DNA of 64,000 nt, from contig NZ_CP008874.1 of NCBI RefSeq assembly GCF_001011115.1, positions 1,812,440 to 1,876,439 on the forward strand, in the 5' to 3' direction. This document shows positions 1 to 64,000 of the stretch, piece after piece. The position numbers and the translations under genes were made by a program. Every line of letters starts with the position of its first letter. Position 1 is the first letter of the stretch. The notes beneath the pieces are model-generated. The model was not told the origin of the DNA, ran no database searches, and saw only the letters and a program-made list of their open reading frames with translations. The stretch is from Halanaeroarchaeum sulfurireducens. GTDB lineage: Archaea > Halobacteriota > Halobacteria > Halobacteriales > Halobacteriaceae.

Positions 1-288
1 CACGTCATCGCCGACAGCGGCGGGTACGAGTCCCGCGACGGAGCCCAGAAGGCCGTCGAACGGGTGCGGACGTTTATGCCTGAGGCCGATCTGATCGATG
101 TCGGCGAGGCGGCGTTCGAGATCTACGTGGACGAGGGCGAGGAGCACCGCTGGCGGCTCCGCCACCGGAACGGGAACGTCCTCGCAAGCAGTGGCGAAGG
201 GTATGCAAGCCGGACTGGCGTGTGGGATGGTATCGAGAGCGTGAAGCGCAACGCCCCTGACGCCGGATTCGAGGAGACTGATGACTGA
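1..288 (+). CDS. DUF1508 (YegP/UPF0339) protein, 5' partial
   Basis: The frame is open from base 1 and ends at TGA 286-288, giving the last 95 residues of a gene that starts outside the window. Two tandem repeats are visible. The first ends HVIADSGGYESRDGAQKAV near the window edge. The second runs from about residue 36 to 92 and holds LASSGEGYASR followed by GIESVKRNAPDA. This is the DUF1508 signature: a small beta-beta-beta-alpha fold, often duplicated, of unclear function (the YegP family). The tail is acidic (FEETDD). The call is firm for the family; no activity can be given. Confidence 0.85.
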   Translation, partial: HVIADSGGYESRDGAQKAVERVRTFMPEADLIDVGEAAFEIYVDEGEEHRWRLRHRNGNVLASSGEGYASRTGVWDGIESVKRNAPDAGFEETDD

Positions 289-409
289 AGGGACGAGTCG
301 CTAGGCTTCGTCCAGCCCTACTCGCCAGATTTGCGTGTAGAATCTCGCACGGCTATTGAATAGAATTGGTATGAAAGACTGTTGAGCCAACGATTCTGAT
401 TAACATCCC

Positions 410-1212
410 ATGTTCCACGGCACACTCGTAAACGATCTCATTCCGAATCCCAGTGTGTACCTTCGGGTAGTTCGTTTCCTTGCCATACTCGTCATCGGTA
501 TAGTATTGATTCGAGCAGTCCTCATCCCGGTGACCCGCAGGGTACTGCGGAAGCGAGAAGTTGGCACTGAAGCGATCAATTCCGTGCTGAGTCTCACCAG
601 CGTCATTGGGTATTTTCTGAGTTTCACGATAGCGTTGCAAGCCGCAAATTTCGGCAGCATAGTGACGATACTCGGTGCGATGGCCGCAGCCTTTGTACTC
701 GCTATGGGGTTTGGAATGCGAGATCAGATTTCAAACATCGTTGGCGGGTTGTTAATCTATGTTTCCAATCCGTTCATCGTGGGTGATTATATCAAATCCC
801 AAACCGCCGAAGGTGTTGTCGAATCGATCAACCTTGTATCTACCACCCTGGCCGGAAGTTCAAGTCAAAAAATTGTGGTTCCGAATGCACAGTTAACGAC
901 CGAAGAGTTGAAGAATTATACCAAAGACTCTCGGACGAAAGCGTCCATCCGGGTAACACTCCCCCTTGAACAGCTCGAGGAGGGGTTGATAGACTCAAAG
1001 ACATCGTTGACAAACGTTCAGAGGTGCTTGATGACCCCGCACCTGACATCTTCTATAGCGAAACGGACGGTGAGGTGTATGCTGAGCTGCATTTCTGGTT
1101 GGAAACCTCGGGAACCTCGAAGGAAATCAAGAGCGATATTCTCGAAGATTTCACTCGAGAGATGGTGGAAGCCGAACTTACCGACATAGCTATAGACGAC
1201 AATGACGGCTGA
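410..1212 (+). pseudogene. MscS-family mechanosensitive channel, frameshifted
   Basis: The first about 190 residues (from ATG 410) are a small MscS-type channel: transmembrane segments, the Gly/Ala-rich pore helix (FVLAMGFGMRDQISNIVGG), then the beta domain (NPFIVGDYI, KIVVPNAQL). Near base 985 the frame fails. Continuing the homologous C-terminal domain (DRLKDIVDKRSEVL, YAELHFWLE) needs the +1 frame ending at TGA 1210-1212. The break falls in a GGAGGGG run and fits loss of one G. The uninterrupted frame instead runs into an unrelated, basic Cys/Arg-rich tail to 1189. The gene is visibly more AT-rich than the rest of the window, which suggests transfer. It is either a real pseudogene or a sequencing error in the G run. 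Confidence 0.8.
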
Positions 1213-1365
1213 ACTCGACTGGTCGGAAGTAACGATTTTGTTCACCTCGAATCCACCACCCCCAAGAGACGCATTTTAAGCCTGTCACGGTTCGAAATTC
1301 ATACAAGAATTAATAATTAACATTATTGTAGAATCAACCACGCGGATTCTTGATTACGGTTGGGC
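1213..1365. other. AT-rich intergenic spacer
   Basis: No gene is supported here. The stretch contains the AT-rich run AATTAATAATTAACATTA (about 1308-1325), unusual in this GC-rich window. It joins the broken channel gene to the first inverted-repeat element. Confidence 0.5.
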
Positions 1366-1595
1366 GGCCTTGTTTAGACGGTGAATTTCGGAGGGTGCAG
1401 GGGATCTGACGCATTCTCCGGACTACTGAGCGGGCATATGTTGAGATCGGTCAGTCCGTTCAAGCCGCCCATTCAGCTAATCCGGTCGATTTGTGGCTGA
1501 TTTCGGCATTTCTGTCACCTCTTTTTGGCCCCTTCAGAGCGTCCATCCGAAAGAGAAGCACTCTACCGCCCGGTTTGAAGCGTCTAAACAAGGCC
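1366..1595. mobile_element. MITE-like element with 15-bp perfect terminal inverted repeats
   Basis: GGCCTTGTTTAGACG at 1366-1380 is exactly the reverse complement of CGTCTAAACAAGGCC at 1581-1595. The 230 bp between them encode nothing convincing. No clear target-site duplication is seen at the borders. Size, lack of coding and perfect ends fit a non-autonomous derivative of an insertion sequence, but the parent family cannot be named from sequence alone. Confidence 0.55.
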
Positions 1596-1602
1596 CGCGC
1601 CA

Positions 1603-1722
1603 TACATTCAGCAGACGATTCTCGAACTGTCTGAAATCAGCGACTCGAAGGTAGTTCCGAGAGTGGCCGACTCTCGGAAATGCACCCGTCAACGATCCTG
1701 GAGAATTCGCGTGCTGAATGTA
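1603..1722. mobile_element. 120-bp MITE-like element with imperfect terminal inverted repeats
   Basis: TACATTCAGCA (1603-1613) and TGCTGAATGTA (1712-1722) are inverted copies. Allowing small gaps the similarity extends inward to about 20 bp (CGATTCTC against CGAATTCTC). A perfect 9-bp stem with a 7-nt loop, TTCCGAGAG/CTCTCGGAA, lies near the centre (1655-1679). It starts 7 bp after the previous element, so the region looks like stacked insertions. Confidence 0.45.
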
Positions 1723-1889
1723 GACGTTGAGGGCACAGGAGAAAGGGGTGTTCACAATGCCTAACCCAGCTACGCAACCGCCGAATTCCCATTCCTCACC
1801 CCGGCAGCACACCTCAATCAGATGACCAACCTATCTGTCTCCACTCGGTCAGGTCGGCATTGAGCTCTCTACGACACCGTTTCTCCCGA

Positions 1890-2102
1890 TTATCCCCTCG
1901 ATTTCTCCCCTTCGTCCTTGGAATTCAGGTGCCGCGACGCCCGCTTCAAATTCGTCCCGATAGCTTTCGCTACCGACGCGTTCTTCACCTTGATTTTTCC
2001 AGTGTACTTCGTCCGTTCACCCGTCTTGTGATACACCTCGTTAATCATCGATTCGGCTCCGGCCCGTTGATTGAGAAACTGCTGGCTGGCCGGATCGGTC
2101 AA
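1890..2102 (-). pseudogene. Transposase C-terminal remnant
   Basis: On the minus strand a 70-codon piece, readable only from a TTG, gives QQFLNQRAGAESMINEVYH, then KNASVAKAIGTNLKRASRH and a basic/acidic tail. The pattern of an Arg-x-x-x-Glu segment followed by a helix with Asn-Leu-Lys-Arg resembles the C-terminal end of DDE-type transposases, where the final Glu of the catalytic triad lies. The upstream two thirds are missing, because at about 2100 the sequence becomes the opposing histidine kinase. I read it as the dead end of an insertion sequence. The exact IS family is not recognised. Confidence 0.45.
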
Positions 2103-2167
2103 CCGAGCTCGACGTTCGGCTCAACCTTGCTGTAGAGGGGGCGAACCTCGGGGTCTGGGACTGGGAT

Positions 2168-3187
2168 ATGGAAAGCGATGCGGTCACGTTCAACGAGCAG
2201 TGGGCCGAGATGCTCGGGCTGTCACTCGACGAGATCGAACCGACTCTGGACACGTGGATGCAGCGGGTCCATCCCGAGGATATCGACGAGGTAAGAGCGG
2301 CGCTTGAAGCCCAAATTGCGGGTGAATCCGACTATTACGACACCGAACACCGAATGCAAACTGCGGGTGGAGAGTGGAAATGGATTCGAGACATCGGTAG
2401 AGTAGTTGAGCGGGACGAGGACAATGAGCCGATTCGTGCCGTCGGCATTCACATTGACATTACCAACCGCAAAGAACGCGAGCAGCAGATCGAACACCTT
2501 TCTGAGGACCTCCAGGAGAGTTTGCAGCAATTGAAAGTCATCGACCGCGTGCTCAGACACAACTTCCACAACGCCATGAATGTCATCTTAGGCTATGCCG
2601 AAAATATTCAGGAAACCAGCTCGGGGGCCGCCGCGGAGGATGCCGCGATAATTATCGAGAGGGGCGAGCAGCTCATCTCGGCCGTCGATAAACAACGCGA
2701 GATCACAAACCTGCTCTCGGAACCGGAACCGTCCGAGACGATCGATCTCGGCGAGGTCATCGATGCTAGGGTCGCGGCCACCCGAGAGCAGTACCCGGAA
2801 GCCCAGATCACCGTCGAGAGTTCCGACGATCGTCTCGTTCGGGCGACAAAGTCCATCGATCGTGCGCTAACGGAACTTCTGACCAACGCCGTCGTCCATT
2901 CCGACCAGGCGGAGCCAGTAATCGAGGTGACGGTCGAGGACCGTGACGACACCGTGGCCGTTAGGATTGCCGATGACGGGCCGGGCATTCCCGACATGGA
3001 ACGAAAGATCGTGACAGGAGAGGCCGAAATCGAGCCGTTGTATCATAGCAGCGGCATGGGCCTGTGGCTCGTGAAATTGATCGTGCAGAAATCAGGAGGC
3101 TCGCTGGCGTTCGAGGAAAACGAACCCCGCGGAAGCATCGTCTCCATCAGGCTCCCCACGGCCGCGGTTCATGACGGCGATGAATAA
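2168..3187 (+). CDS. PAS-domain sensor histidine kinase, N-terminally truncated
   Basis: From ATG 2168 the protein has 339 residues: a PAS/PAC domain (about 1-100, HPEDIDEVR, GIHIDITNRKERE), the halobacterial H-box RVLRHNFHNAMNV with His131, an N-box (ELLTNAVVHSD), a G1 box (DDGPGIP) and a G2 box (SSGMGLWLV). The frame stays open upstream to 2075 and encodes RLNLAVEGANLGVWDWD, which is the normal start of such a PAS domain, so ATG 2168 cuts into the fold. No ATG or GTG exists upstream, and the transposase remnant begins there. The native kinase probably began further left and lost its input domains. It may still be made from 2168 but is likely impaired. Confidence 0.8.
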   Translation: MESDAVTFNEQWAEMLGLSLDEIEPTLDTWMQRVHPEDIDEVRAALEAQIAGESDYYDTEHRMQTAGGEWKWIRDIGRVVERDEDNEPIRAVGIHIDITNRKEREQQIEHLSEDLQESLQQLKVIDRVLRHNFHNAMNVILGYAENIQETSSGAAAEDAAIIIERGEQLISAVDKQREITNLLSEPEPSETIDLGEVIDARVAATREQYPEAQITVESSDDRLVRATKSIDRALTELLTNAVVHSDQAEPVIEVTVEDRDDTVAVRIADDGPGIPDMERKIVTGEAEIEPLYHSSGMGLWLVKLIVQKSGGSLAFEENEPRGSIVSIRLPTAAVHDGDE

Positions 3188-3444
3188 CGAAATAATTCCG
3201 ATAGACATCCCTGCGTGCTGACTACAAGGTCTATAGTCAGCAACGAATTCAGCCAATGCCGATTTCCATATCAATTCCAGAGCGGGCGAACAGTTCGCCC
3301 AACGTTGTCCGGCCCACCACGGTCATGCCACCGTTTTCCCCGCGACCGCGCCAGCGGTCGCGGAACATTTTTAGTCCAGGTTTTTGCTCACGGGGTTCCA
3401 GCAGCGAAGCGAGGAAACCCCGTGAGTGAAAAAGTGGGTGGGTA

Positions 3445-4362
3445 CTACTCGTACTCGATCGTGGCCGGTGGCTTGTGGGTCACGTCGTAGACGACGCGGG
3501 AGACGTTGTCCAGTGTGCCAGTAATGCGACTCTGGATGCGCTGGAGCGTTTGCCAGTCGAGTTCCTGGGCGCGAGCGGTCATCCCGTCCCGGCTCTCGAC
3601 CGACCGCACGGCAACGACCCAGCCGTGGACGCGGTTGTCGCCCTTGACGCCGGTGGCCTTCCCGAGCACCGCCGCGAAGGCCTGCCAGGGTTCGTACTCC
3701 TCGAGTTCGTCCTCGACGACGGCGGTGGCCTCGCGGGCGACCTCGACCTTTTCGGGCGTGACCTCACCGATCACGCGGACGGCCAGCCCAGGGCCGGGGA
3801 AGGGCATCCGCTCGGAGACGACCGCCTCCAGGTCGAGGGCGCGTGCGACCTCGCGCACCTCGTCCTTGTAGAGATCGCGCACCGGTTCGACGATACCTTC
3901 GAAATCGACGGCCTCGGGGAGGCCGCCGACGTTGTGGTGAGACTTGATGTTGCCCTCGCTCTCGATGCGGTCGGGGTAGATGGTCCCCTGGACGAGGTAG
4001 TCCGCATCGACCTCACGGGCGACCGTCTCGAACTCGCGGATGAACTGCTCGCCGATGACCTTGCGTTTCTCCTCGGGGTCGGTCACGCCCGCGAGCGCGT
4101 CGAAAAATCGCTCGGAGGCCTCGACGATCCGGAGACTCTCCATATAGGAGAAGGTCTCGCGCACGCCCTCCGTCTCACCCTTGCGCATCAGACCGGTGTC
4201 CACGTAGACGGGAACGAGTTGTTCGCCCACGGCCTCGTAGGCGAGCGCCGCGGCGGTGGAGGAGTCGACCCCACCGGAGAGCGCGATGATGGCGGTATCG
4301 TCGCCCAGGGCGTTCGCGATCTCCTCGACGGCGTCCTCGATGACGGTGTCGGTGTCGACCAT
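3445..4362 (-). CDS. guaAb: GMP synthase subunit B (ATP pyrophosphatase)
   Basis: This 305-residue protein adenylates XMP and aminates it to GMP with ammonia from a separate glutaminase subunit (GuaAa, not in the window). The PP-loop SGGVDSS is at residues 29-35. The C-terminal dimerisation part ends in the usual PPATIEYE. The start at 4362 gives [10 protein letters not shown] and sits 1 nt after the pyrG stop (4364). The longer upstream frame overlaps pyrG and is Arg-rich, so it is rejected. With pyrG it forms a nucleotide-synthesis operon, pyrG first. Length and motifs are normal for the archaeal split enzyme. Confidence 0.95.
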
Positions 4363-4363
4363 C

Positions 4364-6657
<2,294 letters not shown>

Positions 6658-6736
6658 ACCCGCAGGACGGCGCCGCGAGCCAAAAACGGCCCGGATGCGG
6701 GGTGAGGATTTTACGTTCGCACACCCATGAACGGGT

Positions 6737-7552
6737 ATGGGCATCCTCTCACGCATCTCGTTCGTCGTCAAGTCGAAAGTCAACGCCCTCCTCGGGCGGG
6801 TCGAAGATCCCAGTGAGACCCTGGATTATTCCTACGAGCAGATGCGGGACGAACTCAAGGACGTCGAGCAGGGTATCGCGGACGTGACCGCCCAACGAAA
6901 GCGCCTCGAGGTCCAGCGAAACCGCCTCCAGGAGAACGTCGAGAAGCACAACGAGCAGGCCCGCGAGGCGATGGCACAGGACCGCGAGGATCTGGCCAAA
7001 CGGGCCCTCGAGAAAAAGCAGGCCAAGCTGGACCAGATCGAGGAACTCGACGAGCAGATCGAGTCCCTCCAGACGACCCAGTCGAACCTGGAATCACAGA
7101 AGTCCGACCTCCAGAGCCAGATCGAGGAGTTCAAGACGAAAAAGGAGACGATGAAGGCCCGCTACGAGGCCGCCGAGGCACAGTCCCGCGTCTCGGAGGC
7201 CATGTCCGGGGTGGGCGACGAGATGGAGGACGTGGGCCGCGCCATCGAACGGGCCGACGAGCGAACCGAGGAGATGGAGGCACGCGCAGCGGCCATGGAC
7301 GAACTCCAGGATCGCGGCGTCCTTGATGAGCCCCTCTCCGACGAGGACGCCATCGACCGGGAACTCGAATCGGGGCGAACCGAACGCCAGGTCGAGAGCG
7401 AACTCGAAACGTTGCGCGACGAGACCGACAGCGGGGAGAAGGCGACCGGGGACGAGGAGGTCGCAGTCGAGGAATCGGTCGATGAGGAAGCGGTGGAGGC
7501 AGAACTAGAGGAGCTGCGTGAAGAGGGAAGCGGGTCGGCCACCCGGGACTGA
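6737..7552 (+). CDS. pspA: PspA/IM30 (ESCRT-III-like) membrane-stress protein
   Basis: The 271 residues are almost entirely coiled coil, rich in Glu, Gln, Lys and Arg. The family opening is clear: GILSRISFVVKSKVNALLGRVEDPSETLDYSYEQM. PspA/Vipp1 proteins bind and remodel stressed membranes and belong to the ESCRT-III superfamily. The core is about residues 1-215; the last about 55 residues are very acidic and low in complexity, a haloarchaeal addition. Start 6737 gives the canonical amphipathic N-terminal helix. It is divergent from the hydrolase gene and is followed by a DUF2270 membrane protein on the same strand, across a tandem repeat. Confidence 0.9.
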   Translation: MGILSRISFVVKSKVNALLGRVEDPSETLDYSYEQMRDELKDVEQGIADVTAQRKRLEVQRNRLQENVEKHNEQAREAMAQDREDLAKRALEKKQAKLDQIEELDEQIESLQTTQSNLESQKSDLQSQIEEFKTKKETMKARYEAAEAQSRVSEAMSGVGDEMEDVGRAIERADERTEEMEARAAAMDELQDRGVLDEPLSDEDAIDRELESGRTERQVESELETLRDETDSGEKATGDEEVAVEESVDEEAVEAELEELREEGSGSATRD

Positions 7553-7564
7553 GCTGGGGTCGTT

Positions 7565-7664
7565 CGACAGGGCTGAGTGGGTTCTTTTCGACGGGACTGA
7601 GTGGGTTCCGTTCGACGGGGCTGAGTTGGTTCCGTTCGACGGGGCTGAGTCGGTTCCGTTCGAC
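7565..7664. repeat. 24-bp tandem repeat between pspA and the DUF2270 gene
   Basis: Four full units of 24 bp start at 7565, 7589, 7613 and 7637, with the start of a fifth (CGAC) at 7661. The consensus begins CGACGGGGCTGAG and ends GGTTCCGTT. The coding end of pspA (about 7543-7564) looks like a degenerate earlier unit. Units are contiguous with no spacers, so this is not CRISPR. It occupies the leader/promoter side of the gene starting at 7710. Confidence 0.9.
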
Positions 7665-7709
7665 AAAGCGCACCCAGCGTTTTAGCCGGTGGAACCGTAG
7701 AGGGGGCAT

Positions 7710-8414
7710 ATGCCGGACATCCCGTCCGATTTCGATCCCGAGTCGCCCGAGGAGCGTGAGATCGCCGGGCAGGCGGCCACCGACCGCGGCGACTTCCTCT
7801 CACTGATGGGGCACGCCTACCGCGGGGAACTCGGCCGCATGACCTCGTGGCGCACCCGCATCGACAGGACGACGAACTGGGGGGTCGTCGTGACGGCGTC
7901 GTTGCTCACGTGGGCGTTTTCGACGGATACACGACCACACTACGTACTGCTCGTCGGGGTGGTAATGCTGAGCGTCTTCCTCGTCATCGAGGTGCGCCGA
8001 TACCGCATCTACGACATCTGGCGCTCCCGCGTTCGACTCTTCGAGGAGAACGTCTTCGCGAACGCCCTCGATCCCGAAGGCGTCGAACAGTCGCAGTGGC
8101 GGGAGCTACTGAGCGATGACCTGCGTGAACCGACGATCAAAACGCCCACCCACGAGGCGCTCTCCCGTCGGCTCAGACGGGTGTACTTCCCGCTGTTCAC
8201 CGTGCTGGTCGGTGCGTGGGTCGTCCGCCTCTCGGTGTTCGCCGATGGCATCGGTACCGTCGAGGCCGCGGCGATCGGATCGATCCCTGGGGGCTTCGTC
8301 ATCCCCGCAGTGGCCATCTACTACACCGGTCTCACCCTCATTACGTTCTGGCCGATGCGGCGACGGGCCAAGGGGGCCGTGGAGTCCGCCGACAGCACTG
8401 AGGAGTGGAAGTAG
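7710..8414 (+). CDS. DUF2270 family membrane protein
   Basis: This 234-residue haloarchaeal protein matches the DUF2270 pattern: an acidic soluble head, the motif LMGHAYRGELGRMTSWRTR (about 32-50), one pair of hydrophobic segments (about 56-90), a soluble part with RYRIYDIWRSRVRLFEENVF, then a second pair near the C-terminus (about 165-220). The start at 7710 follows a GAGGGGG purine run. A TATA-like TTTTAG lies about 30 nt upstream, after the repeat. The function is unknown. Its stop is 1 nt from the convergent thrS stop. Confidence 0.8.
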   Translation: MPDIPSDFDPESPEEREIAGQAATDRGDFLSLMGHAYRGELGRMTSWRTRIDRTTNWGVVVTASLLTWAFSTDTRPHYVLLVGVVMLSVFLVIEVRRYRIYDIWRSRVRLFEENVFANALDPEGVEQSQWRELLSDDLREPTIKTPTHEALSRRLRRVYFPLFTVLVGAWVVRLSVFADGIGTVEAAAIGSIPGGFVIPAVAIYYTGLTLITFWPMRRRAKGAVESADSTEEWK

Positions 8415-8415
8415 C

Positions 8416-10338
8416 CTACTCCAGGAAGTCCGGTTCAGTCCGTTTCTCGTCTCGCTCCCCGTCGAGATGGGTCCGGAACTCGGCGATCGAGACATCCTTT
8501 AGTTCGCGTTCTTTGCGGTCACGGATCGAGACCGTCCCCGCGTCCTCCTCGTCGTCGCCCACGACGATCATGTAGGGCACCTTGTCCTCGTGGGCCTGCT
8601 GAATCTTCTTGCCGACCGTCCAGTCCCGGTCCTCGATGTCGACTCGGTAGCCATCGAATTCGTTCTTGACGCGGTGGGCATACCCCAGATTCTCGTCCGA
8701 AACGGGCAGAATGCGGACCTGCTCGGGCGCGAGCCAAAGCGGGAACTTCCCGTCGAAGTGCTCGATGAGAACCATGAAAAACCGCTCGAAGCTGCCGTAG
8801 AGGGCACGATGGATCATGACGGGCCGATGTTCCTCGTTGTCCGAGCCGACGTACGTCAAGTCGAACTGCTCGGGCATGTTGAAATCGAGTTGCACCGTCG
8901 GACCATCCCAGGTCCGTCCGAGGGCGTCCTGAAAGCCGATGTCGATCTTGGGGCCGTAGAAGGCGCCGTCGCCGGCCTCGACGTCGTACTCGTACCCGCC
9001 CGAATCGAGGACGGAACGGAGCTGTGACTCGGCCTGCTCCCAGATCTCGTCGGATCCCATCGACTTCTCGGGTCGGGTCGCGAGCGAGACCTCGACGGTG
9101 AGATCGAAGTTCTCGATGACCTCGAAGATCATTCCCATGATCGACTCGATCTCGGTCTCGATCTGATCGGGGCGCACGAACAGGTGGCCATCGTCGATCG
9201 TGAACGCCCACACACGCGAGAGCCCGGAGAGTTCGCCCCGCTGTTCCTTGCGATAGACCTTGCCGTTCTCGGCGTAGCGCACCGGCAGGTCGCGGTAGCT
9301 CCAGTTCGTCTGGCCGAAGATCGTCGCGTGACCCGGGCAGTTCATCGGCTTCAGCCCGTACTCCTCGTCGTTGACGTCGAGGAGGAACATGTCGTCGACG
9401 TAGTTGTCGTAGTGTCCCGACTGTTTCCAGAGCTCGGTGCGGAAGATGTGTGGCGTCTCGACGAAGTCGTACCCGGCTTCGCGGTTCAGCTCGTCGACGT
9501 AGTCCTCGAGTTCGCGCAGGACCGTCGTACCGTTCGGGTGATAGAGCGGAAGGCCGGGTCCGGTCACATCGGGGATCGAAAACAGTTCCATTTCCCGGCC
9601 GATCTTGCGGTGGTCACGTTCTTTCGCCGCCTCGCGCTGCTCCAGAAACGTCTCCAGTTCCGCCTCGGATTCGAAGGCCGTCCCGTAGACACGGGTCAGC
9701 GTGTCGTTATCCTCGTCGCCGCGCCAGTAGGCGGCGGACACGTTCAACAGCGAGACCGCGCCGATCTCCCCGGTCGAGTCCACGTGGGGACCCTTGCAGA
9801 GGTCCTCCCAGTCGTCCTGCCGATAGAAGGTCACCGGGTCCTCGCCGGCGGCCTCCTCTTCGAGGACGTCGAGCTTGTAGGGATTATCCGCGTACATCTC
9901 CGTGGCCTCCGCGCGCGAGCGCTCGACCCGCTCGACGTCGTAGTCGGCCGCGATGATCTCACGCATCTCCGCTTCGATCGCCTCGAGGTCGTCCTGCTCG
10001 ACGTCGACGTTCGCGACGTCGTAGTAAAATCCGTCGTCCGTGTACGGCCCGATAGCGAGGTTGGCGTCGGGCTGCAGCCGCTGGAGGGCCTGGGCGAAGA
10101 CGTGTGTGGCCGTGTGCCGGAGGACCGAGCGGTACGCATCGGAATCCTCCGTGACGATCTCGAGGGCGACGTCCTCCTCGATTGGGGCCTCTTTGGCCAC
10201 GAGTTCCCCGTCCAGTTTGCCGGCGACTGTGTCACGGCCGAGGCCGGGGCCAATTTCGTACGCTACGTCCTCGACAGTCGCCCCCCGCTCGACCGACAGA
10301 GTCGAGCCGTCGGGAAGCGTCACCGTGACACTGCTCAT
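8416..10338 (-). CDS. thrS: Threonyl-tRNA synthetase (bacterial-type)
   Basis: The 640 residues correspond to the full bacterial-type enzyme: an N-terminal TGS domain (1-62), the editing domain with HTATH (His75/His79) and the CKGPH motif that edits Ser-tRNA(Thr), a class II catalytic core with the zinc ligand Cys in KPMNCPGH and motif 3 near the end, and a C-terminal anticodon-binding domain. It is closer in design to the E. coli enzyme (642 residues) than to archaeal forms with a DTD-like editing domain. This is usual in haloarchaea and reflects an old transfer. Start 10338 gives [11 protein letters not shown]. Confidence 0.95.
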
Positions 10339-10401
10339 GCGGGCAACTATCTTGGGTGCCTGCTATAAGTGTGTTGAGACCGCTCCGCCCTGGCGATCGC
10401 C

Positions 10402-11448
10402 TCACCGCGAGCGGTCGCGGGCCCCTGTGCCCGGACGGTCGAGCGCCGCCAGGTCGACGACGCCCTCTTCGATGGCAACGCCCGCGAAGTCGTCCTCGGC
10501 GAGGAGCAATGCCCCGTCCAGATCGACGTAGTCGAGTAGCGGCGCGAGGTGGGCCGCGCCCGCGATGGACGCGTTCGACTCGATCATGCACCCGGCCATG
10601 ACCGCGAGGCCGTGGGCGCGGGCCGCGTGGATCAGGCGGATCGCCTCGCGGATCCCGCCCGTCTTCATCAGCTTGAGGTTCGCGATGTCCGCCCTGCCCG
10701 CGATGGCGGGGACGTCGCTCGCGCGGCGGAGACTCTCGTCGACTGCGATGGGGAGCGGTGAGCGTTCGTACACGTAGCGCAGTCCCTCTGGGTGCTCGGC
10801 AGGGATCGGCTGTTCGACGAACTCCACGTCGAACCCGGCGATGGCCTCGATATTCCGGACCGCCTCCCGGGGCGTCCAGCCCTCGTTCGCGTCGACGCGG
10901 ATCGTAGCCGCCGGGGCGGCCTCGCGAACGGTCTCGAGAATCTCCTCGTCGCGGTCGGTTCCCACCTTCACCTTGAGCGTGGAGAAGCCACGGTCGACCG
11001 CCTCCAGCGTCTTCTCACGTATCGTCTCCGGGTCGTCGATGCCGATGGTATACGACGTCTCCAGGGGCTCGGCGGGATCGAGTCCCAGGTACCGGTAGAG
11101 GGGGAGGTCCACCCGCTTCGCGACGAGGTCGTGGAGCGCGACGTCCACCGCGGCCTTCGCGGCCGGGTTGTCCCGCACCACGCGGTCCATCTCGGCCCCA
11201 ATGCGCGCCAGTTGGTGGGGGTCGCCCACCGACTCCACAACGTCGAGCAGGGTCGGTAGTACCGCCTCCACGGTGTCGATCGTCTCGCCGTAGTGCGTCG
11301 AGGGCGCGGCGCCGCCGACGCCGACCCGACCGTCCTCGTCTTCGATGCGGACGACCACGTTCTCCGCGGTCTCCTGGGTACCCCTGGCGATGGTGAACGG
11401 ATGCTCGAGGCGGTACTCGACACGTTCGAAGGACGTCCGCAGGGTCAT
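10402..11448 (-). CDS. dgcA: N-acetyl-D-glutamate racemase / dipeptide epimerase (enolase superfamily)
   Basis: The 348 residues fold as the MLE subgroup of the enolase superfamily. The K-x-K catalytic pair lies in STLKVKVGTD, metal ligands in RVDANEGW, FVEQPIP and AVDESLR, and the second catalytic Lys in NLKLMKTGG. Family members epimerise L-Ala-D/L-Glu; those paired with a DUF1611 partner act as DgcA on N-acetyl-D-glutamate. ATG 11446-11448 overlaps the stop of the preceding gene (ATGA), so the two are translationally coupled. The pairing argues for the DgcA role over generic dipeptide epimerase. Confidence 0.85.
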   Translation of the reverse strand: MTLRTSFERVEYRLEHPFTIARGTQETAENVVVRIEDEDGRVGVGGAAPSTHYGETIDTVEAVLPTLLDVVESVGDPHQLARIGAEMDRVVRDNPAAKAAVDVALHDLVAKRVDLPLYRYLGLDPAEPLETSYTIGIDDPETIREKTLEAVDRGFSTLKVKVGTDRDEEILETVREAAPAATIRVDANEGWTPREAVRNIEAIAGFDVEFVEQPIPAEHPEGLRYVYERSPLPIAVDESLRRASDVPAIAGRADIANLKLMKTGGIREAIRLIHAARAHGLAVMAGCMIESNASIAGAAHLAPLLDYVDLDGALLLAEDDFAGVAIEEGVVDLAALDRPGTGARDRSR

Positions 11449-12461
11449 AGGATCGCGTCCAGGACCTCCTCGGCACCGAACCGGACGGGATCGGTCGCGG
11501 GGACGCCGATGGCCGCCGAGTAGGCCTCGACCGCCTCGCGGGCCTTCTCGTCGGACTCGATGGATGAAGTGTTGATCATGCCCGCGACGACCTCGGTCTC
11601 GTGTACCGGGGCCGCGACGTCCTCGTAGAGGTCGACCACAGTATCCAGGTCGGGGAGCGCGAAGTCCTCGTACCCGTGGACGACCTCCTGGCCCACGTTG
11701 TGGGTGAGGACGAGCTTGTCCGGCATCGCCCCGTGGAGGATTCCCAGCGTCACCGACGAATAGGCGGGGGGGTTGATGCTGCCCTGCCCCTCGACGAAGA
11801 GGTAGTCGTGGTCGTCGCCCCGCTCGACGATCATGTCCTCGACCGCGCCGGCGGTGAAGTCGCTGACGACGCGGTCGATCGGGTGGCCCCAGTCCGCGAT
11901 CATGATGCCGGTCTGTCCGGTCGGGACGAACGCGGCGTCCTCGCCGCGGGCGGTCGCGGCCTCCATCATCTCGATCGAGGACGTCATCTTGCCGGTCGAG
12001 CAGTCCGTTCCGACGGTGAGCACGACCTCGGCCGAGACGTCCCCGGAAACGCCCTCGGCCACCGTCAGGTCCTCGTCCGGCTTGCGAACGTCCCGGAGGT
12101 CGACGTTGTGCTCGGCGGCGAGGCTGGCGAACTCCTCGTCCTCCGAGAGGAAGTAGTGGAGGCCGGCGACGACATCCGCGCCGCGCTCGATTGCCGCCCG
12201 GACGTCGGGCCGCCACGATTCGTCGAAGCCACCGCCGATGGGCGCGATTCCGATGAGCAACGCGTCGACCGGTTCGTCCAGTTCGTCCATGCCCGCGACG
12301 ATCGGGGCGTCGGCGACACCCGCAAGGTGATCGCTGACCCGGTCGCCCGCCAGATCGCGGTCCAGGACGGCCGCCACGTCGAAATCTGCGTATCGGAGCA
12401 CGCCGACGGCCGTTTTCGCGTCGTCTGGAAATTTCTCGTGTGCGAGAAGCGCTACACGCAT
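11445..12461 (-). CDS. dgcN: DUF1611 protein, D-glutamate N-acetyltransferase DgcN
   Basis: The 338 residues have the two-domain DUF1611 layout: an N-terminal Rossmann-like part (GIAPIGGGF, about 71-79) and a C-terminal P-loop-like NTPase fold with TVGTDCSTGKMT (149-160), FVPTGQTGIMI and EGQGSINPP. DUF1611 proteins next to an enolase-superfamily racemase have been described as DgcN, which acetylates D-glutamate before racemisation. Start 12461 (MRVALLAHEKFPDD) is the family start; nine extra upstream codons are possible. It overlaps dgcA by 4 bp. The role is inferred from the family and the pairing. Confidence 0.85.
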   Translation of the reverse strand: MRVALLAHEKFPDDAKTAVGVLRYADFDVAAVLDRDLAGDRVSDHLAGVADAPIVAGMDELDEPVDALLIGIAPIGGGFDESWRPDVRAAIERGADVVAGLHYFLSEDEEFASLAAEHNVDLRDVRKPDEDLTVAEGVSGDVSAEVVLTVGTDCSTGKMTSSIEMMEAATARGEDAAFVPTGQTGIMIADWGHPIDRVVSDFTAGAVEDMIVERGDDHDYLFVEGQGSINPPAYSSVTLGILHGAMPDKLVLTHNVGQEVVHGYEDFALPDLDTVVDLYEDVAAPVHETEVVAGMINTSSIESDEKAREAVEAYSAAIGVPATDPVRFGAEEVLDAIL

Positions 12462-12509
12462 GCTTCCCTCAACGGGGGTCGATTGCATAACGGTGCTGAA
12501 ACCGCTGCC

Positions 12510-13397
12510 CTACAGGAGCGTGAGTCGAACCGACCAGAAGTCCGCGAAGGCCTCCTCCAGGGCCGCCCGTGGCGTTCCCGTCGCGTCGCTCGGTCGAACG
12601 ACCGTCGCCTCGGCCTCGAACTCCGGAAGCAGCGTCGATTCACCGACGACGTACAGACGCTCGGCCTCCCGATCCCCGATGGCCTCGTGAGCGGCCGAAA
12701 GGTGCTCGTCGATCTGGGCGTCCCGGCGACGCTCGAAGCGACCCTGCGAGAAGCCGCCCTTCGAATGATCGCCCTTCACGTCGCTCTGGAACGCGGTCAC
12801 CGATCGTTGCTCTGTTCCCTCGTACTCGCCGAGGGCAAAGCGGTCGGAGCGGACGAGCGCGAGGGCGTACTCCCCGGTCGGTTCGAACCAGTCCCGGTTC
12901 ACGTGAAAGGAGTCGTCCCATCGGACGAACGGATCGGGGGCCACCGGAGGCCGCAGCGCGACGTTCACGAGGTGGGCGTCGTCGGCGTACACCACCGCCG
13001 GGGCGGCGTGGGCGAGAACGGGCGTGCGGTCGCCGAAGAGGTCGCGCAACTGATCCGGGATCTCCTCGTCCACCATCGCGGAAACCGCGCCCTCTGCCGC
13101 CGTGCGAACGCTCGACAGTCGCGACAGGACCGCGTCGAGGCGGTCGCCGCGGAGCGTCTCCTCGCCGCGTACCGAGACGTCCACGTCGGTCGATTCGGCC
13201 CGGTCCACGCGATCCTCGAGTTCCTCGACACGGTCTTCCAGGTGATTGACCCGCACTTGTGCCTCCTGGCGCTTGCGCGCCGCCTCGCTCCGGCGGTCGG
13301 ATTCGGCCGCGAGTTGGGACTCCAGGTGATCGCGTTCTGCCTCCAGTTCCTCGATGCGCGCTTTGAGCGACGCGCGGCCCAGAAGGCGGTCCAGCAT
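12510..13397 (-). CDS. Vms1/ANKZF1-type (VLRF1) peptidyl-tRNA hydrolase
   Basis: A 295-residue protein with a long N-terminal coiled coil (about 9-70) and an eRF1-like domain. The key motif SKGGFSQGRFERRRD places GGFSQ at 214-218. It matches the catalytic loop of the Vms1/ANKZF1 release-factor-like family, in which the Gln supports cleavage of peptidyl-tRNA on stalled 60S (archaeal 50S) subunits. Expected role: freeing nascent chains during ribosome rescue. Start 13397 (MLDRLLGRASL) is preferred; the upstream extension is Arg/Pro-rich. No zinc finger or ankyrin repeats are present, so it is the minimal archaeal form. Confidence 0.75.
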   Translation of the reverse strand: MLDRLLGRASLKARIEELEAERDHLESQLAAESDRRSEAARKRQEAQVRVNHLEDRVEELEDRVDRAESTDVDVSVRGEETLRGDRLDAVLSRLSSVRTAAEGAVSAMVDEEIPDQLRDLFGDRTPVLAHAAPAVVYADDAHLVNVALRPPVAPDPFVRWDDSFHVNRDWFEPTGEYALALVRSDRFALGEYEGTEQRSVTAFQSDVKGDHSKGGFSQGRFERRRDAQIDEHLSAAHEAIGDREAERLYVVGESTLLPEFEAEATVVRPSDATGTPRAALEEAFADFWSVRLTLL

Positions 13398-13475
13398 CGT
13401 GCAGAGGGGTGGGCGCCGGGCGCTTAATCTCACCGGTGACGACAGCCGCGGCACTGCTCCGGAGTACGCCAGCGG

Positions 13476-13814
13476 CTACACTGCCCCATAGGAGACCAGG
13501 CGCCTGGCGTGCTCGGCTTTCGCCAGGAGGACGTCGCTGAGCGTGGGCGGGTTCTCGATGCGGATGGCGTCAAGGGTCTCCTCGGGGACTGCGAGAGTTC
13601 CCTCGGGAACCTCCGACGAACCGTGGACCGCGAGGTGTGTCTCCCCGAGTTTCATCACGAGGGGTGCGTCGAGGGATTCGATGCCCTCGTCGGTGGCGTA
13701 CAGTTGCCGATTGACGCGCTCGTGCTGGTCCCGCTGCATCGTGGCCGTCTCGTCGTGACTCGGTTCCACGAACAGCCGTCCCAGGTAGTATCCGCTCGAG
13801 AACGGCTCGAACAT
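13476..13814 (-). CDS. Conserved haloarchaeal protein (DUF5802-like)
   Basis: The 112 residues begin MFEPFSSGYYLGRLFVEP and continue with HERVNRQLYA and a C-terminal HARRLVSYGAV. This looks like the small soluble haloarchaeal family DUF5802. No catalytic motif, membrane segment or signal is seen. It lies upstream of the VLRF1 gene on the same strand (78-bp gap) and is divergent from the winged-helix regulator. Function unknown. Confidence 0.7.
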   Translation of the reverse strand: MFEPFSSGYYLGRLFVEPSHDETATMQRDQHERVNRQLYATDEGIESLDAPLVMKLGETHLAVHGSSEVPEGTLAVPEETLDAIRIENPPTLSDVLLAKAEHARRLVSYGAV

Positions 13815-13916
13815 GCATGTGAATGTCAGCCACGGCAGAACATAAGCGTGCCGGTGGTCACAACGCCCGTTCGGGGTTTCCCGCCACCCAACGAGCAGAC
13901 ACCCTTTTCCCCGCAG

Positions 13917-14588
13917 ATGACCAACCTTCGTTCACGAATGGATTCCGGGGCGCTGCTCGACCTGCTCGGCAACGAAAACCGCAGGCGAATCCTGCGATTG
14001 CTGGCGCGAAAACCGAGTTACGTCACCGAGATTTCGGAGTATATCGGCGTAAGTCCCAAGGCCGTCATCGACCACCTCCGCCGACTCGAGGAGGCGGGAC
14101 TGGTCGAGAGCCACGTCGACGAAAAACGGCGCAAGTACTTCCATATCGCACAGAACCTCCGTCTCGAGGTTCGCGTCTCGCCGTACGACTTCGGCACGAA
14201 GAGCGCCTATCCGGCCTCGGCCGATCTCGACCTGGGCAACTGTTCACATCTGCGGGTCAGGACGGCGTTCGACGGTGAACAGGGCGTCGCCGACCTCGCC
14301 GCCCGACTCGACGAATTGCGCGACCTCGAGCGCGAACTCTCGATGGCCCAGCGCTGGGTTCAGGGGCGGCTCACCGAGGTGCAGTCGGAGTTGACCACGT
14401 ACGCAGAGGAGAACGGTGGCCACCTCACGACCGACATCCTGAGCGCGCTCGCGGGCGAGAATCGATCCATCGACGGTATCGCCCGCGAGGTGGAGGTCCC
14501 GGAATCACTCGTCGAACGCGTCCTCGAGGACCTGTCGGAGTCGGACGTCGTCGACCGGACCGACGACGGCTGGACGATCACCGGCTGA
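13917..14588 (+). CDS. ArsR-type winged-helix regulator with second C-terminal HTH
   Basis: From ATG 13917 the protein has 223 residues; an in-frame ATG at 13938 (MDSGALLDLLG) is an equally good start. Residues about 10-75 are an ArsR-type winged helix (LLGNENRRRILRLLARKPSYVTEISEYIGVS, then AVIDHLRRLEEAGLVES). A middle coiled segment (LDELRDLERELSMAQ) and a second wHTH (DILSALAGENRSIDGIAREVEVPE) follow. This two-HTH build is common in haloarchaeal regulators. No metal-binding cysteine pair is evident, so metal sensing is not indicated. The longer upstream frame runs antisense to the DUF5802 gene and is rejected. Confidence 0.85.
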   Translation: MTNLRSRMDSGALLDLLGNENRRRILRLLARKPSYVTEISEYIGVSPKAVIDHLRRLEEAGLVESHVDEKRRKYFHIAQNLRLEVRVSPYDFGTKSAYPASADLDLGNCSHLRVRTAFDGEQGVADLAARLDELRDLERELSMAQRWVQGRLTEVQSELTTYAEENGGHLTTDILSALAGENRSIDGIAREVEVPESLVERVLEDLSESDVVDRTDDGWTITG

Positions 14589-14633
14589 ATCGCCATAGAT
14601 GCTTTCAAGACCGCGGCCCGGTTACCCGGTTCC

Positions 14634-15875
14634 ATGAACCCAGGGGACCGCATCCGCGTCGACGACGGCGGGCAGACCCACGAGGGGATCGTGCTCCCGT
14701 CCTCGTCGGCGACCTCGCTCGTCGTCAAGCTAGACAGCGGGTACAACGTCGGCATCGACCGTGAGGACGCGTCCGTCGAAGTGCTGGAATCGGACGTCTA
14801 CGACGTCGAAGCGACGGAGACCGCCACGACGTCGACCGTCGAGTTCGACGACGACTTGCCGACCGTGGCACTCATCTCGACCGGCGGGACCATCGCCTCC
14901 ACCGTGGACTATCGCACGGGCGCCGTGACCGCCCAGTTCGACGCCGAAGACGTCCTCCGCGCCGTGCCCGACCTCGCGGGCCGGGCGAACTACCGCGGTC
15001 GGGTGGTCGCGAACATCCTCTCGGAGAACATGGACCCGTCGGTCTGGCAGGATCTCGCAGCGGTCGTCCACGAGGAGATCGAAAACGGCGCCGACGGCGT
15101 GGTGATCATGCACGGCACCGACACGATGCAGTACACCGCGAGCGCCCTCTCGTTCATGCTCGATACGCCGGTTCCCGTGGTCTTCACGGGGAGCCAGCGC
15201 TCGGCGGACAGGCCCTCCTCCGACAACGTCATGAACGCGGTGTGTGCGGTCGAAACCGCAAAATCACACGCCGCCGAGGTCATGGTCGCCATGCACGCCA
15301 CCCCGAGCGACGACCGGGTCGCCCTCCACCGCGCGACGCGAGTCAGGAAGAACCACACCTCGCGACGGGACGCCTTCGAAACGGTCGGCGCGAAGCCACT
15401 CGGCGAGGTCGACTACGAGACCGGCGAGATTTCCTTCAGCCGCGAGTATCGCGAGCGTGGCGCGGTCGACCTCGACGTCGCCCCCGACCTGGCGACTGAC
15501 GTCGAACTGGTGACGTTCACGCCCGCGATGGACCTGTCGATCCTCGAGGAAATGGCGGGCAAATCGGGCCTGGTCGTCGAGGGGACCGGCCTGGGACACG
15601 TCAACACCGACGCCATCGACGTCATCGAGTCGCTCGTCGACGACGGCACCCACGTCGTCATGACGAGTCAGTGTCTCGAGGGGCGGGTCTGCGACCGCGT
15701 CTACGACACTGGGCGGGACCTCCTCGACGCCGGCGTCATCGAGGGCGAGGACATGCTCCCGGGGACGGCACTGGTGAAACTCATGTGGGCGGTCGCGAAC
15801 GTCGAGAACGTGTCTGAAGCGATGGGCCGACCGCTCGCCGGCGAGATTCAAGAGCGGTCGACCCCCTGGCGGTAA
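14634..15875 (+). CDS. gatD: Glu-tRNA(Gln) amidotransferase subunit D
   Basis: The 413 residues begin with the GatD N-terminal beta-barrel (1-55), followed by a linker and an L-asparaginase-like domain: STGGTIAST with Thr86, and MHGTDTMQY with Thr162/Asp163. GatD releases ammonia from glutamine, which GatE uses to turn Glu-tRNA(Gln) into Gln-tRNA(Gln); GatDE is archaeal. gatE is not in the window. The start is a clear ATG after a TATA-poor leader. The last codons (PWR) lie in a 28-bp sequence repeated just downstream. Confidence 0.95.
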   Translation: MNPGDRIRVDDGGQTHEGIVLPSSSATSLVVKLDSGYNVGIDREDASVEVLESDVYDVEATETATTSTVEFDDDLPTVALISTGGTIASTVDYRTGAVTAQFDAEDVLRAVPDLAGRANYRGRVVANILSENMDPSVWQDLAAVVHEEIENGADGVVIMHGTDTMQYTASALSFMLDTPVPVVFTGSQRSADRPSSDNVMNAVCAVETAKSHAAEVMVAMHATPSDDRVALHRATRVRKNHTSRRDAFETVGAKPLGEVDYETGEISFSREYRERGAVDLDVAPDLATDVELVTFTPAMDLSILEEMAGKSGLVVEGTGLGHVNTDAIDVIESLVDDGTHVVMTSQCLEGRVCDRVYDTGRDLLDAGVIEGEDMLPGTALVKLMWAVANVENVSEAMGRPLAGEIQERSTPWR

Positions 15876-15930
15876 CTGCTCGTGGTGCGGGATCGAGCGC
15901 TTGGCGGTCACTGCTCGCAGTGCGGGATCG
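15868..15930. repeat. 28-bp direct repeat spanning the gatD stop codon
   Basis: GGCGGTAACTGCTCG... at 15868-15895 and GGCGGTCACTGCTCG... at 15903-15930 match at 25 of 28 positions, with a period of 35 bp. The first copy contains the last Arg codon and the TAA stop of gatD; in the second copy TAA has become TCA. Confidence 0.85.
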
Positions 15931-15938
15931 GCCCGGGG

Positions 15939-16217
15939 TTATCCGCCGCTGACCGGCGGGAACAGCGCGAGTTCGTCGTCACCATCGATAGGTGTCTCCA
16001 GGCCGTCGGCGGCCGCGAAGACGTTCTCTCCGTTTCGGAGGACGTTGACGCGGTCGACGAGTGCCCCGTCGTCGGCGAGGACACGCTCTGCGAGCCCGGG
16101 GTAGGCGTCGACGAGGGCGTCGACCGCCTCTCCGACCGTCGCGTCACCGTCGAGGTCGAGGTCGACACGCTTCTCGCCGGCGGCTTCCGCGAGGTCGGCG
16201 AACAGCTTCACCTGCAT
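15939..16217 (-). CDS. samp1: Ubiquitin-like small archaeal modifier SAMP1 / MoaD-like
   Basis: The 92 residues form a beta-grasp protein opening KLFADLAEAAGEKRVDLDLDGDATVGEAVD and ending ALFPPVSGG. The ending and the N-terminal pattern match SAMP1 of Haloferax. SAMP1 is activated by the E1-like UbaA at its C-terminal Gly-Gly and then attached to protein lysines; MoaD-like sulfur transfer is a possible second role. Start 16217 (MQVKLFADL) fits the family length (87-92). It is the last gene of a minus-strand run behind the nucleoside phosphorylase (41-bp gap). Confidence 0.85.
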   Translation of the reverse strand: MQVKLFADLAEAAGEKRVDLDLDGDATVGEAVDALVDAYPGLAERVLADDGALVDRVNVLRNGENVFAAADGLETPIDGDDELALFPPVSGG

Positions 16218-16258
16218 GTCCCCGTCTTGGCACCCCCGGGTCAAGAGGGTTTCAGGTC

Positions 16259-16999
16259 TCAGGAAGAACGGTCCAGTCTGTTCGCGACGGCGTCGAGCGC
16301 CAGGGTGATGGCCCGCTCGACGTTGTTCCGGGCCTTCGGCGGGAGTTCCGACTCGCCGTCGGCTCCCTTCTGAGTTCCCTTCACCAGGTTCCCGTCGGCC
16401 GTGCAGATCGCGGCAGCGGAGAGCCCCTTCCGGCGGGCGAGCGTAAACACGGCGGCGGCCTCCATCTCGACGGCGAGGATGCCCGCGTCCTCCCACTCCG
16501 CGACGTACTCCTCCGTCTCCGCGTAGAAGGCATCGTCGCTGGCGACGGGACCGACGTGGACCGCCTCGTCGTTGGCCTCTGCGGCCTCGACGAGGGCGCT
16601 CGTGACCGCGAAATCGGGAACGGCAGGAAACTCGACCGGTTCGTATCGCTTCGTCGTCCCCTCGTTTTTCGCCGCGCCGGTCGCCACGACCATGTCGCCG
16701 ATCTCGACGTCGGTCTGGAGCGCGCCGGTCGTGCCGACGCGGACGAACGTCTCCACGCCTACCCGGGAGAGTTCCTCGAGCGCGATTGCCGCCGAAGGGC
16801 ATCCGATCCCCGTCGAGGCAATGGTCAGGTCGGTCCCGTCGTAGGTGGCGTTGACAACCTTGTACTCGCGGTTCTCTGCGACCGTCGTCGATTCATCGCA
16901 CTGGGCGGCGATCCGGTCGACGCGACCCGGATCCCCGGGAAGGAGTGCGACCGCGTGGACGTCGCCGGTCTCGACCTGGAGGTGTGGCTGTTTTCCCAT
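16259..16999 (-). CDS. Nucleoside phosphorylase (PNP/UDP family), candidate guanosine phosphorylase
   Basis: A 246-residue PNP/UDP family enzyme. It shows the phosphate-binding LPGDPGRVDRI (about 20-30), STGIGCPSAAI (about 62-72), VRVGTTGALQ and the nucleoside-binding VEMEAAAVFTLARRKG. It splits a ribonucleoside with phosphate into base and ribose-1-phosphate. Annotation pipelines call such proteins uridine phosphorylase. The neighbouring PfkB kinase and ribose-1,5-bisphosphate isomerase suggest guanosine as substrate, as in the nucleoside pathway reported in halophilic archaea. Substrate is inferred, fold is certain. Start 16999 gives MGKQPHLQVE. Confidence 0.85.
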   Translation of the reverse strand: MGKQPHLQVETGDVHAVALLPGDPGRVDRIAAQCDESTTVAENREYKVVNATYDGTDLTIASTGIGCPSAAIALEELSRVGVETFVRVGTTGALQTDVEIGDMVVATGAAKNEGTTKRYEPVEFPAVPDFAVTSALVEAAEANDEAVHVGPVASDDAFYAETEEYVAEWEDAGILAVEMEAAAVFTLARRKGLSAAAICTADGNLVKGTQKGADGESELPPKARNNVERAITLALDAVANRLDRSS

Positions 17000-17042
17000 G
17001 ACCCCCGGTTCGCGCGAGGGGTGAAAAAACGCGACGGTCGAC

Positions 17043-17972
17043 TCATCCGGAGGCGTCCCGGTCCGCGAGAAACGCCTCGGCTTCGGCCCGTGAGGGTGCC
17101 TGCCGGGCCCCCTCCTCGCAGGCCGCCATCGCGCCACAGACGTTGGCCACCTCGAGGGCGCGTTCGAAATCGGCCTCCCGAATGTGAACGTTCTCTTCCC
17201 CGTCCCAGACGCCCAGCACGACCGCCAGAAATCCCGCGTCGAACGCGTCGCCCGCCCCGGTCGTGTCGACGGGCGAGACGTCGAATCCGGGGTGTTCGAC
17301 GACCGTCCCGTCGGCGTAGACGGCCGCCCCGTTCGCGCCACGTTTCACGACCAGGACGCGGTCGGTCCCCGCGACCGCGTCGGCGGGGTCCGTCCCGGCC
17401 AGCGCGATCTCTGCCTCGCGGCGGTTCACGAACAGAACGTCGACGCGATCGAGCAGATCGCCGTAGTCCCGTTCTGACAGCAGTCGACCGGGATCGAACG
17501 AGACGGTCAGACCGCCGTCGCGCGCACGGTCGGCGAGCCGGTCGGCCGTCGCCGGGCGCTGGCCGGTCAGGTGGAGGTGGTCGGCCTCCCGAACGACCCC
17601 GGGACGGACGTCGTCCGCCTCGAACGCCTCGTTGGCCCCCTCGTTTCCAAGGACCATCACCTCCCCCGCCGCGTCCACGATGAGGTACTTCACCGTGGTG
17701 TCGGCGGTGCGTACAGTGTGGAGTTCAGAGACGTCCACGCCCACGCGGTCCAGCTCTCGCCGTGCGAGAAAGCCGGGTTCGTCGTCGCCGACGCTACCGA
17801 CGATCTCGACTGCCGTCCCGTATGTGGCGAGGGCGGCGGCCACGTTCGCAGCGCTGCCGCCGCCGGAGCGTTGCAACGAGGAGATGCGCGCCTCACCGTC
17901 AGGCTCCGGAAGGGCCTTCACACGGAGGGTGACGTCCCAGTTGACGTGGCCAGCGGTGACAACCCGGACCAT
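17043..17972 (-). CDS. PfkB-family sugar kinase, candidate ATP-dependent ribose-1-phosphate kinase
   Basis: The 309 residues have the ribokinase/PfkB fold: an N-terminal signature RSGGGSAANVAAALA (about 35-49) and the C-terminal signature VDTTGAGDAFDAGF with the catalytic Asp and anion hole. The group ranges over ribokinase, adenosine kinase and others. Context favours phosphorylation of ribose-1-phosphate made by the adjacent phosphorylase, giving ribose-1,5-bisphosphate for the isomerase encoded two genes upstream. Start 17972 is a standard MVRVVTAGHVNWD opening. It is 43 bp from the phosphorylase and 23 bp from the DUF63 gene. Confidence 0.8.
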   Translation of the reverse strand: MVRVVTAGHVNWDVTLRVKALPEPDGEARISSLQRSGGGSAANVAAALATYGTAVEIVGSVGDDEPGFLARRELDRVGVDVSELHTVRTADTTVKYLIVDAAGEVMVLGNEGANEAFEADDVRPGVVREADHLHLTGQRPATADRLADRARDGGLTVSFDPGRLLSERDYGDLLDRVDVLFVNRREAEIALAGTDPADAVAGTDRVLVVKRGANGAAVYADGTVVEHPGFDVSPVDTTGAGDAFDAGFLAVVLGVWDGEENVHIREADFERALEVANVCGAMAACEEGARQAPSRAEAEAFLADRDASG

Positions 17973-17995
17973 GGACCACCCTGCGGGGCCCCGGA

Positions 17996-18814
17996 TTAAA
18001 ACCCTGTGGGGGTCATCACTGCGAACAGAAGGACGTTGTAGGAGGCGGGACCGAGGCCCACGGCCGCGATGAGCCCGAGCAGCCCGAACCCCTCAGACGG
18101 TTCGTCGCGGACGTAACCGGCGAACAGCGCGAGGACGGCAACCGCCAGCCCCAGTTTCACCAGCGCGAACAGCCAGCCGACCCCGATGACGTCAGCGGTC
18201 GGAAGCGCGCCCGCGATCTCCATGACGATCCGGGAGAGCGGCGTTTTCTCCCCGAATCCCAGCACGTCGACGCCGAGGGTCGTGGTGGCACCGTCGAGTG
18301 CGTGGCCGAAGAGAACGACCGGCCCGGCGACCCCGACCGTCGTCGCGTCGGACGGCCGGACGGCGCCGAACAGCCGCCACGTGACCCAGGCCATGACCGC
18401 TCCCGCGGCGACGCCGAGCAGGGGCACCGTTAGCGTGAGGGTTCCACCCGCCGCCGCGACGGCGAGCGCAACGCCCGTCGGGACGAGAACGGCCAGCACG
18501 CCCACGCCCGCCAGCCACCACAGCGGCCGGGTCGTCCGGCCCGCGAGAAGCCAGACGAAACCCGCGACCACGGCAGTGGTCCCGTAGACTGCCGGCGAAC
18601 TCGCGAGGGGAGCCACCGCGGACGGAAGCACGTCGAGCTGGTAGACGACGTGGACAGTCGCCCCGGCGACCATCCAGGGTGAGAGAGCGAGGATCGTGTG
18701 ATCGGTGACCCTGACGCCGTCGCGTCGGAGGCCCCACAGGACCGCCCCGAGCGCAGCCAGGAGCGCCGCGGTCTGGGGGATCGGCGGCACCGTCGAGCCG
18801 GCTGGTAAGACCAT
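17996..18814 (-). CDS. DUF63 family multi-pass membrane protein
   Basis: The 272 residues contain about eight hydrophobic helices with short loops. The motifs WMVAGATVHVVYQL and FGHALDGATTTLGVDVLGFGEKTPLSR are typical of archaeal DUF63. The polar pair His/Asp in the latter suggests a functional membrane site. Function is unknown. It sits between the R15P isomerase and PfkB kinase genes on the same strand with gaps of 34 and 23 bp, so it may be co-transcribed with ribose salvage; a transport role is only a guess. Confidence 0.8.
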   Translation of the reverse strand: MVLPAGSTVPPIPQTAALLAALGAVLWGLRRDGVRVTDHTILALSPWMVAGATVHVVYQLDVLPSAVAPLASSPAVYGTTAVVAGFVWLLAGRTTRPLWWLAGVGVLAVLVPTGVALAVAAAGGTLTLTVPLLGVAAGAVMAWVTWRLFGAVRPSDATTVGVAGPVVLFGHALDGATTTLGVDVLGFGEKTPLSRIVMEIAGALPTADVIGVGWLFALVKLGLAVAVLALFAGYVRDEPSEGFGLLGLIAAVGLGPASYNVLLFAVMTPTGF

Positions 18815-18848
18815 AGAGGAAGGCGTCGGCGCGACCCCGAAAGCGTTG

Positions 18849-19814
18849 CTATCGACGGGAGTCCCCGCCGGACGGCTCCGTCCAGGGATCCGAGTCCACC
18901 TCGCCGTAGAGTTCGCGCATGAGGGTCACGATGCTCTCCGGGGGAAACTGGCCGCGTTCGGTCACGATGGCGTCGACGTGGCGCGGGGGCGTCACGTCGA
19001 ACGCCGGATTGTGGACCTCCACGTCACCGACCTCCTCGCGCTCCTCGGGTTCGATAACCTCGTCCTCCTCACGCATCTCGATCTCGACGGTGTGGCCGGT
19101 GAGCGTCCCCGGATGCAGCTTCAGCGTCTGCGCGGCCACCATGATCGGCGTGCCCCGATCCCGGGCGCTGACGGCCAGCCCGCTCGTCCCGATCTTGTTG
19201 ATGACCGAGCCGTCCGCCGCGATGGAATCCGCACCGACGACCACGTGGTCGACGTCGTTGAGGTAGCGATGGGCCGCGTTGTCGACGATGAGCGTGACCG
19301 GGACGCCCATCTCCCGGAGTTGGCGGGCCGTGATGAGGCCCTGCTTCCGGGGACGGGTCTCCTTGACGTACGCCTCGATGTGTTTGCCGGCCGCAACGGC
19401 CTCGCGTACCGTCGCGAGCGCGTCGGTCGAATGGCAGTGGGTCATGATGACGTCGCCGTCCCGGAGACGGTTCGCGCCGATCCGTCCCAGTCGATCCCGG
19501 GCCGATTCGAGGTCCGCGAGGAAGGTGTCGACGGTCTCCTCGACCGAGGATTCCAGCGCGTCGACGGTCTCGCCCGACATCCCCTCGAACACGTATCGGA
19601 GCGCGTTTGGGAGGCTGACGGCAGTCGGTCGGGTGTCGACCAGCCGTCGGGCGGCCCGGCGCATATCCGCGCGAAAGGCCGCCGGATCGGCGGCATCGCT
19701 CTCTCGGGCCTGGGCGGCCAGGGCCTCCGCGGCGGCGCGGGCGATGGTCGCGGCCCCCCGGATCTCCATCGTCGCGATCTCCTCGGCCGTCTCCTCGACC
19801 GTCTGTGTCGGCAT
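18849..19814 (-). CDS. Ribose-1,5-bisphosphate isomerase
   Basis: A 321-residue member of the eIF2B/MtnA-related isomerases, converting ribose-1,5-bisphosphate to ribulose-1,5-bisphosphate. Catalytic residues are in place: Cys127 in MTHCHSTDA and Asp196 in VVGADSI. The ETRPRKQG segment binds phosphate. The length equals characterised archaeal R15P isomerases, and the N-terminal helical domain is shorter than in eIF2B. Start 19814 (MPTQTVEETA) is chosen; the upstream in-frame extension is Arg/Ser-rich and antisense to deoC. No RubisCO gene is in the window, so the RuBP made must go elsewhere. Confidence 0.85.
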   Translation of the reverse strand: MPTQTVEETAEEIATMEIRGAATIARAAAEALAAQARESDAADPAAFRADMRRAARRLVDTRPTAVSLPNALRYVFEGMSGETVDALESSVEETVDTFLADLESARDRLGRIGANRLRDGDVIMTHCHSTDALATVREAVAAGKHIEAYVKETRPRKQGLITARQLREMGVPVTLIVDNAAHRYLNDVDHVVVGADSIAADGSVINKIGTSGLAVSARDRGTPIMVAAQTLKLHPGTLTGHTVEIEMREEDEVIEPEEREEVGDVEVHNPAFDVTPPRHVDAIVTERGQFPPESIVTLMRELYGEVDSDPWTEPSGGDSRR

Positions 19815-19911
19815 GTGGCAGACGTAGGGAACCGGCGAGCAAAAGCGTCGGGGGCGGTCGACCGGGCGGCGACCGGCCGACTTAAGAGGTGGCCCTCGTA
19901 CGGATCTGCGC

Positions 19912-20559
19912 ATGGACCGTGCCGAACTCGCCAGCGCCATCGACCACACCGTCCTTGGGCCGGAGACGACCCGGGAGGACGTCACCCGGGTCGTCGACGA
20001 GGCCGTCGAGTACGGGATGAACGTCTGCATTCCGCCCTGCTACGTGGCGGAGGCCCGAGAGTACGCCCCCGAGGATCTCACCGTCGCGACGGTCGTCGGC
20101 TTCCCGCACGGCCAGAACACGCCGACGACCAAGCGTACGGAGGCGACGACCGCCTGGGAAAACGGTGCCGACGAGCTGGATGTCGTCATCAACGTCGGTC
20201 GGCTCCAGGCGGGCGATACCGACGCCGTGCGCAGCGAGATCGCCGCCGTCGTCGAGGCCGTCCCGATCCCGATCAAGGTGATTATCGAGGCGCCGCTGTT
20301 GACCGACGCGAGCAAAGACACCGCCTGTGAGCTGGCCGCGGACGCGGGCGCGGACTTCGTGAAGACCGCGACCGGCTTCGCGGACGGCGGCGCGACCGTC
20401 GCCGACGTCGAACGCATGGCCGAGTACCTGCCAGTGAAAGCCAGCGGCGGGATCGGCGACTGGTCGACCGCCCGGGCCATGCTCGAGGGCGGCGCAGAGC
20501 GGCTCGGGGCCAGCAGCGGGGTCGAGATCGTCGAGGACTTCGAGCGGACGCGGAACTGA
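19912..20559 (+). CDS. deoC: Deoxyribose-phosphate aldolase
   Basis: The 215 residues form a class I aldolase cleaving 2-deoxyribose-5-phosphate to glyceraldehyde-3-phosphate and acetaldehyde. The Schiff-base Lys151 is in DFVKTATGF, Asp90 in [10 protein letters not shown], and a second Lys in VKASGGI (about 176). It is divergent from the R15P isomerase with a 97-bp shared upstream region, so deoxyribose and ribose salvage may share control. Start at ATG 19912 is the only good one. Confidence 0.92.
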
Positions 20560-20613
20560 CCCACCCCACCGCAATCACGCCGCTTTTGCGCGCGTATCCG
20601 GTACGTCAGGTGA

Positions 20614-21867
20614 ATGGCCCGGTACACCATCGAGACGTACGGGTGCACGGCCAATCGTGGGGAGAGCCGCGCCATCGAGCGACGGCTCCGCGACGCCGGA
20701 CACCGCCGGGTATCGGACGCCGATACCGCAGATGTAGCAATCCTCAACACGTGTACCGTGGTCGAGAAGACCGAGAACAATATGCTCCGCCGGGCGCGGG
20801 AGCTCGACGGCGAGACCGCCGATCTCGTCGTCACGGGGTGTATGGCCCTCGCCCAGGAGAGCGCGTTCGCGTCGGCCGACGTGGACGCACGGGTCCTCCA
20901 CTGGGACGAAGTGCCGGCCGCGCTCACGAACGGTGAGTGTCCGACGGCGGTCTCCGACACCGAACCGGTCCTCGACGGCGTCGTCGGCATCCTGCCCATC
21001 GCCCGGGGGTGCATGAGCGACTGCTCGTACTGCATCACCAAGTTCGCGACGGGCCGGATCGACTCGCCATCCGTCGAGAAGAACGTCGAGCGGGCCCGCG
21101 AACTCGTGGCGTCCGGGGCGCGGGAGATCCGCGTAACCGGCCAGGACACCGGCGTCTACGGCTTGGACCACGGCGAGCGGTGGCTCCCCGACCTCCTCCG
21201 CGGCATCTGCGCCATCGAGGGGGATTTCCGGGTCCGGCTCGGGATGGCCAATCCCTGGGGGATCCACGCCGTCCGGGAGGAGCTCGCTGCCGTCTTCGCG
21301 GAGTGCGAGAAGGTCTACAACTTCCTGCACGTTCCGGTGCAGTCGGGCTCGAACAGCGTCCTCCAGGCGATGCGGCGCCAACACACAGTCGAGGAGTTCC
21401 ACGAGGTGGTGTCGACCTTCGACGACCGTCTCGAGGAGTGGACACTCTCCACGGACTTCGTCGTCGGGTTCCCCACCGAGACCGACGACGACTTCCAGGC
21501 AAGCATGGACCTGCTCCGGACGGTTCGCCCGGAGAAGGTCAACGTCACGCGCTTCTCGAAGCGGCCAGGGACCGACGCCGCCAAGATGGACGGGCTCGGC
21601 GGGACGGAAAAGAAAGAACGCTCCTCGGCGATGACGGACCTGAAGATGGCGATCGTCGGGTCGGCCTACGACGATCTCGTGGGGACGACCCGCCGGGTGC
21701 TGGCCGTCGAGTCGGGGCGGCACGACTCGGTGCAGGCGTTCGACGACGCCTACCACCAGATCGTCATCCAGAACGCGGGCGAGCGCGGCATCGAGTCGGG
21801 GGATTTCCTGGACGTGACCGTGACCGAGGAACGGACCGTCTACGCGATCGGCGAGCCGGTCGGGTGA
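20614..21867 (+). CDS. tRNA methylthiotransferase (e-MtaB/CDKAL1 type)
   Basis: The 417 residues have three MTTase domains. The N-terminal UPF0004 domain has cluster cysteines in TYGCTANRG, LNTCTVVEK and TGCMALAQ. The radical SAM core has RGCMSDCSYC. A C-terminal TRAM domain ends YAIGEPVG. The family adds a methylthio group to N6-threonylcarbamoyladenosine-37 of ANN-decoding tRNAs, and the archaeal/eukaryal branch is e-MtaB/CDKAL1. The start ATG 20614 (MARYTIETYGC) gives the expected N-terminus. All six cluster cysteines are present. Confidence 0.9.
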   Translation: MARYTIETYGCTANRGESRAIERRLRDAGHRRVSDADTADVAILNTCTVVEKTENNMLRRARELDGETADLVVTGCMALAQESAFASADVDARVLHWDEVPAALTNGECPTAVSDTEPVLDGVVGILPIARGCMSDCSYCITKFATGRIDSPSVEKNVERARELVASGAREIRVTGQDTGVYGLDHGERWLPDLLRGICAIEGDFRVRLGMANPWGIHAVREELAAVFAECEKVYNFLHVPVQSGSNSVLQAMRRQHTVEEFHEVVSTFDDRLEEWTLSTDFVVGFPTETDDDFQASMDLLRTVRPEKVNVTRFSKRPGTDAAKMDGLGGTEKKERSSAMTDLKMAIVGSAYDDLVGTTRRVLAVESGRHDSVQAFDDAYHQIVIQNAGERGIESGDFLDVTVTEERTVYAIGEPVG

Positions 21868-21986
21868 CCGGACCTGGCTGGCGAACAGGCGACTGACTCC
21901 CGTGACGACGCTCGTCGCACTCCCGCTCTCGCCGCCACGCCGCTTCTCAGCGCATGGGACGGGGTGGCCGCGTGCTGGTATAAAAA

Positions 21987-22523
21987 CTACAGCGTGACCG
22001 CGCTCGTTTCGTCAGCGACCGTGGCACCGTCGAGGGCTCTGAACGCCTCGTGCAGTCGGTCGTAGGTTTCCTCGACCGCTTCGACGATGACCTTCGTTTC
22101 CGCGATGACGGGCATGAAGTTCGTATCGCCGTCCCATCGCGGAACGACGTGTGCGTGGAGGTGATCGTCGATGGATCCGCCGGCGGCTTTGCCGCCCAGG
22201 TTGAATCCGACGTTGACGCCGTCGGGGTCCAACGCGCGCTTCAGCGCCCGGATGGTCTGCTGGACGAGCGTGCTGTGCGCGAGTAGTTCCGGTTCGGAGA
22301 GGGACTCGTAGTGTCGCTCGTGTGCGTAGGGAATGACCATCGCGTGACCCGGGTTGTAGGGATAGTTGTTGAGCATCACGAAGGCGTGCTCGTTTCTGGC
22401 GACGATACGGTACTCGCGGTCGGCCGCCCGATCGGGTAACTCACAGAACACGCAGCCCGCGACGTCCTCGTTGCCGTCGCGTTCCACCCACTCGATCCGC
22501 CACGGGGCGAACACGGTATCCAT
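21987..22523 (-). CDS. HIT-family nucleotide hydrolase/transferase
   Basis: The 178 residues carry the histidine triad HLHAHVVPRW (about 121-130) and an N-terminal CVFCELP zinc-type CxxC (about 25-28). A second conserved region, NNYPYNPGHAMVIPYAH, lies before it. The layout resembles archaeal HIT proteins acting on nucleoside polyphosphates such as Ap4A. Start 22523 gives MDTVFAPWRIEWV, the family opening. It lies downstream of the map gene on the same strand... in transcription order map starts first, then HIT, with a 51-bp gap. Confidence 0.85.
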   Translation of the reverse strand: MDTVFAPWRIEWVERDGNEDVAGCVFCELPDRAADREYRIVARNEHAFVMLNNYPYNPGHAMVIPYAHERHYESLSEPELLAHSTLVQQTIRALKRALDPDGVNVGFNLGGKAAGGSIDDHLHAHVVPRWDGDTNFMPVIAETKVIVEAVEETYDRLHEAFRALDGATVADETSAVTL

Positions 22524-22574
22524 GACGTGATCTGGGGGCTGCCATCCGGTAACGTTTCCGCCTCGTCCTGGCGG

Positions 22575-23465
22575 TTACCGGGTCGTGATCTCGGCGCCGT
22601 CCTCCGTGACAATGAGCGTGTGCTCGGCCTGGCTGACGAGCGCACCGTCCCGCTCTTTGAGCACGGGGTAACTCCGGAGGACGTCGTTCATCGTCAGTCG
22701 GCGTAGCGCCATCTCCGCGCGGGAGTCGTCGAGCCAGCGTGCGGCGAACGGGAGTTCCCGGTACGTCTCCGAGACCGTCTCCATGACCTCCCGGGCCTGG
22801 CGGTTGCGGACGCTCGTCTCCGAGACGAGCGAGTAGATTTCCGTCTTGCTCCCCTCGCCGACCTTCCCACCGCCGTCCGTCACGAACGGCTCGATAGCGA
22901 CCACGTCCCCCACCGTTAGCTCCACACCGGTATCGAGACCGCGATTGGGAATGTTCGGCCCTGTGTGGGCGTCCCAGTGAGCCAGTCCGTGTCCCGTGAG
23001 GTTCACCACTGGATTGAGGTCGTAGGAGTCGATGACCGACTCGATCTCCGCCCCGACCTCCCCAGTGTGGACGCCGGGTTCGACGGCGTCAAGGGCCGCC
23101 TCGAGCGCTTCCTCGGCTGCCTCGACCATCCCGGGATTGCCGCTCAGATCGACGGTCGTCGCCGCGTCGGCGATCCAGCCGTCGACATGGACCCCGATGT
23201 CGAGACAGACCATTTCCTCGCCGAAGGCCGTCTCGTCGTCGCGGGACGGCGTCGCGTGCGAGGCCTCCGAATCGACGGAGATGTTGACCGGAAACGCCGG
23301 CCGGCCCCCGAGTTCCTCGATGCGAGACTCGGCGTACTCGGCAACGTCGAGGTGGCTCACCCCGACCTCGACGCGATCGGCGGCCTCTTCGAGAACTGTC
23401 GCGAGAATATCGCCCGCCTCGCGGTACTTCTCGTACTTCTCGGCGGACAGATCGACGTCACTCAT
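22575..23465 (-). CDS. map: Methionine aminopeptidase, type II
   Basis: The 296 residues show the pita-bread metallopeptidase. Metal ligands are in DIGVHVDGWIADAATTVD (two Asp) and GHGLAHWDAHTGPNIPN (His), with a Glu in the EPFVTDGGG region and near the C-terminal HTLIVTEDG. The type II insertion typical of archaea and eukaryotes is present. It removes the initiator Met. Start 23465 (MSDVDLSAEKYEKYREAG) is preferred over an upstream extension without family similarity. The HIT gene follows 51 bp downstream. Confidence 0.93.
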   Translation of the reverse strand: MSDVDLSAEKYEKYREAGDILATVLEEAADRVEVGVSHLDVAEYAESRIEELGGRPAFPVNISVDSEASHATPSRDDETAFGEEMVCLDIGVHVDGWIADAATTVDLSGNPGMVEAAEEALEAALDAVEPGVHTGEVGAEIESVIDSYDLNPVVNLTGHGLAHWDAHTGPNIPNRGLDTGVELTVGDVVAIEPFVTDGGGKVGEGSKTEIYSLVSETSVRNRQAREVMETVSETYRELPFAARWLDDSRAEMALRRLTMNDVLRSYPVLKERDGALVSQAEHTLIVTEDGAEITTR

Positions 23466-23678
23466 AGGCTTCACTTCTGCCGAGTGGGGGAAAGCGCTTG
23501 CGGGTCCGGACTCCGAGTTCACCGGGTGGAATCCCCGTGGTGAGACCGGTCTGTGACCGATATACCAGATCGCGACAACCGTCGAGAAAATCACCTGCAG
23601 GAGCGGCTTCGGCCTGTGTTAACGTGCCGGAAATAAACAGCAGGTTTCTTGTCTATTCCTGCAAAGGTAGTACGTGTT

Positions 23679-24947
<1,269 letters not shown>

Positions 24948-25069
24948 GCGAGTTTTCCAAGAAGGCCTCGTTGGAGCGTTCGACGGACCGGGCCCGACCG
25001 AAAATTCGGTATTTCTTCTTTCGTTCTCTGTGATCGACGAGCGGTTACTATCGGCGTGACTCGCCCGCG

Positions 25070-25408
25070 TTACTCCTCCCAGTCGGGGTTCTCGCGGGGC
25101 GGGCTGAAGATGTCCACGCCGACGACGGGTTCCTCACCACGATTCTCGAGGCCGTGCGGTTCGCCGCCAGGGATCGAGTAGGCGTCGCCCGCCTGGACGT
25201 GGATCTCCTCGCCGTCGACGAGGAAGACCGCCTCGCCGCTGGTGATATAGCCGGCCTGTTCGTGAGGATGGCTGTGCTCGGGGACCGTCGCGCCGGCCGC
25301 TATTTCGAAGTGCTGGACGTTCATCGCCTCGTCCCCGGCGAGGAGTTTGAGGTGGGCACCGGGGACCGGTTCCGCTGCTTCGACGTCGGATTCGCTGACG
25401 CGCTCCAT
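25070..25408 (-). CDS. Small single-domain cupin
   Basis: The 112 residues hold one RmlC-like cupin barrel. Motif 1, PEHSHPHEQAGYITSGEA, gives the metal-binding His and Glu residues; motif 2, PGGEPHGLENRG, gives the last His. No other domain, signal or membrane segment is seen. Start 25408 (MERVSESDVE) fits; eight more upstream codons are possible. The substrate is unknown. It is divergent from the zinc-ribbon gene at 25450, with 41 bp between them. Confidence 0.85.
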   Translation of the reverse strand: MERVSESDVEAAEPVPGAHLKLLAGDEAMNVQHFEIAAGATVPEHSHPHEQAGYITSGEAVFLVDGEEIHVQAGDAYSIPGGEPHGLENRGEEPVVGVDIFSPPRENPDWEE

Positions 25409-25449
25409 GCGCACACTCTCACACCCCACCACCTAAAGGTTCAACTGCG

Positions 25450-25992
25450 ATGGAATCCCTACTGGGTAGCGTGTACGCAGTGGTCGGTTGTTCGGACTGT
25501 GGTGCCCTCTGGGTCGTCCAGGGACGACCGGAGACGACGAGCTGTCCGCGGTGTGGGAGCCGTCACCGCTTTGGGGCCCTCGAGAAGTTCGTGACGACGG
25601 ACGACGAGGATCACGCCCGTGACGTGCGGGCGACGATGCTGGCGGACGAACGTGGCGGCGACGAGGCCGTCGAACAGCTGAAACCGTACGCCGAGATGGA
25701 ATCAGACATCGACGAGGTCGGTCCGAGCGACGAGGAGTACCTGACCGCGAGCGGCGTCGACCCCGCTGCGGTCGAGCAGGCAGGCGAGCGAACGACGAAA
25801 CAGCGACGATCGCGAAGTCAGCGCGAGGTCGTCCTCGACGCGCTGGACGACCTCGAGAATCCCGACGAAGCGGGGATCGTCGAATACGCCGCCGAGCGAG
25901 GTGTCCCGGCGGACTACGTGCGGACGGCCCTGGAGAAACTGCTGCGGAGGGGCGAGATCGCGGGTGGATCCGACGGGTATCGGTTACTGTAG
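25450..25992 (+). CDS. Zinc-ribbon plus winged-helix protein (DUF5817-like)
   Basis: The 180 residues start with a zinc ribbon (Cys14, Cys17, Cys32, Cys35: GCSDCGALW and SCPRCGSRHRFG). An acidic linker follows, then a C-terminal helical domain (about 115-178, REVVLDALDDLENP through EKLLRRGEIAGG) that looks like a winged helix. This matches haloarchaeal DUF5817. The combination suggests nucleic-acid binding, but no target is known. It converges on hmgA with 5 nt between stops. Confidence 0.75.
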   Translation: MESLLGSVYAVVGCSDCGALWVVQGRPETTSCPRCGSRHRFGALEKFVTTDDEDHARDVRATMLADERGGDEAVEQLKPYAEMESDIDEVGPSDEEYLTASGVDPAAVEQAGERTTKQRRSRSQREVVLDALDDLENPDEAGIVEYAAERGVPADYVRTALEKLLRRGEIAGGSDGYRLL

Positions 25993-25997
25993 CGGGC

Positions 25998-27209
25998 TCA
26001 CCGCCCCAGATCCTCGTGTGCGCTCGCGAGGTGGCGCGAGGCGAGCGCGGCGAGCAAGGAGAGTTCGCCGGCGAGCGCGGCTGCCGCGACGACTTCCGCC
26101 AGAGCGTCGGCGTTGCTCCCCGGCGGGTCGCCACCCCCGGCGAGGCCCAACAGGTCGAGACCGTCGGACTGGGTCGGCAGACCGGTGCCACCGCCCACGG
26201 TCCCGAGTTCCAGGCTGGCGAGGGAGACACTCGCGTAGAGTTCGTCGCGTCTGGCCTCCACGGTCGTGATGGCGTTCGCGCCCTCGACGACCTGTGCGGG
26301 GTCTTGGCCCGTCGCGAGGAACATCCCGGCGACCACGTTCGCCACGTGCGCGTTGAATCCCAGGCTTCCGGCCTTGGCGCTCCCGATGAGGTTCTTGCGC
26401 GTGTTGACCGCCGCGATGGCCTCGGGGGTCGTGTCGAACCGGTCGGCGATCACCTCGCGGGGAATTCGGGCGTCTGCGGTCACCGACCGGCCTCGACCCT
26501 CCACGGCGTTGATAGCGGCCGGCTTCTTGTCCGTACAGAGGTTGCCCGAGAGCGAGACCAGTTCCGCCGTGGTCTCGTCTTCGATCAGGTCGGCGGCCGC
26601 ACCGGTGGCGATGGTGGCCATGTTCATCCCCATCGCGTCCTTGGTGTCGTAGCTGAAGCGAACGAAGACCGAGTCGCCGACGACGTACGGACGCACCCAC
26701 TGGAGTTCGCCGTGATCGGTGGTCGTCGCGGCCGCCCTGGCGAGACGATCCTCGTTGTCACGAACCCACTCGGCCACGGCCTGTCCCTCTGCGACGTCGT
26801 GGACCTGGAAGACCGGGGCACGCGTCATCCCGTTTTTCGTGACGCGAGCGGTCACGCCACCGGCCTCGTCGAGGGCCGAACAGCCCCGGTTGATGCTGGC
26901 GACGAGGGCGCCCTCGGTGGTCGCCAGCGGGAGGTGGTACTCGCCCGCCGCCGCGGAGCCCCGGATCGAAAGCGGGCCGGCGACCCCCATCGGTATCTGG
27001 ATCGCTCCGACCATGTTCTCAACATTCGATTCGGCCGCCGCCGGGTCGACGGTGAACGCACCGACCGCCTCGAGAGAGGTACCCGTTGCCCGACGGAGGT
27101 ATTCCCGTCTGGCGGCCGTCGCCGTGGCCGGATCGGCGTGTGACTCGAGTTCGTACATCGAGAGGTCGCCGGCCTGGAGGCGATCTGCCAGGTCGTCTGC
27201 ATCGGGCAT
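25998..27209 (-). CDS. hmgA: HMG-CoA reductase (NADPH)
   Basis: The 403 residues form the class I enzyme reducing HMG-CoA to mevalonate, the committed step to archaeal isoprenoid lipids. It has the substrate-binding GMNMATIATGA region, the catalytic Lys in SGNLCTDKKPAAINA, HAHVANVVAG and the glycine-rich TVGGGTGLPTQ. The catalytic His near the C-terminus lies in SRHLASAHEDLGR. There is no membrane anchor. This is the classic target of statins in haloarchaea. Start 27209 (MPDADDLADRL) is clear. Confidence 0.95.
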   Translation of the reverse strand: MPDADDLADRLQAGDLSMYELESHADPATATAARREYLRRATGTSLEAVGAFTVDPAAAESNVENMVGAIQIPMGVAGPLSIRGSAAAGEYHLPLATTEGALVASINRGCSALDEAGGVTARVTKNGMTRAPVFQVHDVAEGQAVAEWVRDNEDRLARAAATTTDHGELQWVRPYVVGDSVFVRFSYDTKDAMGMNMATIATGAAADLIEDETTAELVSLSGNLCTDKKPAAINAVEGRGRSVTADARIPREVIADRFDTTPEAIAAVNTRKNLIGSAKAGSLGFNAHVANVVAGMFLATGQDPAQVVEGANAITTVEARRDELYASVSLASLELGTVGGGTGLPTQSDGLDLLGLAGGGDPPGSNADALAEVVAAAALAGELSLLAALASRHLASAHEDLGR

Positions 27210-27303
27210 GGGACAATGCAGACGTGCACCGTTTGTAACTGTATCTCACCCCACCATCTCACAGACCCCAACCGTTTTGCCCGCCCGCGTCGGCCTTCCG
27301 ATA

Positions 27304-28836
27304 ATGGCCCGCCCCGCAGACGTCGTCTTTACAGGCGGCGACGTACACACGCTCGCGGAACCGGACGGCGTCGAGGAAGCCGTCGCCGTCCGGAATGGTC
27401 GCGTCGCTCGCGTCGATTCCGCCTACGAGATCGATTTTTGTACCGGTGTCGAGACGACGGTCGTCGACCTCGACGGCAGCGTCCTGCTTCCGGGATTCGT
27501 CGATGCACACACCCACATGCTGACCCTCGGACAGTCCAGGGTCCACGCCGACCTCTCCGGTGCCGAGAGCCAGAAGGAGGCGCTGGATCGGCTCCGGACA
27601 GACGCGGCGCGGAATCACGACTGGGTGCTCGGATTCGGCTGGGACGAAAGCGACTGGGGCACCGATCCAGCGCCCCGTCGTGATGACCTCGATGCAATCT
27701 CCACGGACCGACCCGTCGCCGCCTTTCGTGTCGACCTTCACTCGGTGGTCCTGAACTCCGTCGCCCTCGACCGCCTTCGGGCGGACCTCCCTTCGGATGA
27801 GATCCGAACCGAGAGCGGCGAGGCGACCGGCGTGGTCGTCGAGTCGGCCGTGGACGTGGTCTCGGCGGCTATCGAACCGGGCAGAGAACGGGCAGGCACA
27901 CTCCTCCGGGCAGCGATCGACTTTGCCCACGAACACGGGGTGACGGCCGTCCACGACATGGTCCGTCAGTCGGCGGCGCCGAGGGCCTACCGCGACCTCG
28001 ACGCCGCAGACGACCTCGACCTCAGGGTTCGCATCAACTACTGGGCGGACCACCTGGATGCCATCGAAGAACTCGGCCTGCGGCCGAACCACGGCAGCGA
28101 GTTCGTCCGGACCGGCGCCATCAAGACGTTCACCGACGGCAGCATCGGGAGTCAGTCCGCGAGGGTTGCGGAGCCCTTCGCGGACGAGCCGGACGAGACG
28201 GGAACGTGGGTCGTTCCACCGGCCGAGTTCCGGACGCTCGCAGAGCGAGTCGACGACGCGGGCCTCCAGCTGGCGGCCCACGCCATCGGCGACGTGGCGA
28301 TCGACGCGGTCCTCGACGTGCTCGAGGACGTGGGGGATCCTGCCGCCCGCCACCGAATCGAGCACCTGGAACTGATCGACGAGGCCTCGATTGCCAGACT
28401 ATCGGCGGTCGACGCGGTGGCCTCCGTCCAGCCGAATTTCCACCAGTGGGCGGGCGAAGACGGGCTCTACGCCCGCCGCCTCGGTGACGAACGACGACGC
28501 CGGTCGAATCCTCTGGGCCGTTTGGCGGACGCCGACATCCCCATCGCATTCGGAAGCGACGGAATGCCGATGGACCCACTCTACGGCATCGAGCAGGCCG
28601 TGACCGCCCCGACGGCTGCCCAGCGGCTCTCCGTTACCGAGGCTCTCCGGGCGTACACCCGCGGGAGCGCGTACGCCGGGTACGACGAGAATCGGATGGG
28701 AACCGTGGAGACCGGAAACCTCGCCGATTTCGTCGTGCTCGCCGAGTCACCGTGGGAGCACCCCGAGCGCATCGCCGACATCGACGTGGTGATGACGGTC
28801 GTGGGTGGCGAGGTCGTCTACGAGAGCCGTCAGTAG
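27304..28836 (+). CDS. Amidohydrolase family 3 (YtcJ-like)
   Basis: The 510 residues have the composite beta-sandwich/TIM-barrel architecture of amidohydrolase 3. The first metal motif is in GFVDAHTHM (about 63-71). The barrel includes a KTFTDGSIGSQSA segment, HAIGDVAIDAVLD and the C-terminal Asp in AFGSDGMPMD. YtcJ-type proteins act on exocyclic amides or imidazole-like substrates; the substrate here is unknown. Start 27304 (MARPADVVFTGGDVHT) is preferred; the frame is open far upstream but antisense to hmgA. Its stop overlaps that of the convergent gpmI by 7 bp. Confidence 0.85.
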   Translation: MARPADVVFTGGDVHTLAEPDGVEEAVAVRNGRVARVDSAYEIDFCTGVETTVVDLDGSVLLPGFVDAHTHMLTLGQSRVHADLSGAESQKEALDRLRTDAARNHDWVLGFGWDESDWGTDPAPRRDDLDAISTDRPVAAFRVDLHSVVLNSVALDRLRADLPSDEIRTESGEATGVVVESAVDVVSAAIEPGRERAGTLLRAAIDFAHEHGVTAVHDMVRQSAAPRAYRDLDAADDLDLRVRINYWADHLDAIEELGLRPNHGSEFVRTGAIKTFTDGSIGSQSARVAEPFADEPDETGTWVVPPAEFRTLAERVDDAGLQLAAHAIGDVAIDAVLDVLEDVGDPAARHRIEHLELIDEASIARLSAVDAVASVQPNFHQWAGEDGLYARRLGDERRRRSNPLGRLADADIPIAFGSDGMPMDPLYGIEQAVTAPTAAQRLSVTEALRAYTRGSAYAGYDENRMGTVETGNLADFVVLAESPWEHPERIADIDVVMTVVGGEVVYESRQ

Positions 28837-30350
28837 GACTCGAGCAGCGACGTGCCGGTCATCACGTCGGGGATCGGAACGCCGATCAGCGAGAGGATCG
28901 TCGGTGCGAGGTCGGTGAGTTCGCCGCCGTCGCGGACTCTCATCCCACCGTCGGTGCCGTCCGGAGCGAGATAGATGCAGGGGACGGGATTGAACGTATG
29001 GGCAGTGTGGGGATCCTCGGGCGTCCCCATGTCGTCTGCGTTGCCGTGGTCGGCCGTAACGACGGCGTGAGCCCCGGCCGCACCGATCGAGTCGAGAAGC
29101 CTCGCCAGCTGTTCGTCCACGGCCTCGACGGCCGCGATTGCTGCCTCGTAGTCGCCGGTGTGGCCGACCATGTCAGGGTTGGCGTAGTTGAGCACCATGA
29201 CGTCCGGGTCCTCGCGCTCGATGATCGAAATGGCCGTCTCCGTCACAGCCGCTGCGCTCATCTCCGGTTGCTGATCGTAGGTGGGGACGGCGGGGCTCTC
29301 GAGGATCCGGCGGATCTCCCCCTCGAATTTGACCTCACGTCCGCCGTTGAGGAAGTAGGTGACGTGGGGGTACTTCTCGGACTCCGCGATCCGGAGTTGC
29401 GTGCGCCCCGCCTCGGCCAGCACGGATCCGAGCGTGTCGGTCGGGTCGATCGGCGGGAACGCGACGGGAAACTGGTAGGTCTGGTCGTACTCGGTCATCG
29501 TCGCCAGGTGGCTGTCCGGCGGGGTCGTCTCGAACTCCCAGTCGGGCTCGACATCCGCGAGCATCCGAACCAGCTGTCGCACCCGATCCGCCCGGAAGTT
29601 GATGAGGAAGGCGGCGTCGCCGTCCGCCAGGGCTGGCCGCTCGGCCACCAGGGTTGGCTCCACGAACTCGTCGGTGTCGCCACGGTCGTAGGAGGCCGTG
29701 ACGGCGTCGACAGCCGAGGGCGCCCGATGGTCGGCCTCGCGATTTACGATGGCGTCGTAGGCGCGCTTCGTTCGCTCCCAGTTCTCGTCGCGATCCATGG
29801 CGTAGTACCGTCCGGAAACCGTCGCGACGTGCCCGGTCCCGTGCCGTTCCGCGACCGCCGCCAGCTCCCCGAGGTACGACTCGCCGCCGGTCGGGCTGGT
29901 GTCCCGTCCGTCGGTGAACGCGTGCGTGACCGCCTCGATACCGCGTTCGGCCGCACACTCGATCAGCGCGTGAAGGTGGGCCTGATCGGAGTGGACGCCG
30001 CCGTCGCTCACGAGCCCGGCGAAGTGAACGCGGCCGCCCGCTCGTGCCGCCGCGTCGAACGCGCCCGCGACGGCCTCGTTCTGACAGAGTTCGTCGGCCG
30101 CGATGGCGTCGTTGATGCGCGTATACGGCTGTTCGACCACCCGGCCGGCCCCGATGGTGAGGTGGCCGACCTCGCTGTTTCCCATCTGGTCGTCCGGCAG
30201 ACCGACCGAGCGGCCGTCGGCCGTGAGCGTGCCAAACGCGCCGGTCGCCTTGATGCGATCGAACGTCGGCGTCGCTGCGGCAGCGATGGCGTTGCGGCCG
30301 TCGTGATTCGCGAGCCCCCAGCCGTCGAGAATGACGAGCGCCGCCTGCAT
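28830..30350 (-). CDS. gpmI: 2,3-bisphosphoglycerate-independent phosphoglycerate mutase
   Basis: The 506 residues interconvert 3- and 2-phosphoglycerate. The alkaline-phosphatase-like site is intact: Asp9 in LVILDGWG, the phosphorylated Ser59 in MGNSEVGHL, and the C-terminal metal ligands in VTADHGNADDM and DPHTAHTFNPVP. The size is that of the bacterial-type iPGM. Start 30350 (MQAALVILDGW) is certain. The last 7 bp overlap the end of the amidohydrolase gene on the opposite strand. Confidence 0.95.
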   Translation of the reverse strand: MQAALVILDGWGLANHDGRNAIAAAATPTFDRIKATGAFGTLTADGRSVGLPDDQMGNSEVGHLTIGAGRVVEQPYTRINDAIAADELCQNEAVAGAFDAAARAGGRVHFAGLVSDGGVHSDQAHLHALIECAAERGIEAVTHAFTDGRDTSPTGGESYLGELAAVAERHGTGHVATVSGRYYAMDRDENWERTKRAYDAIVNREADHRAPSAVDAVTASYDRGDTDEFVEPTLVAERPALADGDAAFLINFRADRVRQLVRMLADVEPDWEFETTPPDSHLATMTEYDQTYQFPVAFPPIDPTDTLGSVLAEAGRTQLRIAESEKYPHVTYFLNGGREVKFEGEIRRILESPAVPTYDQQPEMSAAAVTETAISIIEREDPDVMVLNYANPDMVGHTGDYEAAIAAVEAVDEQLARLLDSIGAAGAHAVVTADHGNADDMGTPEDPHTAHTFNPVPCIYLAPDGTDGGMRVRDGGELTDLAPTILSLIGVPIPDVMTGTSLLESY

Positions 30351-30634
30351 GGTCGATGCTGAGTGGGGCGGACGTAACTAGGTATCGGGTCGGCCCGAAC
30401 GACGCGGCGGATCGACCAGTATGAGTTCGTCGGGCAAACCCTCTCGGGGAGCGCTTCGAACCCCTTCGGCGTCGATGGTGTGACGGCGTCTCTCGATCGT
30501 ATACCTGCTCGCGGTGATTACCCACGGTAGCTCATCTCGAAGACGGCCTGTCCACGGTGGTCGATACTGTGAAGGATTCCCACAGACTGGGAACCGTGAT
30601 AGCGGTGAATGGTTGGACTGTATGATTCATAGCC

Positions 30635-31597
30635 ATGAGGCGGAGAACGGTGGTCACGATGGGGGGCGCTATCGCCATCGGATCCATCGCGGGGTGTCTC
30701 GGGAGCGATGACGGGGGATCCGAATCGACACCACCGACCGAACCCGGGGATTCGTCCGGGGTTTTTCCCGCGGAACCGGAGGGCGCAGCGGTATCGTTCT
30801 CGGTCGATCCATCGGACGCGGAGATCGTGTATGGAGCGGACTATTCCGTGACGGTCGGCGCGCGATCCGGGGACAAATCCGTGGACGTAGTGACCACAAT
30901 CGTGTACCAGCTGCCCGGCGATTCCAACTGGACCGGAAGTTTCGACGACACCCAGACGGTGTGGCGACTCGACGCTGGGAAATCCCAGACGAAGACCTTC
31001 GAAATCGAGCCACCGACAGTGGGGGACTTCTCGGTTGGACTGCTGAATCTGGTCCAGAAGGATGTCGTCGAGGAGTGGGGGCTAACGGTCCGACAGCCGC
31101 AGGTGGCCCTCGGTGAGACGGTATCGTACTACGATGGACTGGCACTAAACATCGACGCCCGGCTGAGAGATGCCGTGGAAGTTACAGTATTCGACGCGGA
31201 CGGCGAGAGAGGGGACTACGAGGTCAGTCCCAGAGACGGACAATGGGTCGAGGTGGCGGTCGTCACGACGAACACCAATACGAAAACGATCGTCCGACCG
31301 CCGGATGGTTCGGACGTCGGCGTCCTCGCGGGAGGGGGCCCGCTAGATCGGACGCGTTCCGTGCGGAGTGTCTGGGCCGATGTAACCGACTACGAGGTGC
31401 TCGGGGACCACCCAGAGTTCGAGGAGGATGCCGGATTCAGAATCGAGGACAACGACGAGTATTACCATCCGCCCGATGATCTCATCCCGGGCGCGACGGC
31501 CTCTGGGAACGTCTACTTCGAGACCGATGCCAGCATCACGCTCGAGGAGCTCTCCATCAGGGTAAACTACAACGACGTCCGTGCGACGTGGGGATGA
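30635..31597 (+). CDS. Tat-type lipoprotein of unknown function
   Basis: The 320 residues open RRRTVVTMGGAIAIGSIAGC: twin arginines and a lipobox with Cys21, typical of haloarchaeal Tat-exported lipoproteins. A Ser/Pro/Gly/Asp linker (22-45) follows, then beta-rich segments (VSFSVDPSDAEIVYGADYSVTV and further strands) suggesting one or two Ig-like domains outside the cell. No catalytic motif is seen. A GTATGATTCATAGCC leader precedes ATG 30635; there is no strong ribosome-binding site. The 284-bp gap before it holds nothing I recognise. Confidence 0.75.
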   Translation: MRRRTVVTMGGAIAIGSIAGCLGSDDGGSESTPPTEPGDSSGVFPAEPEGAAVSFSVDPSDAEIVYGADYSVTVGARSGDKSVDVVTTIVYQLPGDSNWTGSFDDTQTVWRLDAGKSQTKTFEIEPPTVGDFSVGLLNLVQKDVVEEWGLTVRQPQVALGETVSYYDGLALNIDARLRDAVEVTVFDADGERGDYEVSPRDGQWVEVAVVTTNTNTKTIVRPPDGSDVGVLAGGGPLDRTRSVRSVWADVTDYEVLGDHPEFEEDAGFRIEDNDEYYHPPDDLIPGATASGNVYFETDASITLEELSIRVNYNDVRATWG

Positions 31598-31737
31598 CTG
31601 TACGTATCGACGGCGATGACTACCCGGTCGTCAACACGGAAGACCGTCACCGCAATCCGGATCCGGCCATGGAACCCGACACGGGGAGCGTGAAATCCGA
31701 ATCCGGCGCCGACGAACACGGGAAAACCCGATGTTGA
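31594..31737 (+). CDS. Possible 47-residue ORF overlapping the lipoprotein stop
   Basis: An ATG at 31594 overlaps the lipoprotein TGA as ATGA, the arrangement of coupled genes. It reads 47 acidic residues (opening MTVRIDGDDYPVVNTEDRH) to TGA 31735-31737. It is too short and unlike known families for a firm call; it could be a decayed continuation of the lipoprotein gene. Low confidence. Confidence 0.25.
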   Translation: MTVRIDGDDYPVVNTEDRHRNPDPAMEPDTGSVKSESGADEHGKTRC

Positions 31738-32076
31738 TCTGACGCCCCAGGGACCGACAGAGAACGAACCCATCTCCGCGATGGAGATGAACTGCCAGGA
31801 GATCGGCGGCCACCCGGTGCGGGGATCGCGCCCCTGCGGCGGTCCCGAAAAGAACGCTGCTGCGTTCGTGCCCTTTGGAATACGGGCCGTGGGAGTGAGA
31901 AAAACCGTTCGCCTCCCGAGGCCCTGGAGTCCCTCGATCCGGCCTCGTGTATCGGGCTGTTTGCCAGTCGGCACTCTCCTCGAATCCGGACGAACACGGG
32001 GCTCAAGGGAGCATTGTGTACACAAAAATGCAATCCTCGTTCGGCGTTGTCGCGTGACAACGACGGACGTGGTGTA
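31738..32076. other. Intergenic stretch, no gene seen
   Basis: No frame here has convincing protein character. A minus-strand frame is open through it but is Arg/Pro-rich with no halophile bias. The last about 40 bp are the 3' flank of the cold-shock gene. Confidence 0.5.
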
Positions 32077-32271
32077 TTAGTTGCGTTCGACGTTCGTCGC
32101 ACGCGGGCCCTTGGGGGCCTGCTCGATGTCGAAATCGATATCTTGTCCTTCTTCGAGGTCAGCGCCGCCAACGTCCTCCATGTGGAAGAAAACGTCCTCG
32201 TCCGCGTCCTCAGTCGTGATGAATCCGTAGCCGCCTGTGTCGTGGAAGAAATCCACAGTACCGTTTGCCAT
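32077..32271 (-). CDS. cspA: Cold-shock domain protein
   Basis: The 64 residues are one cold-shock OB-fold: MANGTVDFFHDTGGYGFIT with RNP1-like GYGFI, RNP2-like VFFHMEDV, and the end GPRATNVERN. It binds single-stranded RNA and DNA and acts as an RNA chaperone. It is acidic as expected for a halophile. Single gene with its own leader; start 32271 is the only one. Confidence 0.95.
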   Translation of the reverse strand: MANGTVDFFHDTGGYGFITTEDADEDVFFHMEDVGGADLEEGQDIDFDIEQAPKGPRATNVERN

Positions 32272-32417
32272 TGCGCTTACACATACCCCCGGACGACGGA
32301 TAACCCTTCCGAGGGTCGTGGTGGCACGACCGAGGCCCGGGCTGCACGAACGTATCTACCCACCCCTCGTCGACCACCGCCACGAGGCTTTATTGTGTCG
32401 GCAGTCGAAGAACTTCC

Positions 32418-32891
32418 ATGGCACTCGACGTAGCGGTTCCGGAGCCCCCGGACCTCTCGAACCGGGGGAAGCCTCGTGATTTCGAGTGGGGCGAGGAGAC
32501 GATCGGGAAGGAGGACTTCTACCGCGAGGATCTCGAGGATCTCCTCGACGAGGGCGCGTGGAAGGAGGGATTCAACGAGTGGGCCGAATACACCGATATG
32601 GACGAATCGACGTTCCGGGTCCTCGACGATCTGGGCCTGTTCCAGACGTTCGACTTCTACTGGGATCCCACCGACGACCGTCTTCGGTACGACGCCCCGT
32701 CGATGCCGGACAACTGGCAGGAGCGTGCCGCGACCGAGTCCTTCGATTCGAGCACGGTCGGAATGATCGAAAGCGAGTTGCAGGATCTCGGCCGGGCGGT
32801 GTACGAGACGCTGGAGGACTACCTCGAACGGGGCGACCTGACGTCCGATTTTACCTGGGAGGACGAAACCTACGGCGATCGCGGGGAATGA
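32418..32891 (+). CDS. Conserved haloarchaeal acidic protein, unknown
   Basis: The 157 residues are acidic and Trp/Tyr-rich: RDFEWGEETIGKEDFYREDLEDLLDEG, then DMDESTFRVLDDLGLFQTFDFYWDP and a helical C-terminus ETLEDYLERGDL. No membrane segment, signal or catalytic motif is seen. I do not recognise a named domain; codon use and composition fit a real gene. It stands alone between cspA and the tRNA-Ile repeat cluster, divergent from cspA. Confidence 0.7.
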   Translation: MALDVAVPEPPDLSNRGKPRDFEWGEETIGKEDFYREDLEDLLDEGAWKEGFNEWAEYTDMDESTFRVLDDLGLFQTFDFYWDPTDDRLRYDAPSMPDNWQERAATESFDSSTVGMIESELQDLGRAVYETLEDYLERGDLTSDFTWEDETYGDRGE

Positions 32892-32957
32892 GTTTCGGGT
32901 CCGTGATTGCGTTCGCGGCACACGTACCCGAAATCGGCGCGGAGGAAAACGACTGCG

Positions 32958-33016
32958 TGGGCCAGTGGATTTGAACCACGGTCGCTCCGCTTCGCTTCAC
33001 TCTCTGATTCAAATCC
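32958..33016. repeat. tRNA-Ile 3'-end copy 'a' with inverted T-arm
   Basis: TGGGCCAGTGGATTTGAACC at 32958-32977 copies the 3' end of the minus-strand tRNA-Ile (33438-33459), lacking two bases. It is followed by CACGGTC (32977-32983), 21 nt, then the inverted T-arm TGATTCAAATCC (33005-33016). The same order and spacing occurs beside tRNA-Leu. Confidence 0.85.
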
Positions 33017-33036
33017 GTGGCGACTTCTCTCAGGAA

Positions 33037-33114
33037 GCGACCGGAGTCGCTCGCCGCTCGGGGAAGAGAAAAACGCCAGTGTGGATTTGAACCGGAGCCA
33101 GACGTTCCGGGTCG
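33037..33114. repeat. Hairpin block and tRNA-Ile 3'-end copy 'b'
   Basis: A 23-nt block with the hairpin AGCGAC-CGGA-GTCGCT (33037-33059) is repeated exactly at 33401-33423. After an A-rich GAGAAAA tract comes GCCAGTGTGGATTTGAACCG (33075-33094), which differs at one base from the tRNA-Ile 3' end. Six bases later GACGTTCCGGGTCG (33101-33114) recurs at 33309-33322. Confidence 0.8.
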
Positions 33115-33279
33115 AAGAGGGTGGATTGGGATCGTGGGGATGTTATCGTAGCGTGCCGCGAGGGAACGAAGTGACCGAGCGGGCCGACGAACCCCCGCAG
33201 GGGGTGAGGACGGTTTTTGGTCCAGATTTTGCCAGCGGAGCGAGCGACAGCGAGCGAAGCGCAGCAAAAGGTGGGTGAG

Positions 33280-33423
33280 TGGGCCAGTGCGGATTTGAAC
33301 CGATGGAAGACGTTCCGGGTCGCTCACTCCGCTCGCTTCCCGGGCTGCGAACTTCCAGGGTTCAAATCCATGTCCCATTTTCTCTGCGGAGCCGCGTCGA
33401 GCGACCGGAGTCGCTCGCCGCTC
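33280..33423. repeat. tRNA-Ile 3'-end copy 'c', inverted T-arm and hairpin block
   Basis: The 23 bases 33280-33302 are identical to the tRNA-Ile 3' end at 33438-33460. An inverted copy GGTTCAAATCC lies at 33359-33369 and continues as a rough copy of the acceptor strand (ATGTCCCA). GACGTTCCGGGTCG (33309-33322) and the 23-nt hairpin block (33401-33423) are shared with the copy b unit. The A-tract after the hairpin reads as a T-run downstream of the tRNA on the minus strand. Confidence 0.85.
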
Positions 33424-33437
33424 ATGGAAAGAGAAAA

Positions 33438-33511
33438 TGGGCCAGTGCGGATTTGAACCGCAAGCTTCCACCTTATCAGAGTGGCGCTCTACCTGATTGA
33501 GCTACTGGCCC
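33438..33511 (-). tRNA. tRNA-Ile(GAU)
   Basis: Read on the minus strand the 74-nt sequence starts GGGCCAGTAGCTCAATCAGG and ends TCAAATCCGCACTGGCCCA. The acceptor GGGCCAG pairs with CTGGCCC, the T-loop is TTCAAAT, and the anticodon loop CTGATAA gives anticodon GAU for isoleucine. CCA is not encoded; the discriminator is A. No intron. Just 3' of it lie several degraded copies of its own 3' end. Confidence 0.93.
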
Positions 33512-33540
33512 GAACGTATCACGTCCTTGCCCGCTGGTTT

Positions 33541-33561
33541 GTTTAAGCGTTTCCTTTCGAC
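33541..33561 (-). promoter_or_regulatory. tRNA-Ile promoter (BRE/TATA)
   Basis: On the minus strand GTCGAAAGG (plus 33553-33561) precedes CTTAAAC (33541-33547), about 30 nt upstream of the tRNA 5' end at 33511. The same GTCGAAAGG is upstream of tRNA-Leu. Confidence 0.6.
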
Positions 33562-33691
33562 ACTCCGCCGCAGCACGGGAGTTTATACCAAAAGAGCAGC
33601 CCACCTCGGGCCATCGCCAGCAGAGTAGCGCGGGTCGTCACGCGAGGTGACGGCACACCGGCCCGCGTCGAAACGTGCCGTCCGTTCGCCA

Positions 33692-34261
33692 TCAGTTCGA
33701 GTCCTCGAATTCGACCTCGTACGCGTCGGAATCGAGATCGATAGTCTCATCGCTACTGTTCGAACCGCCGGGGGACGGTCCCGATCCCGGCCCCTCGCCT
33801 CCTTGACGGGCGGTACCACCCCCCATTCGGTCGTCGTCCCCGCCGGGAAACCCGACGGTGTACACCCTCCCAGTCGCGAACCCGTCGGTTCGCCGTTCGA
33901 GCATCGGTACGATGACGAGTCGCTTGAGGCCCATCCGAATCGGAACGCGCGTCACCGGGAACGCGAGCAGGAATCCCAGCGCGTCCGTGACCAGCCCCGG
34001 CGTCAGCAGGAACGCGCCGGCGGCGATGAGCATGCCGCCGTCGACGACCTCGTTCGTCGGAATCTCGCCACTGGCCGCCGAGCGCTGCATCCGCCGGAGC
34101 GTGTGTCGCCCCTCCGCGCGGACGAAGAGCATCCCGAGAAGGGCGGTCAGGACGACGAGCGCGACCGTCGGAAGGGCGCCGATGTGACTCGCGACGACGA
34201 CCAGCAGGAAGGCGTCCGCGAGCGGCACCATCAGCAGGGCCGCGAAGAGCCACCGAACCAT
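33692..34261 (-). CDS. fxsA: FxsA-family membrane protein
   Basis: The 189 residues have the FxsA layout: an N-terminal membrane helix (RWLFAALLMVPLADAFLLVVVA), a second (TVALVVLTALLGMLFVRAEG), a cytoplasmic connector RHTLRRMQ, and a further hydrophobic pair (GGMLIAAGAFLLTPGLVTDALGFLLAFP). The last about 60 residues are a Gly/Ser/Asp-rich acidic tail ending YEVEFEDSN. FxsA was named for suppressing F-plasmid exclusion of phage T7; its native role is unclear. Start 34261 is divergent from the thioredoxin-domain gene. Confidence 0.85.
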   Translation of the reverse strand: MVRWLFAALLMVPLADAFLLVVVASHIGALPTVALVVLTALLGMLFVRAEGRHTLRRMQRSAASGEIPTNEVVDGGMLIAAGAFLLTPGLVTDALGFLLAFPVTRVPIRMGLKRLVIVPMLERRTDGFATGRVYTVGFPGGDDDRMGGGTARQGGEGPGSGPSPGGSNSSDETIDLDSDAYEVEFEDSN

Positions 34262-34343
34262 CGTCCACTCTTTGCGGTCGGTTGCATATATCCCTTCGGC
34301 TCGGCTCCGATACGCTTTCCAGGGGTGGATGCGAGGGTCCCGT

Positions 34344-35975
34344 ATGGACGACGCCGCGGACGCCATGAAGGTCGAGTGGCGGGAGTGGGGCCAGGCCGCC
34401 TTCGACCGGGCACAGGAGACCGACCAACCGATATTGCTCTCGATCACGGCCAAGTGGTGTGGATGGTGCCAGACCATGGACGCGACGACGTACGCCCGCC
34501 CCCGCATCGCGGCCATCGCCAACCACGATTTCGTACCGATTCGGGTGGACGCCGATCGACACCCCCGGGTACGGGATCGGTACAACGCCGGCGGCTTCCC
34601 GTCGACGGTCGTGTTGACGCCGTCGGGACGGCTCGTCGCCGCGGGTTCGTATCTCGATCCAGAGCAGATGGGCGACCTGCTGGAACGGTCCCTCGAGGAA
34701 TGGCGGTCGACCGGCGAGGAGGCTGGGCAGGTGCCGCCCTCCCTGAAGAACCGTGAACCGCCCTCCGGCTCCCTCACCGAGGACGTGGAACGCTTCATCA
34801 ACGGCCAGGTCGAAGCCCAGTTCGACGAGGAGCACGCCGGCTGGGGCACCGAGGAGAAGTTCCCGATGCCGGACACCATCGAGTTCGCACTGAAACGCCA
34901 GCCCGAGCGTGCAAAAAGGACGCTGGACGCGCTTCGGGCCGCCCTCTTCGACGACCACGACGGTGGGTTCTTCCGCCACGCGGGGGATCCCGACTGGTCC
35001 AACCCCACCCGGGAGAAGCTCCTCGACGTAAACGCCGGACTCCTTCGGGCGTTCGCCAACGGCTATCTGACGACCGGTGACGACACCTACCGACGGACAG
35101 CGTCACGAACCGTCGACTATCTGGTGCAGACGCTCTGGACCGGCGACGGGTTCGGCAACAGCCAGCAGCCCGGCGAGTACTTCGAACGACCGACGGACGA
35201 ACGTTCGACCGCCGAGGCGCCACCGATCGACGAGACGTGCTACGCCGGACCGAACGCGATGGCTGCAGCGGCCCTGACACGGTACGCCGCCTATACGGAC
35301 GACGAAACGGCGCGCCGGTACGCCTCCGAGACGCTGTCGTTCCTCGAGACGTCCCTCCTCGACGGCGGAGTCGTCTCACACTGCGCAACCGGCTGCGAGT
35401 CCGGTATCCTGACCGGCCAGGCAGCGGCCCTCCGGGCCTACGTGACCGCGAGTCAGGTGCTCGACCCGGCCTACGTCGAGACCGCACGAGCAATCGCCGA
35501 CGCGACCATCGAACGGCTCCAGACCGAGGGGGGAGCGTTCCGAGACGGTCCCGAAGCGGGCCCAGGACTACTTGACACGGCGCTGTATCCGATTGACGAC
35601 AACGCCCGGCTGGCGAACGCGCTCGTCGACCTCCACGTCATGACGGACGAGGACAGCTATCACGGAGCGGCCGTCGGGGCAATCGAGGCGTTCGCCGGGG
35701 CCGCCGAGCGGATGGGGCCACAGGTCGCGGGCTACGGAACCGCCGCCGCACGGGTTCTCAGACACCCCCTCGTGATCGCCGTCGGAACCGATCCCGGCGA
35801 GGACCTCCATCGCGCCGCGCTCCGGATGGCGGACCACGAGAAGGTCGTCATCCCCGATTCCTCCGCAATTGAGCCGGGCCACGCCGCACTCCTGACCGCT
35901 GAAGGTGCGATGGGAGATGCCCAGGACCCGCCGTCCCTGGCTGATCTCGTCGCCGAATACGAACTCGCAGAATAG
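34344..35975 (+). CDS. Thioredoxin-domain (DUF255/YyaL-SPATA20-like) protein
   Basis: The 543 residues begin with a thioredoxin-like domain: VEWREWGQAAFDRAQETDQP then AKWCGWCQTM with a CxxC pair (about 34-40). The rest is an alpha/alpha barrel-like region (FFRHAGDPDWSNPTREKLLDVNAGLLRAFA, and later helical repeats) as in the YyaL/SPATA20 family. That family's function is poorly known; the CxxC suggests a redox role. It is shorter than bacterial YyaL (about 680). Start 34344 (MDDAADAMKVEW) is preferred to an upstream frame overlapping the fxsA promoter. Confidence 0.8.
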   Translation: MDDAADAMKVEWREWGQAAFDRAQETDQPILLSITAKWCGWCQTMDATTYARPRIAAIANHDFVPIRVDADRHPRVRDRYNAGGFPSTVVLTPSGRLVAAGSYLDPEQMGDLLERSLEEWRSTGEEAGQVPPSLKNREPPSGSLTEDVERFINGQVEAQFDEEHAGWGTEEKFPMPDTIEFALKRQPERAKRTLDALRAALFDDHDGGFFRHAGDPDWSNPTREKLLDVNAGLLRAFANGYLTTGDDTYRRTASRTVDYLVQTLWTGDGFGNSQQPGEYFERPTDERSTAEAPPIDETCYAGPNAMAAAALTRYAAYTDDETARRYASETLSFLETSLLDGGVVSHCATGCESGILTGQAAALRAYVTASQVLDPAYVETARAIADATIERLQTEGGAFRDGPEAGPGLLDTALYPIDDNARLANALVDLHVMTDEDSYHGAAVGAIEAFAGAAERMGPQVAGYGTAAARVLRHPLVIAVGTDPGEDLHRAALRMADHEKVVIPDSSAIEPGHAALLTAEGAMGDAQDPPSLADLVAEYELAE

Positions 35976-35998
35976 TCACTCCCTCCGGATCGGGACCG

Positions 35999-36931
35999 TC
36001 AGGCCCGATCGAGTTCGTCCCGTAGCTGACCCATCGTGGCGATGCGCTCTGCGTGTGCGTTGTGCTGGTGGATCGACTCGTCGTTGGACTGGCGCATCGT
36101 GACCACGGCATCGTCCGCGAGGTGATCGCACTCCTCGACGACGCGCTCAGCCATCGTCCGAACGCAGTCCTCGACGAATCGGGCGTTGGCGTGTGCCCGG
36201 TAGGTCATCGCGTCCTCGTCCGGTCGCTTCGCCAAATTGTAGATGCGGGCGCTCATGCTGTCACGCGCGATGTCGACCAGATCGCGGATGTCCACGTCCG
36301 GATGCCCGGCCGTCTCCACCGCGAGGGTCGCGTGACCACGCTGGGAGTGTCCAGCCTGCGGGACCTCGCGCAAGAATTCCTCGACGTCCCCCTCCTCGAG
36401 GCCCAGCTCCGTCAGTTTCTCGCTGGCGGTTTCCTCCATCATCCCCTGCGAACAGGGACAGACCGTCATCCCATCCACTCGCGTCCCGACCTCCTCCCGA
36501 GTGGGTTCGCCCTCCGCCGCCGTCGCGGACGCGAGAATGTCGACGGTGCTCTGCGTGGGTCGCTCGCTCGCCGGCGTCACGTCTTTGACCGCGAACTCGG
36601 CCTCCATGGAGACCGTCGCCGTGGAGGTGTAGGCGTGTTTCTCGAGGAGGTGTTCGGCCACCTGGCCCACCATATCCTCGACGCGGTAGATCGGGTCGGA
36701 GACCGCCTCCTCGAGGACCTCGTCGATGGCCTCCATGTTTCGGCTCATGTCGAGACCCTTTCGCTCCCGCGGGAGGTCGACTGTGACGGCGAATTCGGCC
36801 ATCAGCACGTAGGGACGGTCGTCCTCACGAGCGACCTCGACGAGTTTCTCGACGCCCGTGACCCCGACCTGTTCGAGACCGATCCTGACGTCCGGCGCTG
36901 TCGCCTGGACGTCCGGTAGTTGGTGGCTCAT
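35999..36931 (-). CDS. mptA: GTP cyclohydrolase IV MptA (FolE2-type)
   Basis: The 310 residues match archaeal MptA, which opens GTP to 7,8-dihydroneopterin 2',3'-cyclic phosphate for tetrahydrofolate/methanopterin synthesis and, in haloarchaea, for the archaeosine precursor preQ0. The metal-binding Cys is in [14 protein letters not shown], and further conserved parts are [13 protein letters not shown] and [19 protein letters not shown]. Start 36931 ([19 protein letters not shown]) is clear. It fits functionally with RaSEA later in the window, as both serve 7-deazaguanine chemistry. Confidence 0.93.
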
Positions 36932-36985
36932 TGGCGGTTGTTGGGTCGGTCCGCCGGTAATCCTTTCCTTTGCGGCTACCCGTTC

Positions 36986-37813
36986 TCACTCGAGTTTGTT
37001 CAGCGCCTGGAAGAAATCCGAAACGGGGCCAGCGACCCGGGCGGGTTCCGGGTCCGCCGAAAGCGTCACGCTCGTCGGCGTCTCGAGATAGCGATGGTTC
37101 GATCCGTCCGTGGAGATGACGGCGTTCCCTTGCTCGATTCGGGCGTGGATCTCCTTGTCGGAGGGGACGACGATGGGCGGCATCGATCCGGTTCCCACCA
37201 TGTCCGTGACGACCAGACCGTCGATGTGTGGATGGATGAGCGGCCCGCCCTCGGAGAGGTTGTACGCGGTGCTCCCGGTCGGCGTCGCCACGAGAACGCC
37301 ATCGGCATCGGCGGAGGTATACAGCGACCCGTCCACGCGAACCTCGTACGTGATTCCTTGCCCGTGACCGCGCTGTTCGCCCTGGATCGTCACTTCGTTG
37401 ATCGCGGGCGTGAGCGTCAGGTCCTCGCTCTCGACGGTCGCCGTGACGCGGGGAACCTCCCGGTAGCGAACGGACCCGGATTCCCGATAGCGCTCGACCT
37501 CGCGACGGACGGCCTCGAGCGCATCGTCCGGGGAGACAGCGTTCAAAAAGCCCACTTCGCCGAGATTGACGCCCAGCACCGGTGTCGATCCAGCGCCTCG
37601 TGCGGCGAACAGGAACGTCCCGTCTCCGCCGATGCTGACCACGAGGTCACAGCTGGACAGTTCCTCGACGTCGTGGCCTGGGGTGTCGATCGTTTCCGCT
37701 GTCGCTGCATCGATCCACACACCTTCGCCTTCCGAGACGAGCATATCCCGGAGGTCTGCAGCGAGATATGCTGCTCTTGCGTTCCCCCGCTGGGCGACGA
37801 TCCCGACGCGCAT
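36986..37813 (-). CDS. nadK: NAD kinase
   Basis: The 275 residues phosphorylate NAD to NADP. The GGDG motif is in [16 protein letters not shown] (about 56-71), followed by [12 protein letters not shown] and the substrate loop [18 protein letters not shown]. Start 37813 ([11 protein letters not shown]) is chosen; the sequence CATGCATAC offers no better one upstream. It runs just upstream of mptA on the same strand with a 54-bp gap. Confidence 0.93.
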
Positions 37814-37936
37814 GCATACCTGTAGAGACTCCGTACCCTTAAACCGCAAGCCCGCGGGCAAAACTACTTCTGTGCCGCCCCCCGAGGGTGGAATATGACT
37901 CGGTCGGCGACCCGGACACCGCGAGGGAGGGTCTAA

Positions 37937-39142
37937 ATGGCGGGTCCGGAGGACGAGCCGAACGGGGACGAGAACGAGGAAGAGGAAGGGGAAGAAGAGA
38001 GAGGGGAAGACGAAGAGGACTGGTTCGAACGCGCCATCCGAGCGGGAGCGGAGATCGGCGAAGACGAAGCGAACTGGGAAGACGAAGCGGATCGAGAAGT
38101 CCGAACGGGCCGGGAAAACGAGGCAGACCGGGAAGGAAAACGAGAAGGCGAGGGAAAAGAACCGTCCGGAGACGAGGAGCTTCCCCCTTCTGTGCCCCCC
38201 GACTCGGACACGGCCACGGACGAGCGGGGCACCCAGGGGGGCGACTTCGGTTTCGATAGCGGTGACACGGACCAGTCCGAAGAGTCAGGTCTGGACTTCG
38301 AGGAGGCGTTCGACCAGGCACCGTCCGGCGACGAACCGGCCGATTTCGACGTGGATACGGATGCCGAGGGCGAGTCGTTCGGCTTCGACCTGGACCAGGG
38401 GTCCGACGAGGCCACCGAGTTCGAAGAAGAGGATTTCGAGACAGAGATTCCGCGCATCGACCTCGGTGTGCAGGGACTGGACGACATGATCCAGGTCGGC
38501 GTCCCGGAACGGTCGCTGATCGTGGCGATGGGCGGCGCGGGATCGGGGAAGACCACCTTCGCGCTACAATTCCTCCACGAGGCGCTCGCAAACGGCAACC
38601 GGGGCGTGTACATCACCCTCGAGGAGAGCTACGGCCGCGTCATCCAGAGCGCCAGGGAGAAGGGGTGGGAGTTCGGGCGCTACGAGGACGAGGGCCGACT
38701 CGCCGTCGTTGACCTGGACCCAGTCGACATGGCGAACAGTCTCACGAGCATTCGAAACGAGCTTCCACGGTTGATCGAGGCCTTCGACGCGTCGAGGCTG
38801 GTACTTGATTCCGTCTCGCTTTTGGAGATGATGTACGACGATCAGGCGACTCGACGGACGGAGATCTACGATTTCACGCGGGCGCTCAAGGATGCTGGCG
38901 TGACCACCATGCTCACCAGCGAGGCCGATGCCGACAACCCCTTTGCGTCCCGGTATGGCATCATCGAGTACCTCACGGACGCGGTGTTCGTCCTCCGGCA
39001 CGTCCGTCCCGAGGATTTCCAGGAGACGCGTCTGGCGATCGAGATCCAGAAGATCCGCGACGCCAACCACTCCCGTGAGACCAAGCCCTTCGAGATCACG
39101 AACACCGGCCTCTCCGTCTACCGGCAGGCGAATATCTTCTAG
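37937..39142 (+). CDS. KaiC-like RecA-fold ATPase with long acidic N-terminal arm
   Basis: The 401 residues fall in two parts. Residues 1-170 are low-complexity and extremely acidic (runs of Glu/Asp broken by Gly and Phe-Asp repeats such as FGFDSGD and FGFDLDQ). From 171 a single KaiC/RAD55-type domain follows: [15 protein letters not shown], Walker [10 protein letters not shown] (199-207), the Glu pair in ITLEESYGR and the Walker B strand in [11 protein letters not shown]. Such single-domain archaeal proteins serve in signalling, motility or gas-vesicle control; the exact role is unknown. The arm is probably disordered. Start 37937 is the first ATG after a clean leader. Confidence 0.8.
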
Positions 39143-39522
39143 GCAGTCCTGGTGGTGCAGGTTCGATCCGGGCGGTCCTGAAAATTCGTTCACGGAACCC
39201 CCGTCCCGTTCCGGTGAGAACCCGTTCGGATCCGGTCGGGTCCGCCCGATCGCCGTTTCCCTCTGAGCGATGTATCTGCTCTGAGCGATGTACCGGTGAC
39301 ATCCCGACTACGTGCGTACACGGGGCCGGCCGAACTCGACGCGTTTCTGCCCGAACGTAACAGGAAACGGCTGTCGGATTCCCTCTCGCGTCAGTTAGAC
39401 CGTCGGAAGTGCTCGATCAGGAACAGGCACCGGGATATGTGGCCGTTACGTCGGTCGTCGACCCGTTCGCCGGACTCCACCGGTTCGACAATTTGAAACC
39501 CTTGACTGGTTTCACCTAGCCT
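39143..39522. other. Intergenic region before trkH
   Basis: No gene is supported. It holds a 14-bp direct repeat CTCTGAGCGATGTA (39261-39274 and 39279-39292) and, 10-28 nt before the trkH start, the inverted repeat GAAACC-N7-GGTTTC (39495-39513), which could be an operator or a weak hairpin. A T-arm-like GGTTCGATCC lies at 39160-39169. Confidence 0.55.
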
Positions 39523-41055
39523 ATGCCGTGGCGAGTGGATTGGAAAGCGAGTGTCGCGCTTCTCGGCACTGGACTCAAATACCTCGCGGTGACCATGGTC
39601 ATCCCACTCGTTGTCGCGATCGTATACACCGAAGACATCTGGGTATTTGCGCTCTCGATTGGTATTGTTACGACAGCTGGATACGTGCTTGAGCGGGGTG
39701 ACGCCGATCCGGATCTCGGTCCACGGGAGGCGCTGTTGTTCGTTACGCTGGCATGGCTCATGGCGGCTGTCGTCGGAGCGATCCCGTATCTTCTCGCCGG
39801 ATACGGGACTGCCTCGACGCTGGCCCATCCCGTCAACGCGCTCTTCGAGTCGATGAGTGGCTTCACGACGACGGGAGCGACCGTGATGGGGGAAATCAGC
39901 ACGGAGCAACACTCTCACGCAGTACTGATGTGGCGACAGCTCACGCAGTGGCTGGGTGGGATGGGAATCATCGTATTGATGATCGCCATCCTTCCCGAAG
40001 TCGCCGTCAACGGGGCACAGCTGATGGATTCGGAAGCACCGGGACCGTCTCTCCAGAAGCTCACTCCGAGGATAGCGGAAACCGCCCGCGTCCTCTGGCT
40101 GATCTATCTCGGCTTCACGGTCGTGTACGTCGGCATACTCTATGGACTGCACCTGCTCGGCTATGCCCCGAATATGAATCTGTTCAATGCGGTCGCGCAC
40201 GGCTTTACGACCCTGCCGACTGGCGGTTTTTCGCCGCAGGCCGATAGTATTGCCGCGTTCTCGGCGGTCGTCCAGTGGGTAGTGATCCCGTTCATGGTCA
40301 TCGCGGGCGTAAACTTCGCACTGTTTGGACAGGTCCTGCAAGGTGAAGCGGAGGCCATGCTCGAAAATTCGGAGTTGCGCGTCTATACCGGGGCGATCGC
40401 CGTGTTGATCGCTGTCTTGTCCGTCGTGTTGGTCCGTGGTGCAGCCCCGCCGCTCGAACTGGGTGGGGTGACCGAGGGATTTCACGAGAACACCCTTCGC
40501 CAGGCTGCCTTCCAGATCGGGTCGCTTTTGAATTCCACCGGGTATGCGACGGCGGATTTCGCCCAGTGGGACACGAACGCACAGATCGTCCTGTTGTTCG
40601 CGATGTTCATCGGCGGATCGGCAGGATCGACGGGCGGCGGCGTCAAGGTCGTCCGGTGGGTGGTCGTGATGAAAACGATCCGTCGTGAACTGGTCACCAC
40701 CGCATACCCTGACGTCGTCAAACCAGTCCGACTCGGTGGTAGTGTCGTCGACGAGGACGCGATCAGCGGCATCATGGTGTTTACGCTGTCCTACATCCTC
40801 CTCTTCGGATTTTCGGCGGTATTCATCGCACTCGATACATCCCGGATCGGAATCCAACTCTCCGTGTTAGAATCGGTCAGCGCCTCCCTTGCAACGATCG
40901 GAAATATTGGCCCCGGTTTCGGTCGGCTGGGTCCGTTTGGCAGTTATCTGTTCTTTTCCGATGCCTCGAAGCTGTTGATGGTCTTTTTGATGTGGGTCGG
41001 GCGACTGGAGATCGTCCCTGTTCTGGCGATCTTCCTCTCTGCTATCGAAAACTAA
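39523..41055 (+). CDS. trkH: TrkH/KtrB-type potassium uptake protein
   Basis: The 510 residues have the Trk/Ktr membrane subunit fold: four repeated M1-P-M2 units with filter-like segments SGFTTTGATV, HGFTTLPTGGFS, LNSTGYATADF and SIGNIGPGFG-type NIGPGFGRLG. The motif WRQLTQWLGGMGIIVL is typical. It imports K+, the main compatible solute of haloarchaea, usually with a TrkA NAD-binding subunit that is not in the window. A+T content is a little higher than in its left neighbours. Start 39523 gives MPWRVDWKASVALL. Confidence 0.9.
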   Translation: MPWRVDWKASVALLGTGLKYLAVTMVIPLVVAIVYTEDIWVFALSIGIVTTAGYVLERGDADPDLGPREALLFVTLAWLMAAVVGAIPYLLAGYGTASTLAHPVNALFESMSGFTTTGATVMGEISTEQHSHAVLMWRQLTQWLGGMGIIVLMIAILPEVAVNGAQLMDSEAPGPSLQKLTPRIAETARVLWLIYLGFTVVYVGILYGLHLLGYAPNMNLFNAVAHGFTTLPTGGFSPQADSIAAFSAVVQWVVIPFMVIAGVNFALFGQVLQGEAEAMLENSELRVYTGAIAVLIAVLSVVLVRGAAPPLELGGVTEGFHENTLRQAAFQIGSLLNSTGYATADFAQWDTNAQIVLLFAMFIGGSAGSTGGGVKVVRWVVVMKTIRRELVTTAYPDVVKPVRLGGSVVDEDAISGIMVFTLSYILLFGFSAVFIALDTSRIGIQLSVLESVSASLATIGNIGPGFGRLGPFGSYLFFSDASKLLMVFLMWVGRLEIVPVLAIFLSAIEN

Positions 41056-41240
41056 CGCTGCGTGGATGGTCTGTCCTCAGCAGCCCACCTCTCCCAAACG
41101 CTGCGCAGATCGCTGCGCTAGAGAATGAGGCCAAACCCCGACCGATTGAACAGACGTGATGCCGAGCTGACTGGAACGCACGCACACAACTGACCGGGTT
41201 GAATCACAACATCTTCGTCGGATGACTATCGACCAGCAGT

Positions 41241-42443
41241 ATGGGAATCCGGACTGGCCTCGGTGAACTCCGGGGTGACGGCCGTGGCTGGACGCTTCTG
41301 GCTATCGCCGTTGGGTGGGTGTTCATCCTGGGCGGACGGTTTCTCGTTCCCGCGGTCCTTCCGCAGGTGAAGGCGGCCTTCGACGCGTCTGATTTCGAGG
41401 TCGGTGTGGCGATAACTGTCATTTGGGCGGCCTACGCCCTGATGCAATCCCCGGGCGGCCTGTTGATCGACCGCTTCGGCGAACGACGTCTCCTCGCAGG
41501 GAGCCTCCTGCTGACCGCAGCCAGCATACTCGTACTCGGCACCGCCCCGGTGTTTCTCGCCTTCCTCGTCGGCAGCTGCGTCTTCGGACTCGCCAGCGGG
41601 CTCTATGGACCGGCCCGTGGGACGGCGCTCTCCCGCACGTTCCCGGAGAACGACGGGACCGCCATCGGAATCACGCTGGCGGCAGGGGCCGTGGGCTCGG
41701 CAGCGCTGCCCTTCCTCGCGGGAGCCCTGGTCGGTACGTACAGCTGGCGACTGATCGTCGGGGGACTGTTGCCCCCACTCGCGTTAGCCGGGCTGCTCGT
41801 CTGGTTGACCGTCCCGGAGACGGCCAATGGCGCAGCCCAGGTCTCTCCAGGACGCCTCGTTCGGGACGTCACCAACGCAATCCGGAATCGGGGAATCGTC
41901 ATCGCAACAGCCGGAGTGACGTTGATCATGTTTGCCTACCAGGGGTTGACAGCATTCCTCGTGACCTATCTGGTCGCAATCAAGGAGTTCGATCAAACCA
42001 CCGCGGCGGCGGTCCTGTCCCTTTTTTTCATCGGTGGTGCGATCTCCCAGATCGTCTCCGGCACCCTCTCCGACCGGTTCGGTGATCGCCCCGTGCTGGT
42101 GGGTGTTGCAGCGCTCAATGTCCCACTCCTCGTCGCGTTGCCGTTCCTCGAGGGCGTAATACCCATTGCGGCGCTGTCGCTACTATTGGGTACCCGAAAC
42201 GGTGTGATGCCCGTCTCGAATGCGTACACCATTGCTGTCCTGCCCGACCGGGTCACGGGAGCCACCTGGGGCGTGCTCCGGACGGGATTTTTCTTACTGG
42301 GTGCCGCCGGCTCAACCGTGGTCGGCGCGATGGCTGACGCCGATCTGTTCGACGAGTCCTTTTTCGTCCTTGCAGCGCTAACTGCCGCCGCTGCGCTGAT
42401 ATACGCCTTCCTCCCGGACCGTGCGACGAGCCGGGGCGGCTGA
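41241..42443 (+). CDS. MFS transporter
   Basis: The 400 residues show twelve hydrophobic helices in two halves. The cytoplasmic loop 2-3 motif LLIDRFGERRLLAGS (motif A) and its counterpart GTLSDRFGDRPVLVG in the second half are clear. No substrate-specific motif is recognised; an efflux or organic-anion carrier are both possible. Start 41241 (MGIRTGLGELRG) precedes the first helix. The 185-bp gap before it contains no gene. Confidence 0.85.
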   Translation: MGIRTGLGELRGDGRGWTLLAIAVGWVFILGGRFLVPAVLPQVKAAFDASDFEVGVAITVIWAAYALMQSPGGLLIDRFGERRLLAGSLLLTAASILVLGTAPVFLAFLVGSCVFGLASGLYGPARGTALSRTFPENDGTAIGITLAAGAVGSAALPFLAGALVGTYSWRLIVGGLLPPLALAGLLVWLTVPETANGAAQVSPGRLVRDVTNAIRNRGIVIATAGVTLIMFAYQGLTAFLVTYLVAIKEFDQTTAAAVLSLFFIGGAISQIVSGTLSDRFGDRPVLVGVAALNVPLLVALPFLEGVIPIAALSLLLGTRNGVMPVSNAYTIAVLPDRVTGATWGVLRTGFFLLGAAGSTVVGAMADADLFDESFFVLAALTAAAALIYAFLPDRATSRGG

Positions 42444-42592
42444 TCGGGCGACCCAGTTCGTCGTGTTCGTTCAGGGAAAGAAAAGCGATTGCCGAGCGTC
42501 TCGTCCCGATCCCCCAGCCGGATCCTGCCGACAGCCAACGGAGTACTTCACGATTCGACGTGACACCGACCCATTCGGCAGAAACAACTCCA

Positions 42593-43783
42593 TCAAGAAT
42601 TCGTTACCGGTGCTATCCGAGCAGTTGGAAGCTGGATAGTAATGGAGCTTCCTCCGTCCGAAGTGACGACATCGATATTCCCATCCAGATTGGTTACGAT
42701 CCAGTGCACGAGGAATAACCCGAGACCGCTACCGTGTTCCACTGCCGATTCCTCACCTGACTCTAGCATCATTCGCTCCGCATCCGGAAGCCCCGAGCCT
42801 GAATCCGTCACGGTGACGAGGGCAACCGAGTCTTCTCGCTCGATGGTAACCTCGATATGCGGGTTCGTTCCGCCGTCATTCGCCGCATTCTCCAGGAGTT
42901 CTTTGACTGCCGATTCGAGTTGTGGCGCTGCGAGCGCCACGATTTCATCCGGTCCAGTCACGGAGATCGACGCATCCGGCTGGTCAGCTTTGACCCCCGC
43001 TACTGCCGCGTCGACGAGGGGTCGGATGTCCATCGGTCGCGGGACTGGTACCGATCGGCACAGTTCTTCCAGATTTCGGGCAGTTTCCGCGAGTTCCATC
43101 AGGTTCTGGCCTGTTTCGGATATCTGAGCTGCGAGCGTTTGGTTCTCGCCTGTCGTCTGCTCTTCGATGAGATCCGCGCTTCCGATGATGACGTTCATGT
43201 CGTTCCGGAGATTGTGTCGTAAGACCCGGTTGAGGACGTCGATGAGTCGCTCCCGGTTGAGAATTTGTCGTTCGTGGTGGGTTCGTTCGAGGGCTTGACC
43301 GAGCAACTGCGCTGCCAACTCCACGAACCACACCTCGGTCTCCGTGAACGGTTCATCCCTGGATTCCCCCGAAACGAAACAGATCGTGCCGAAGATCTCA
43401 TCGCGAACCCGGATCGCAGCGCCGTGGTACAAGTCCATGCCGTGTCGTTGGTAGGCAATATCGTCTTCGAACCCCTGGCCAGGGACATCATGAAGCGCCA
43501 GTGGCTCTCCCTGATCGATCGTATGGCGGCAAAGCGTGGTCCCGAGTTCCTCGACTAACCCCTCTGGATACGGCCCATCGGGTCCATCGGTGGACGCGAT
43601 TATTTCCCATCGATTGTCGCTCACATCGATATCCGAAACGAAGCCGTGATTTGCACCGAGATACTCCGCGCCGATATCGAGAATCTGGTCCATCAACTCC
43701 GTTCTCGATAGGGATTTTCGCATCAGATCGTACAATTTCCGGCGTGCCTTCAGTCCACTCGAAGGCCCGGATTCAGCAGTCAT
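42593..43783 (-). CDS. GAF-domain sensor histidine kinase
   Basis: The 396 residues hold an N-terminal GAF domain (about 25-168, ILDIGAEYLGANHGFV and AAIRVRDEIFGTICFVSGE), the haloarchaeal H-box NRVLRHNLRNDMNVI with His190, an N-box KELLENAAND, G1 DSGSGLPDAE and G2 GSGLGLFLV. No transmembrane segment, so it is a soluble kinase sensing a small molecule or light through GAF. Cys85 in TTLCRHTI and Cys135 in FGTICFVSG are present, but bilin or heme binding cannot be claimed. The upstream region has an AT-rich AAATATTT at about -30. No response regulator is adjacent. Confidence 0.9.
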   Translation of the reverse strand: MTAESGPSSGLKARRKLYDLMRKSLSRTELMDQILDIGAEYLGANHGFVSDIDVSDNRWEIIASTDGPDGPYPEGLVEELGTTLCRHTIDQGEPLALHDVPGQGFEDDIAYQRHGMDLYHGAAIRVRDEIFGTICFVSGESRDEPFTETEVWFVELAAQLLGQALERTHHERQILNRERLIDVLNRVLRHNLRNDMNVIIGSADLIEEQTTGENQTLAAQISETGQNLMELAETARNLEELCRSVPVPRPMDIRPLVDAAVAGVKADQPDASISVTGPDEIVALAAPQLESAVKELLENAANDGGTNPHIEVTIEREDSVALVTVTDSGSGLPDAERMMLESGEESAVEHGSGLGLFLVHWIVTNLDGNIDVVTSDGGSSITIQLPTARIAPVTNS

Positions 43784-43989
43784 TCTATATCATAGCTGGT
43801 GTTGGCTAAGTAAAATATTTATTGGGCCAGTGGAGAAGCGGCGCGGAACGGAGCTCCTTGTTGGCTACTCACGACTTGCAGGGCTCGAATCCCGCCGGTG
43901 TCGGATATCCGCAACCGATGGCTGTCTTTTTCCCCACGTTTTTGCGGAGGGGTGAGCCTTCGGCGAACCCCCTCCGGAAAAAGTGGTAG
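43784..43989. other. Intergenic region left of the tRNA-Leu repeat
   Basis: Contains the AT-rich promoter of the GAF kinase (about 43811-43823) and the word TGGGCCAGTGG (43825-43835), the same as the tRNA-Ile 3' terminus. A T-arm-like GGGCTCGAATCCC lies at 43881-43893, but no acceptor or anticodon stem can be built around it. No gene is seen. Confidence 0.5.
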
Positions 43990-44090
43990 TGCGAGGGAAG
44001 GGATTCGAACCACGGTCACAAATCAAAGATTTGTTCCCTGATTCGAATCCTTCCTTCTCGTTTCACTCCTCACTTCGTTCGTCGTGAAAC
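43990..44090. repeat. tRNA-Leu 3'-end copy with inverted T-arm and two hairpins
   Basis: Bases 43990-44011 repeat exactly the 22 bases 44091-44112 of the minus-strand tRNA-Leu 3' end. Then follow CACGGTC (44011-44017), 21 nt holding the hairpin ACAAATC-AAA-GATTTGT (44018-44034), the inverted T-arm TGATTCGAATCC (44039-44050), and the inverted repeat GTTTCAC/GTGAAAC (44060-44066, 44084-44090) abutting the tRNA. The order and 21-nt spacing equal copy a beside tRNA-Ile. Confidence 0.88.
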
Positions 44091-44173
44091 TGCGAGGGAA
44101 GGGATTCGAACCCTCGGACCCCTGCGGGAGCGGGTCTTAAGCCCGCCGCCGTTGGCCGCTTGGCTACCCTCGC
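44091..44173 (-). tRNA. tRNA-Leu(UAA)
   Basis: Read on the minus strand the 83 nt start GCGAGGGTAGCCAAGC and end TTCGAATCCCTTCCCTCGCA. Acceptor GCGAGGG pairs with CCCTCGC, the T-loop is TTCGAAT, the long variable arm is that of a class II tRNA, and the anticodon loop CTTAAGA gives UAA. No intron and no encoded CCA; the discriminator is A. Confidence 0.93.
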
Positions 44174-44198
44174 TCACCCGACCGTTGCGGCGGCGCGC

Positions 44199-44214
44199 GC
44201 TAATCCCTTTCGAC
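44199..44214 (-). promoter_or_regulatory. tRNA-Leu promoter (BRE/TATA)
   Basis: On the minus strand GTCGAAAGG (plus 44206-44214) is followed by GATTAGC about 28-32 nt upstream of the tRNA 5' end. The nonamer GTCGAAAGG is identical in the tRNA-Ile promoter. Confidence 0.55.
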
Positions 44215-44220
44215 TACGGC

Positions 44221-44670
44221 TTACCCGGCTTCGCCTGGCGGGGACCCGACATCGTCTGACTCCTCGATGACGTCCTCCGCGCGGGAGTGAATCTGTTCGA
44301 AGTACCGGAGGATCCGATTGCGATCCTCTTCGAGTGTGGATGCGATCTCCGTCGGCGTCTCCCCCCACGCGGAGTACATGTACGAGGCGATGGCGGCCTT
44401 CCCGGAGGTAGCGACCGTTACCGGAACGCCATTCGGCCCGACCCCCGCCTTGATTCGAAATCCGCCGAGCGCGAGGTAGAGGTCCGCGAAGAGGCGCGCG
44501 CGGTCCTCGTCGTCGAACTCGATGATCGGTCGAGCTGGGGTGTGAAACTGGTACGTCGGTACCGATCCCTGTGGGTCGTCCTTGCGGACGAGATACGACT
44601 CCGATGGATACTCCTCGACGATGACCTCGTGTTCGTCGAGATCCGGCTCCGTGTTGAGGTAGGAGGTCAT
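44221..44670 (-). CDS. Conserved haloarchaeal protein, unknown
   Basis: The 149 residues open MTSYLNTEPDLDEHEVIVEEYPSE-type acidic sequence, with PARPIIEFDDEDRARLFADLYLALGGFRIKAG in the middle. The C-terminal YMYSAWGETPTEIASTLEEDRNRILRYFEQI looks like a helix-turn-helix. It is soluble without a signal. I do not recognise a named family; a DNA-binding role is only suggested by the HTH-like part. It precedes nothing on its strand except the tRNA-Leu promoter. Confidence 0.7.
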   Translation of the reverse strand: MTSYLNTEPDLDEHEVIVEEYPSESYLVRKDDPQGSVPTYQFHTPARPIIEFDDEDRARLFADLYLALGGFRIKAGVGPNGVPVTVATSGKAAIASYMYSAWGETPTEIASTLEEDRNRILRYFEQIHSRAEDVIEESDDVGSPPGEAG

Positions 44671-44731
44671 ACTCGATCATAGGGAGCCCCCCTTTATGAA
44701 ATGAGGCGTCGGGGATGTCCAGGCCGGTTTC

Positions 44732-45247
44732 TCACCGATGAACGGTGACCGATTCGAGGAGGATCTCGGTCTTTGGCTCGTCGTTGCGGCCGGTCGGCGT
44801 CGAGCCGATGTTCTCGACGACGTCCATGCCGTCGGTGACCTCCCCGAAAACGGCGTGGGCGTCGTCGAGGTGGGGCTGGGGCGCGAGCGTGATGAAGAAC
44901 TGCGACCCGTTCGTGTCGGGCCCGCTGTTCGCCATCGAAACGATGCCGGCCGCGTCGTGTCGGAGCTCCTCGTGGAACTCGTCGTCGAAGGTGTACCCCG
45001 GCCCGCCCCGCCCGGTCCCCAGCGGATCGCCCGTCTGGATCATGAAGTCCTCGATGACCCGGTGGAACGGGACGTCGTCGTATAGCGGTTCACCCTCGAT
45101 CGTCTCCCCCGAATCGGGGTCCTCCCAGGTCTTTTCCCCGGTCGCGAGGCCGACGAAGTTCTCGACGGTGGTCGGCGCCCGCTCGTCGAAGAGGTTGATC
45201 TCGATGTCGCCCTCGCTCGTGTGCAGGGTGGCACGCAAATCGCTCAT
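44732..45247 (-). CDS. Cyclophilin-type peptidyl-prolyl isomerase
   Basis: The 171 residues are one cyclophilin domain: ATLHTSEGDIEINLFDERAPTTVENFVGLA, the catalytic FHRVIEDFMIQTGDP, and SMANSGPDTNGSQFFITLAPQPHLDDAHAVFGEV. It speeds cis/trans proline isomerisation in the cytoplasm. Start 45247 (MSDLRATLHTSEG) is preferred to a start three codons upstream. It is divergent from nurA across a 103-bp gap holding a 19-bp tandem repeat. Confidence 0.93.
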   Translation of the reverse strand: MSDLRATLHTSEGDIEINLFDERAPTTVENFVGLATGEKTWEDPDSGETIEGEPLYDDVPFHRVIEDFMIQTGDPLGTGRGGPGYTFDDEFHEELRHDAAGIVSMANSGPDTNGSQFFITLAPQPHLDDAHAVFGEVTDGMDVVENIGSTPTGRNDEPKTEILLESVTVHR

Positions 45248-45281
45248 GTCCCCCACGAGGGCAAGCGCGGGGATAACAGTA

Positions 45282-45319
45282 CTGGAGCAGGATCGGCCCC
45301 CTGGAGCAGGATCGGCTCC
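45282..45319. repeat. 19-bp tandem duplication upstream of nurA
   Basis: CTGGAGCAGGATCGGCCCC (45282-45300) is followed directly by CTGGAGCAGGATCGGCTCC (45301-45319), with one mismatch. A T-run CTTTTTG follows. The pair lies in the shared upstream region of the cyclophilin and nurA genes, where promoters are expected. Confidence 0.8.
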
Positions 45320-45350
45320 CTTTTTGCGATTGGGGGGCTATTCCACGTCG

Positions 45351-46601
45351 ATGACCCTCGACCCCGTCCACTACGACGGGATCGCTACCCTCGCGGAGCG
45401 CATCCGCCACGACACTGATCCGGACGAGCAACGGGACGTCGCCGAGAACGTCTGGGAAAACGCCCTCGACCCACTGTACGGCGACGACGGGGCGGTCCTG
45501 GAGCCAGTGGACGGCCAGGCCAGACGAACCGGCCCCATCGATGAGCTAGCGCTCCAGCCCCAGATCTTCGAATCGGTCCACGGCGTCGATTCCGGTACAA
45601 TCAACCCCACGACGTTCAAAAACGGACTGCTCGTCGACCTCGCCCAGGCCGCGATGAGCGCCACCCCCTCCTCGCTCGACGTCCATCGGAACCGGACGTA
45701 CATCATGACCGTCTACTCGAACGACGTCTCCGTTGATCACGGCATGGAGGACTGGACCGAGTTCGACGACGGATACGGTCGGGCCCGCGTGGTCCACACG
45801 TCCGACCTCGCGCGCGATCAGGAGCGAGTGGTCCACGGCCTCGCGCTCTACCTCGCGGAGAGCCACCATGCACTGAACAATGCCGACATCGTCGACGATC
45901 TGCTCGTCCTTGACGGCCCGCTGTACCCCAAGCAGACGGTCCACTGGCTGGACCGGCACGGGACGCTCGCCGATCTGGTGAGCGAGGACGACCTCGTCGA
46001 GGCGGTCGTCGCGAACTATCTTCACCTCGTTGAGCGGTTCGTCGATCGGGGCGTCCCGCTGGTCGGCTTCGTCAAGAGTCCCCAGTCACAGGCGCTCATC
46101 CGGACGCTCCGCGATCGGGGGCTTCCGACCCCCTGGGCGACGGACGCCGCCTTCTTCGCTCGGGTGTTAGAGCGGCGGGAACGCGAGGGGGATACCGACG
46201 CACGCGTCCGCGACGAACTCACCTGGACGAACTGGTTCCGCTCGCGACTGGGTGCAGACGGCGTCTTCGGTGGCGCGGACCAGGAGGTCGGCGTCGACCG
46301 TGGGCTCGCGCAGTCGGCGTACGAAGTCGTCTTTTTTGTGATCTACGATCCGCGGACCGACCTCCTGTTCAAAGTCGAACTCCCGGCAGCGTTCGCAGAG
46401 CGGGAGGAGGTCCGCCGTGCCATCGAGCGCTGGGCGGTCGGCGAAGTGGCGGCCCAGCGGGGCCCCCCGTTGCCCGTGGCGAAGGCCGACGAACTGGCCC
46501 GCATCGACAGGGGCCAAAAACGGGAACTCACGCGCCGCCTCGAACGGGGATTCGACACCGACGTCGACACGAATTACGACCGGGAGCGCTGGGGGATCTG
46601 A
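45351..46601 (+). CDS. nurA: DNA double-strand-break repair nuclease NurA
   Basis: The 416 residues match haloarchaeal NurA, the 5'-3' end-resection nuclease that works with HerA. The metal-binding Asp80 is in ESVHGVDSGTIN; other conserved acidic sites are in LLVLDGPLYPKQTV and the C-terminal LARIDRGQ. A KSPQSQALIRTLRDRG helix precedes the last part. Start 45351 (MTLDPVHYDGIATLAERI) is chosen; the frame is open upstream but antisense to the cyclophilin gene. herA follows 85 bp downstream. Confidence 0.88.
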   Translation: MTLDPVHYDGIATLAERIRHDTDPDEQRDVAENVWENALDPLYGDDGAVLEPVDGQARRTGPIDELALQPQIFESVHGVDSGTINPTTFKNGLLVDLAQAAMSATPSSLDVHRNRTYIMTVYSNDVSVDHGMEDWTEFDDGYGRARVVHTSDLARDQERVVHGLALYLAESHHALNNADIVDDLLVLDGPLYPKQTVHWLDRHGTLADLVSEDDLVEAVVANYLHLVERFVDRGVPLVGFVKSPQSQALIRTLRDRGLPTPWATDAAFFARVLERREREGDTDARVRDELTWTNWFRSRLGADGVFGGADQEVGVDRGLAQSAYEVVFFVIYDPRTDLLFKVELPAAFAEREEVRRAIERWAVGEVAAQRGPPLPVAKADELARIDRGQKRELTRRLERGFDTDVDTNYDRERWGI

Positions 46602-46686
46602 TCGAACCCCGATCGAGAGGGGCGAGGCATGGCAGGCCCGCGAACCGAGGGAAAGGCGTTAGTCGATGCAGGTCGGCCCTGTGCAT

Positions 46687-48513
46687 ATGAGCGACCTGGG
46701 GGACTTCTCCGAGTACGACACCGGCGAAAACGTGCCCGGAGACGCGGGCGAGAACGTGACCGCAGACACGGGCGAGGCGAGCACGGACGAAGCAAAAAAC
46801 GACTTCGACCGTGTCACGGTTTCGGAGACCGGCCGGGATCGCGGCATCGGATCGCTGGCTGTCACGGAGGGACTCCGCATCGATCAGGACCGCCAGGAGA
46901 TCGCCCTCCGCGCCTACGTGACCGCGGACAATCGATCGTCGATCCGACTCGGCACGTACCTGCTCGTGCCGTACCCCGGAGAGGAGACGCTGTTCTGTCG
47001 CATCGAGGGCCTGGAGTACGCCCAGGAGTTCGAAAGCGACGACGCGACCGAAATTCACGCGAGACGGGCGATGCGCTCCTCGGGTATCGACGAGCGAGAT
47101 TACAAGTTCCTCGCGGACCTCGATCCCGTCGCCATCCTGTCGCCCGAGGACGGCGAACTCCGCAGGCGCATGCCGGATAGAGTACCGAAGCCCGAGACGG
47201 TAGTCCGCCACGCCGACGACCGGGAAAAGATCAAGACGGGGCTGAACATTCCCGAGGACGGCGTGTTCCTGGGCCACCTGGCGGTCGGCGGCGAGCGCGT
47301 CACGACCCGGGCGGACCCGCCGACCATCGATTACCGCCTCGACGACGGTTCGGAGGGAGTGGACCCGCTCGTCTTCAGACACGTACTCGTCGCCGGCGGG
47401 ACCGGGTCGGGGAAAACACACACCGCGAAGAACGTTCTCAGACAGTACCTCCACGAGGACCGCCGCTACGAACTCGAGGCGGGCGGCGGGCGTGCACCGC
47501 GCACGGCGGTCGTCCAGTTCGACCCCCAGGACGAGTACGCCCAGATGCACGACGACAACCCCGAGGCGACGACAGACGACGAGCGGTCCTGGGAGGCCCA
47601 GGGGCTGTCGTACGGAGGCCACGACGACACCGTCGCGTTCGTCCCCCAGGTCGGCTCGGCGACGTACGCCGCGTCCCACCACCGCGCCGAACAGCAGGCG
47701 TTCACGATCCCCTTCTCGATGGTCCGGGGGAACCCCTGGCTGGTGGCCGGATCACAGCTCAACGACCACCAATACACCGGACTCCAGCACCTCCTCGACC
47801 GCTTTTTCGACTCGCATGGTTCGGACGGGACCTACGAGGAGTTTACGGCGTTCCTCGACGACCCCGCTCTCCGAGAGGAACTCGACGAGTCGGGGCGGGT
47901 CCACGAGGCAACCTACGACGCGGTCAAGCGGCGGGTGCATGGCATTCCCCAGGGCGTCTTCGATCAGGACGCGCGACCGATCACGGACATGGTCGAGGCG
48001 TTCGTCCGGCCGGGCCGCCTCTCGGTTGTCCCGACCTATCACGTCACCTCCTCCCGGGCCGCCGAGATGGTGGTCCTCGCGGTCGCAAGCCTCCTCGTGG
48101 ATCAGAAGCTCTCGAACGACCCCCGGTACGACCGCATCAAGGAGACGCCGCTGATCGTGGGGATGGACGAGGCGCACAACTTCCTCGCGGGAGCCGACAC
48201 CGTGCAGGCCCGCCAGGTTCTCGGGAAATTTACCGAGGCGGCCAAACAGGGCCGCAAGGAGCGCCTCGGTCTGTTCCTCGTCACCCAGGATCCCCAGGAC
48301 ATCGCCGACGCCGTCTTCAAACAGGTCAACACGCGGATCGTGCTCAATCTCGGCGACGAGGACGCCATCGCGAGCGTCAACCTGCCGCGCGAACTCGAAG
48401 AGAAGGTCCCGTACATGGAGCGGGGCCAGATGGCGGTGTACTCCCCGGACAACTCCGAACCGGTCGAGGTCATCGGGTTGCCGACGTGTCTGACCCGCCA
48501 CGGCAGACGGTGA
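46687..48513 (+). CDS. herA: HerA bipolar DNA helicase
   Basis: The 608 residues are an FtsK/HerA-type hexameric ATPase. An acidic head (1-45, with GENVPGDAGENV) precedes the HAS barrel-like domain. Walker A GGTGSGKT is at 237-244, Walker B and Glu in LIVGMDEAHNF, and the arginine-finger region in NTRIVLNLGDEDAI. With NurA it opens and digests DNA ends for recombination; mre11 and rad50, often adjacent in other archaea, are not in the window. Start 46687 (MSDLGDFSEYD) follows a GTGCAT leader. Confidence 0.93.
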   Translation: MSDLGDFSEYDTGENVPGDAGENVTADTGEASTDEAKNDFDRVTVSETGRDRGIGSLAVTEGLRIDQDRQEIALRAYVTADNRSSIRLGTYLLVPYPGEETLFCRIEGLEYAQEFESDDATEIHARRAMRSSGIDERDYKFLADLDPVAILSPEDGELRRRMPDRVPKPETVVRHADDREKIKTGLNIPEDGVFLGHLAVGGERVTTRADPPTIDYRLDDGSEGVDPLVFRHVLVAGGTGSGKTHTAKNVLRQYLHEDRRYELEAGGGRAPRTAVVQFDPQDEYAQMHDDNPEATTDDERSWEAQGLSYGGHDDTVAFVPQVGSATYAASHHRAEQQAFTIPFSMVRGNPWLVAGSQLNDHQYTGLQHLLDRFFDSHGSDGTYEEFTAFLDDPALREELDESGRVHEATYDAVKRRVHGIPQGVFDQDARPITDMVEAFVRPGRLSVVPTYHVTSSRAAEMVVLAVASLLVDQKLSNDPRYDRIKETPLIVGMDEAHNFLAGADTVQARQVLGKFTEAAKQGRKERLGLFLVTQDPQDIADAVFKQVNTRIVLNLGDEDAIASVNLPRELEEKVPYMERGQMAVYSPDNSEPVEVIGLPTCLTRHGRR

Positions 48514-48553
48514 GCGACGCATCTTTTTGTGTGAGGGCGTCCCACATCGAGGT

Positions 48554-48973
48554 ATGAAGACCGTCCTTGTCCCGCTCGACGGATCCGAGCAGTCCTGGAA
48601 CGCCCTCGAATTCGCGGCCGAGGAGTTCCCCTCGGCGACCGTGCACGTCCTGCACGTGATCGACCCGGTCGAGGCGGGGTATACGGCAACCGCGACAGTG
48701 CCCGGCTACACCGAAGAGTGGTACGAACAGGCCCAGGAGCGAGCCGACGAGCTATTCCAGCAGGCCGAGGAGGAACTTGGAGCCGAGTCGATGAAGAGTG
48801 CGACCGAGGTGGGCCGACCCTCCCGCGTCATCGTGGACTACGCCGAGGAACACGGTGTCGATCAGATCGTCATGGGGAGCCACGGGCGCTCCGGCGTCTC
48901 GCGTATCCTCCTGGGAAGTGTCGCCGAGGCGGTCGTCCGGCGGTCGCCGATGCCGGTGACGATCATCAGGTGA
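48554..48973 (+). CDS. Universal stress protein UspA
   Basis: The 139 residues form one Usp domain: KTVLVPLDGSEQSWNALEFA at the start and the ATP-binding GSHGRSGVSRILLGSVAEAVVRRSPMPV near the end. The G-2x-G-9x-G(S/T) pattern is complete, so it is of the ATP-binding type. It sits 40 bp behind herA and may be read through from it. Role: stress signalling of unknown detail. Confidence 0.9.
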   Translation: MKTVLVPLDGSEQSWNALEFAAEEFPSATVHVLHVIDPVEAGYTATATVPGYTEEWYEQAQERADELFQQAEEELGAESMKSATEVGRPSRVIVDYAEEHGVDQIVMGSHGRSGVSRILLGSVAEAVVRRSPMPVTIIR

Positions 48974-48990
48974 TTGGCGCCAGGTGGCGA

Positions 48991-49455
48991 TCATTCTGAC
49001 CGGGCGTTCTGTCGCGCCCGGTCGCGAACCCGCTGGACGCGGTCGACGTAGTCGTATCCGGGGATGACTCCCTGCATCCAGGTGCCCTCGACATACGAAA
49101 CGACCGCGACGGCATCCTCACCGGCAGTCCCGGGGGAGGGGGCGAGTTCGGTGACCACGGTGATCGTCTCGTCCGCGCTATCGACGGCCGTCACTTCGAC
49201 CCGATCGGCGTTCGTGACGCCATCCACGTCGGCGACGCGCCGTTCGAAGGTTTCGAACCAACCGTCCTCGACAACCGGCGCGACCGTCTCGTTCTCAACG
49301 GCCGCATCGAGCGTCGGAACCTCGTTTTCGACGCGGACGACCCCGTCATCCACCCGGACGATGGCGTCGAAGATGGTCTCTGACGGGACGAATCCCGAAT
49401 CGCGTTCCTCGAATCGTGGGTGGGCCGCGAGCGCCCGTTCGACTCGATCTATCAT
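48991..49455 (-). CDS. Conserved haloarchaeal protein (DUF5813-like)
   Basis: The 154 residues open MIDRVERALAAHPRFEERDSGFVPSETIFDAIV-like and contain VPTLDAAVENETVAPVVEDGWFETFERRV, which matches haloarchaeal DUF5813. The C-terminus YVEGTWMQGVIPGYDYVDRVQRVRDRARQ is basic. The fold looks alpha/beta, soluble. Function unknown. It converges on UspA with 17 bp between the stops. Confidence 0.7.
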   Translation of the reverse strand: MIDRVERALAAHPRFEERDSGFVPSETIFDAIVRVDDGVVRVENEVPTLDAAVENETVAPVVEDGWFETFERRVADVDGVTNADRVEVTAVDSADETITVVTELAPSPGTAGEDAVAVVSYVEGTWMQGVIPGYDYVDRVQRVRDRARQNARSE

Positions 49456-49515
49456 TCCTCGAAACCACGTGCTCGTGTGGAAAAGGGATTGTGCTGCCGG
49501 CGGTCAAATCCCGAA

Positions 49516-49893
49516 TTACGCGCTACCCCCACGGTACCGTGCCCGGAGAACGAACAGCACGGTCGTGGAGGGAAACGCGGTAAGCACCGGCGCGCCGGTC
49601 AGTACCGCGACCAGCTCCCAGACGGAGAGCACCCCGAACCCGCTCGCGATGGCGACAGTGAGAACGACGACCGCGAACGACCGGGCGAGCAGGGCTGGCC
49701 CCGCGATGGTCAGGGCGAGGAGGGCGTCGATGACGTCGACGAGGAGGGCGATCGCCAGCACCCACTCCGTCCCCACCGTCCGACCGCCGACCCGCCCGGG
49801 AACCGGGAGGACGAGCTCGAAATCGGGCGGGAAGAACTCCGGGAGCCGGAACGGCGGCAGGCGAAACCTGCGTCGGCGATCGTCGTCACTCAT
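49516..49893 (-). CDS. Small membrane protein, unknown
   Basis: The 125 residues start with a basic [20 protein letters not shown] segment and then three hydrophobic helices (about 45-66, 68-88, 95-115). The start overlaps the end of tmk by 8 bp, so it is co-transcribed with it. No family is recognised; it may be a haloarchaeal membrane protein of the DUF-type. Function unknown. Confidence 0.65.
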
Positions 49894-50473
49894 CGAGAAT
49901 GCTGTCGAGTGCGTCCTCGACGGCGGCGAAGACGGTCGCCGGATCGGCGCTCGCGTCGATCCGGACGAATCGCTTCGGGTCGCGGTCGATCAGGGTCTCG
50001 TAATTCGTGGCGACACGGCGGAGGAACTCGCTGTCTTCGAGTTTGTTGGTCGTGCCCGCCCGGCGCGCACCCGTCTCGGGATCCACGTCCAGATAGATCG
50101 TGGCGTCCGGCTGACGGGTGAACGGTTCGTGCAAGTCGCGAATGTACTGGATCGGCCGCTCAACGACGTCCTCGATCGCTGCCCCCTGATAGGCGTACCG
50201 CGAATCCGAGTAGCGGTCCGAAACCACCACGTCGCCACGCTCCAGGGCGGGCCGGACCGTATCGGCCAGGTGTGCCGCGTGGTCGGCGGTGAACAGAAAC
50301 AGCTCCGCGAGCGGATCGGCTGCCGGCGTCTCGATCGATCGGCGGACCGCATCGCCATACCAGGTCCCCGTGGGCTCCCGCGTGAAGGTGTATCCCTCCG
50401 TCCGCGTCTCGCGGAGGTGGTCCCACGCGGAGGTCTTGCCGCTCCCGTCGATTCCCTCGAGCGTCACGAGCAT
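49886..50473 (-). CDS. tmk: Thymidylate kinase
   Basis: The 195 residues phosphorylate dTMP to dTDP. The P-loop [12 protein letters not shown] (about 6-17), the DRY motif in [15 protein letters not shown], and the TFTREPTGT substrate region are present. Length and motifs are normal. Start 50473 ([13 protein letters not shown]) is certain. The small membrane protein gene overlaps its end by 8 bp. Confidence 0.92.
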
Positions 50474-50570
50474 GGGACGACGTTGGCGGAGCCTCCACTA
50501 AGCACTTCCGAGCGCGCAACAGTAACTCCACGCGACACCTTTACAGCCGATCCGGCACGACTGTCGGTGT

Positions 50571-51494
50571 ATGGACGTTCTCGTCACCGGTGGCACTGGC
50601 TTCATCGGCACGGCGCTCTGCCGCGAACTGGACGAACGCGGGCAGGACGTGACCGCGCTGTCGCGATCGCCAACCGACGACGGCCTCCCCTCGAGTGTCG
50701 AGACGGTCGTCGGTGACGTGACCGATTACGATTCGATCGAGAGTGCCCTGGATGGGGTTGACATCGTCGTCAATCTGGTGGCGCTCTCCCCCCTGTTCAA
50801 ACCGTCGGGCGGGGACGAAATGCACGAGGCCATCCACGTGAGGGGGACCGAGAACGTGGTCCGTGCGGCCGAGAAACACGACCTGGATGCCGTCGTGCAG
50901 TTAAGCGCCCTCGGGGCCGATCCGGAGGGGCCGACCGCCTACATTCGATCGAAGGGGCGAGCCGAGGGGATCGTCAGGGACGCCGATCTCGAGTGGACGA
51001 TATTCCGCCCGTCGGTCGTCTTCGGCGAAGGTGGCGAGTTCGTTCGCTTCACGAAAATGCTCACGACGCCGTACGTCACCGCCCTGCCGGGCGGGGGGAA
51101 AACGAGGTTCCAGCCCATCTACCGCGGGGAGCTCGTCGACATGCTCGCGACCGCCGTCGAGGACGACAGCCACCGGAACGAGGTCTACGAGATCGGCGGT
51201 CCCGAGGTACTCTCACTCGCGGACGTCACCGAGCTGGTCTATCGGGCCGAGGGACGGTCGGTGTCGGTGTTCTCCGTTCCAATGTCACTGGCCGGCCTCG
51301 GGCTCTCGCTCGCCGATCCGCTCCCCTTCGTCCCCTTCGGAACGGATCAGATCCGGTCGCTCCGCCTGGACAACGTCCCCGCGAACAACGACGTCGACGC
51401 ATTCGACCGAGCGGAATCGTCGTTGACCTCACTCGGAGAGTTTCTCGGTATCGAAAAAACGACCCCAGACGACTCGACCGACCGGGCCGACTGA
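50571..51494 (+). CDS. NAD(P)-binding atypical SDR (NDUFA9/epimerase-like)
   Basis: The 307 residues begin with the Rossmann GxxGxxG motif in VTGGTGFIGTAL. ALSPLFKPSGGDE, TAYIRSKGRAEGIV (with Y and K spaced as in SDRs) and FRPSVVFGEGGEF follow. It matches the complex I NDUFA9-like/atypical SDR subgroup; some members support respiratory complexes or act on quinone-like compounds, but the substrate here is unknown. Start 50571. A TTATAAA box and hairpin follow it (51541-51566). Confidence 0.8.
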   Translation: MDVLVTGGTGFIGTALCRELDERGQDVTALSRSPTDDGLPSSVETVVGDVTDYDSIESALDGVDIVVNLVALSPLFKPSGGDEMHEAIHVRGTENVVRAAEKHDLDAVVQLSALGADPEGPTAYIRSKGRAEGIVRDADLEWTIFRPSVVFGEGGEFVRFTKMLTTPYVTALPGGGKTRFQPIYRGELVDMLATAVEDDSHRNEVYEIGGPEVLSLADVTELVYRAEGRSVSVFSVPMSLAGLGLSLADPLPFVPFGTDQIRSLRLDNVPANNDVDAFDRAESSLTSLGEFLGIEKTTPDDSTDRAD

Positions 51495-51540
51495 CTGCGG
51501 TTCCGTCACCCCGGTCGAAATGGTCCTGGTGGCAAGATTC

Positions 51541-51577
51541 CTTATAAATCCCCCACAGTCGGTGGGTTTTCGTCGAA
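51541..51577 (+). terminator. TATA-like box followed by a hairpin and T-run
   Basis: CTTATAAATC is followed by the stem CCCAC-AGTCG-GTGGG and then TTTT. It lies about 50 bp past the SDR gene stop. The stem plus T-run could end that transcript; the TATA-like box could alternatively start the cetZ transcript with a long leader. Both readings are open. Confidence 0.4.
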
Positions 51578-51654
51578 TCCGCGTCAGACGCGAGACGGCC
51601 CGCGACGCTCAATATCACGTTCATCAGCCAATATATCACGAGGTCGTCACAAAA

Positions 51655-51664
51655 GGCTTATACC
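51655..51664 (+). promoter_or_regulatory. Likely cetZ promoter TATA box
   Basis: GGCTTATACC with a purine-rich ACAAAA just before it lies about 42 nt upstream of the cetZ ATG at 51704, giving an expected start of transcription about 15-20 nt before the ATG. Confidence 0.5.
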
Positions 51665-51703
51665 TTGATTCACCATTTCGATACGGTAAGGCCAGATAGC
51701 AGC

Positions 51704-52882
51704 ATGAAACTCGCAATGATCGGGTTCGGCCAGGCGGGTGGGAAGGTACTCGACAAATTCCTCGAGTACGATGAACGGACGGGATCGGGGATCGTTCGGG
51801 CCGCCGTCGCCGTCAACACCGCAAAAGCCGACCTCATGGGACTCGAGCACGTGGACGAAGACAACCGCGTGCTCATCGGACAGTCGAGGGTGAAAGGACA
51901 CGGAGTGGGCGCCGACAACGAACTCGGGGCCGAGATCGCAGAGGAGGACGTGGGCGAAATTCAGGGTGCGATCGATAACATCCCCGTCCACGAGGTCGAC
52001 GCCTTCCTCCTCATTTCGGCGCTTGGCGGGGGGACGGGCTCGGGCGGAGCCCCGGTGCTCGCCAAACACCTCAAACGCATTTACACGGAACCTGTCTACG
52101 GACTGGGCATTCTGCCGGGCAAGGACGAAGGAGGCATCTACACGCTCAACGCTGCCCGTTCGTTCCAGACGTTCGTCCACGAGGTCGACAACCTTCTCGT
52201 GTTCGACAACGACGCCTGGCGCAAGGCGGGCGAATCCGTCGCCGGGGGCTACGACGAGATAAACGAGGAGATCGCCACCCGCTTTGGCATTCTCTTCGGC
52301 GCCGGCGAGATCGACGGATCGGACGACGTCGCGGAAAGTGTCGTCGACTCCTCGGAGATCATCAATACGCTCGCTGGCGGCGGCATTTCCACGGTCGGGT
52401 ACGCCTCCGAGACCGTCCAGCAACAGGATTCAGGTGGTCTCCTCTCCCGGTTCCGTGGCGAGGACGACATGGCCGGCGAGGACTCGGCGAGCACGACCAA
52501 CCGCATTACGAGCCTGGTCCGGAAGGCCGCGCTCGGCCGCCTCACGCTCCCCTGCGAGATCGACGGGTCCGAACGGGCGTTGCTCGTGGTCGCGGGGCCG
52601 GCCAACTACCTGAACCGGAAAGGAATCGAACGCGGTCGGAAGTGGCTCGAAGAGCAGACCGGCAGCATGGAAGTCCGGGGCGGGGATTATCCGGTCGGCG
52701 ACTCGGACAAGGTCGCCTCCGTCGTCCTGCTCTCCGGCGTGACCAACGTCCCGCGCATCAAGGAACTCCAGGGCAAAGCCATCGAGGCCCAGGACAATAT
52801 CGAGGAGATTCGCGAAGAAAGCGATGAGAACTTAAAAGAGCTGGTGGAAGACGACCAAGATGAACTGGAGTCGCTCTTCTAG
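51704..52882 (+). CDS. cetZ: CetZ tubulin/FtsZ-superfamily protein (CetZ1-like)
   Basis: The 392 residues form a tubulin/FtsZ-type GTPase. The tubulin signature GGGTGSGGAP is at 108-117, and the N-terminal MIGFGQAGGKVLDKFLEYD and NTAKADLMGLEHV are typical of CetZ. CetZ1 controls cell shape and motility in haloarchaea. Start 51704 (MKLAMIGFG) is preferred over thirteen in-frame codons upstream. The order cetZ, secreted protein, cofC matches the CetZ1 locus of Haloferax as I recall it, so CetZ1 is likely. The C-terminus ends DDQDELESLF. Confidence 0.9.
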   Translation: MKLAMIGFGQAGGKVLDKFLEYDERTGSGIVRAAVAVNTAKADLMGLEHVDEDNRVLIGQSRVKGHGVGADNELGAEIAEEDVGEIQGAIDNIPVHEVDAFLLISALGGGTGSGGAPVLAKHLKRIYTEPVYGLGILPGKDEGGIYTLNAARSFQTFVHEVDNLLVFDNDAWRKAGESVAGGYDEINEEIATRFGILFGAGEIDGSDDVAESVVDSSEIINTLAGGGISTVGYASETVQQQDSGGLLSRFRGEDDMAGEDSASTTNRITSLVRKAALGRLTLPCEIDGSERALLVVAGPANYLNRKGIERGRKWLEEQTGSMEVRGGDYPVGDSDKVASVVLLSGVTNVPRIKELQGKAIEAQDNIEEIREESDENLKELVEDDQDELESLF

Positions 52883-53636
52883 CGCGGCGATCCTCGTCGC
52901 GCTCCTGCTCGTCGCGGTCGCGCCCGCGGCCGCCGTCTCCGTGAGTGGTGACGCTCCGGGGACCGTCGAGATCGGTGAGAAGCAGACGACCACCTACACC
53001 GTCGTGGATCCCTTCGACGGGTACGGCCAGTGGACACTCCGCGGAAGCACCGACCTGACCGACGTCACCTGGCAGATCACGACCTACGACAACACAGACA
53101 ACCAGGTAGACGAGACGATCATCAACGGCCAGTCGTTCTCCTACGACCTGGCCGCCGATTCGGGGGCCGTGCGCGCGGAGGTCCGGCTGGTCGGCACACC
53201 GGCGAGCGGAGTGGACTGGCAGTACGACCCGCCTCAGCAGATCACCTACGCCGAGTTCGTTCAGGCCCAGGAGGGCGGATCGAGCGAGAATATGAGCCGT
53301 GACATGGCGCGACCCTTCACGCCGGAGAGCCAGAGCGCACGCACGGCCATCGAAGACGCCGAAGCCGCGATAGCCGACGCTGAGGACGATGGCGTGGACG
53401 TGTCCTCGGCTCAGGGCGATCTGGAAGACGCGATCGAGTTCTACAACAACGGCAACTTCGAACAGGCGACCAAGAACGCCGAGGAGGCCCAGTCGACCGC
53501 CGAAGACGCCATGCAATCCAAGCAGCAGACTAACCGCCTCATGCTGATCGGCGGTGCAATCGTCGTCCTCTTGCTCGTGGCAGGTGGCATCTACTGGTAC
53601 CTCCAGCAGCGCGAGAGTTACGACCGACTCGGCTGA
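52860..53636 (+). CDS. Secreted/anchored protein downstream of cetZ, unknown
   Basis: The 258 residues have an N-terminal signal peptide (about 1-26, AAILVALLLVAVAPAAAVS), an extracellular beta-sandwich-like domain (about 27-125), a helical Ala/Glu-rich stretch (about 155-220, AIEDAEAAIADAEDDG) and a C-terminal membrane helix (about 228-247). The start overlaps the cetZ end by 23 bp in another frame, so translation is coupled. No known domain is recognised; the topology is an external domain tied to the membrane. A cell-surface partner of CetZ is a plausible but unproven role. Confidence 0.75.
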   Translation: MNWSRSSSAAILVALLLVAVAPAAAVSVSGDAPGTVEIGEKQTTTYTVVDPFDGYGQWTLRGSTDLTDVTWQITTYDNTDNQVDETIINGQSFSYDLAADSGAVRAEVRLVGTPASGVDWQYDPPQQITYAEFVQAQEGGSSENMSRDMARPFTPESQSARTAIEDAEAAIADAEDDGVDVSSAQGDLEDAIEFYNNGNFEQATKNAEEAQSTAEDAMQSKQQTNRLMLIGGAIVVLLLVAGGIYWYLQQRESYDRLG

Positions 53637-53653
53637 CCGGAGGTTCCCTTCTC

Positions 53654-54259
53654 ATGCGGGTCGTCATTCCGTTCGACGCGAGGAATCCGAAGTCGCGGCT
53701 GAGCCCGACACTCGACCGCGAAGAGCGCCGTGACTTTTCCGAGGCGATGCTCCGCGACGTGATCGACGTGGTCCGTGAAACGGGGCGCTCGCCCGAGATC
53801 CTGAGCACCGCGCCCGTCGACGTCGACGCGACGGTCTCCGTCGACGAACGGCCGTTGACGCCACTCGTGAACGAACTCATCGAGGACGGAACCCCTATCG
53901 CCGTCGTAATGGCCGACCTGGCCATCGCGACACCGCTTGCCCTCGACCGCCTGCTCGGCGCGGACGGGAACGTGGTCGTCGCTCCGGGCCGCGAGGCCGG
54001 GACCAACGCGCTGGTCGTCCGGGATCCGGCGTTCCGCGTCGACTACCACGGCGCGTCCTTCCGGGACCATCTCGACCGAGCGCGGGCCGTGGGAGCGTCA
54101 GTCAGGGAGGTCGACTCGTTCCGCCTCGCAACCGACATCGACGCACCTGCGGATCTACTCGAGGTGCTCGTCCACGGAGACGGACGGGCATCGCAGTGGC
54201 TTCGCGCGGCGGGCTTCCGGGTTCACTCCGAGGGCGATGAACCGCGGGCGGTCCGGTAA
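53654..54259 (+). CDS. cofC: 2-phospho-L-lactate guanylyltransferase CofC
   Basis: The 201 residues activate 2-phospho-L-lactate (or PEP) with GTP for F420 side-chain synthesis. The opening RVVIPFDARNPKSRLSPTL is the family signature, with a nucleotidyltransferase-like fold; VVMADLAIATPLALDRLL and RVDYHGASFRDHLDRA are conserved. It follows the secreted protein gene by 17 bp and precedes cofG by 47 bp. Confidence 0.88.
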   Translation: MRVVIPFDARNPKSRLSPTLDREERRDFSEAMLRDVIDVVRETGRSPEILSTAPVDVDATVSVDERPLTPLVNELIEDGTPIAVVMADLAIATPLALDRLLGADGNVVVAPGREAGTNALVVRDPAFRVDYHGASFRDHLDRARAVGASVREVDSFRLATDIDAPADLLEVLVHGDGRASQWLRAAGFRVHSEGDEPRAVR

Positions 54260-54306
54260 GTCGGCGCTGGCACAACGCCTTTGGCCGACTGGTCGCAAGC
54301 ACGGGT

Positions 54307-55431
54307 GTGATTCCCGGCGCCGACGAGTTCGATCTCGACCTCCAAATCGACGCGGACCAGGTGGACCGCCTCCTGCGGGTCGATCCGACCGACGTCGGGC
54401 CGCCCGACGAACTCACATTCGCCAGGAACGCCTTCTTCCCCGTGACGACCGCCTGCCGGTACACCTGTTCGTACTGTACGTTCGTCGACCCGCCCGGCGA
54501 GGCCACGCTCATGTCGCCCGCGTCGATACGGGAGACGGCCCGTCGCGGGGCCGACGCCGGGTGTACGGAGGCGCTATTCACGTTCGGAGACGACCCCGAC
54601 GAGCGGTACGACGAGATCCACGCACAGCTCTCGGCGTGGAGTCACGACTCCATCCACGACTACCTTCGGGAGGCGGCACACATCGCGCTGGAGGAGGGAC
54701 TGCTCCCACACGCCAATCCCGGCGACCAGACACCGGCTCAGATGGCGGCGGTGGCGGACCTGATGGCCAGCATGGGCGTGATGCTAGAGACGACAGCCGA
54801 CGTGCCGGCCCACGCCGGCCCCCGCGGCAAGTCGCCGGGCCAGCGCCTCGCCACGATCCGCACGGCCGGCGAACTCTCCGTCCCCTTCACGACCGGCATC
54901 CTCGTGGGTATCGGTGAGACGACACGTGACCGCGCCGAAAGCCTGCTCGCGATTCGCGAACTGCACGCCCGGTACGGGCACGTTCAGGAGGTCATCGTCC
55001 AGCCGGTCACCGAGAACGAACGGTGGCGCGGTGGCTCGCCGGACCTCGAAACCCTCCGCCGGACGGTCGCGATGGGCAGAGTTGCCCTCCCCGAGGAGGT
55101 GTCCGTCCAGGTTCCGCCGAACCTGGCGCCGGTGCGAGAGATCGTCGACGCTGGGATGGACGACCTCGGCGGCATCTCCCCGGTGACGACCGATCACGTC
55201 AACCCCGAGGACGACTGGCCAGAGATGGCCGAGATCCGGGCCATCGCGGATGCGGTGGACATCCCCGTGCGCGAGCGACTGCCGGTCGCAGAGCGGTTCC
55301 TCCCGACGACGGGGCTCGCCAACGAGTGGGTCTCAGAGCGCGTGGGCCGGGCGATCAGAAGCGACACGGCGGCGGGACGGCGGTTCCGAGCCGTCCTCGA
55401 CGGGCATCCCTTCGTGGACGACGTGGCGTGA
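54307..55431 (+). CDS. cofG: FO synthase subunit 1 CofG (radical SAM)
   Basis: The 374 residues catalyse, with CofH, formation of 7,8-didemethyl-8-hydroxy-5-deazariboflavin (FO), the F420 chromophore. The radical SAM CX3CX2C motif is TACRYTCSYC (Cys50, 54, 57). GILVGIGETTRDRAESLLAIRELH and VNPEDDWPEMAEI are family features. The start is a GTG at 54307 (read as Met, then IPGADEFD); no ATG fits. It converges on the DUF457/cofH pair, so all F420 genes here sit within 4 kb. Confidence 0.9.
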   Translation: MIPGADEFDLDLQIDADQVDRLLRVDPTDVGPPDELTFARNAFFPVTTACRYTCSYCTFVDPPGEATLMSPASIRETARRGADAGCTEALFTFGDDPDERYDEIHAQLSAWSHDSIHDYLREAAHIALEEGLLPHANPGDQTPAQMAAVADLMASMGVMLETTADVPAHAGPRGKSPGQRLATIRTAGELSVPFTTGILVGIGETTRDRAESLLAIRELHARYGHVQEVIVQPVTENERWRGGSPDLETLRRTVAMGRVALPEEVSVQVPPNLAPVREIVDAGMDDLGGISPVTTDHVNPEDDWPEMAEIRAIADAVDIPVRERLPVAERFLPTTGLANEWVSERVGRAIRSDTAAGRRFRAVLDGHPFVDDVA

Positions 55432-55619
55432 GGATGGATGGGCTGACAGGGGACGCCGCCCGCCGTCCAGGCCGGTGGCGTCCCACTCCCGCGGGGCCGA
55501 CCTGGCTCGATCCGGCATGGCCGTCGGTGGGCCCGTCATTACAGATAAACCTCGGCGGAATGAGAACCACCCCCGGACGGTCCGTTCGTCGGACTGCCGT
55601 CGGCGAAGTCGACACGGAT

Positions 55620-56171
55620 CTAGACGAGACGTTCGTAGACCTCTGGCAGCCGGCGTCGAATTCCCACGTATGAAACGGAGACGACGAGGCCCGCGAGCAA
55701 CACGTGCCGAACCGTAGCGTCGAAGACCACGAGTGGTGGAACCGAAAACGCCGCCGCCACGATCAGGTCCTCCGGGGCGCCGTCGTACCGGATCCAGCGT
55801 CTGGGTGCGATCCAGCGCCCGTTCAGGTGAGAGTACACCCCACGGTCGTCATCCCCGGCCCACGGCCGAAGACCCAGGCCACCGCCAAAGACGTCCATCA
55901 CGGAGTGGATTGCAGCGGACGCCAGGAACGCCGCCGCTGCCACCGTCATGACGCCCGGGCGCATGGCCGCGACCGCGAGGGCCGCCATCGCCACCGGCCA
56001 GTAGTGTTCCGGATAGTGCAGCGTCTTCCGATGGTCGAAGAGCACGTCCAGGTCGGGAAACGCGCCTCCGGCGATCGCACCGAGTGCGGCGACCCCGGCG
56101 AGGTCGGGCGCCACCGGCACCGCGAGTACGGCGAGCGTGGCTCCCACGGCGGCGTGGGTGGTGCTCATCAT
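55620..56171 (-). CDS. DUF457/LexA-binding-like metal-dependent membrane hydrolase
   Basis: The 183 residues open MSTTHAAVGATLAVLAV and contain GAFPDLDVLFDHRKTLHYPEHYWP, the His/Asp pattern of the YdjM/DUF457 membrane hydrolases. About four to five hydrophobic helices are seen, with AIHSVMDVFGGGLGLRPW holding a further His/Asp pair. The start directly follows the cofH stop (2-bp gap) with two ATG codons in a row (56171 and 56168). Function unknown. Co-transcribed with cofH. Confidence 0.75.
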   Translation of the reverse strand: MMSTTHAAVGATLAVLAVPVAPDLAGVAALGAIAGGAFPDLDVLFDHRKTLHYPEHYWPVAMAALAVAAMRPGVMTVAAAAFLASAAIHSVMDVFGGGLGLRPWAGDDDRGVYSHLNGRWIAPRRWIRYDGAPEDLIVAAAFSVPPLVVFDATVRHVLLAGLVVSVSYVGIRRRLPEVYERLV

Positions 56172-56173
56172 GA

Positions 56174-57559
56174 TCAGTCGTCCGCCGCGACGGTGTTCGA
56201 TCGGGGCGCTTCGAGAAGCGGGGTTCCGTCTGCCCGCGGTCCGAGACGCGGTCCCGGGTCGGGGTCGGCGGGATCCAGCCGGCGACGACGTTCGTAATCG
56301 GTCGACCGCTCGACCGGCACGCGGTCGATACCCGTGATCAAGTCGACGTACTCGGCGAAGGACCTGAACTCGCCGTGGCCGCCGCCCGCGCGGGTGGTTA
56401 TCTCCTCGGAGAGGATCGTCCCCATGAAGTCGTCGGCGCCGCCGTCGAGCATCCGAAGGCCCTTCTCGTCGCCGAATTTCACCCACGAACTCTGGACGTG
56501 CTCGACGTTGTCGAGGAACAGCCGGGAGACGGCGATCACGAGATCGTCCTCGAGATCTGACGCCCCGCCGTTCACGAGGCCACGCCGGGCCAGGGGCGTG
56601 TTCTCGTGGACGAACGAGAGGGGGACGAACTCGGTGACGGCTCCGGTCCGATCCTGGAGGTCCCGGATGCGTCCCAGGTGCATCGCGCGGTGGCGCTCGT
56701 TCTCGACGTGGCCATACATCATCGTCGCGGTGATCGGGAGGCCCACGTCGGCGGCAGCCTCGATGGCGGTCAGCCACTCGTCCGTGCCGATCTTGCCGGG
56801 GCAGATGACCTCCCGCACCTCGTCGACGAGCACCTCGGCGGCCGTGCCGGGCACGGAGTCGAGCCCAGCTCGCGAGAGGGTGCGATAGAGCTCGGCGTAG
56901 GACCACTCCGTCCCACGCCTGGCGTGCTGGGCCTCCTCGGGCGTCATCGAGTGGACGTGGACGTCGTCGACGGACATCGCGTGCAACTGCTCGACGTAGC
57001 TGCCCGGAGCGACGTCGAAGACCTCGGGTGGGCGGTAGCCGTGAGCCGGGTTCTCGGGGTCGAGGATCTCGCGGTGTTCCTCGTTCAGCGCGAACGCCGG
57101 ATGCAACCCGCTGACCGACGTCACCTCGGAGATGCCGCGGTCGACCGCCCGCGCGACGATATCGCGGGACTCCGTGGGCGGTCTGGTGAACCCGCGGGTC
57201 CGACCCTCGTGGGTCGACTCGAAGGTATGGGCGCTGTCCCTGAAATTACAGAACAGACAACCCGTATCGCAGGCCGTCGTGACGTTGTTGTTGAGATTCG
57301 CGACGAACGTCACCTCGTCGCCGACGACCGCGCGACGGCGCTGGTCGGCGGCCCGACGGACGCGTTCGACCCGTTCGGGAACGACGCCGTCGCCGTCAGT
57401 GCCGGTCGTCAGGAGGGCGACTGCGTCGTCGACAGTGAGCCGTTCGCCGTCCCGTGCCTTCGCCAGCGCGTTCTCGAAGGGCTGGTCGGTTGTTGGCTGG
57501 TACTCGAACGCGAACTCCCCACGAGGGACGTTAGTTCGCGTCCGGAAGGCGTCCGTCAT
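56174..57559 (-). CDS. cofH: FO synthase subunit 2 CofH (radical SAM)
   Basis: The 461 residues are the second half of FO synthase, transferring the hydroxybenzyl part of tyrosine. The radical SAM motif is TTACDTGCLFCNF (Cys97, 101, 104). GISEVTSVSGLHPAFA and SYVEQLHAMSVDDVHVHSMTPEEA are conserved. The C-terminus has a proline/acid-rich extra tail (about 430-461). It is on the opposite strand from cofG, with DUF457 between them, so the pair is split but still local. Start 57559. Confidence 0.9.
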   Translation of the reverse strand: MTDAFRTRTNVPRGEFAFEYQPTTDQPFENALAKARDGERLTVDDAVALLTTGTDGDGVVPERVERVRRAADQRRRAVVGDEVTFVANLNNNVTTACDTGCLFCNFRDSAHTFESTHEGRTRGFTRPPTESRDIVARAVDRGISEVTSVSGLHPAFALNEEHREILDPENPAHGYRPPEVFDVAPGSYVEQLHAMSVDDVHVHSMTPEEAQHARRGTEWSYAELYRTLSRAGLDSVPGTAAEVLVDEVREVICPGKIGTDEWLTAIEAAADVGLPITATMMYGHVENERHRAMHLGRIRDLQDRTGAVTEFVPLSFVHENTPLARRGLVNGGASDLEDDLVIAVSRLFLDNVEHVQSSWVKFGDEKGLRMLDGGADDFMGTILSEEITTRAGGGHGEFRSFAEYVDLITGIDRVPVERSTDYERRRRLDPADPDPGPRLGPRADGTPLLEAPRSNTVAADD

Positions 57560-57703
57560 GGTGTGTCGATTGCCGCGTGCCGCCCATAAACGAACGGGTC
57601 ACGCCCTTCGATTGCCCACGATCGTGCCTGAGAATGGCCCGCGAATCCCGACGGCGTTCACGGCAACGCAAACGCTTAGTGACCTCGTCGCACAGGTCCG
57701 GGC

Positions 57704-58723
57704 ATGACGAGCGTCAAGGATTTTCAGGTGGACGAGCCCGCCAGCCCCGACGCACTGGGCCAGGGGCGGTTCTCGTTCACCGACGACTACTCCGTGTTCG
57801 ACTGGGGCAAGATGCCCGACACGATCCCGAAGAAGGGTGCGAGCCTCTGTGCCATGGGCGCGTTCAACTTCGAGCGGTTGGAGGCGGCCGGCGTTCCCAC
57901 CCACTATCGGGGTGTCGTCGCAGGGGGCGAGGTCGTCTCCATCGACGAGGCCGAGACCGCGCCGACCGAGATGGCGATCGACCTGACGCAGGTCCCGGAC
58001 CTCCCTTTCGTCGAGGGGAGCTACGACTACGATGCCTACCACGACGCGGCCGGCGAGAACTATCTCGTCCCGCTGGAGATCGTCTTCCGGAACGTGGTGC
58101 CGGTGGGCTCGAGTCTCCGCTCTCGTGGGTCGCCGTCGGACTACGGACTGGACCGAGCCGAGTGGCCCGAGGAACCCGTCGACCTCCCCGAGCCGGTCGT
58201 CGAGTTCTCGACGAAGTACGAAGAACAGGATCGATACCTCGACCGGACGGAGGCCGACCGGATCGCCGGGCTGGCCACCGTCGACGACCTCGAATCGCTC
58301 GCCCGCGAGGTGAACCGCATCGTCACCGACCGAGCCGAGGAGGCAGGGTTCGTCCATCAAGACGGGAAGATCGAGGTCCTGTACTTCGACGGCGAGCTCC
58401 GGGTCGCGGACGTCGTCGGCACCTTCGACGAGAACCGGTTCAGCTACGACGGCCAGCAGGTCTCGAAGGAGGTCGTCAGGCAGTACTACAAGCGAACCGA
58501 CCCTGAATGGGTGACGGCAGTGAGCGAGGCGAAAGTCGAGGCGCGCGAGCGGGACGTCGCCGACTGGCGGACGCTCGTCGAGGTGGCGCCAAAGCCACTC
58601 CCGGAGCACGTCATCGACGCAACGGGCGACCTCTACGCGGCCGGCGCGAACGCGTACCTCGGTACCGACCTCTTCGAGGCCCCCACGATCGCGTCGGCGG
58701 TCGATCGGGTGCGCTCGCTGTGA
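57704..58723 (+). CDS. purC: SAICAR synthetase
   Basis: The 339 residues join CAIR and aspartate to SAICAR in purine synthesis. The fold signature is [27 protein letters not shown] near the start and [24 protein letters not shown] in the middle; the C-terminal half includes [26 protein letters not shown]. It is a long haloarchaeal form. A BRE/TATA-like CGCAAACGCTTAGTG ends about 28 nt before the start, so the mRNA is nearly leaderless. purS and purQ follow on the same strand. Confidence 0.93.
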
Positions 58724-58793
58724 ATATTCACGAACGTGGGACAACCCCGGTTTTTCAAAAGAGTTTTTGAGCACGGACGCCCAGTCCGACGCG

Positions 58794-59045
58794 ATGACCG
58801 ACTACACCGTCACGGTGACCGTCCGCCTCAAGAAGGGGGTTCTCGATCCGGAGGCGAAGACCACCCAGCGGGCACTGGAACGGCTGGGCTTTTCGCTCGC
58901 CGATCTGCGCTCGGCCGACCGCTTCGAGATCGACCTCGAGGCCGACGACGCCGAGGCGGCCCGAGAGCGCGCGAGCGAGATGGCCGAACGACTCCTCGCG
59001 AATCCGACAATCCACGACTACGAGATCGCGGTCGCCGAACGATGA
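58794..59045 (+). CDS. purS: FGAM synthase subunit PurS
   Basis: The 83 residues form the small dimeric subunit that brings PurL and PurQ together for FGAR amidotransfer. The pattern TVTVRLKKGVLDPEAKTTQRALERLGF is diagnostic. Start 58794 (MTDYTVTVTV) is preferred over an upstream in-frame option. Its TGA overlaps the purQ ATG (ATGA), so the two are coupled. Confidence 0.93.
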   Translation: MTDYTVTVTVRLKKGVLDPEAKTTQRALERLGFSLADLRSADRFEIDLEADDAEAARERASEMAERLLANPTIHDYEIAVAER

Positions 59046-59713
59046 TCGCCATCGTCCGCTTCGGTGGGTCGAACTGCGACCGCGACGCCGAACGCGCCCT
59101 CGCGGCGATGGGCATCGAATCCGAGATCGTCTGGCACGAGGACGGGTTGCCCACGGACACGACCGGCGTCATGCTCCCCGGCGGATTCTCCTACGGCGAT
59201 TACCTCCGCGCGGGCGCCATGGCCGCCAGGTCCCCGATCATGGACGAGGTGCGAGAGGCCGCCGCGGACGGTCTTCCCGTGCTGGGGATCTGCAACGGGG
59301 CGCAGATCGGCAGCGAGTCGGGGCTGACACCGGGCGCGTTCACGACCAACGAGAGCGCGCGGTTCCAGTGCGAGCACGTGCACGTCCGCGTCGAGAACGC
59401 AGACACGCGCTGGACGCGGGCCTACGACGAGGGGGAGGTCCTCCAGTTGCCCATCGCCCACGCGGAAGGACGGTTCGAGATCGCGGACGACGCGCTGGCG
59501 GAGCTGCAAGCCGACGAGCGGGTGCTCTTTCGCTACAGCGAGCCGGACGGAACCGTCTCGCCGGCTGCGAATCCGAACGGCTCGAAAAATAACGTCGCCG
59601 GAATTCTCGGGGAGCGAGAAAACGTCGCCGTCATGATGCCCCATCCCGAGCGCGCCGCGCTCGAGGACGTCGGCATCACCGACGGTCGCGGTGTCCTCGC
59701 CGGATTCGAGTGA
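59042..59713 (+). CDS. purQ: FGAM synthase subunit PurQ (glutaminase)
   Basis: The 223 residues are a class I glutamine amidotransferase supplying ammonia to PurL. The nucleophile Cys84 is in VLGICNGAQIG, and the His-Glu pair in MPHPERAALE. IVRFGGSNCDRDAERAL and MLPGGFSYGDYLRAG are family signatures. It overlaps purS by 4 bp and ends at 59713, directly before a small minus-strand gene. purL itself is not in the window. Confidence 0.95.
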   Translation: MIAIVRFGGSNCDRDAERALAAMGIESEIVWHEDGLPTDTTGVMLPGGFSYGDYLRAGAMAARSPIMDEVREAAADGLPVLGICNGAQIGSESGLTPGAFTTNESARFQCEHVHVRVENADTRWTRAYDEGEVLQLPIAHAEGRFEIADDALAELQADERVLFRYSEPDGTVSPAANPNGSKNNVAGILGERENVAVMMPHPERAALEDVGITDGRGVLAGFE

Positions 59714-59830
59714 TTACCGACGGACCTTGACAGGCTGTTTCGTGGCAATCCAACGGTACGGGCTCTCGTCATCGCGAACTTCGAACCACCCATCGTCACA
59801 CATGTAGGCGTCTCTGATCGGATCCTGCAT
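59714..59830 (-). CDS. Small 38-residue haloarchaeal protein
   Basis: From ATG 59828-59830 a 38-residue reading frame ends at TAA 59714-59716, right at the purQ stop. It opens MQDPIRDAYMCDDGWFEVRD and ends QPVKVRR, with Trp, Cys and acidic residues and no signal. A Shine-Dalgarno GGGGAGG lies just before the start. Composition looks real, and short proteins of this kind are widespread in haloarchaea (possibly DUF7331-like). Upstream lie a TATA box and two palindromes. Confidence 0.6.
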   Translation of the reverse strand: MQDPIRDAYMCDDGWFEVRDDESPYRWIATKQPVKVRR

Positions 59831-59841
59831 CGTTCCTCCCC

Positions 59842-59859
59842 TGGTGGACGTGTCCACCA
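59842..59859 (-). promoter_or_regulatory. 18-bp palindrome upstream of the 38-residue gene
   Basis: TGGTGGAC-GT-GTCCACCA is an inverted repeat of 8-bp arms with a 2-bp spacer. It lies 12 bp upstream of the start codon, near where transcription should begin given the AT box TATTATAATG at about 59882-59892. This is the position of a repressor operator. Confidence 0.55.
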
Positions 59860-59867
59860 ATTCGGTC

Positions 59868-59884
59868 AATGGTGATCGACCATT
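59868..59884 (-). promoter_or_regulatory. Second palindrome next to the AT box
   Basis: AATGGT-GATCG-ACCATT has 6-bp arms and overlaps the AT box on its left side. Its spacing to the first palindrome is about 26 bp centre to centre, between two and three turns of the helix. Confidence 0.4.
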
Positions 59885-59931
59885 ATAATACTAGCCCGTC
59901 GACGGCCCGGTCCGCGTGCAAGGAGTGCCGA

Positions 59932-61002
59932 TTATCTGACGAGAGGCTGGTTATAGGCCGTCTCGCGTTCCATAACTGTCTCCCACGTGGTCTCGCAGGG
60001 GCAAGAGACCTCATCGAAGACCGACGGCTCCTGGCGCCGATTGAAGTCCTCGATGGCGGTCGCGACGCGGTCGTCGCACTCCCCGCAGTTGTGGGGCCCA
60101 CGATCGGAGCCGTGACCGACCGGGTCGGACAGGACGAGTGCGTCCGCGTCCGCGGTCCGTCGGAGCACCGCCACGACGCTCCAGAGCCAGGGCGGCCGGT
60201 ACCCGTCGCGAAAGTGAAGGTGATCGACCATCGTGTATCGGTGGACGGTGGTCGGATTCATCGAAATGGTGTGTGCGTACGGGGCGGTCCGTTCGACGGA
60301 CGAGACCATATCCTCGACGGCCTCGCTTTCGGCGAGGAACGGCGGTTTCAAGAGGAGATACGCCTTGACGCCCGCCCCAAGGGAACGGGCCGTCTCGCTC
60401 GCGTCGACGAAGTCCGCGAAGTCGAAGTACTTGTTCACGCAGTCGTGGCGGACCCGATCGGTGGCCGTCTCGAGGCCGATCGCGACGTCGGTGGCGAGCC
60501 CGCGGTCCAGGAAGTCCGCCAGGCGGTCCTCCGTGACGAAGTCGGGAAGGGTCTCCAGAACGATCCGGTCCCGGTCGGCGAACGTCTCCGCGATCGCCGA
60601 CCGCGTTTCCGGCGGAACCTCCCGCTCGTCGAGGACCGACCCGGAGGTGTAGATCTTGACCAGCGGCGCTGGCGAGGCGGCGTTTTCCCGCTCGTGGGCG
60701 CGCGCCGCCTCGATCTGATTCATCAGGGCCGCGTGTCCCACCTCGCCGCCCTCGACGGACTCGGCGACGTAGCCGCACATGGTACAGCCACCCGCACGGG
60801 CCCACCGGCAGCCGCCGGTGTTGAGAACGATCGTGAGCGACCGCACGACGCCGTCGGGCGTGGTGTCCTCGTCGAGCCAGACCCGGGTCGGCTCGGTCGG
60901 ATCGTACGTCTCGTCCTTCTGGGCGCGCAACTCGCGCATCACCGCGTTGTGGGCGGCCGTCCCCCGACCCTGTTCACGGCCCTCGGGACTCGGCTGGCTC
61001 AT
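59932..61002 (-). CDS. Archaeosine biosynthesis radical SAM protein RaSEA
   Basis: The 356 residues match RaSEA, which with ArcS converts preQ0-lysine at tRNA position 15 to archaeosine. The CX7CX2C motif is CRWARAGGCTMCGY (Cys65, Cys73, Cys76), and the C-terminal part has extra cysteine motifs (CGEC, CPC). KIYTSGSVLDEREV and GLETATDRVRHDCVNK are conserved radical SAM parts. Start 61002 (MSQPSPEGREQG). arcS is not adjacent. It shares the deazaguanine route with mptA. Confidence 0.88.
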   Translation of the reverse strand: MSQPSPEGREQGRGTAAHNAVMRELRAQKDETYDPTEPTRVWLDEDTTPDGVVRSLTIVLNTGGCRWARAGGCTMCGYVAESVEGGEVGHAALMNQIEAARAHERENAASPAPLVKIYTSGSVLDEREVPPETRSAIAETFADRDRIVLETLPDFVTEDRLADFLDRGLATDVAIGLETATDRVRHDCVNKYFDFADFVDASETARSLGAGVKAYLLLKPPFLAESEAVEDMVSSVERTAPYAHTISMNPTTVHRYTMVDHLHFRDGYRPPWLWSVVAVLRRTADADALVLSDPVGHGSDRGPHNCGECDDRVATAIEDFNRRQEPSVFDEVSCPCETTWETVMERETAYNQPLVR

Positions 61003-61134
61003 TGTCGAATCGAAGCCGGCGGGCACCTAAAGCGGCTTCGCTCCGATGGATGGCGACGATCTAGCCGGATGTGGTTACATCACCTGGGCAACAATTACAC
61101 CGTCTCCGGCCGTGTATAAATGGAGAGGGTTACT

Positions 61135-63060
61135 ATGACAGACATTGGCGGCTTCAACGACCGCGTCGCACGAATTGACCTCTCGTCGGGGGCGACCGAG
61201 TACGAAGAGATCGACGACGAGGACGCGAAAAAGTACGTCGGGGGACGCGGACTGGGCGTCAAGTACGTCTTCGAGAACGGCCCGGACGTGGACCCGCTGG
61301 GACCGGACAACCTCCTGGCGTTCATGACTGGGCCGCTCACGGGAACCCAGGCCACGATGAGCGGGCGGATCGCGGTGGTGACGAAATCGCCGCTGACGAA
61401 TACGGTCACCGACTCCCACCACGGCGGCTGGTCGGGGGCCCGACTGAAGTGGTCCGGGTTCGACGGACTGCTGTTCGAGGGACAGGCCGACGACCCCGTC
61501 TACGCCTACGTCGAGGACGGCGAGGTCGAACTCCGTGACGCCAGCCACCTCTGGGGAATGACGACCCACGAGGCACGCGAGACCATAGAAGAGGAACTGG
61601 ACGGCGCGTACGGCAAGAACCTGAGTTTCATGGGCATCGGGCCCGGTGGCGAGAACCTCGTGCGGTTCGGGGCCATCATCAACGAGGACGACCGCGCCTC
61701 GGGCCGAGGCGGGACGGGAGCGGTCATGGGATCGAAGAACCTCAAGGCCGTCGTGGTGAAATCCGGGACGGATATGCCCCAGCCCGCCGACGAGGAGACG
61801 TTCGAGGACGGCGCCGGGCAGGCCACCGGGGCCATCATGGAATCCGACGTCACCGCGCCGAACGAAGGTGGGCTGTCGGTGTACGGGACGAACGTCCTGA
61901 TGAACCTCACCGAGGAGATGGACGGGCTCCCGACCCGAAACGGACAGTTCACCTCCACGAGTGCCGAGGCGGAGGCCGACCCCTCCGAGCCGAACATCGA
62001 CGCCGAAAACACCTCCGGAGAGTGGGTTCGCGAGAACATCCTGGTCGACGAGCCGACCTGTCACTCCTGTCCGGTCGCCTGCAAAAAGGAAGTCGAGGTG
62101 CAGACCACGGTCGGCGGGGCAGACCGCTCCGTTCGCATGGAATCTCTGGAGTACGAGCCGGCGTTCACGATGGGGTCGAACGCCATGAACGACGACGCCG
62201 AGCTGACCGCCGTGTTGATCGACCGGTGTAACAAGCTGGGCATCGACGCCATCGAGTCGGGCAACATGCTGTCGATGGCGATGGAGATGTCGGAGAAGGG
62301 GCACATCGAGGAGGATATCGAATGGGGCGACCGCGACGCCATGTACGAGGTGCTTCGCCGGATCGCCGAGCGCGAGGACGACCTGGGCGACGCCCTCGCG
62401 GAGGGCGCGGCGGGGGCCGCCGAGCGCTTCGATGCCCACGACTCGCGCCTCGACGTCAAAAACCAGACGATCCCAGCCTACGATCCGCGCGCGATGAAGG
62501 GGATGGCCATCGGCTACGCCACGTCGAACCGCGGTGCCTGTCACCTGCGCGCATACACGCCGGCCGCGGAGATCCTGGGTATTCCCCAGAAGGTCGACCC
62601 CGCCGATCCCGAGGGGAAGGGCGACCTCGCCATCACCTTCCAGGACCTCCACGCCGTCTCCGACTCCTTCGACATCTGCAAGTTCAGCGCCTTCGCGGAG
62701 GGAATCGAAGAATACAGCAAGCAGTTCAACGGAATGACGGGCCTGGACCTGAGCGAGGACGAACTCGTGGAGGCAGGAAAACGTATCTACACGCTCGAGC
62801 GGTACTACAACAACCTCGTTGGCTTCGAGGGCGAGGACGATTCCCTGCCGGGACGCTTCGTCGAAGGGCACGAAGACGCCATCCCGGGACAGGGAGCCGC
62901 CGAGGGCCAGCTGGCCGAACTCGACCAGCTCAAGGACGAGTACTACGAGGGTCGACAGTGGGTCGACGGCGTGGTCCCCGACGAGCGCCTCGACGAACTC
63001 GACATCGAGGTTGGCCCGGGAACGGGCGTCTCCGGCGGTGGCGCCGCCGCGGACGACTGA
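61135..63060 (+). CDS. aor: Aldehyde ferredoxin oxidoreductase (tungsten/molybdopterin)
   Basis: The 641 residues oxidise aldehydes to acids using a tungsten- or molybdenum-pterin cofactor and a [4Fe-4S] cluster. Cluster cysteines are in PTCHSCPVACKKE (Cys309, 312, 316) and a fourth near FDICKFSAF (about 525). The pterin region holds MSGRIAVVTKSPLTNT and GRGGTGAVMGSKNLKAV. Start 61135 (MTDIGGFNDRV) is chosen; five codons upstream (from 61120) are possible but overlap the likely purine-rich leader. TGTATAAATGG lies 16-25 nt upstream. SAMP3 and a Gly-Gly protein follow on the opposite strand. Confidence 0.92.
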   Translation: MTDIGGFNDRVARIDLSSGATEYEEIDDEDAKKYVGGRGLGVKYVFENGPDVDPLGPDNLLAFMTGPLTGTQATMSGRIAVVTKSPLTNTVTDSHHGGWSGARLKWSGFDGLLFEGQADDPVYAYVEDGEVELRDASHLWGMTTHEARETIEEELDGAYGKNLSFMGIGPGGENLVRFGAIINEDDRASGRGGTGAVMGSKNLKAVVVKSGTDMPQPADEETFEDGAGQATGAIMESDVTAPNEGGLSVYGTNVLMNLTEEMDGLPTRNGQFTSTSAEAEADPSEPNIDAENTSGEWVRENILVDEPTCHSCPVACKKEVEVQTTVGGADRSVRMESLEYEPAFTMGSNAMNDDAELTAVLIDRCNKLGIDAIESGNMLSMAMEMSEKGHIEEDIEWGDRDAMYEVLRRIAEREDDLGDALAEGAAGAAERFDAHDSRLDVKNQTIPAYDPRAMKGMAIGYATSNRGACHLRAYTPAAEILGIPQKVDPADPEGKGDLAITFQDLHAVSDSFDICKFSAFAEGIEEYSKQFNGMTGLDLSEDELVEAGKRIYTLERYYNNLVGFEGEDDSLPGRFVEGHEDAIPGQGAAEGQLAELDQLKDEYYEGRQWVDGVVPDERLDELDIEVGPGTGVSGGGAAADD

Positions 63061-63066
63061 ACGGCA

Positions 63067-63321
63067 CTATCCGCCGGCGCGGATCGCCTTCCGAGAGAAG
63101 CGCTCGACGAGGTCCTCCAGCGTGGTTTCGGGACCGTCGAAGACGACGGTGACCTCCGTCAGTTCGAGCGATGGCCCGATGGCGACGCGCTCCGCCGACA
63201 GGGTCGCCGTCCAGTCCGGTCCCACGACCGTCTCGTCGTCCCGGACCTCCCCGCCCAAACCAATCAAATACTGACGGGCCAGCCTGATCGAGATCCCCCG
63301 GAACGAGCGTTCGACCCGCAT
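63067..63321 (-). CDS. Small protein with C-terminal Gly-Gly, next to SAMP3
   Basis: The 84 residues are alpha/beta in pattern: RSFRGISIRLARQYLIGLGG at the N-terminus, then VVGPDWTATLSAERVAIGP and EVTVVFDGPETTLEDLVERF before the end KAIRAGG. The chain ends in Gly-Gly just before TAG, like ubiquitin-type modifiers, but the fold is not an obvious beta-grasp. Its ATG (63321) directly touches the SAMP3 TAG (63322), so the two are coupled. I do not recognise the family. It ends 6 bp from the oxidoreductase stop. Confidence 0.7.
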   Translation of the reverse strand: MRVERSFRGISIRLARQYLIGLGGEVRDDETVVGPDWTATLSAERVAIGPSLELTEVTVVFDGPETTLEDLVERFSRKAIRAGG

Positions 63322-63600
63322 CTATCCACCGGCGACCGGGGGGAAGATGGCTATCGCGTCCCCGTCTTCGACCGGCGTCTCGAGACCCTCGAGGTGGACC
63401 ACCGCGCGCCCGTTCTTGAGGACGTTCACCTGTGAAGGGATGGCCCCATCCTCGACGAACGCGCCCTCGAAGTCGGGATACTCCGACTCTAAGTCCCGGA
63501 GGACGGTCTCGATCGTCGCGTCCGCCGGAACCTCGCGGTCGACGGTCTTTCGGCCGACCACCTCTCTGAACGTCGCGAACAGCCGGAGTTCCACGTTCAT
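63322..63600 (-). CDS. samp3: Ubiquitin-like modifier SAMP3 / MoaD-like
   Basis: The 92 residues open MNVELRLFATFREVVGRKTV and end IAIFPPVAGG, matching Haloferax SAMP3 (92 residues, same ending). The beta-grasp pattern VNVLKNGRAVVHLEGL is present. SAMP3 is linked to MoaE and the molybdopterin pathway, which suits its place next to a tungsten/molybdenum-pterin oxidoreductase. It is the first gene of the pair; the Gly-Gly protein starts at its stop. A second MoaD/SAMP1-like gene is at 15939-16217. Confidence 0.85.
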   Translation of the reverse strand: MNVELRLFATFREVVGRKTVDREVPADATIETVLRDLESEYPDFEGAFVEDGAIPSQVNVLKNGRAVVHLEGLETPVEDGDAIAIFPPVAGG

Positions 63601-63775
63601 ACGCGTCCTACGGGACCGACCCGTTTGACGTTAGTGGCCACCGGGACGAGCACCGGGCTTCGACCGGGCGGACGGTCAGCCCGCTCTGGTGGCGGTCCGC
63701 GAGGTCGTCGTACTCGTGCGGTGGGTGAGCGGCCGAACCGATCAGACGCAGCGGAAAACAGTCCTGGCGTGCCAG

Positions 63776-63994
63776 TTATTTGACTTTCTTCGGCCGTTTC
63801 TGGTAGGTGTACAGTTCGAGTTTCAGCCGGTCCCACAGCGTCTTCTCGCCCCGGTCCACCGCTTCGGCCTCGGTTTCGATCTCCGCCTGTCCCGAGGGGC
63901 CGAGTTCGGCCGCGCGTTCGCTGGCGGCCGGATCGCGTTCGATGTGAAACTCCGTGGTCCGTGCCGGGAACGGCCAGTCGCGCACGACGCTCAT
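63776..63994 (-). CDS. Small conserved haloarchaeal protein, unknown
   Basis: The 72 residues open MSVVRDWPFPARTTEFHIERD, have an acidic middle (EIETEAEAVDRGEK) and a basic, Tyr/Lys-rich end LELYTYQKRPKKVK. It is soluble without a signal. The family is not recognised; the length and halophilic composition support a real gene. It ends about 6 bp from the right edge side of a 175-bp gap with no gene (63601-63775). Confidence 0.65.
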   Translation of the reverse strand: MSVVRDWPFPARTTEFHIERDPAASERAAELGPSGQAEIETEAEAVDRGEKTLWDRLKLELYTYQKRPKKVK

Positions 63995-64000
63995 CAGGAA

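Follow-up and report, generated by a model that had tools for sequence, protein, structure and literature searches.

The window analysed here, a 64,000-nucleotide stretch of the Halanaeroarchaeum sulfurireducens genome, carries a tRNA-Ile(GAT) gene on the minus strand that is followed by a stack of partial copies of its own 3′ end. A gene for an FxsA-family membrane protein lies upstream of this tRNA (33692–34276, minus strand; Pfam E-value 5.9e-33). The stretch copied three times in the stack, GTTCAAATCCGCACTGGCCCA, corresponds to tRNA-Ile bases 53–73. In tRNA orientation, the gene is followed by a hairpin (hairpin 1), an inverted T-arm, a second hairpin (hairpin 2) and a 21/21 copy of the tRNA end. 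Beyond this copy lie a dispersed repeat in spacer 2, the right arm of another hairpin 2, a 17/21 copy, another hairpin 1, another inverted T-arm, a hairpin 2 of a different family (F3) and a 19-nt copy. An intact unit has the layout hairpin 1, inverted T-arm, hairpin 2 and direct tRNA-end copy. Most of the middle spacer consists of a repeat that has no relation to the units. The published CRISPR repeat of H. sulfurireducens is present in this genome 55 times without mismatch, and 55 spacers are given for strain HSR2-T (PMC4866403); the genome is almost certainly that of HSR2-T.

The preliminary description of this DNA had listed three tRNA-Ile 3′-end copies in order with the true tRNA at 33438, a short sequence shared by two flanks, and a hairpin block occurring twice, and all of these are present. 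The shared sequence GACGTTCCGGGTCG (33101 and 33309) reads, on the opposite strand, as the conserved right arm of hairpin 2, and the hairpin block is a 30-nt segment of hairpin 1 found at 33036 and 33400 with 93% identity. The inverted T-arms (33360–33370 and 33006–33016) and the dispersed repeat (about 33150–33279) were absent from that description. This repeat, a multi-hairpin element of the form CCACYTTTTGCTGCG...GGCAAAA...CCGTCCTCACCCCCTGCGGGGGTTCGTCGG on the minus strand, also occurs at several non-tRNA loci in both H. sulfurireducens and its congener (L009, L010, L011, L012, L020, L025 and L028). The second unit-carrying tRNA of the window is tRNA-Leu(TAA) (43990–44173 together with its one unit, minus strand), and this unit is also present in the congener with few changes.

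Table 1. Features of the two unit-carrying tRNA loci in the window.
Feature	Position	Strand	Basis
tRNA-Ile(GAT), source of the copied 3′ end	33438–33511	-	tRNA model
Unit 1 hairpin 1: starts T-rich directly behind tRNA base 73 and returns with an A-rich arm	33371–33437	-	RNA fold, -27.1 kcal/mol
Unit 1 inverted T-arm, TGGATTTGAAC	33360–33370	-	sequence match
Unit 1 hairpin 2 interior, family F1 (the order-wide conserved core)	33301–33359	-	model hit, E 5.7e-18
Unit 1 direct copy of tRNA-Ile bases 53–73, 21/21	33280–33300	-	sequence match
Dispersed repeat in spacer 2, unrelated to the units; inner limit approximate	33150–33279	-	also at non-tRNA loci
Right-arm remnant of an F1 hairpin 2, CGACCCGGAACGTCTGGCTCCG	33093–33114	-	sequence match
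Second direct copy of the tRNA-Ile 3′ end, 17/21	33072–33092	-	sequence match
Unit 3 hairpin 1, sharing a 30-nt block with unit 1	33017–33071	-	sequence match
Unit 3 inverted T-arm, GGATTTGAATC	33006–33016	-	sequence match
Unit 3 hairpin 2 interior, family F3 (AGAGAG...CGACCGTG)	32977–33005	-	sequence comparison
Third direct copy of the tRNA-Ile 3′ end, 19 nt long, 2 nt deleted	32958–32976	-	sequence match
tRNA-Leu(TAA), also carrying a unit	44091–44173	-	tRNA model
Unit after tRNA-Leu(TAA): hairpin 1, inverted T-arm, F3 hairpin 2	44011–44090	-	sequence comparison
Direct copy of tRNA-Leu(TAA) bases 53–73, 21/21	43990–44010	-	sequence match

Such units occur throughout the genome. All tRNAs found by the tRNA model in H. 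sulfurireducens and its congener (86 tRNAs; one genome per species) were searched for copies of their own 3′ ends, which were present downstream of 24/44 and 18/42 tRNAs, respectively, or about half. The matches numbered 94 downstream and 2 upstream, and both upstream matches belong to a neighbouring tRNA-Arg gene. Matches per pair amounted to 1.09 for a tRNA's own tail and to 0.23 for the tails of other tRNAs. The stack at tRNA-Ile is confirmed as genuine rather than a product of chance, since an exact 21-nt match is not expected within a few hundred bases and matches are so unevenly divided between the two sides of tRNA genes. The preliminary description had proposed to look for the hairpin block elsewhere in the genome, and the outcome is in its favour: units are present after many other tRNAs, which also rules out a local accident at tRNA-Ile.

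The copies have sharp edges, with identity beginning at base 52/53 and stopping at base 73. Among 66 near-exact copies (≤2 mismatches), 55 show an exact identity run of 21–24 nt leftwards from base 73, and in 51 the identity ends within 5 nt past base 73, save where whole units are repeated. At bases 53–63 the inverted T-arm has fewer mismatches to its own tRNA than to other tRNAs (1.64 versus 2.58 ± 0.08), and at bases 62–73 it shows no own-tRNA preference. The units are regular, mostly 75–160 bp long and of one conserved architecture, and most start with a T-rich, terminator-like stretch. Their spacers of 54–253 bp are too short to contain an integrase gene. The same hairpin-2 families are found after different tRNAs, each with the end of that particular tRNA, and the set of unit-carrying tRNAs differs even between the two congeners.

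Hairpin 2 occurs across the order. Matches to its 62-nt consensus were detected in 120/195 genomes and 43/66 genera, and a same-strand tRNA lies just upstream at 29 of the 30 loci fetched. Outside the order, a phylum-wide sample yielded only two 20-bp matches, and phages, plasmids and viral contigs yielded none. When a covariance model of the core, built without the T-arm, was run against the two congeners, all 41 hits (E ≤ 1e-3) fell within 900 bp downstream of a tRNA on the same strand, where about 0.8% would be expected. In an Rfam search the tRNA alone passed its cut-off, and no family was found for the unit.

The fold of hairpin 2 is conserved, with a covariation score of 0.284 as compared with 0.084 ± 0.012 for shuffled controls (0/500), and its internal loops (T-T, CAGC/AC and GA/GA) and GNA tip are nearly invariant. 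GNA triloops are present on the tRNA strand in 68/91 cores, against 18 expected from shuffles, and GNRA tetraloops occur at the tip less often than expected by chance. DNA mini-hairpins with GNA loops are known for their exceptional stability (PMC4686876). G-U pairs are rare in both hairpins. The arms of hairpin 1 are nearly perfect Watson–Crick palindromes (1126 Watson–Crick, 22 G-U and 29 A-C pairs), and in hairpin 2, for which the tRNA strand gives the more stable fold in 80/101 cases, G-U pairs outnumber A-C pairs (41 versus 22, p = 0.02). Because of the GNA tips, the covariation and the rarity of G-U pairs, hairpin 2 probably folds as a single DNA strand, with folding as RNA the lesser possibility.

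Copy number differs between species. At tRNA-Ile, where the preliminary description had suggested comparing close strains, clear copies within the family number zero in other genera, one in genus g5, three in the congener, and two or, counting the 19-nt copy, three in H. sulfurireducens. The tRNA-Ile flank of one genome of genus g7 (G025, locus L128) contains an inverted T-arm, a AGTCGCAG...CGTCTGG hairpin and a poor 3′-end copy; judged by eye, it is apparently a decayed unit, which escaped the 5-mismatch search. tRNA-Gly(TCC) has one copy in one congener and five in the other. In other genera, four genomes were sampled and carry copies at 2/22, 2/21, 2/22 and 6/25 of the tRNAs examined, which indicates that the genus Halanaeroarchaeum is unusually rich in them. 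At tRNA-Ala(GGC), the sequence directly after the tRNA in the copy-free congener equals the flank that follows the copy in H. sulfurireducens, and at tRNA-Leu(GAG) the native flank is present once in H. sulfurireducens and twice in the congener. Read by eye, and for these two tRNAs only, as other loose alignments were mostly meaningless, the congener pair shows an empty or pre-duplication flank.

In 10 arrays versus 1, divergence is greater in the copies farther from the tRNA than in the nearer ones (p = 0.012), whereas a rank correlation of divergence over all copies was not significant. Identical tandem units are common, as at tRNA-Gly(TCC) (five exact copies) and tRNA-Ile of genome G001 and at tRNA-Leu(TAG) and tRNA-Arg(GCG) of genome G000, and part of the stacking is therefore plain duplication. 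At tRNA-Lys(TTT), the direct and inverted copies of an orthologous unit have changed in step with the tRNA. Such joint change requires homogenisation by exchange between repeats, or selection, in addition to insertion. The earlier view of the stack as the product of several insertions is thus partly supported and needs qualification: some units arose by duplication, the middle spacer is largely foreign to them, and simple stacking does not explain the changes at tRNA-Lys(TTT).

The combined data suggest a tiny mobile DNA of an undescribed kind, which lands solely at tRNA ends and repairs them. We give a probability of about one half to the interpretation that the units are mobile cassettes without genes, whose only point of entry is the T-loop and 3′ end of a tRNA gene and which restore the tRNA end. 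Such a cassette would carry tRNA bases 53(54)–73, hairpin 1, an inverted T-arm and hairpin 2. Recombination in the 7-base T-loop would insert it, so that the 3′ end of the tRNA remains correct, the old end is pushed downstream as the direct copy, and the T-rich hairpin 1 may serve as new trailer and terminator. The T-arm paired with its inverted copy would form the outer stem of hairpin 2, which probably adopts its fold on a single DNA strand and is the likely recognition site for the recombinase, most likely a tyrosine recombinase. Repeated insertion would build a stack in which older units lie at a greater distance from the tRNA. The core site of tyrosine recombinases in tRNA att sites usually has the shape of a loop flanked by an inverted repeat, and the unit junctions coincide with the T-loop, flanked by the T-stem inverted repeat. 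An insertion at the T-loop that brings a tRNA end and a T-rich trailer would explain the sharp edges, the own-tRNA copies, their direction and the order of growth.

The notion of small elements inserting repeatedly and restoring the tRNA end, already put forward in the preliminary description, is extended by these results to an order-wide family; on the other side, neither an enzyme nor an excised circle nor a mobile donor was found. Tyrosine recombinases are present in 25/26 family genomes, with or without tRNA-Ile copies, and correlation with them is uninformative. A search for related loci with the neighbouring protein gave no result. DNA circles of about 100 bp would be mechanically awkward, and the duplication of the native flank at tRNA-Leu(GAG) looks as in ordinary tandem duplication; both count against cassette insertion.

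A process without a dedicated enzyme could be envisaged, in which the hairpins behind tRNA genes cause template switching at the replication fork, with the T-arm and the inverted T-arm as landing sites, and unequal crossovers between the 21-bp repeats then amplify the units and keep them alike. The tandem units at tRNA-Gly(TCC), the duplicated flank at tRNA-Leu(GAG) and the co-changing repeats at tRNA-Lys(TTT) all agree with it, the near-perfect arms with few G-U pairs are what palindrome correction would yield, and short direct repeats mediate deletions in the haloarchaeon Haloquadratum (PMC3119063). We nevertheless regard it as unlikely, for it accounts neither for one conserved hairpin-2 core that follows many tRNAs order-wide and is found nowhere else, nor for the conserved unpaired motifs of that core. 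It is also rather improbable that the units are structured RNA trailers under selection, for example steering 3′ processing or giving a small RNA with a tRNA-like end. Covariation with conserved internal loops, the greater stability of hairpin 2 on the tRNA strand, its excess of G-U over A-C pairs and the invariable placement of units downstream on the same strand fit such a role. However, copies follow few tRNAs in the other genera sampled and the carriers differ even between congeners, so that no tRNA needs a unit. Hairpin 1 has no G-U excess, a terminator-like stretch opens most units, and Rfam has no corresponding family. RNA structure as the sole explanation is weakened by the scarcity of G-U pairs and by GNA triloops in place of RNA-type tetraloops.

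Integrated haloarchaeal elements duplicate tRNA 3′ ends (PMC3119063, PMC7921747), as seen in Haloquadratum prophages with duplications of 22 and 43 nt (PMC3119063), and the copies might be leftover att sites of large viruses or plasmids deleted to scars. The regularity, small size and single architecture of the units disfavour this explanation, as do the absence of hairpin 2 from the phages, plasmids and viral contigs searched and the absence of farther tRNA-end copies (≤2 mismatches) in 14–36 kb around integrase genes, and we consider it very improbable. The resemblance to tyrosine-integrase att sites in the tRNA genes of haloarchaeal proviruses and integrative elements lies in the duplicated 3′ part and the restored tRNA function. 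As in tRNA-targeted integrative elements, the tRNA 3′ end is directly repeated at the junction of the units, but they contain no integrase gene; they are about 100 bp long, gene-less, tandem and palindromic, and none was found on a virus or plasmid. In Haloferax gibbonsii LR2-5, 11 partial tRNAs are noted as remnants, and several of them lie directly beside the full gene (PMC7921747). These probably represent the same phenomenon, although the portions of that report available to us count them without describing unit structure, hairpins or order-wide spread (PMC7921747).

Among other known systems, integron cassette arrays likewise grow at one fixed site, and, in a layout resembling that seen here, each of their units ends in a chiral imperfect hairpin with AAC...GTT within its outer stem and an inner mismatch loop; the tRNA-linked units differ in being gene-less and in having a tRNA as the site. 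Integron attC sites recombine through the bottom strand. Compared by layout rather than with an attC model, hairpin 2 folds similarly, with a strand bias that is weak and opposite, toward the top strand. An integron proper is ruled out, as no integron integrase (TIGR02249) scored over the cut-off in any of 26 family genomes. REP/RAYT elements (PMC3733652) and the IS605-type haloarchaeal PATEs (PMC3119063) are also small non-autonomous DNA hairpins, but the units show no GTAG/CGTC-tagged REP architecture, and neither strict confinement to tRNAs nor a 21-bp copy of a tRNA is reported for those elements (PMC3733652, PMC3119063). Like MITEs and REPs the units are dispersed, yet solely after tRNAs.

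The tandem repeats downstream of E. coli tyrT (rtT) carry the 3′ end of the tRNA gene; they differ from the units in being confined to a single locus, in lacking the inverted T-arm palindrome and in not being spread over many tRNAs. Casposon-type elements encode a Cas1-family integrase and create a target duplication of 14–15 bp, whereas the units are gene-less and duplicate 21 bp. No description of the hairpin units was found in the literature searched, which included work on E. coli rtT and tRNA arrays and excluded most subscription papers.

More tentatively than cassette insertion itself, one may picture an order-wide, integron-like system of haloarchaea, in which folded single-stranded DNA hairpins are recombined into T-loops, every tRNA is a possible entry site and each cassette brings a tRNA end and a new terminator. 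If gene-less cassettes do enter at tRNA ends, haloarchaeal tRNA genes would be entry sites for tiny non-coding elements, overlooked since they resemble short intergenic repeats, and the units would offer a new example of folded-DNA recombination, account for the 'partial tRNAs' beside tRNA genes in haloarchaeal annotations and preserve a natural record of tRNA-end turnover. The question bears on why tRNA 3′ ends are preferred integration sites.

Two further observations concern sequence exchange and motif likeness. At the tRNA-Met loci L051, L054 and L091 (G000 and G001), one hairpin 1 is joined to differing hairpin-2 families in neighbouring units, and stems carry block-wise compensatory changes (GAGGAGAC-GATA-GTCTC versus GAGCAGCC-GATA-GGCTG), as if interchangeable modules had been linked at T-arms to make up these units. 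Beside the tRNA-Ile stack, an open reading frame (32418–32891) contains GACGTTCCGGGTCC at 32611–32624, which matches the hairpin-2 arm motif at 13/14 positions, probably by coincidence.
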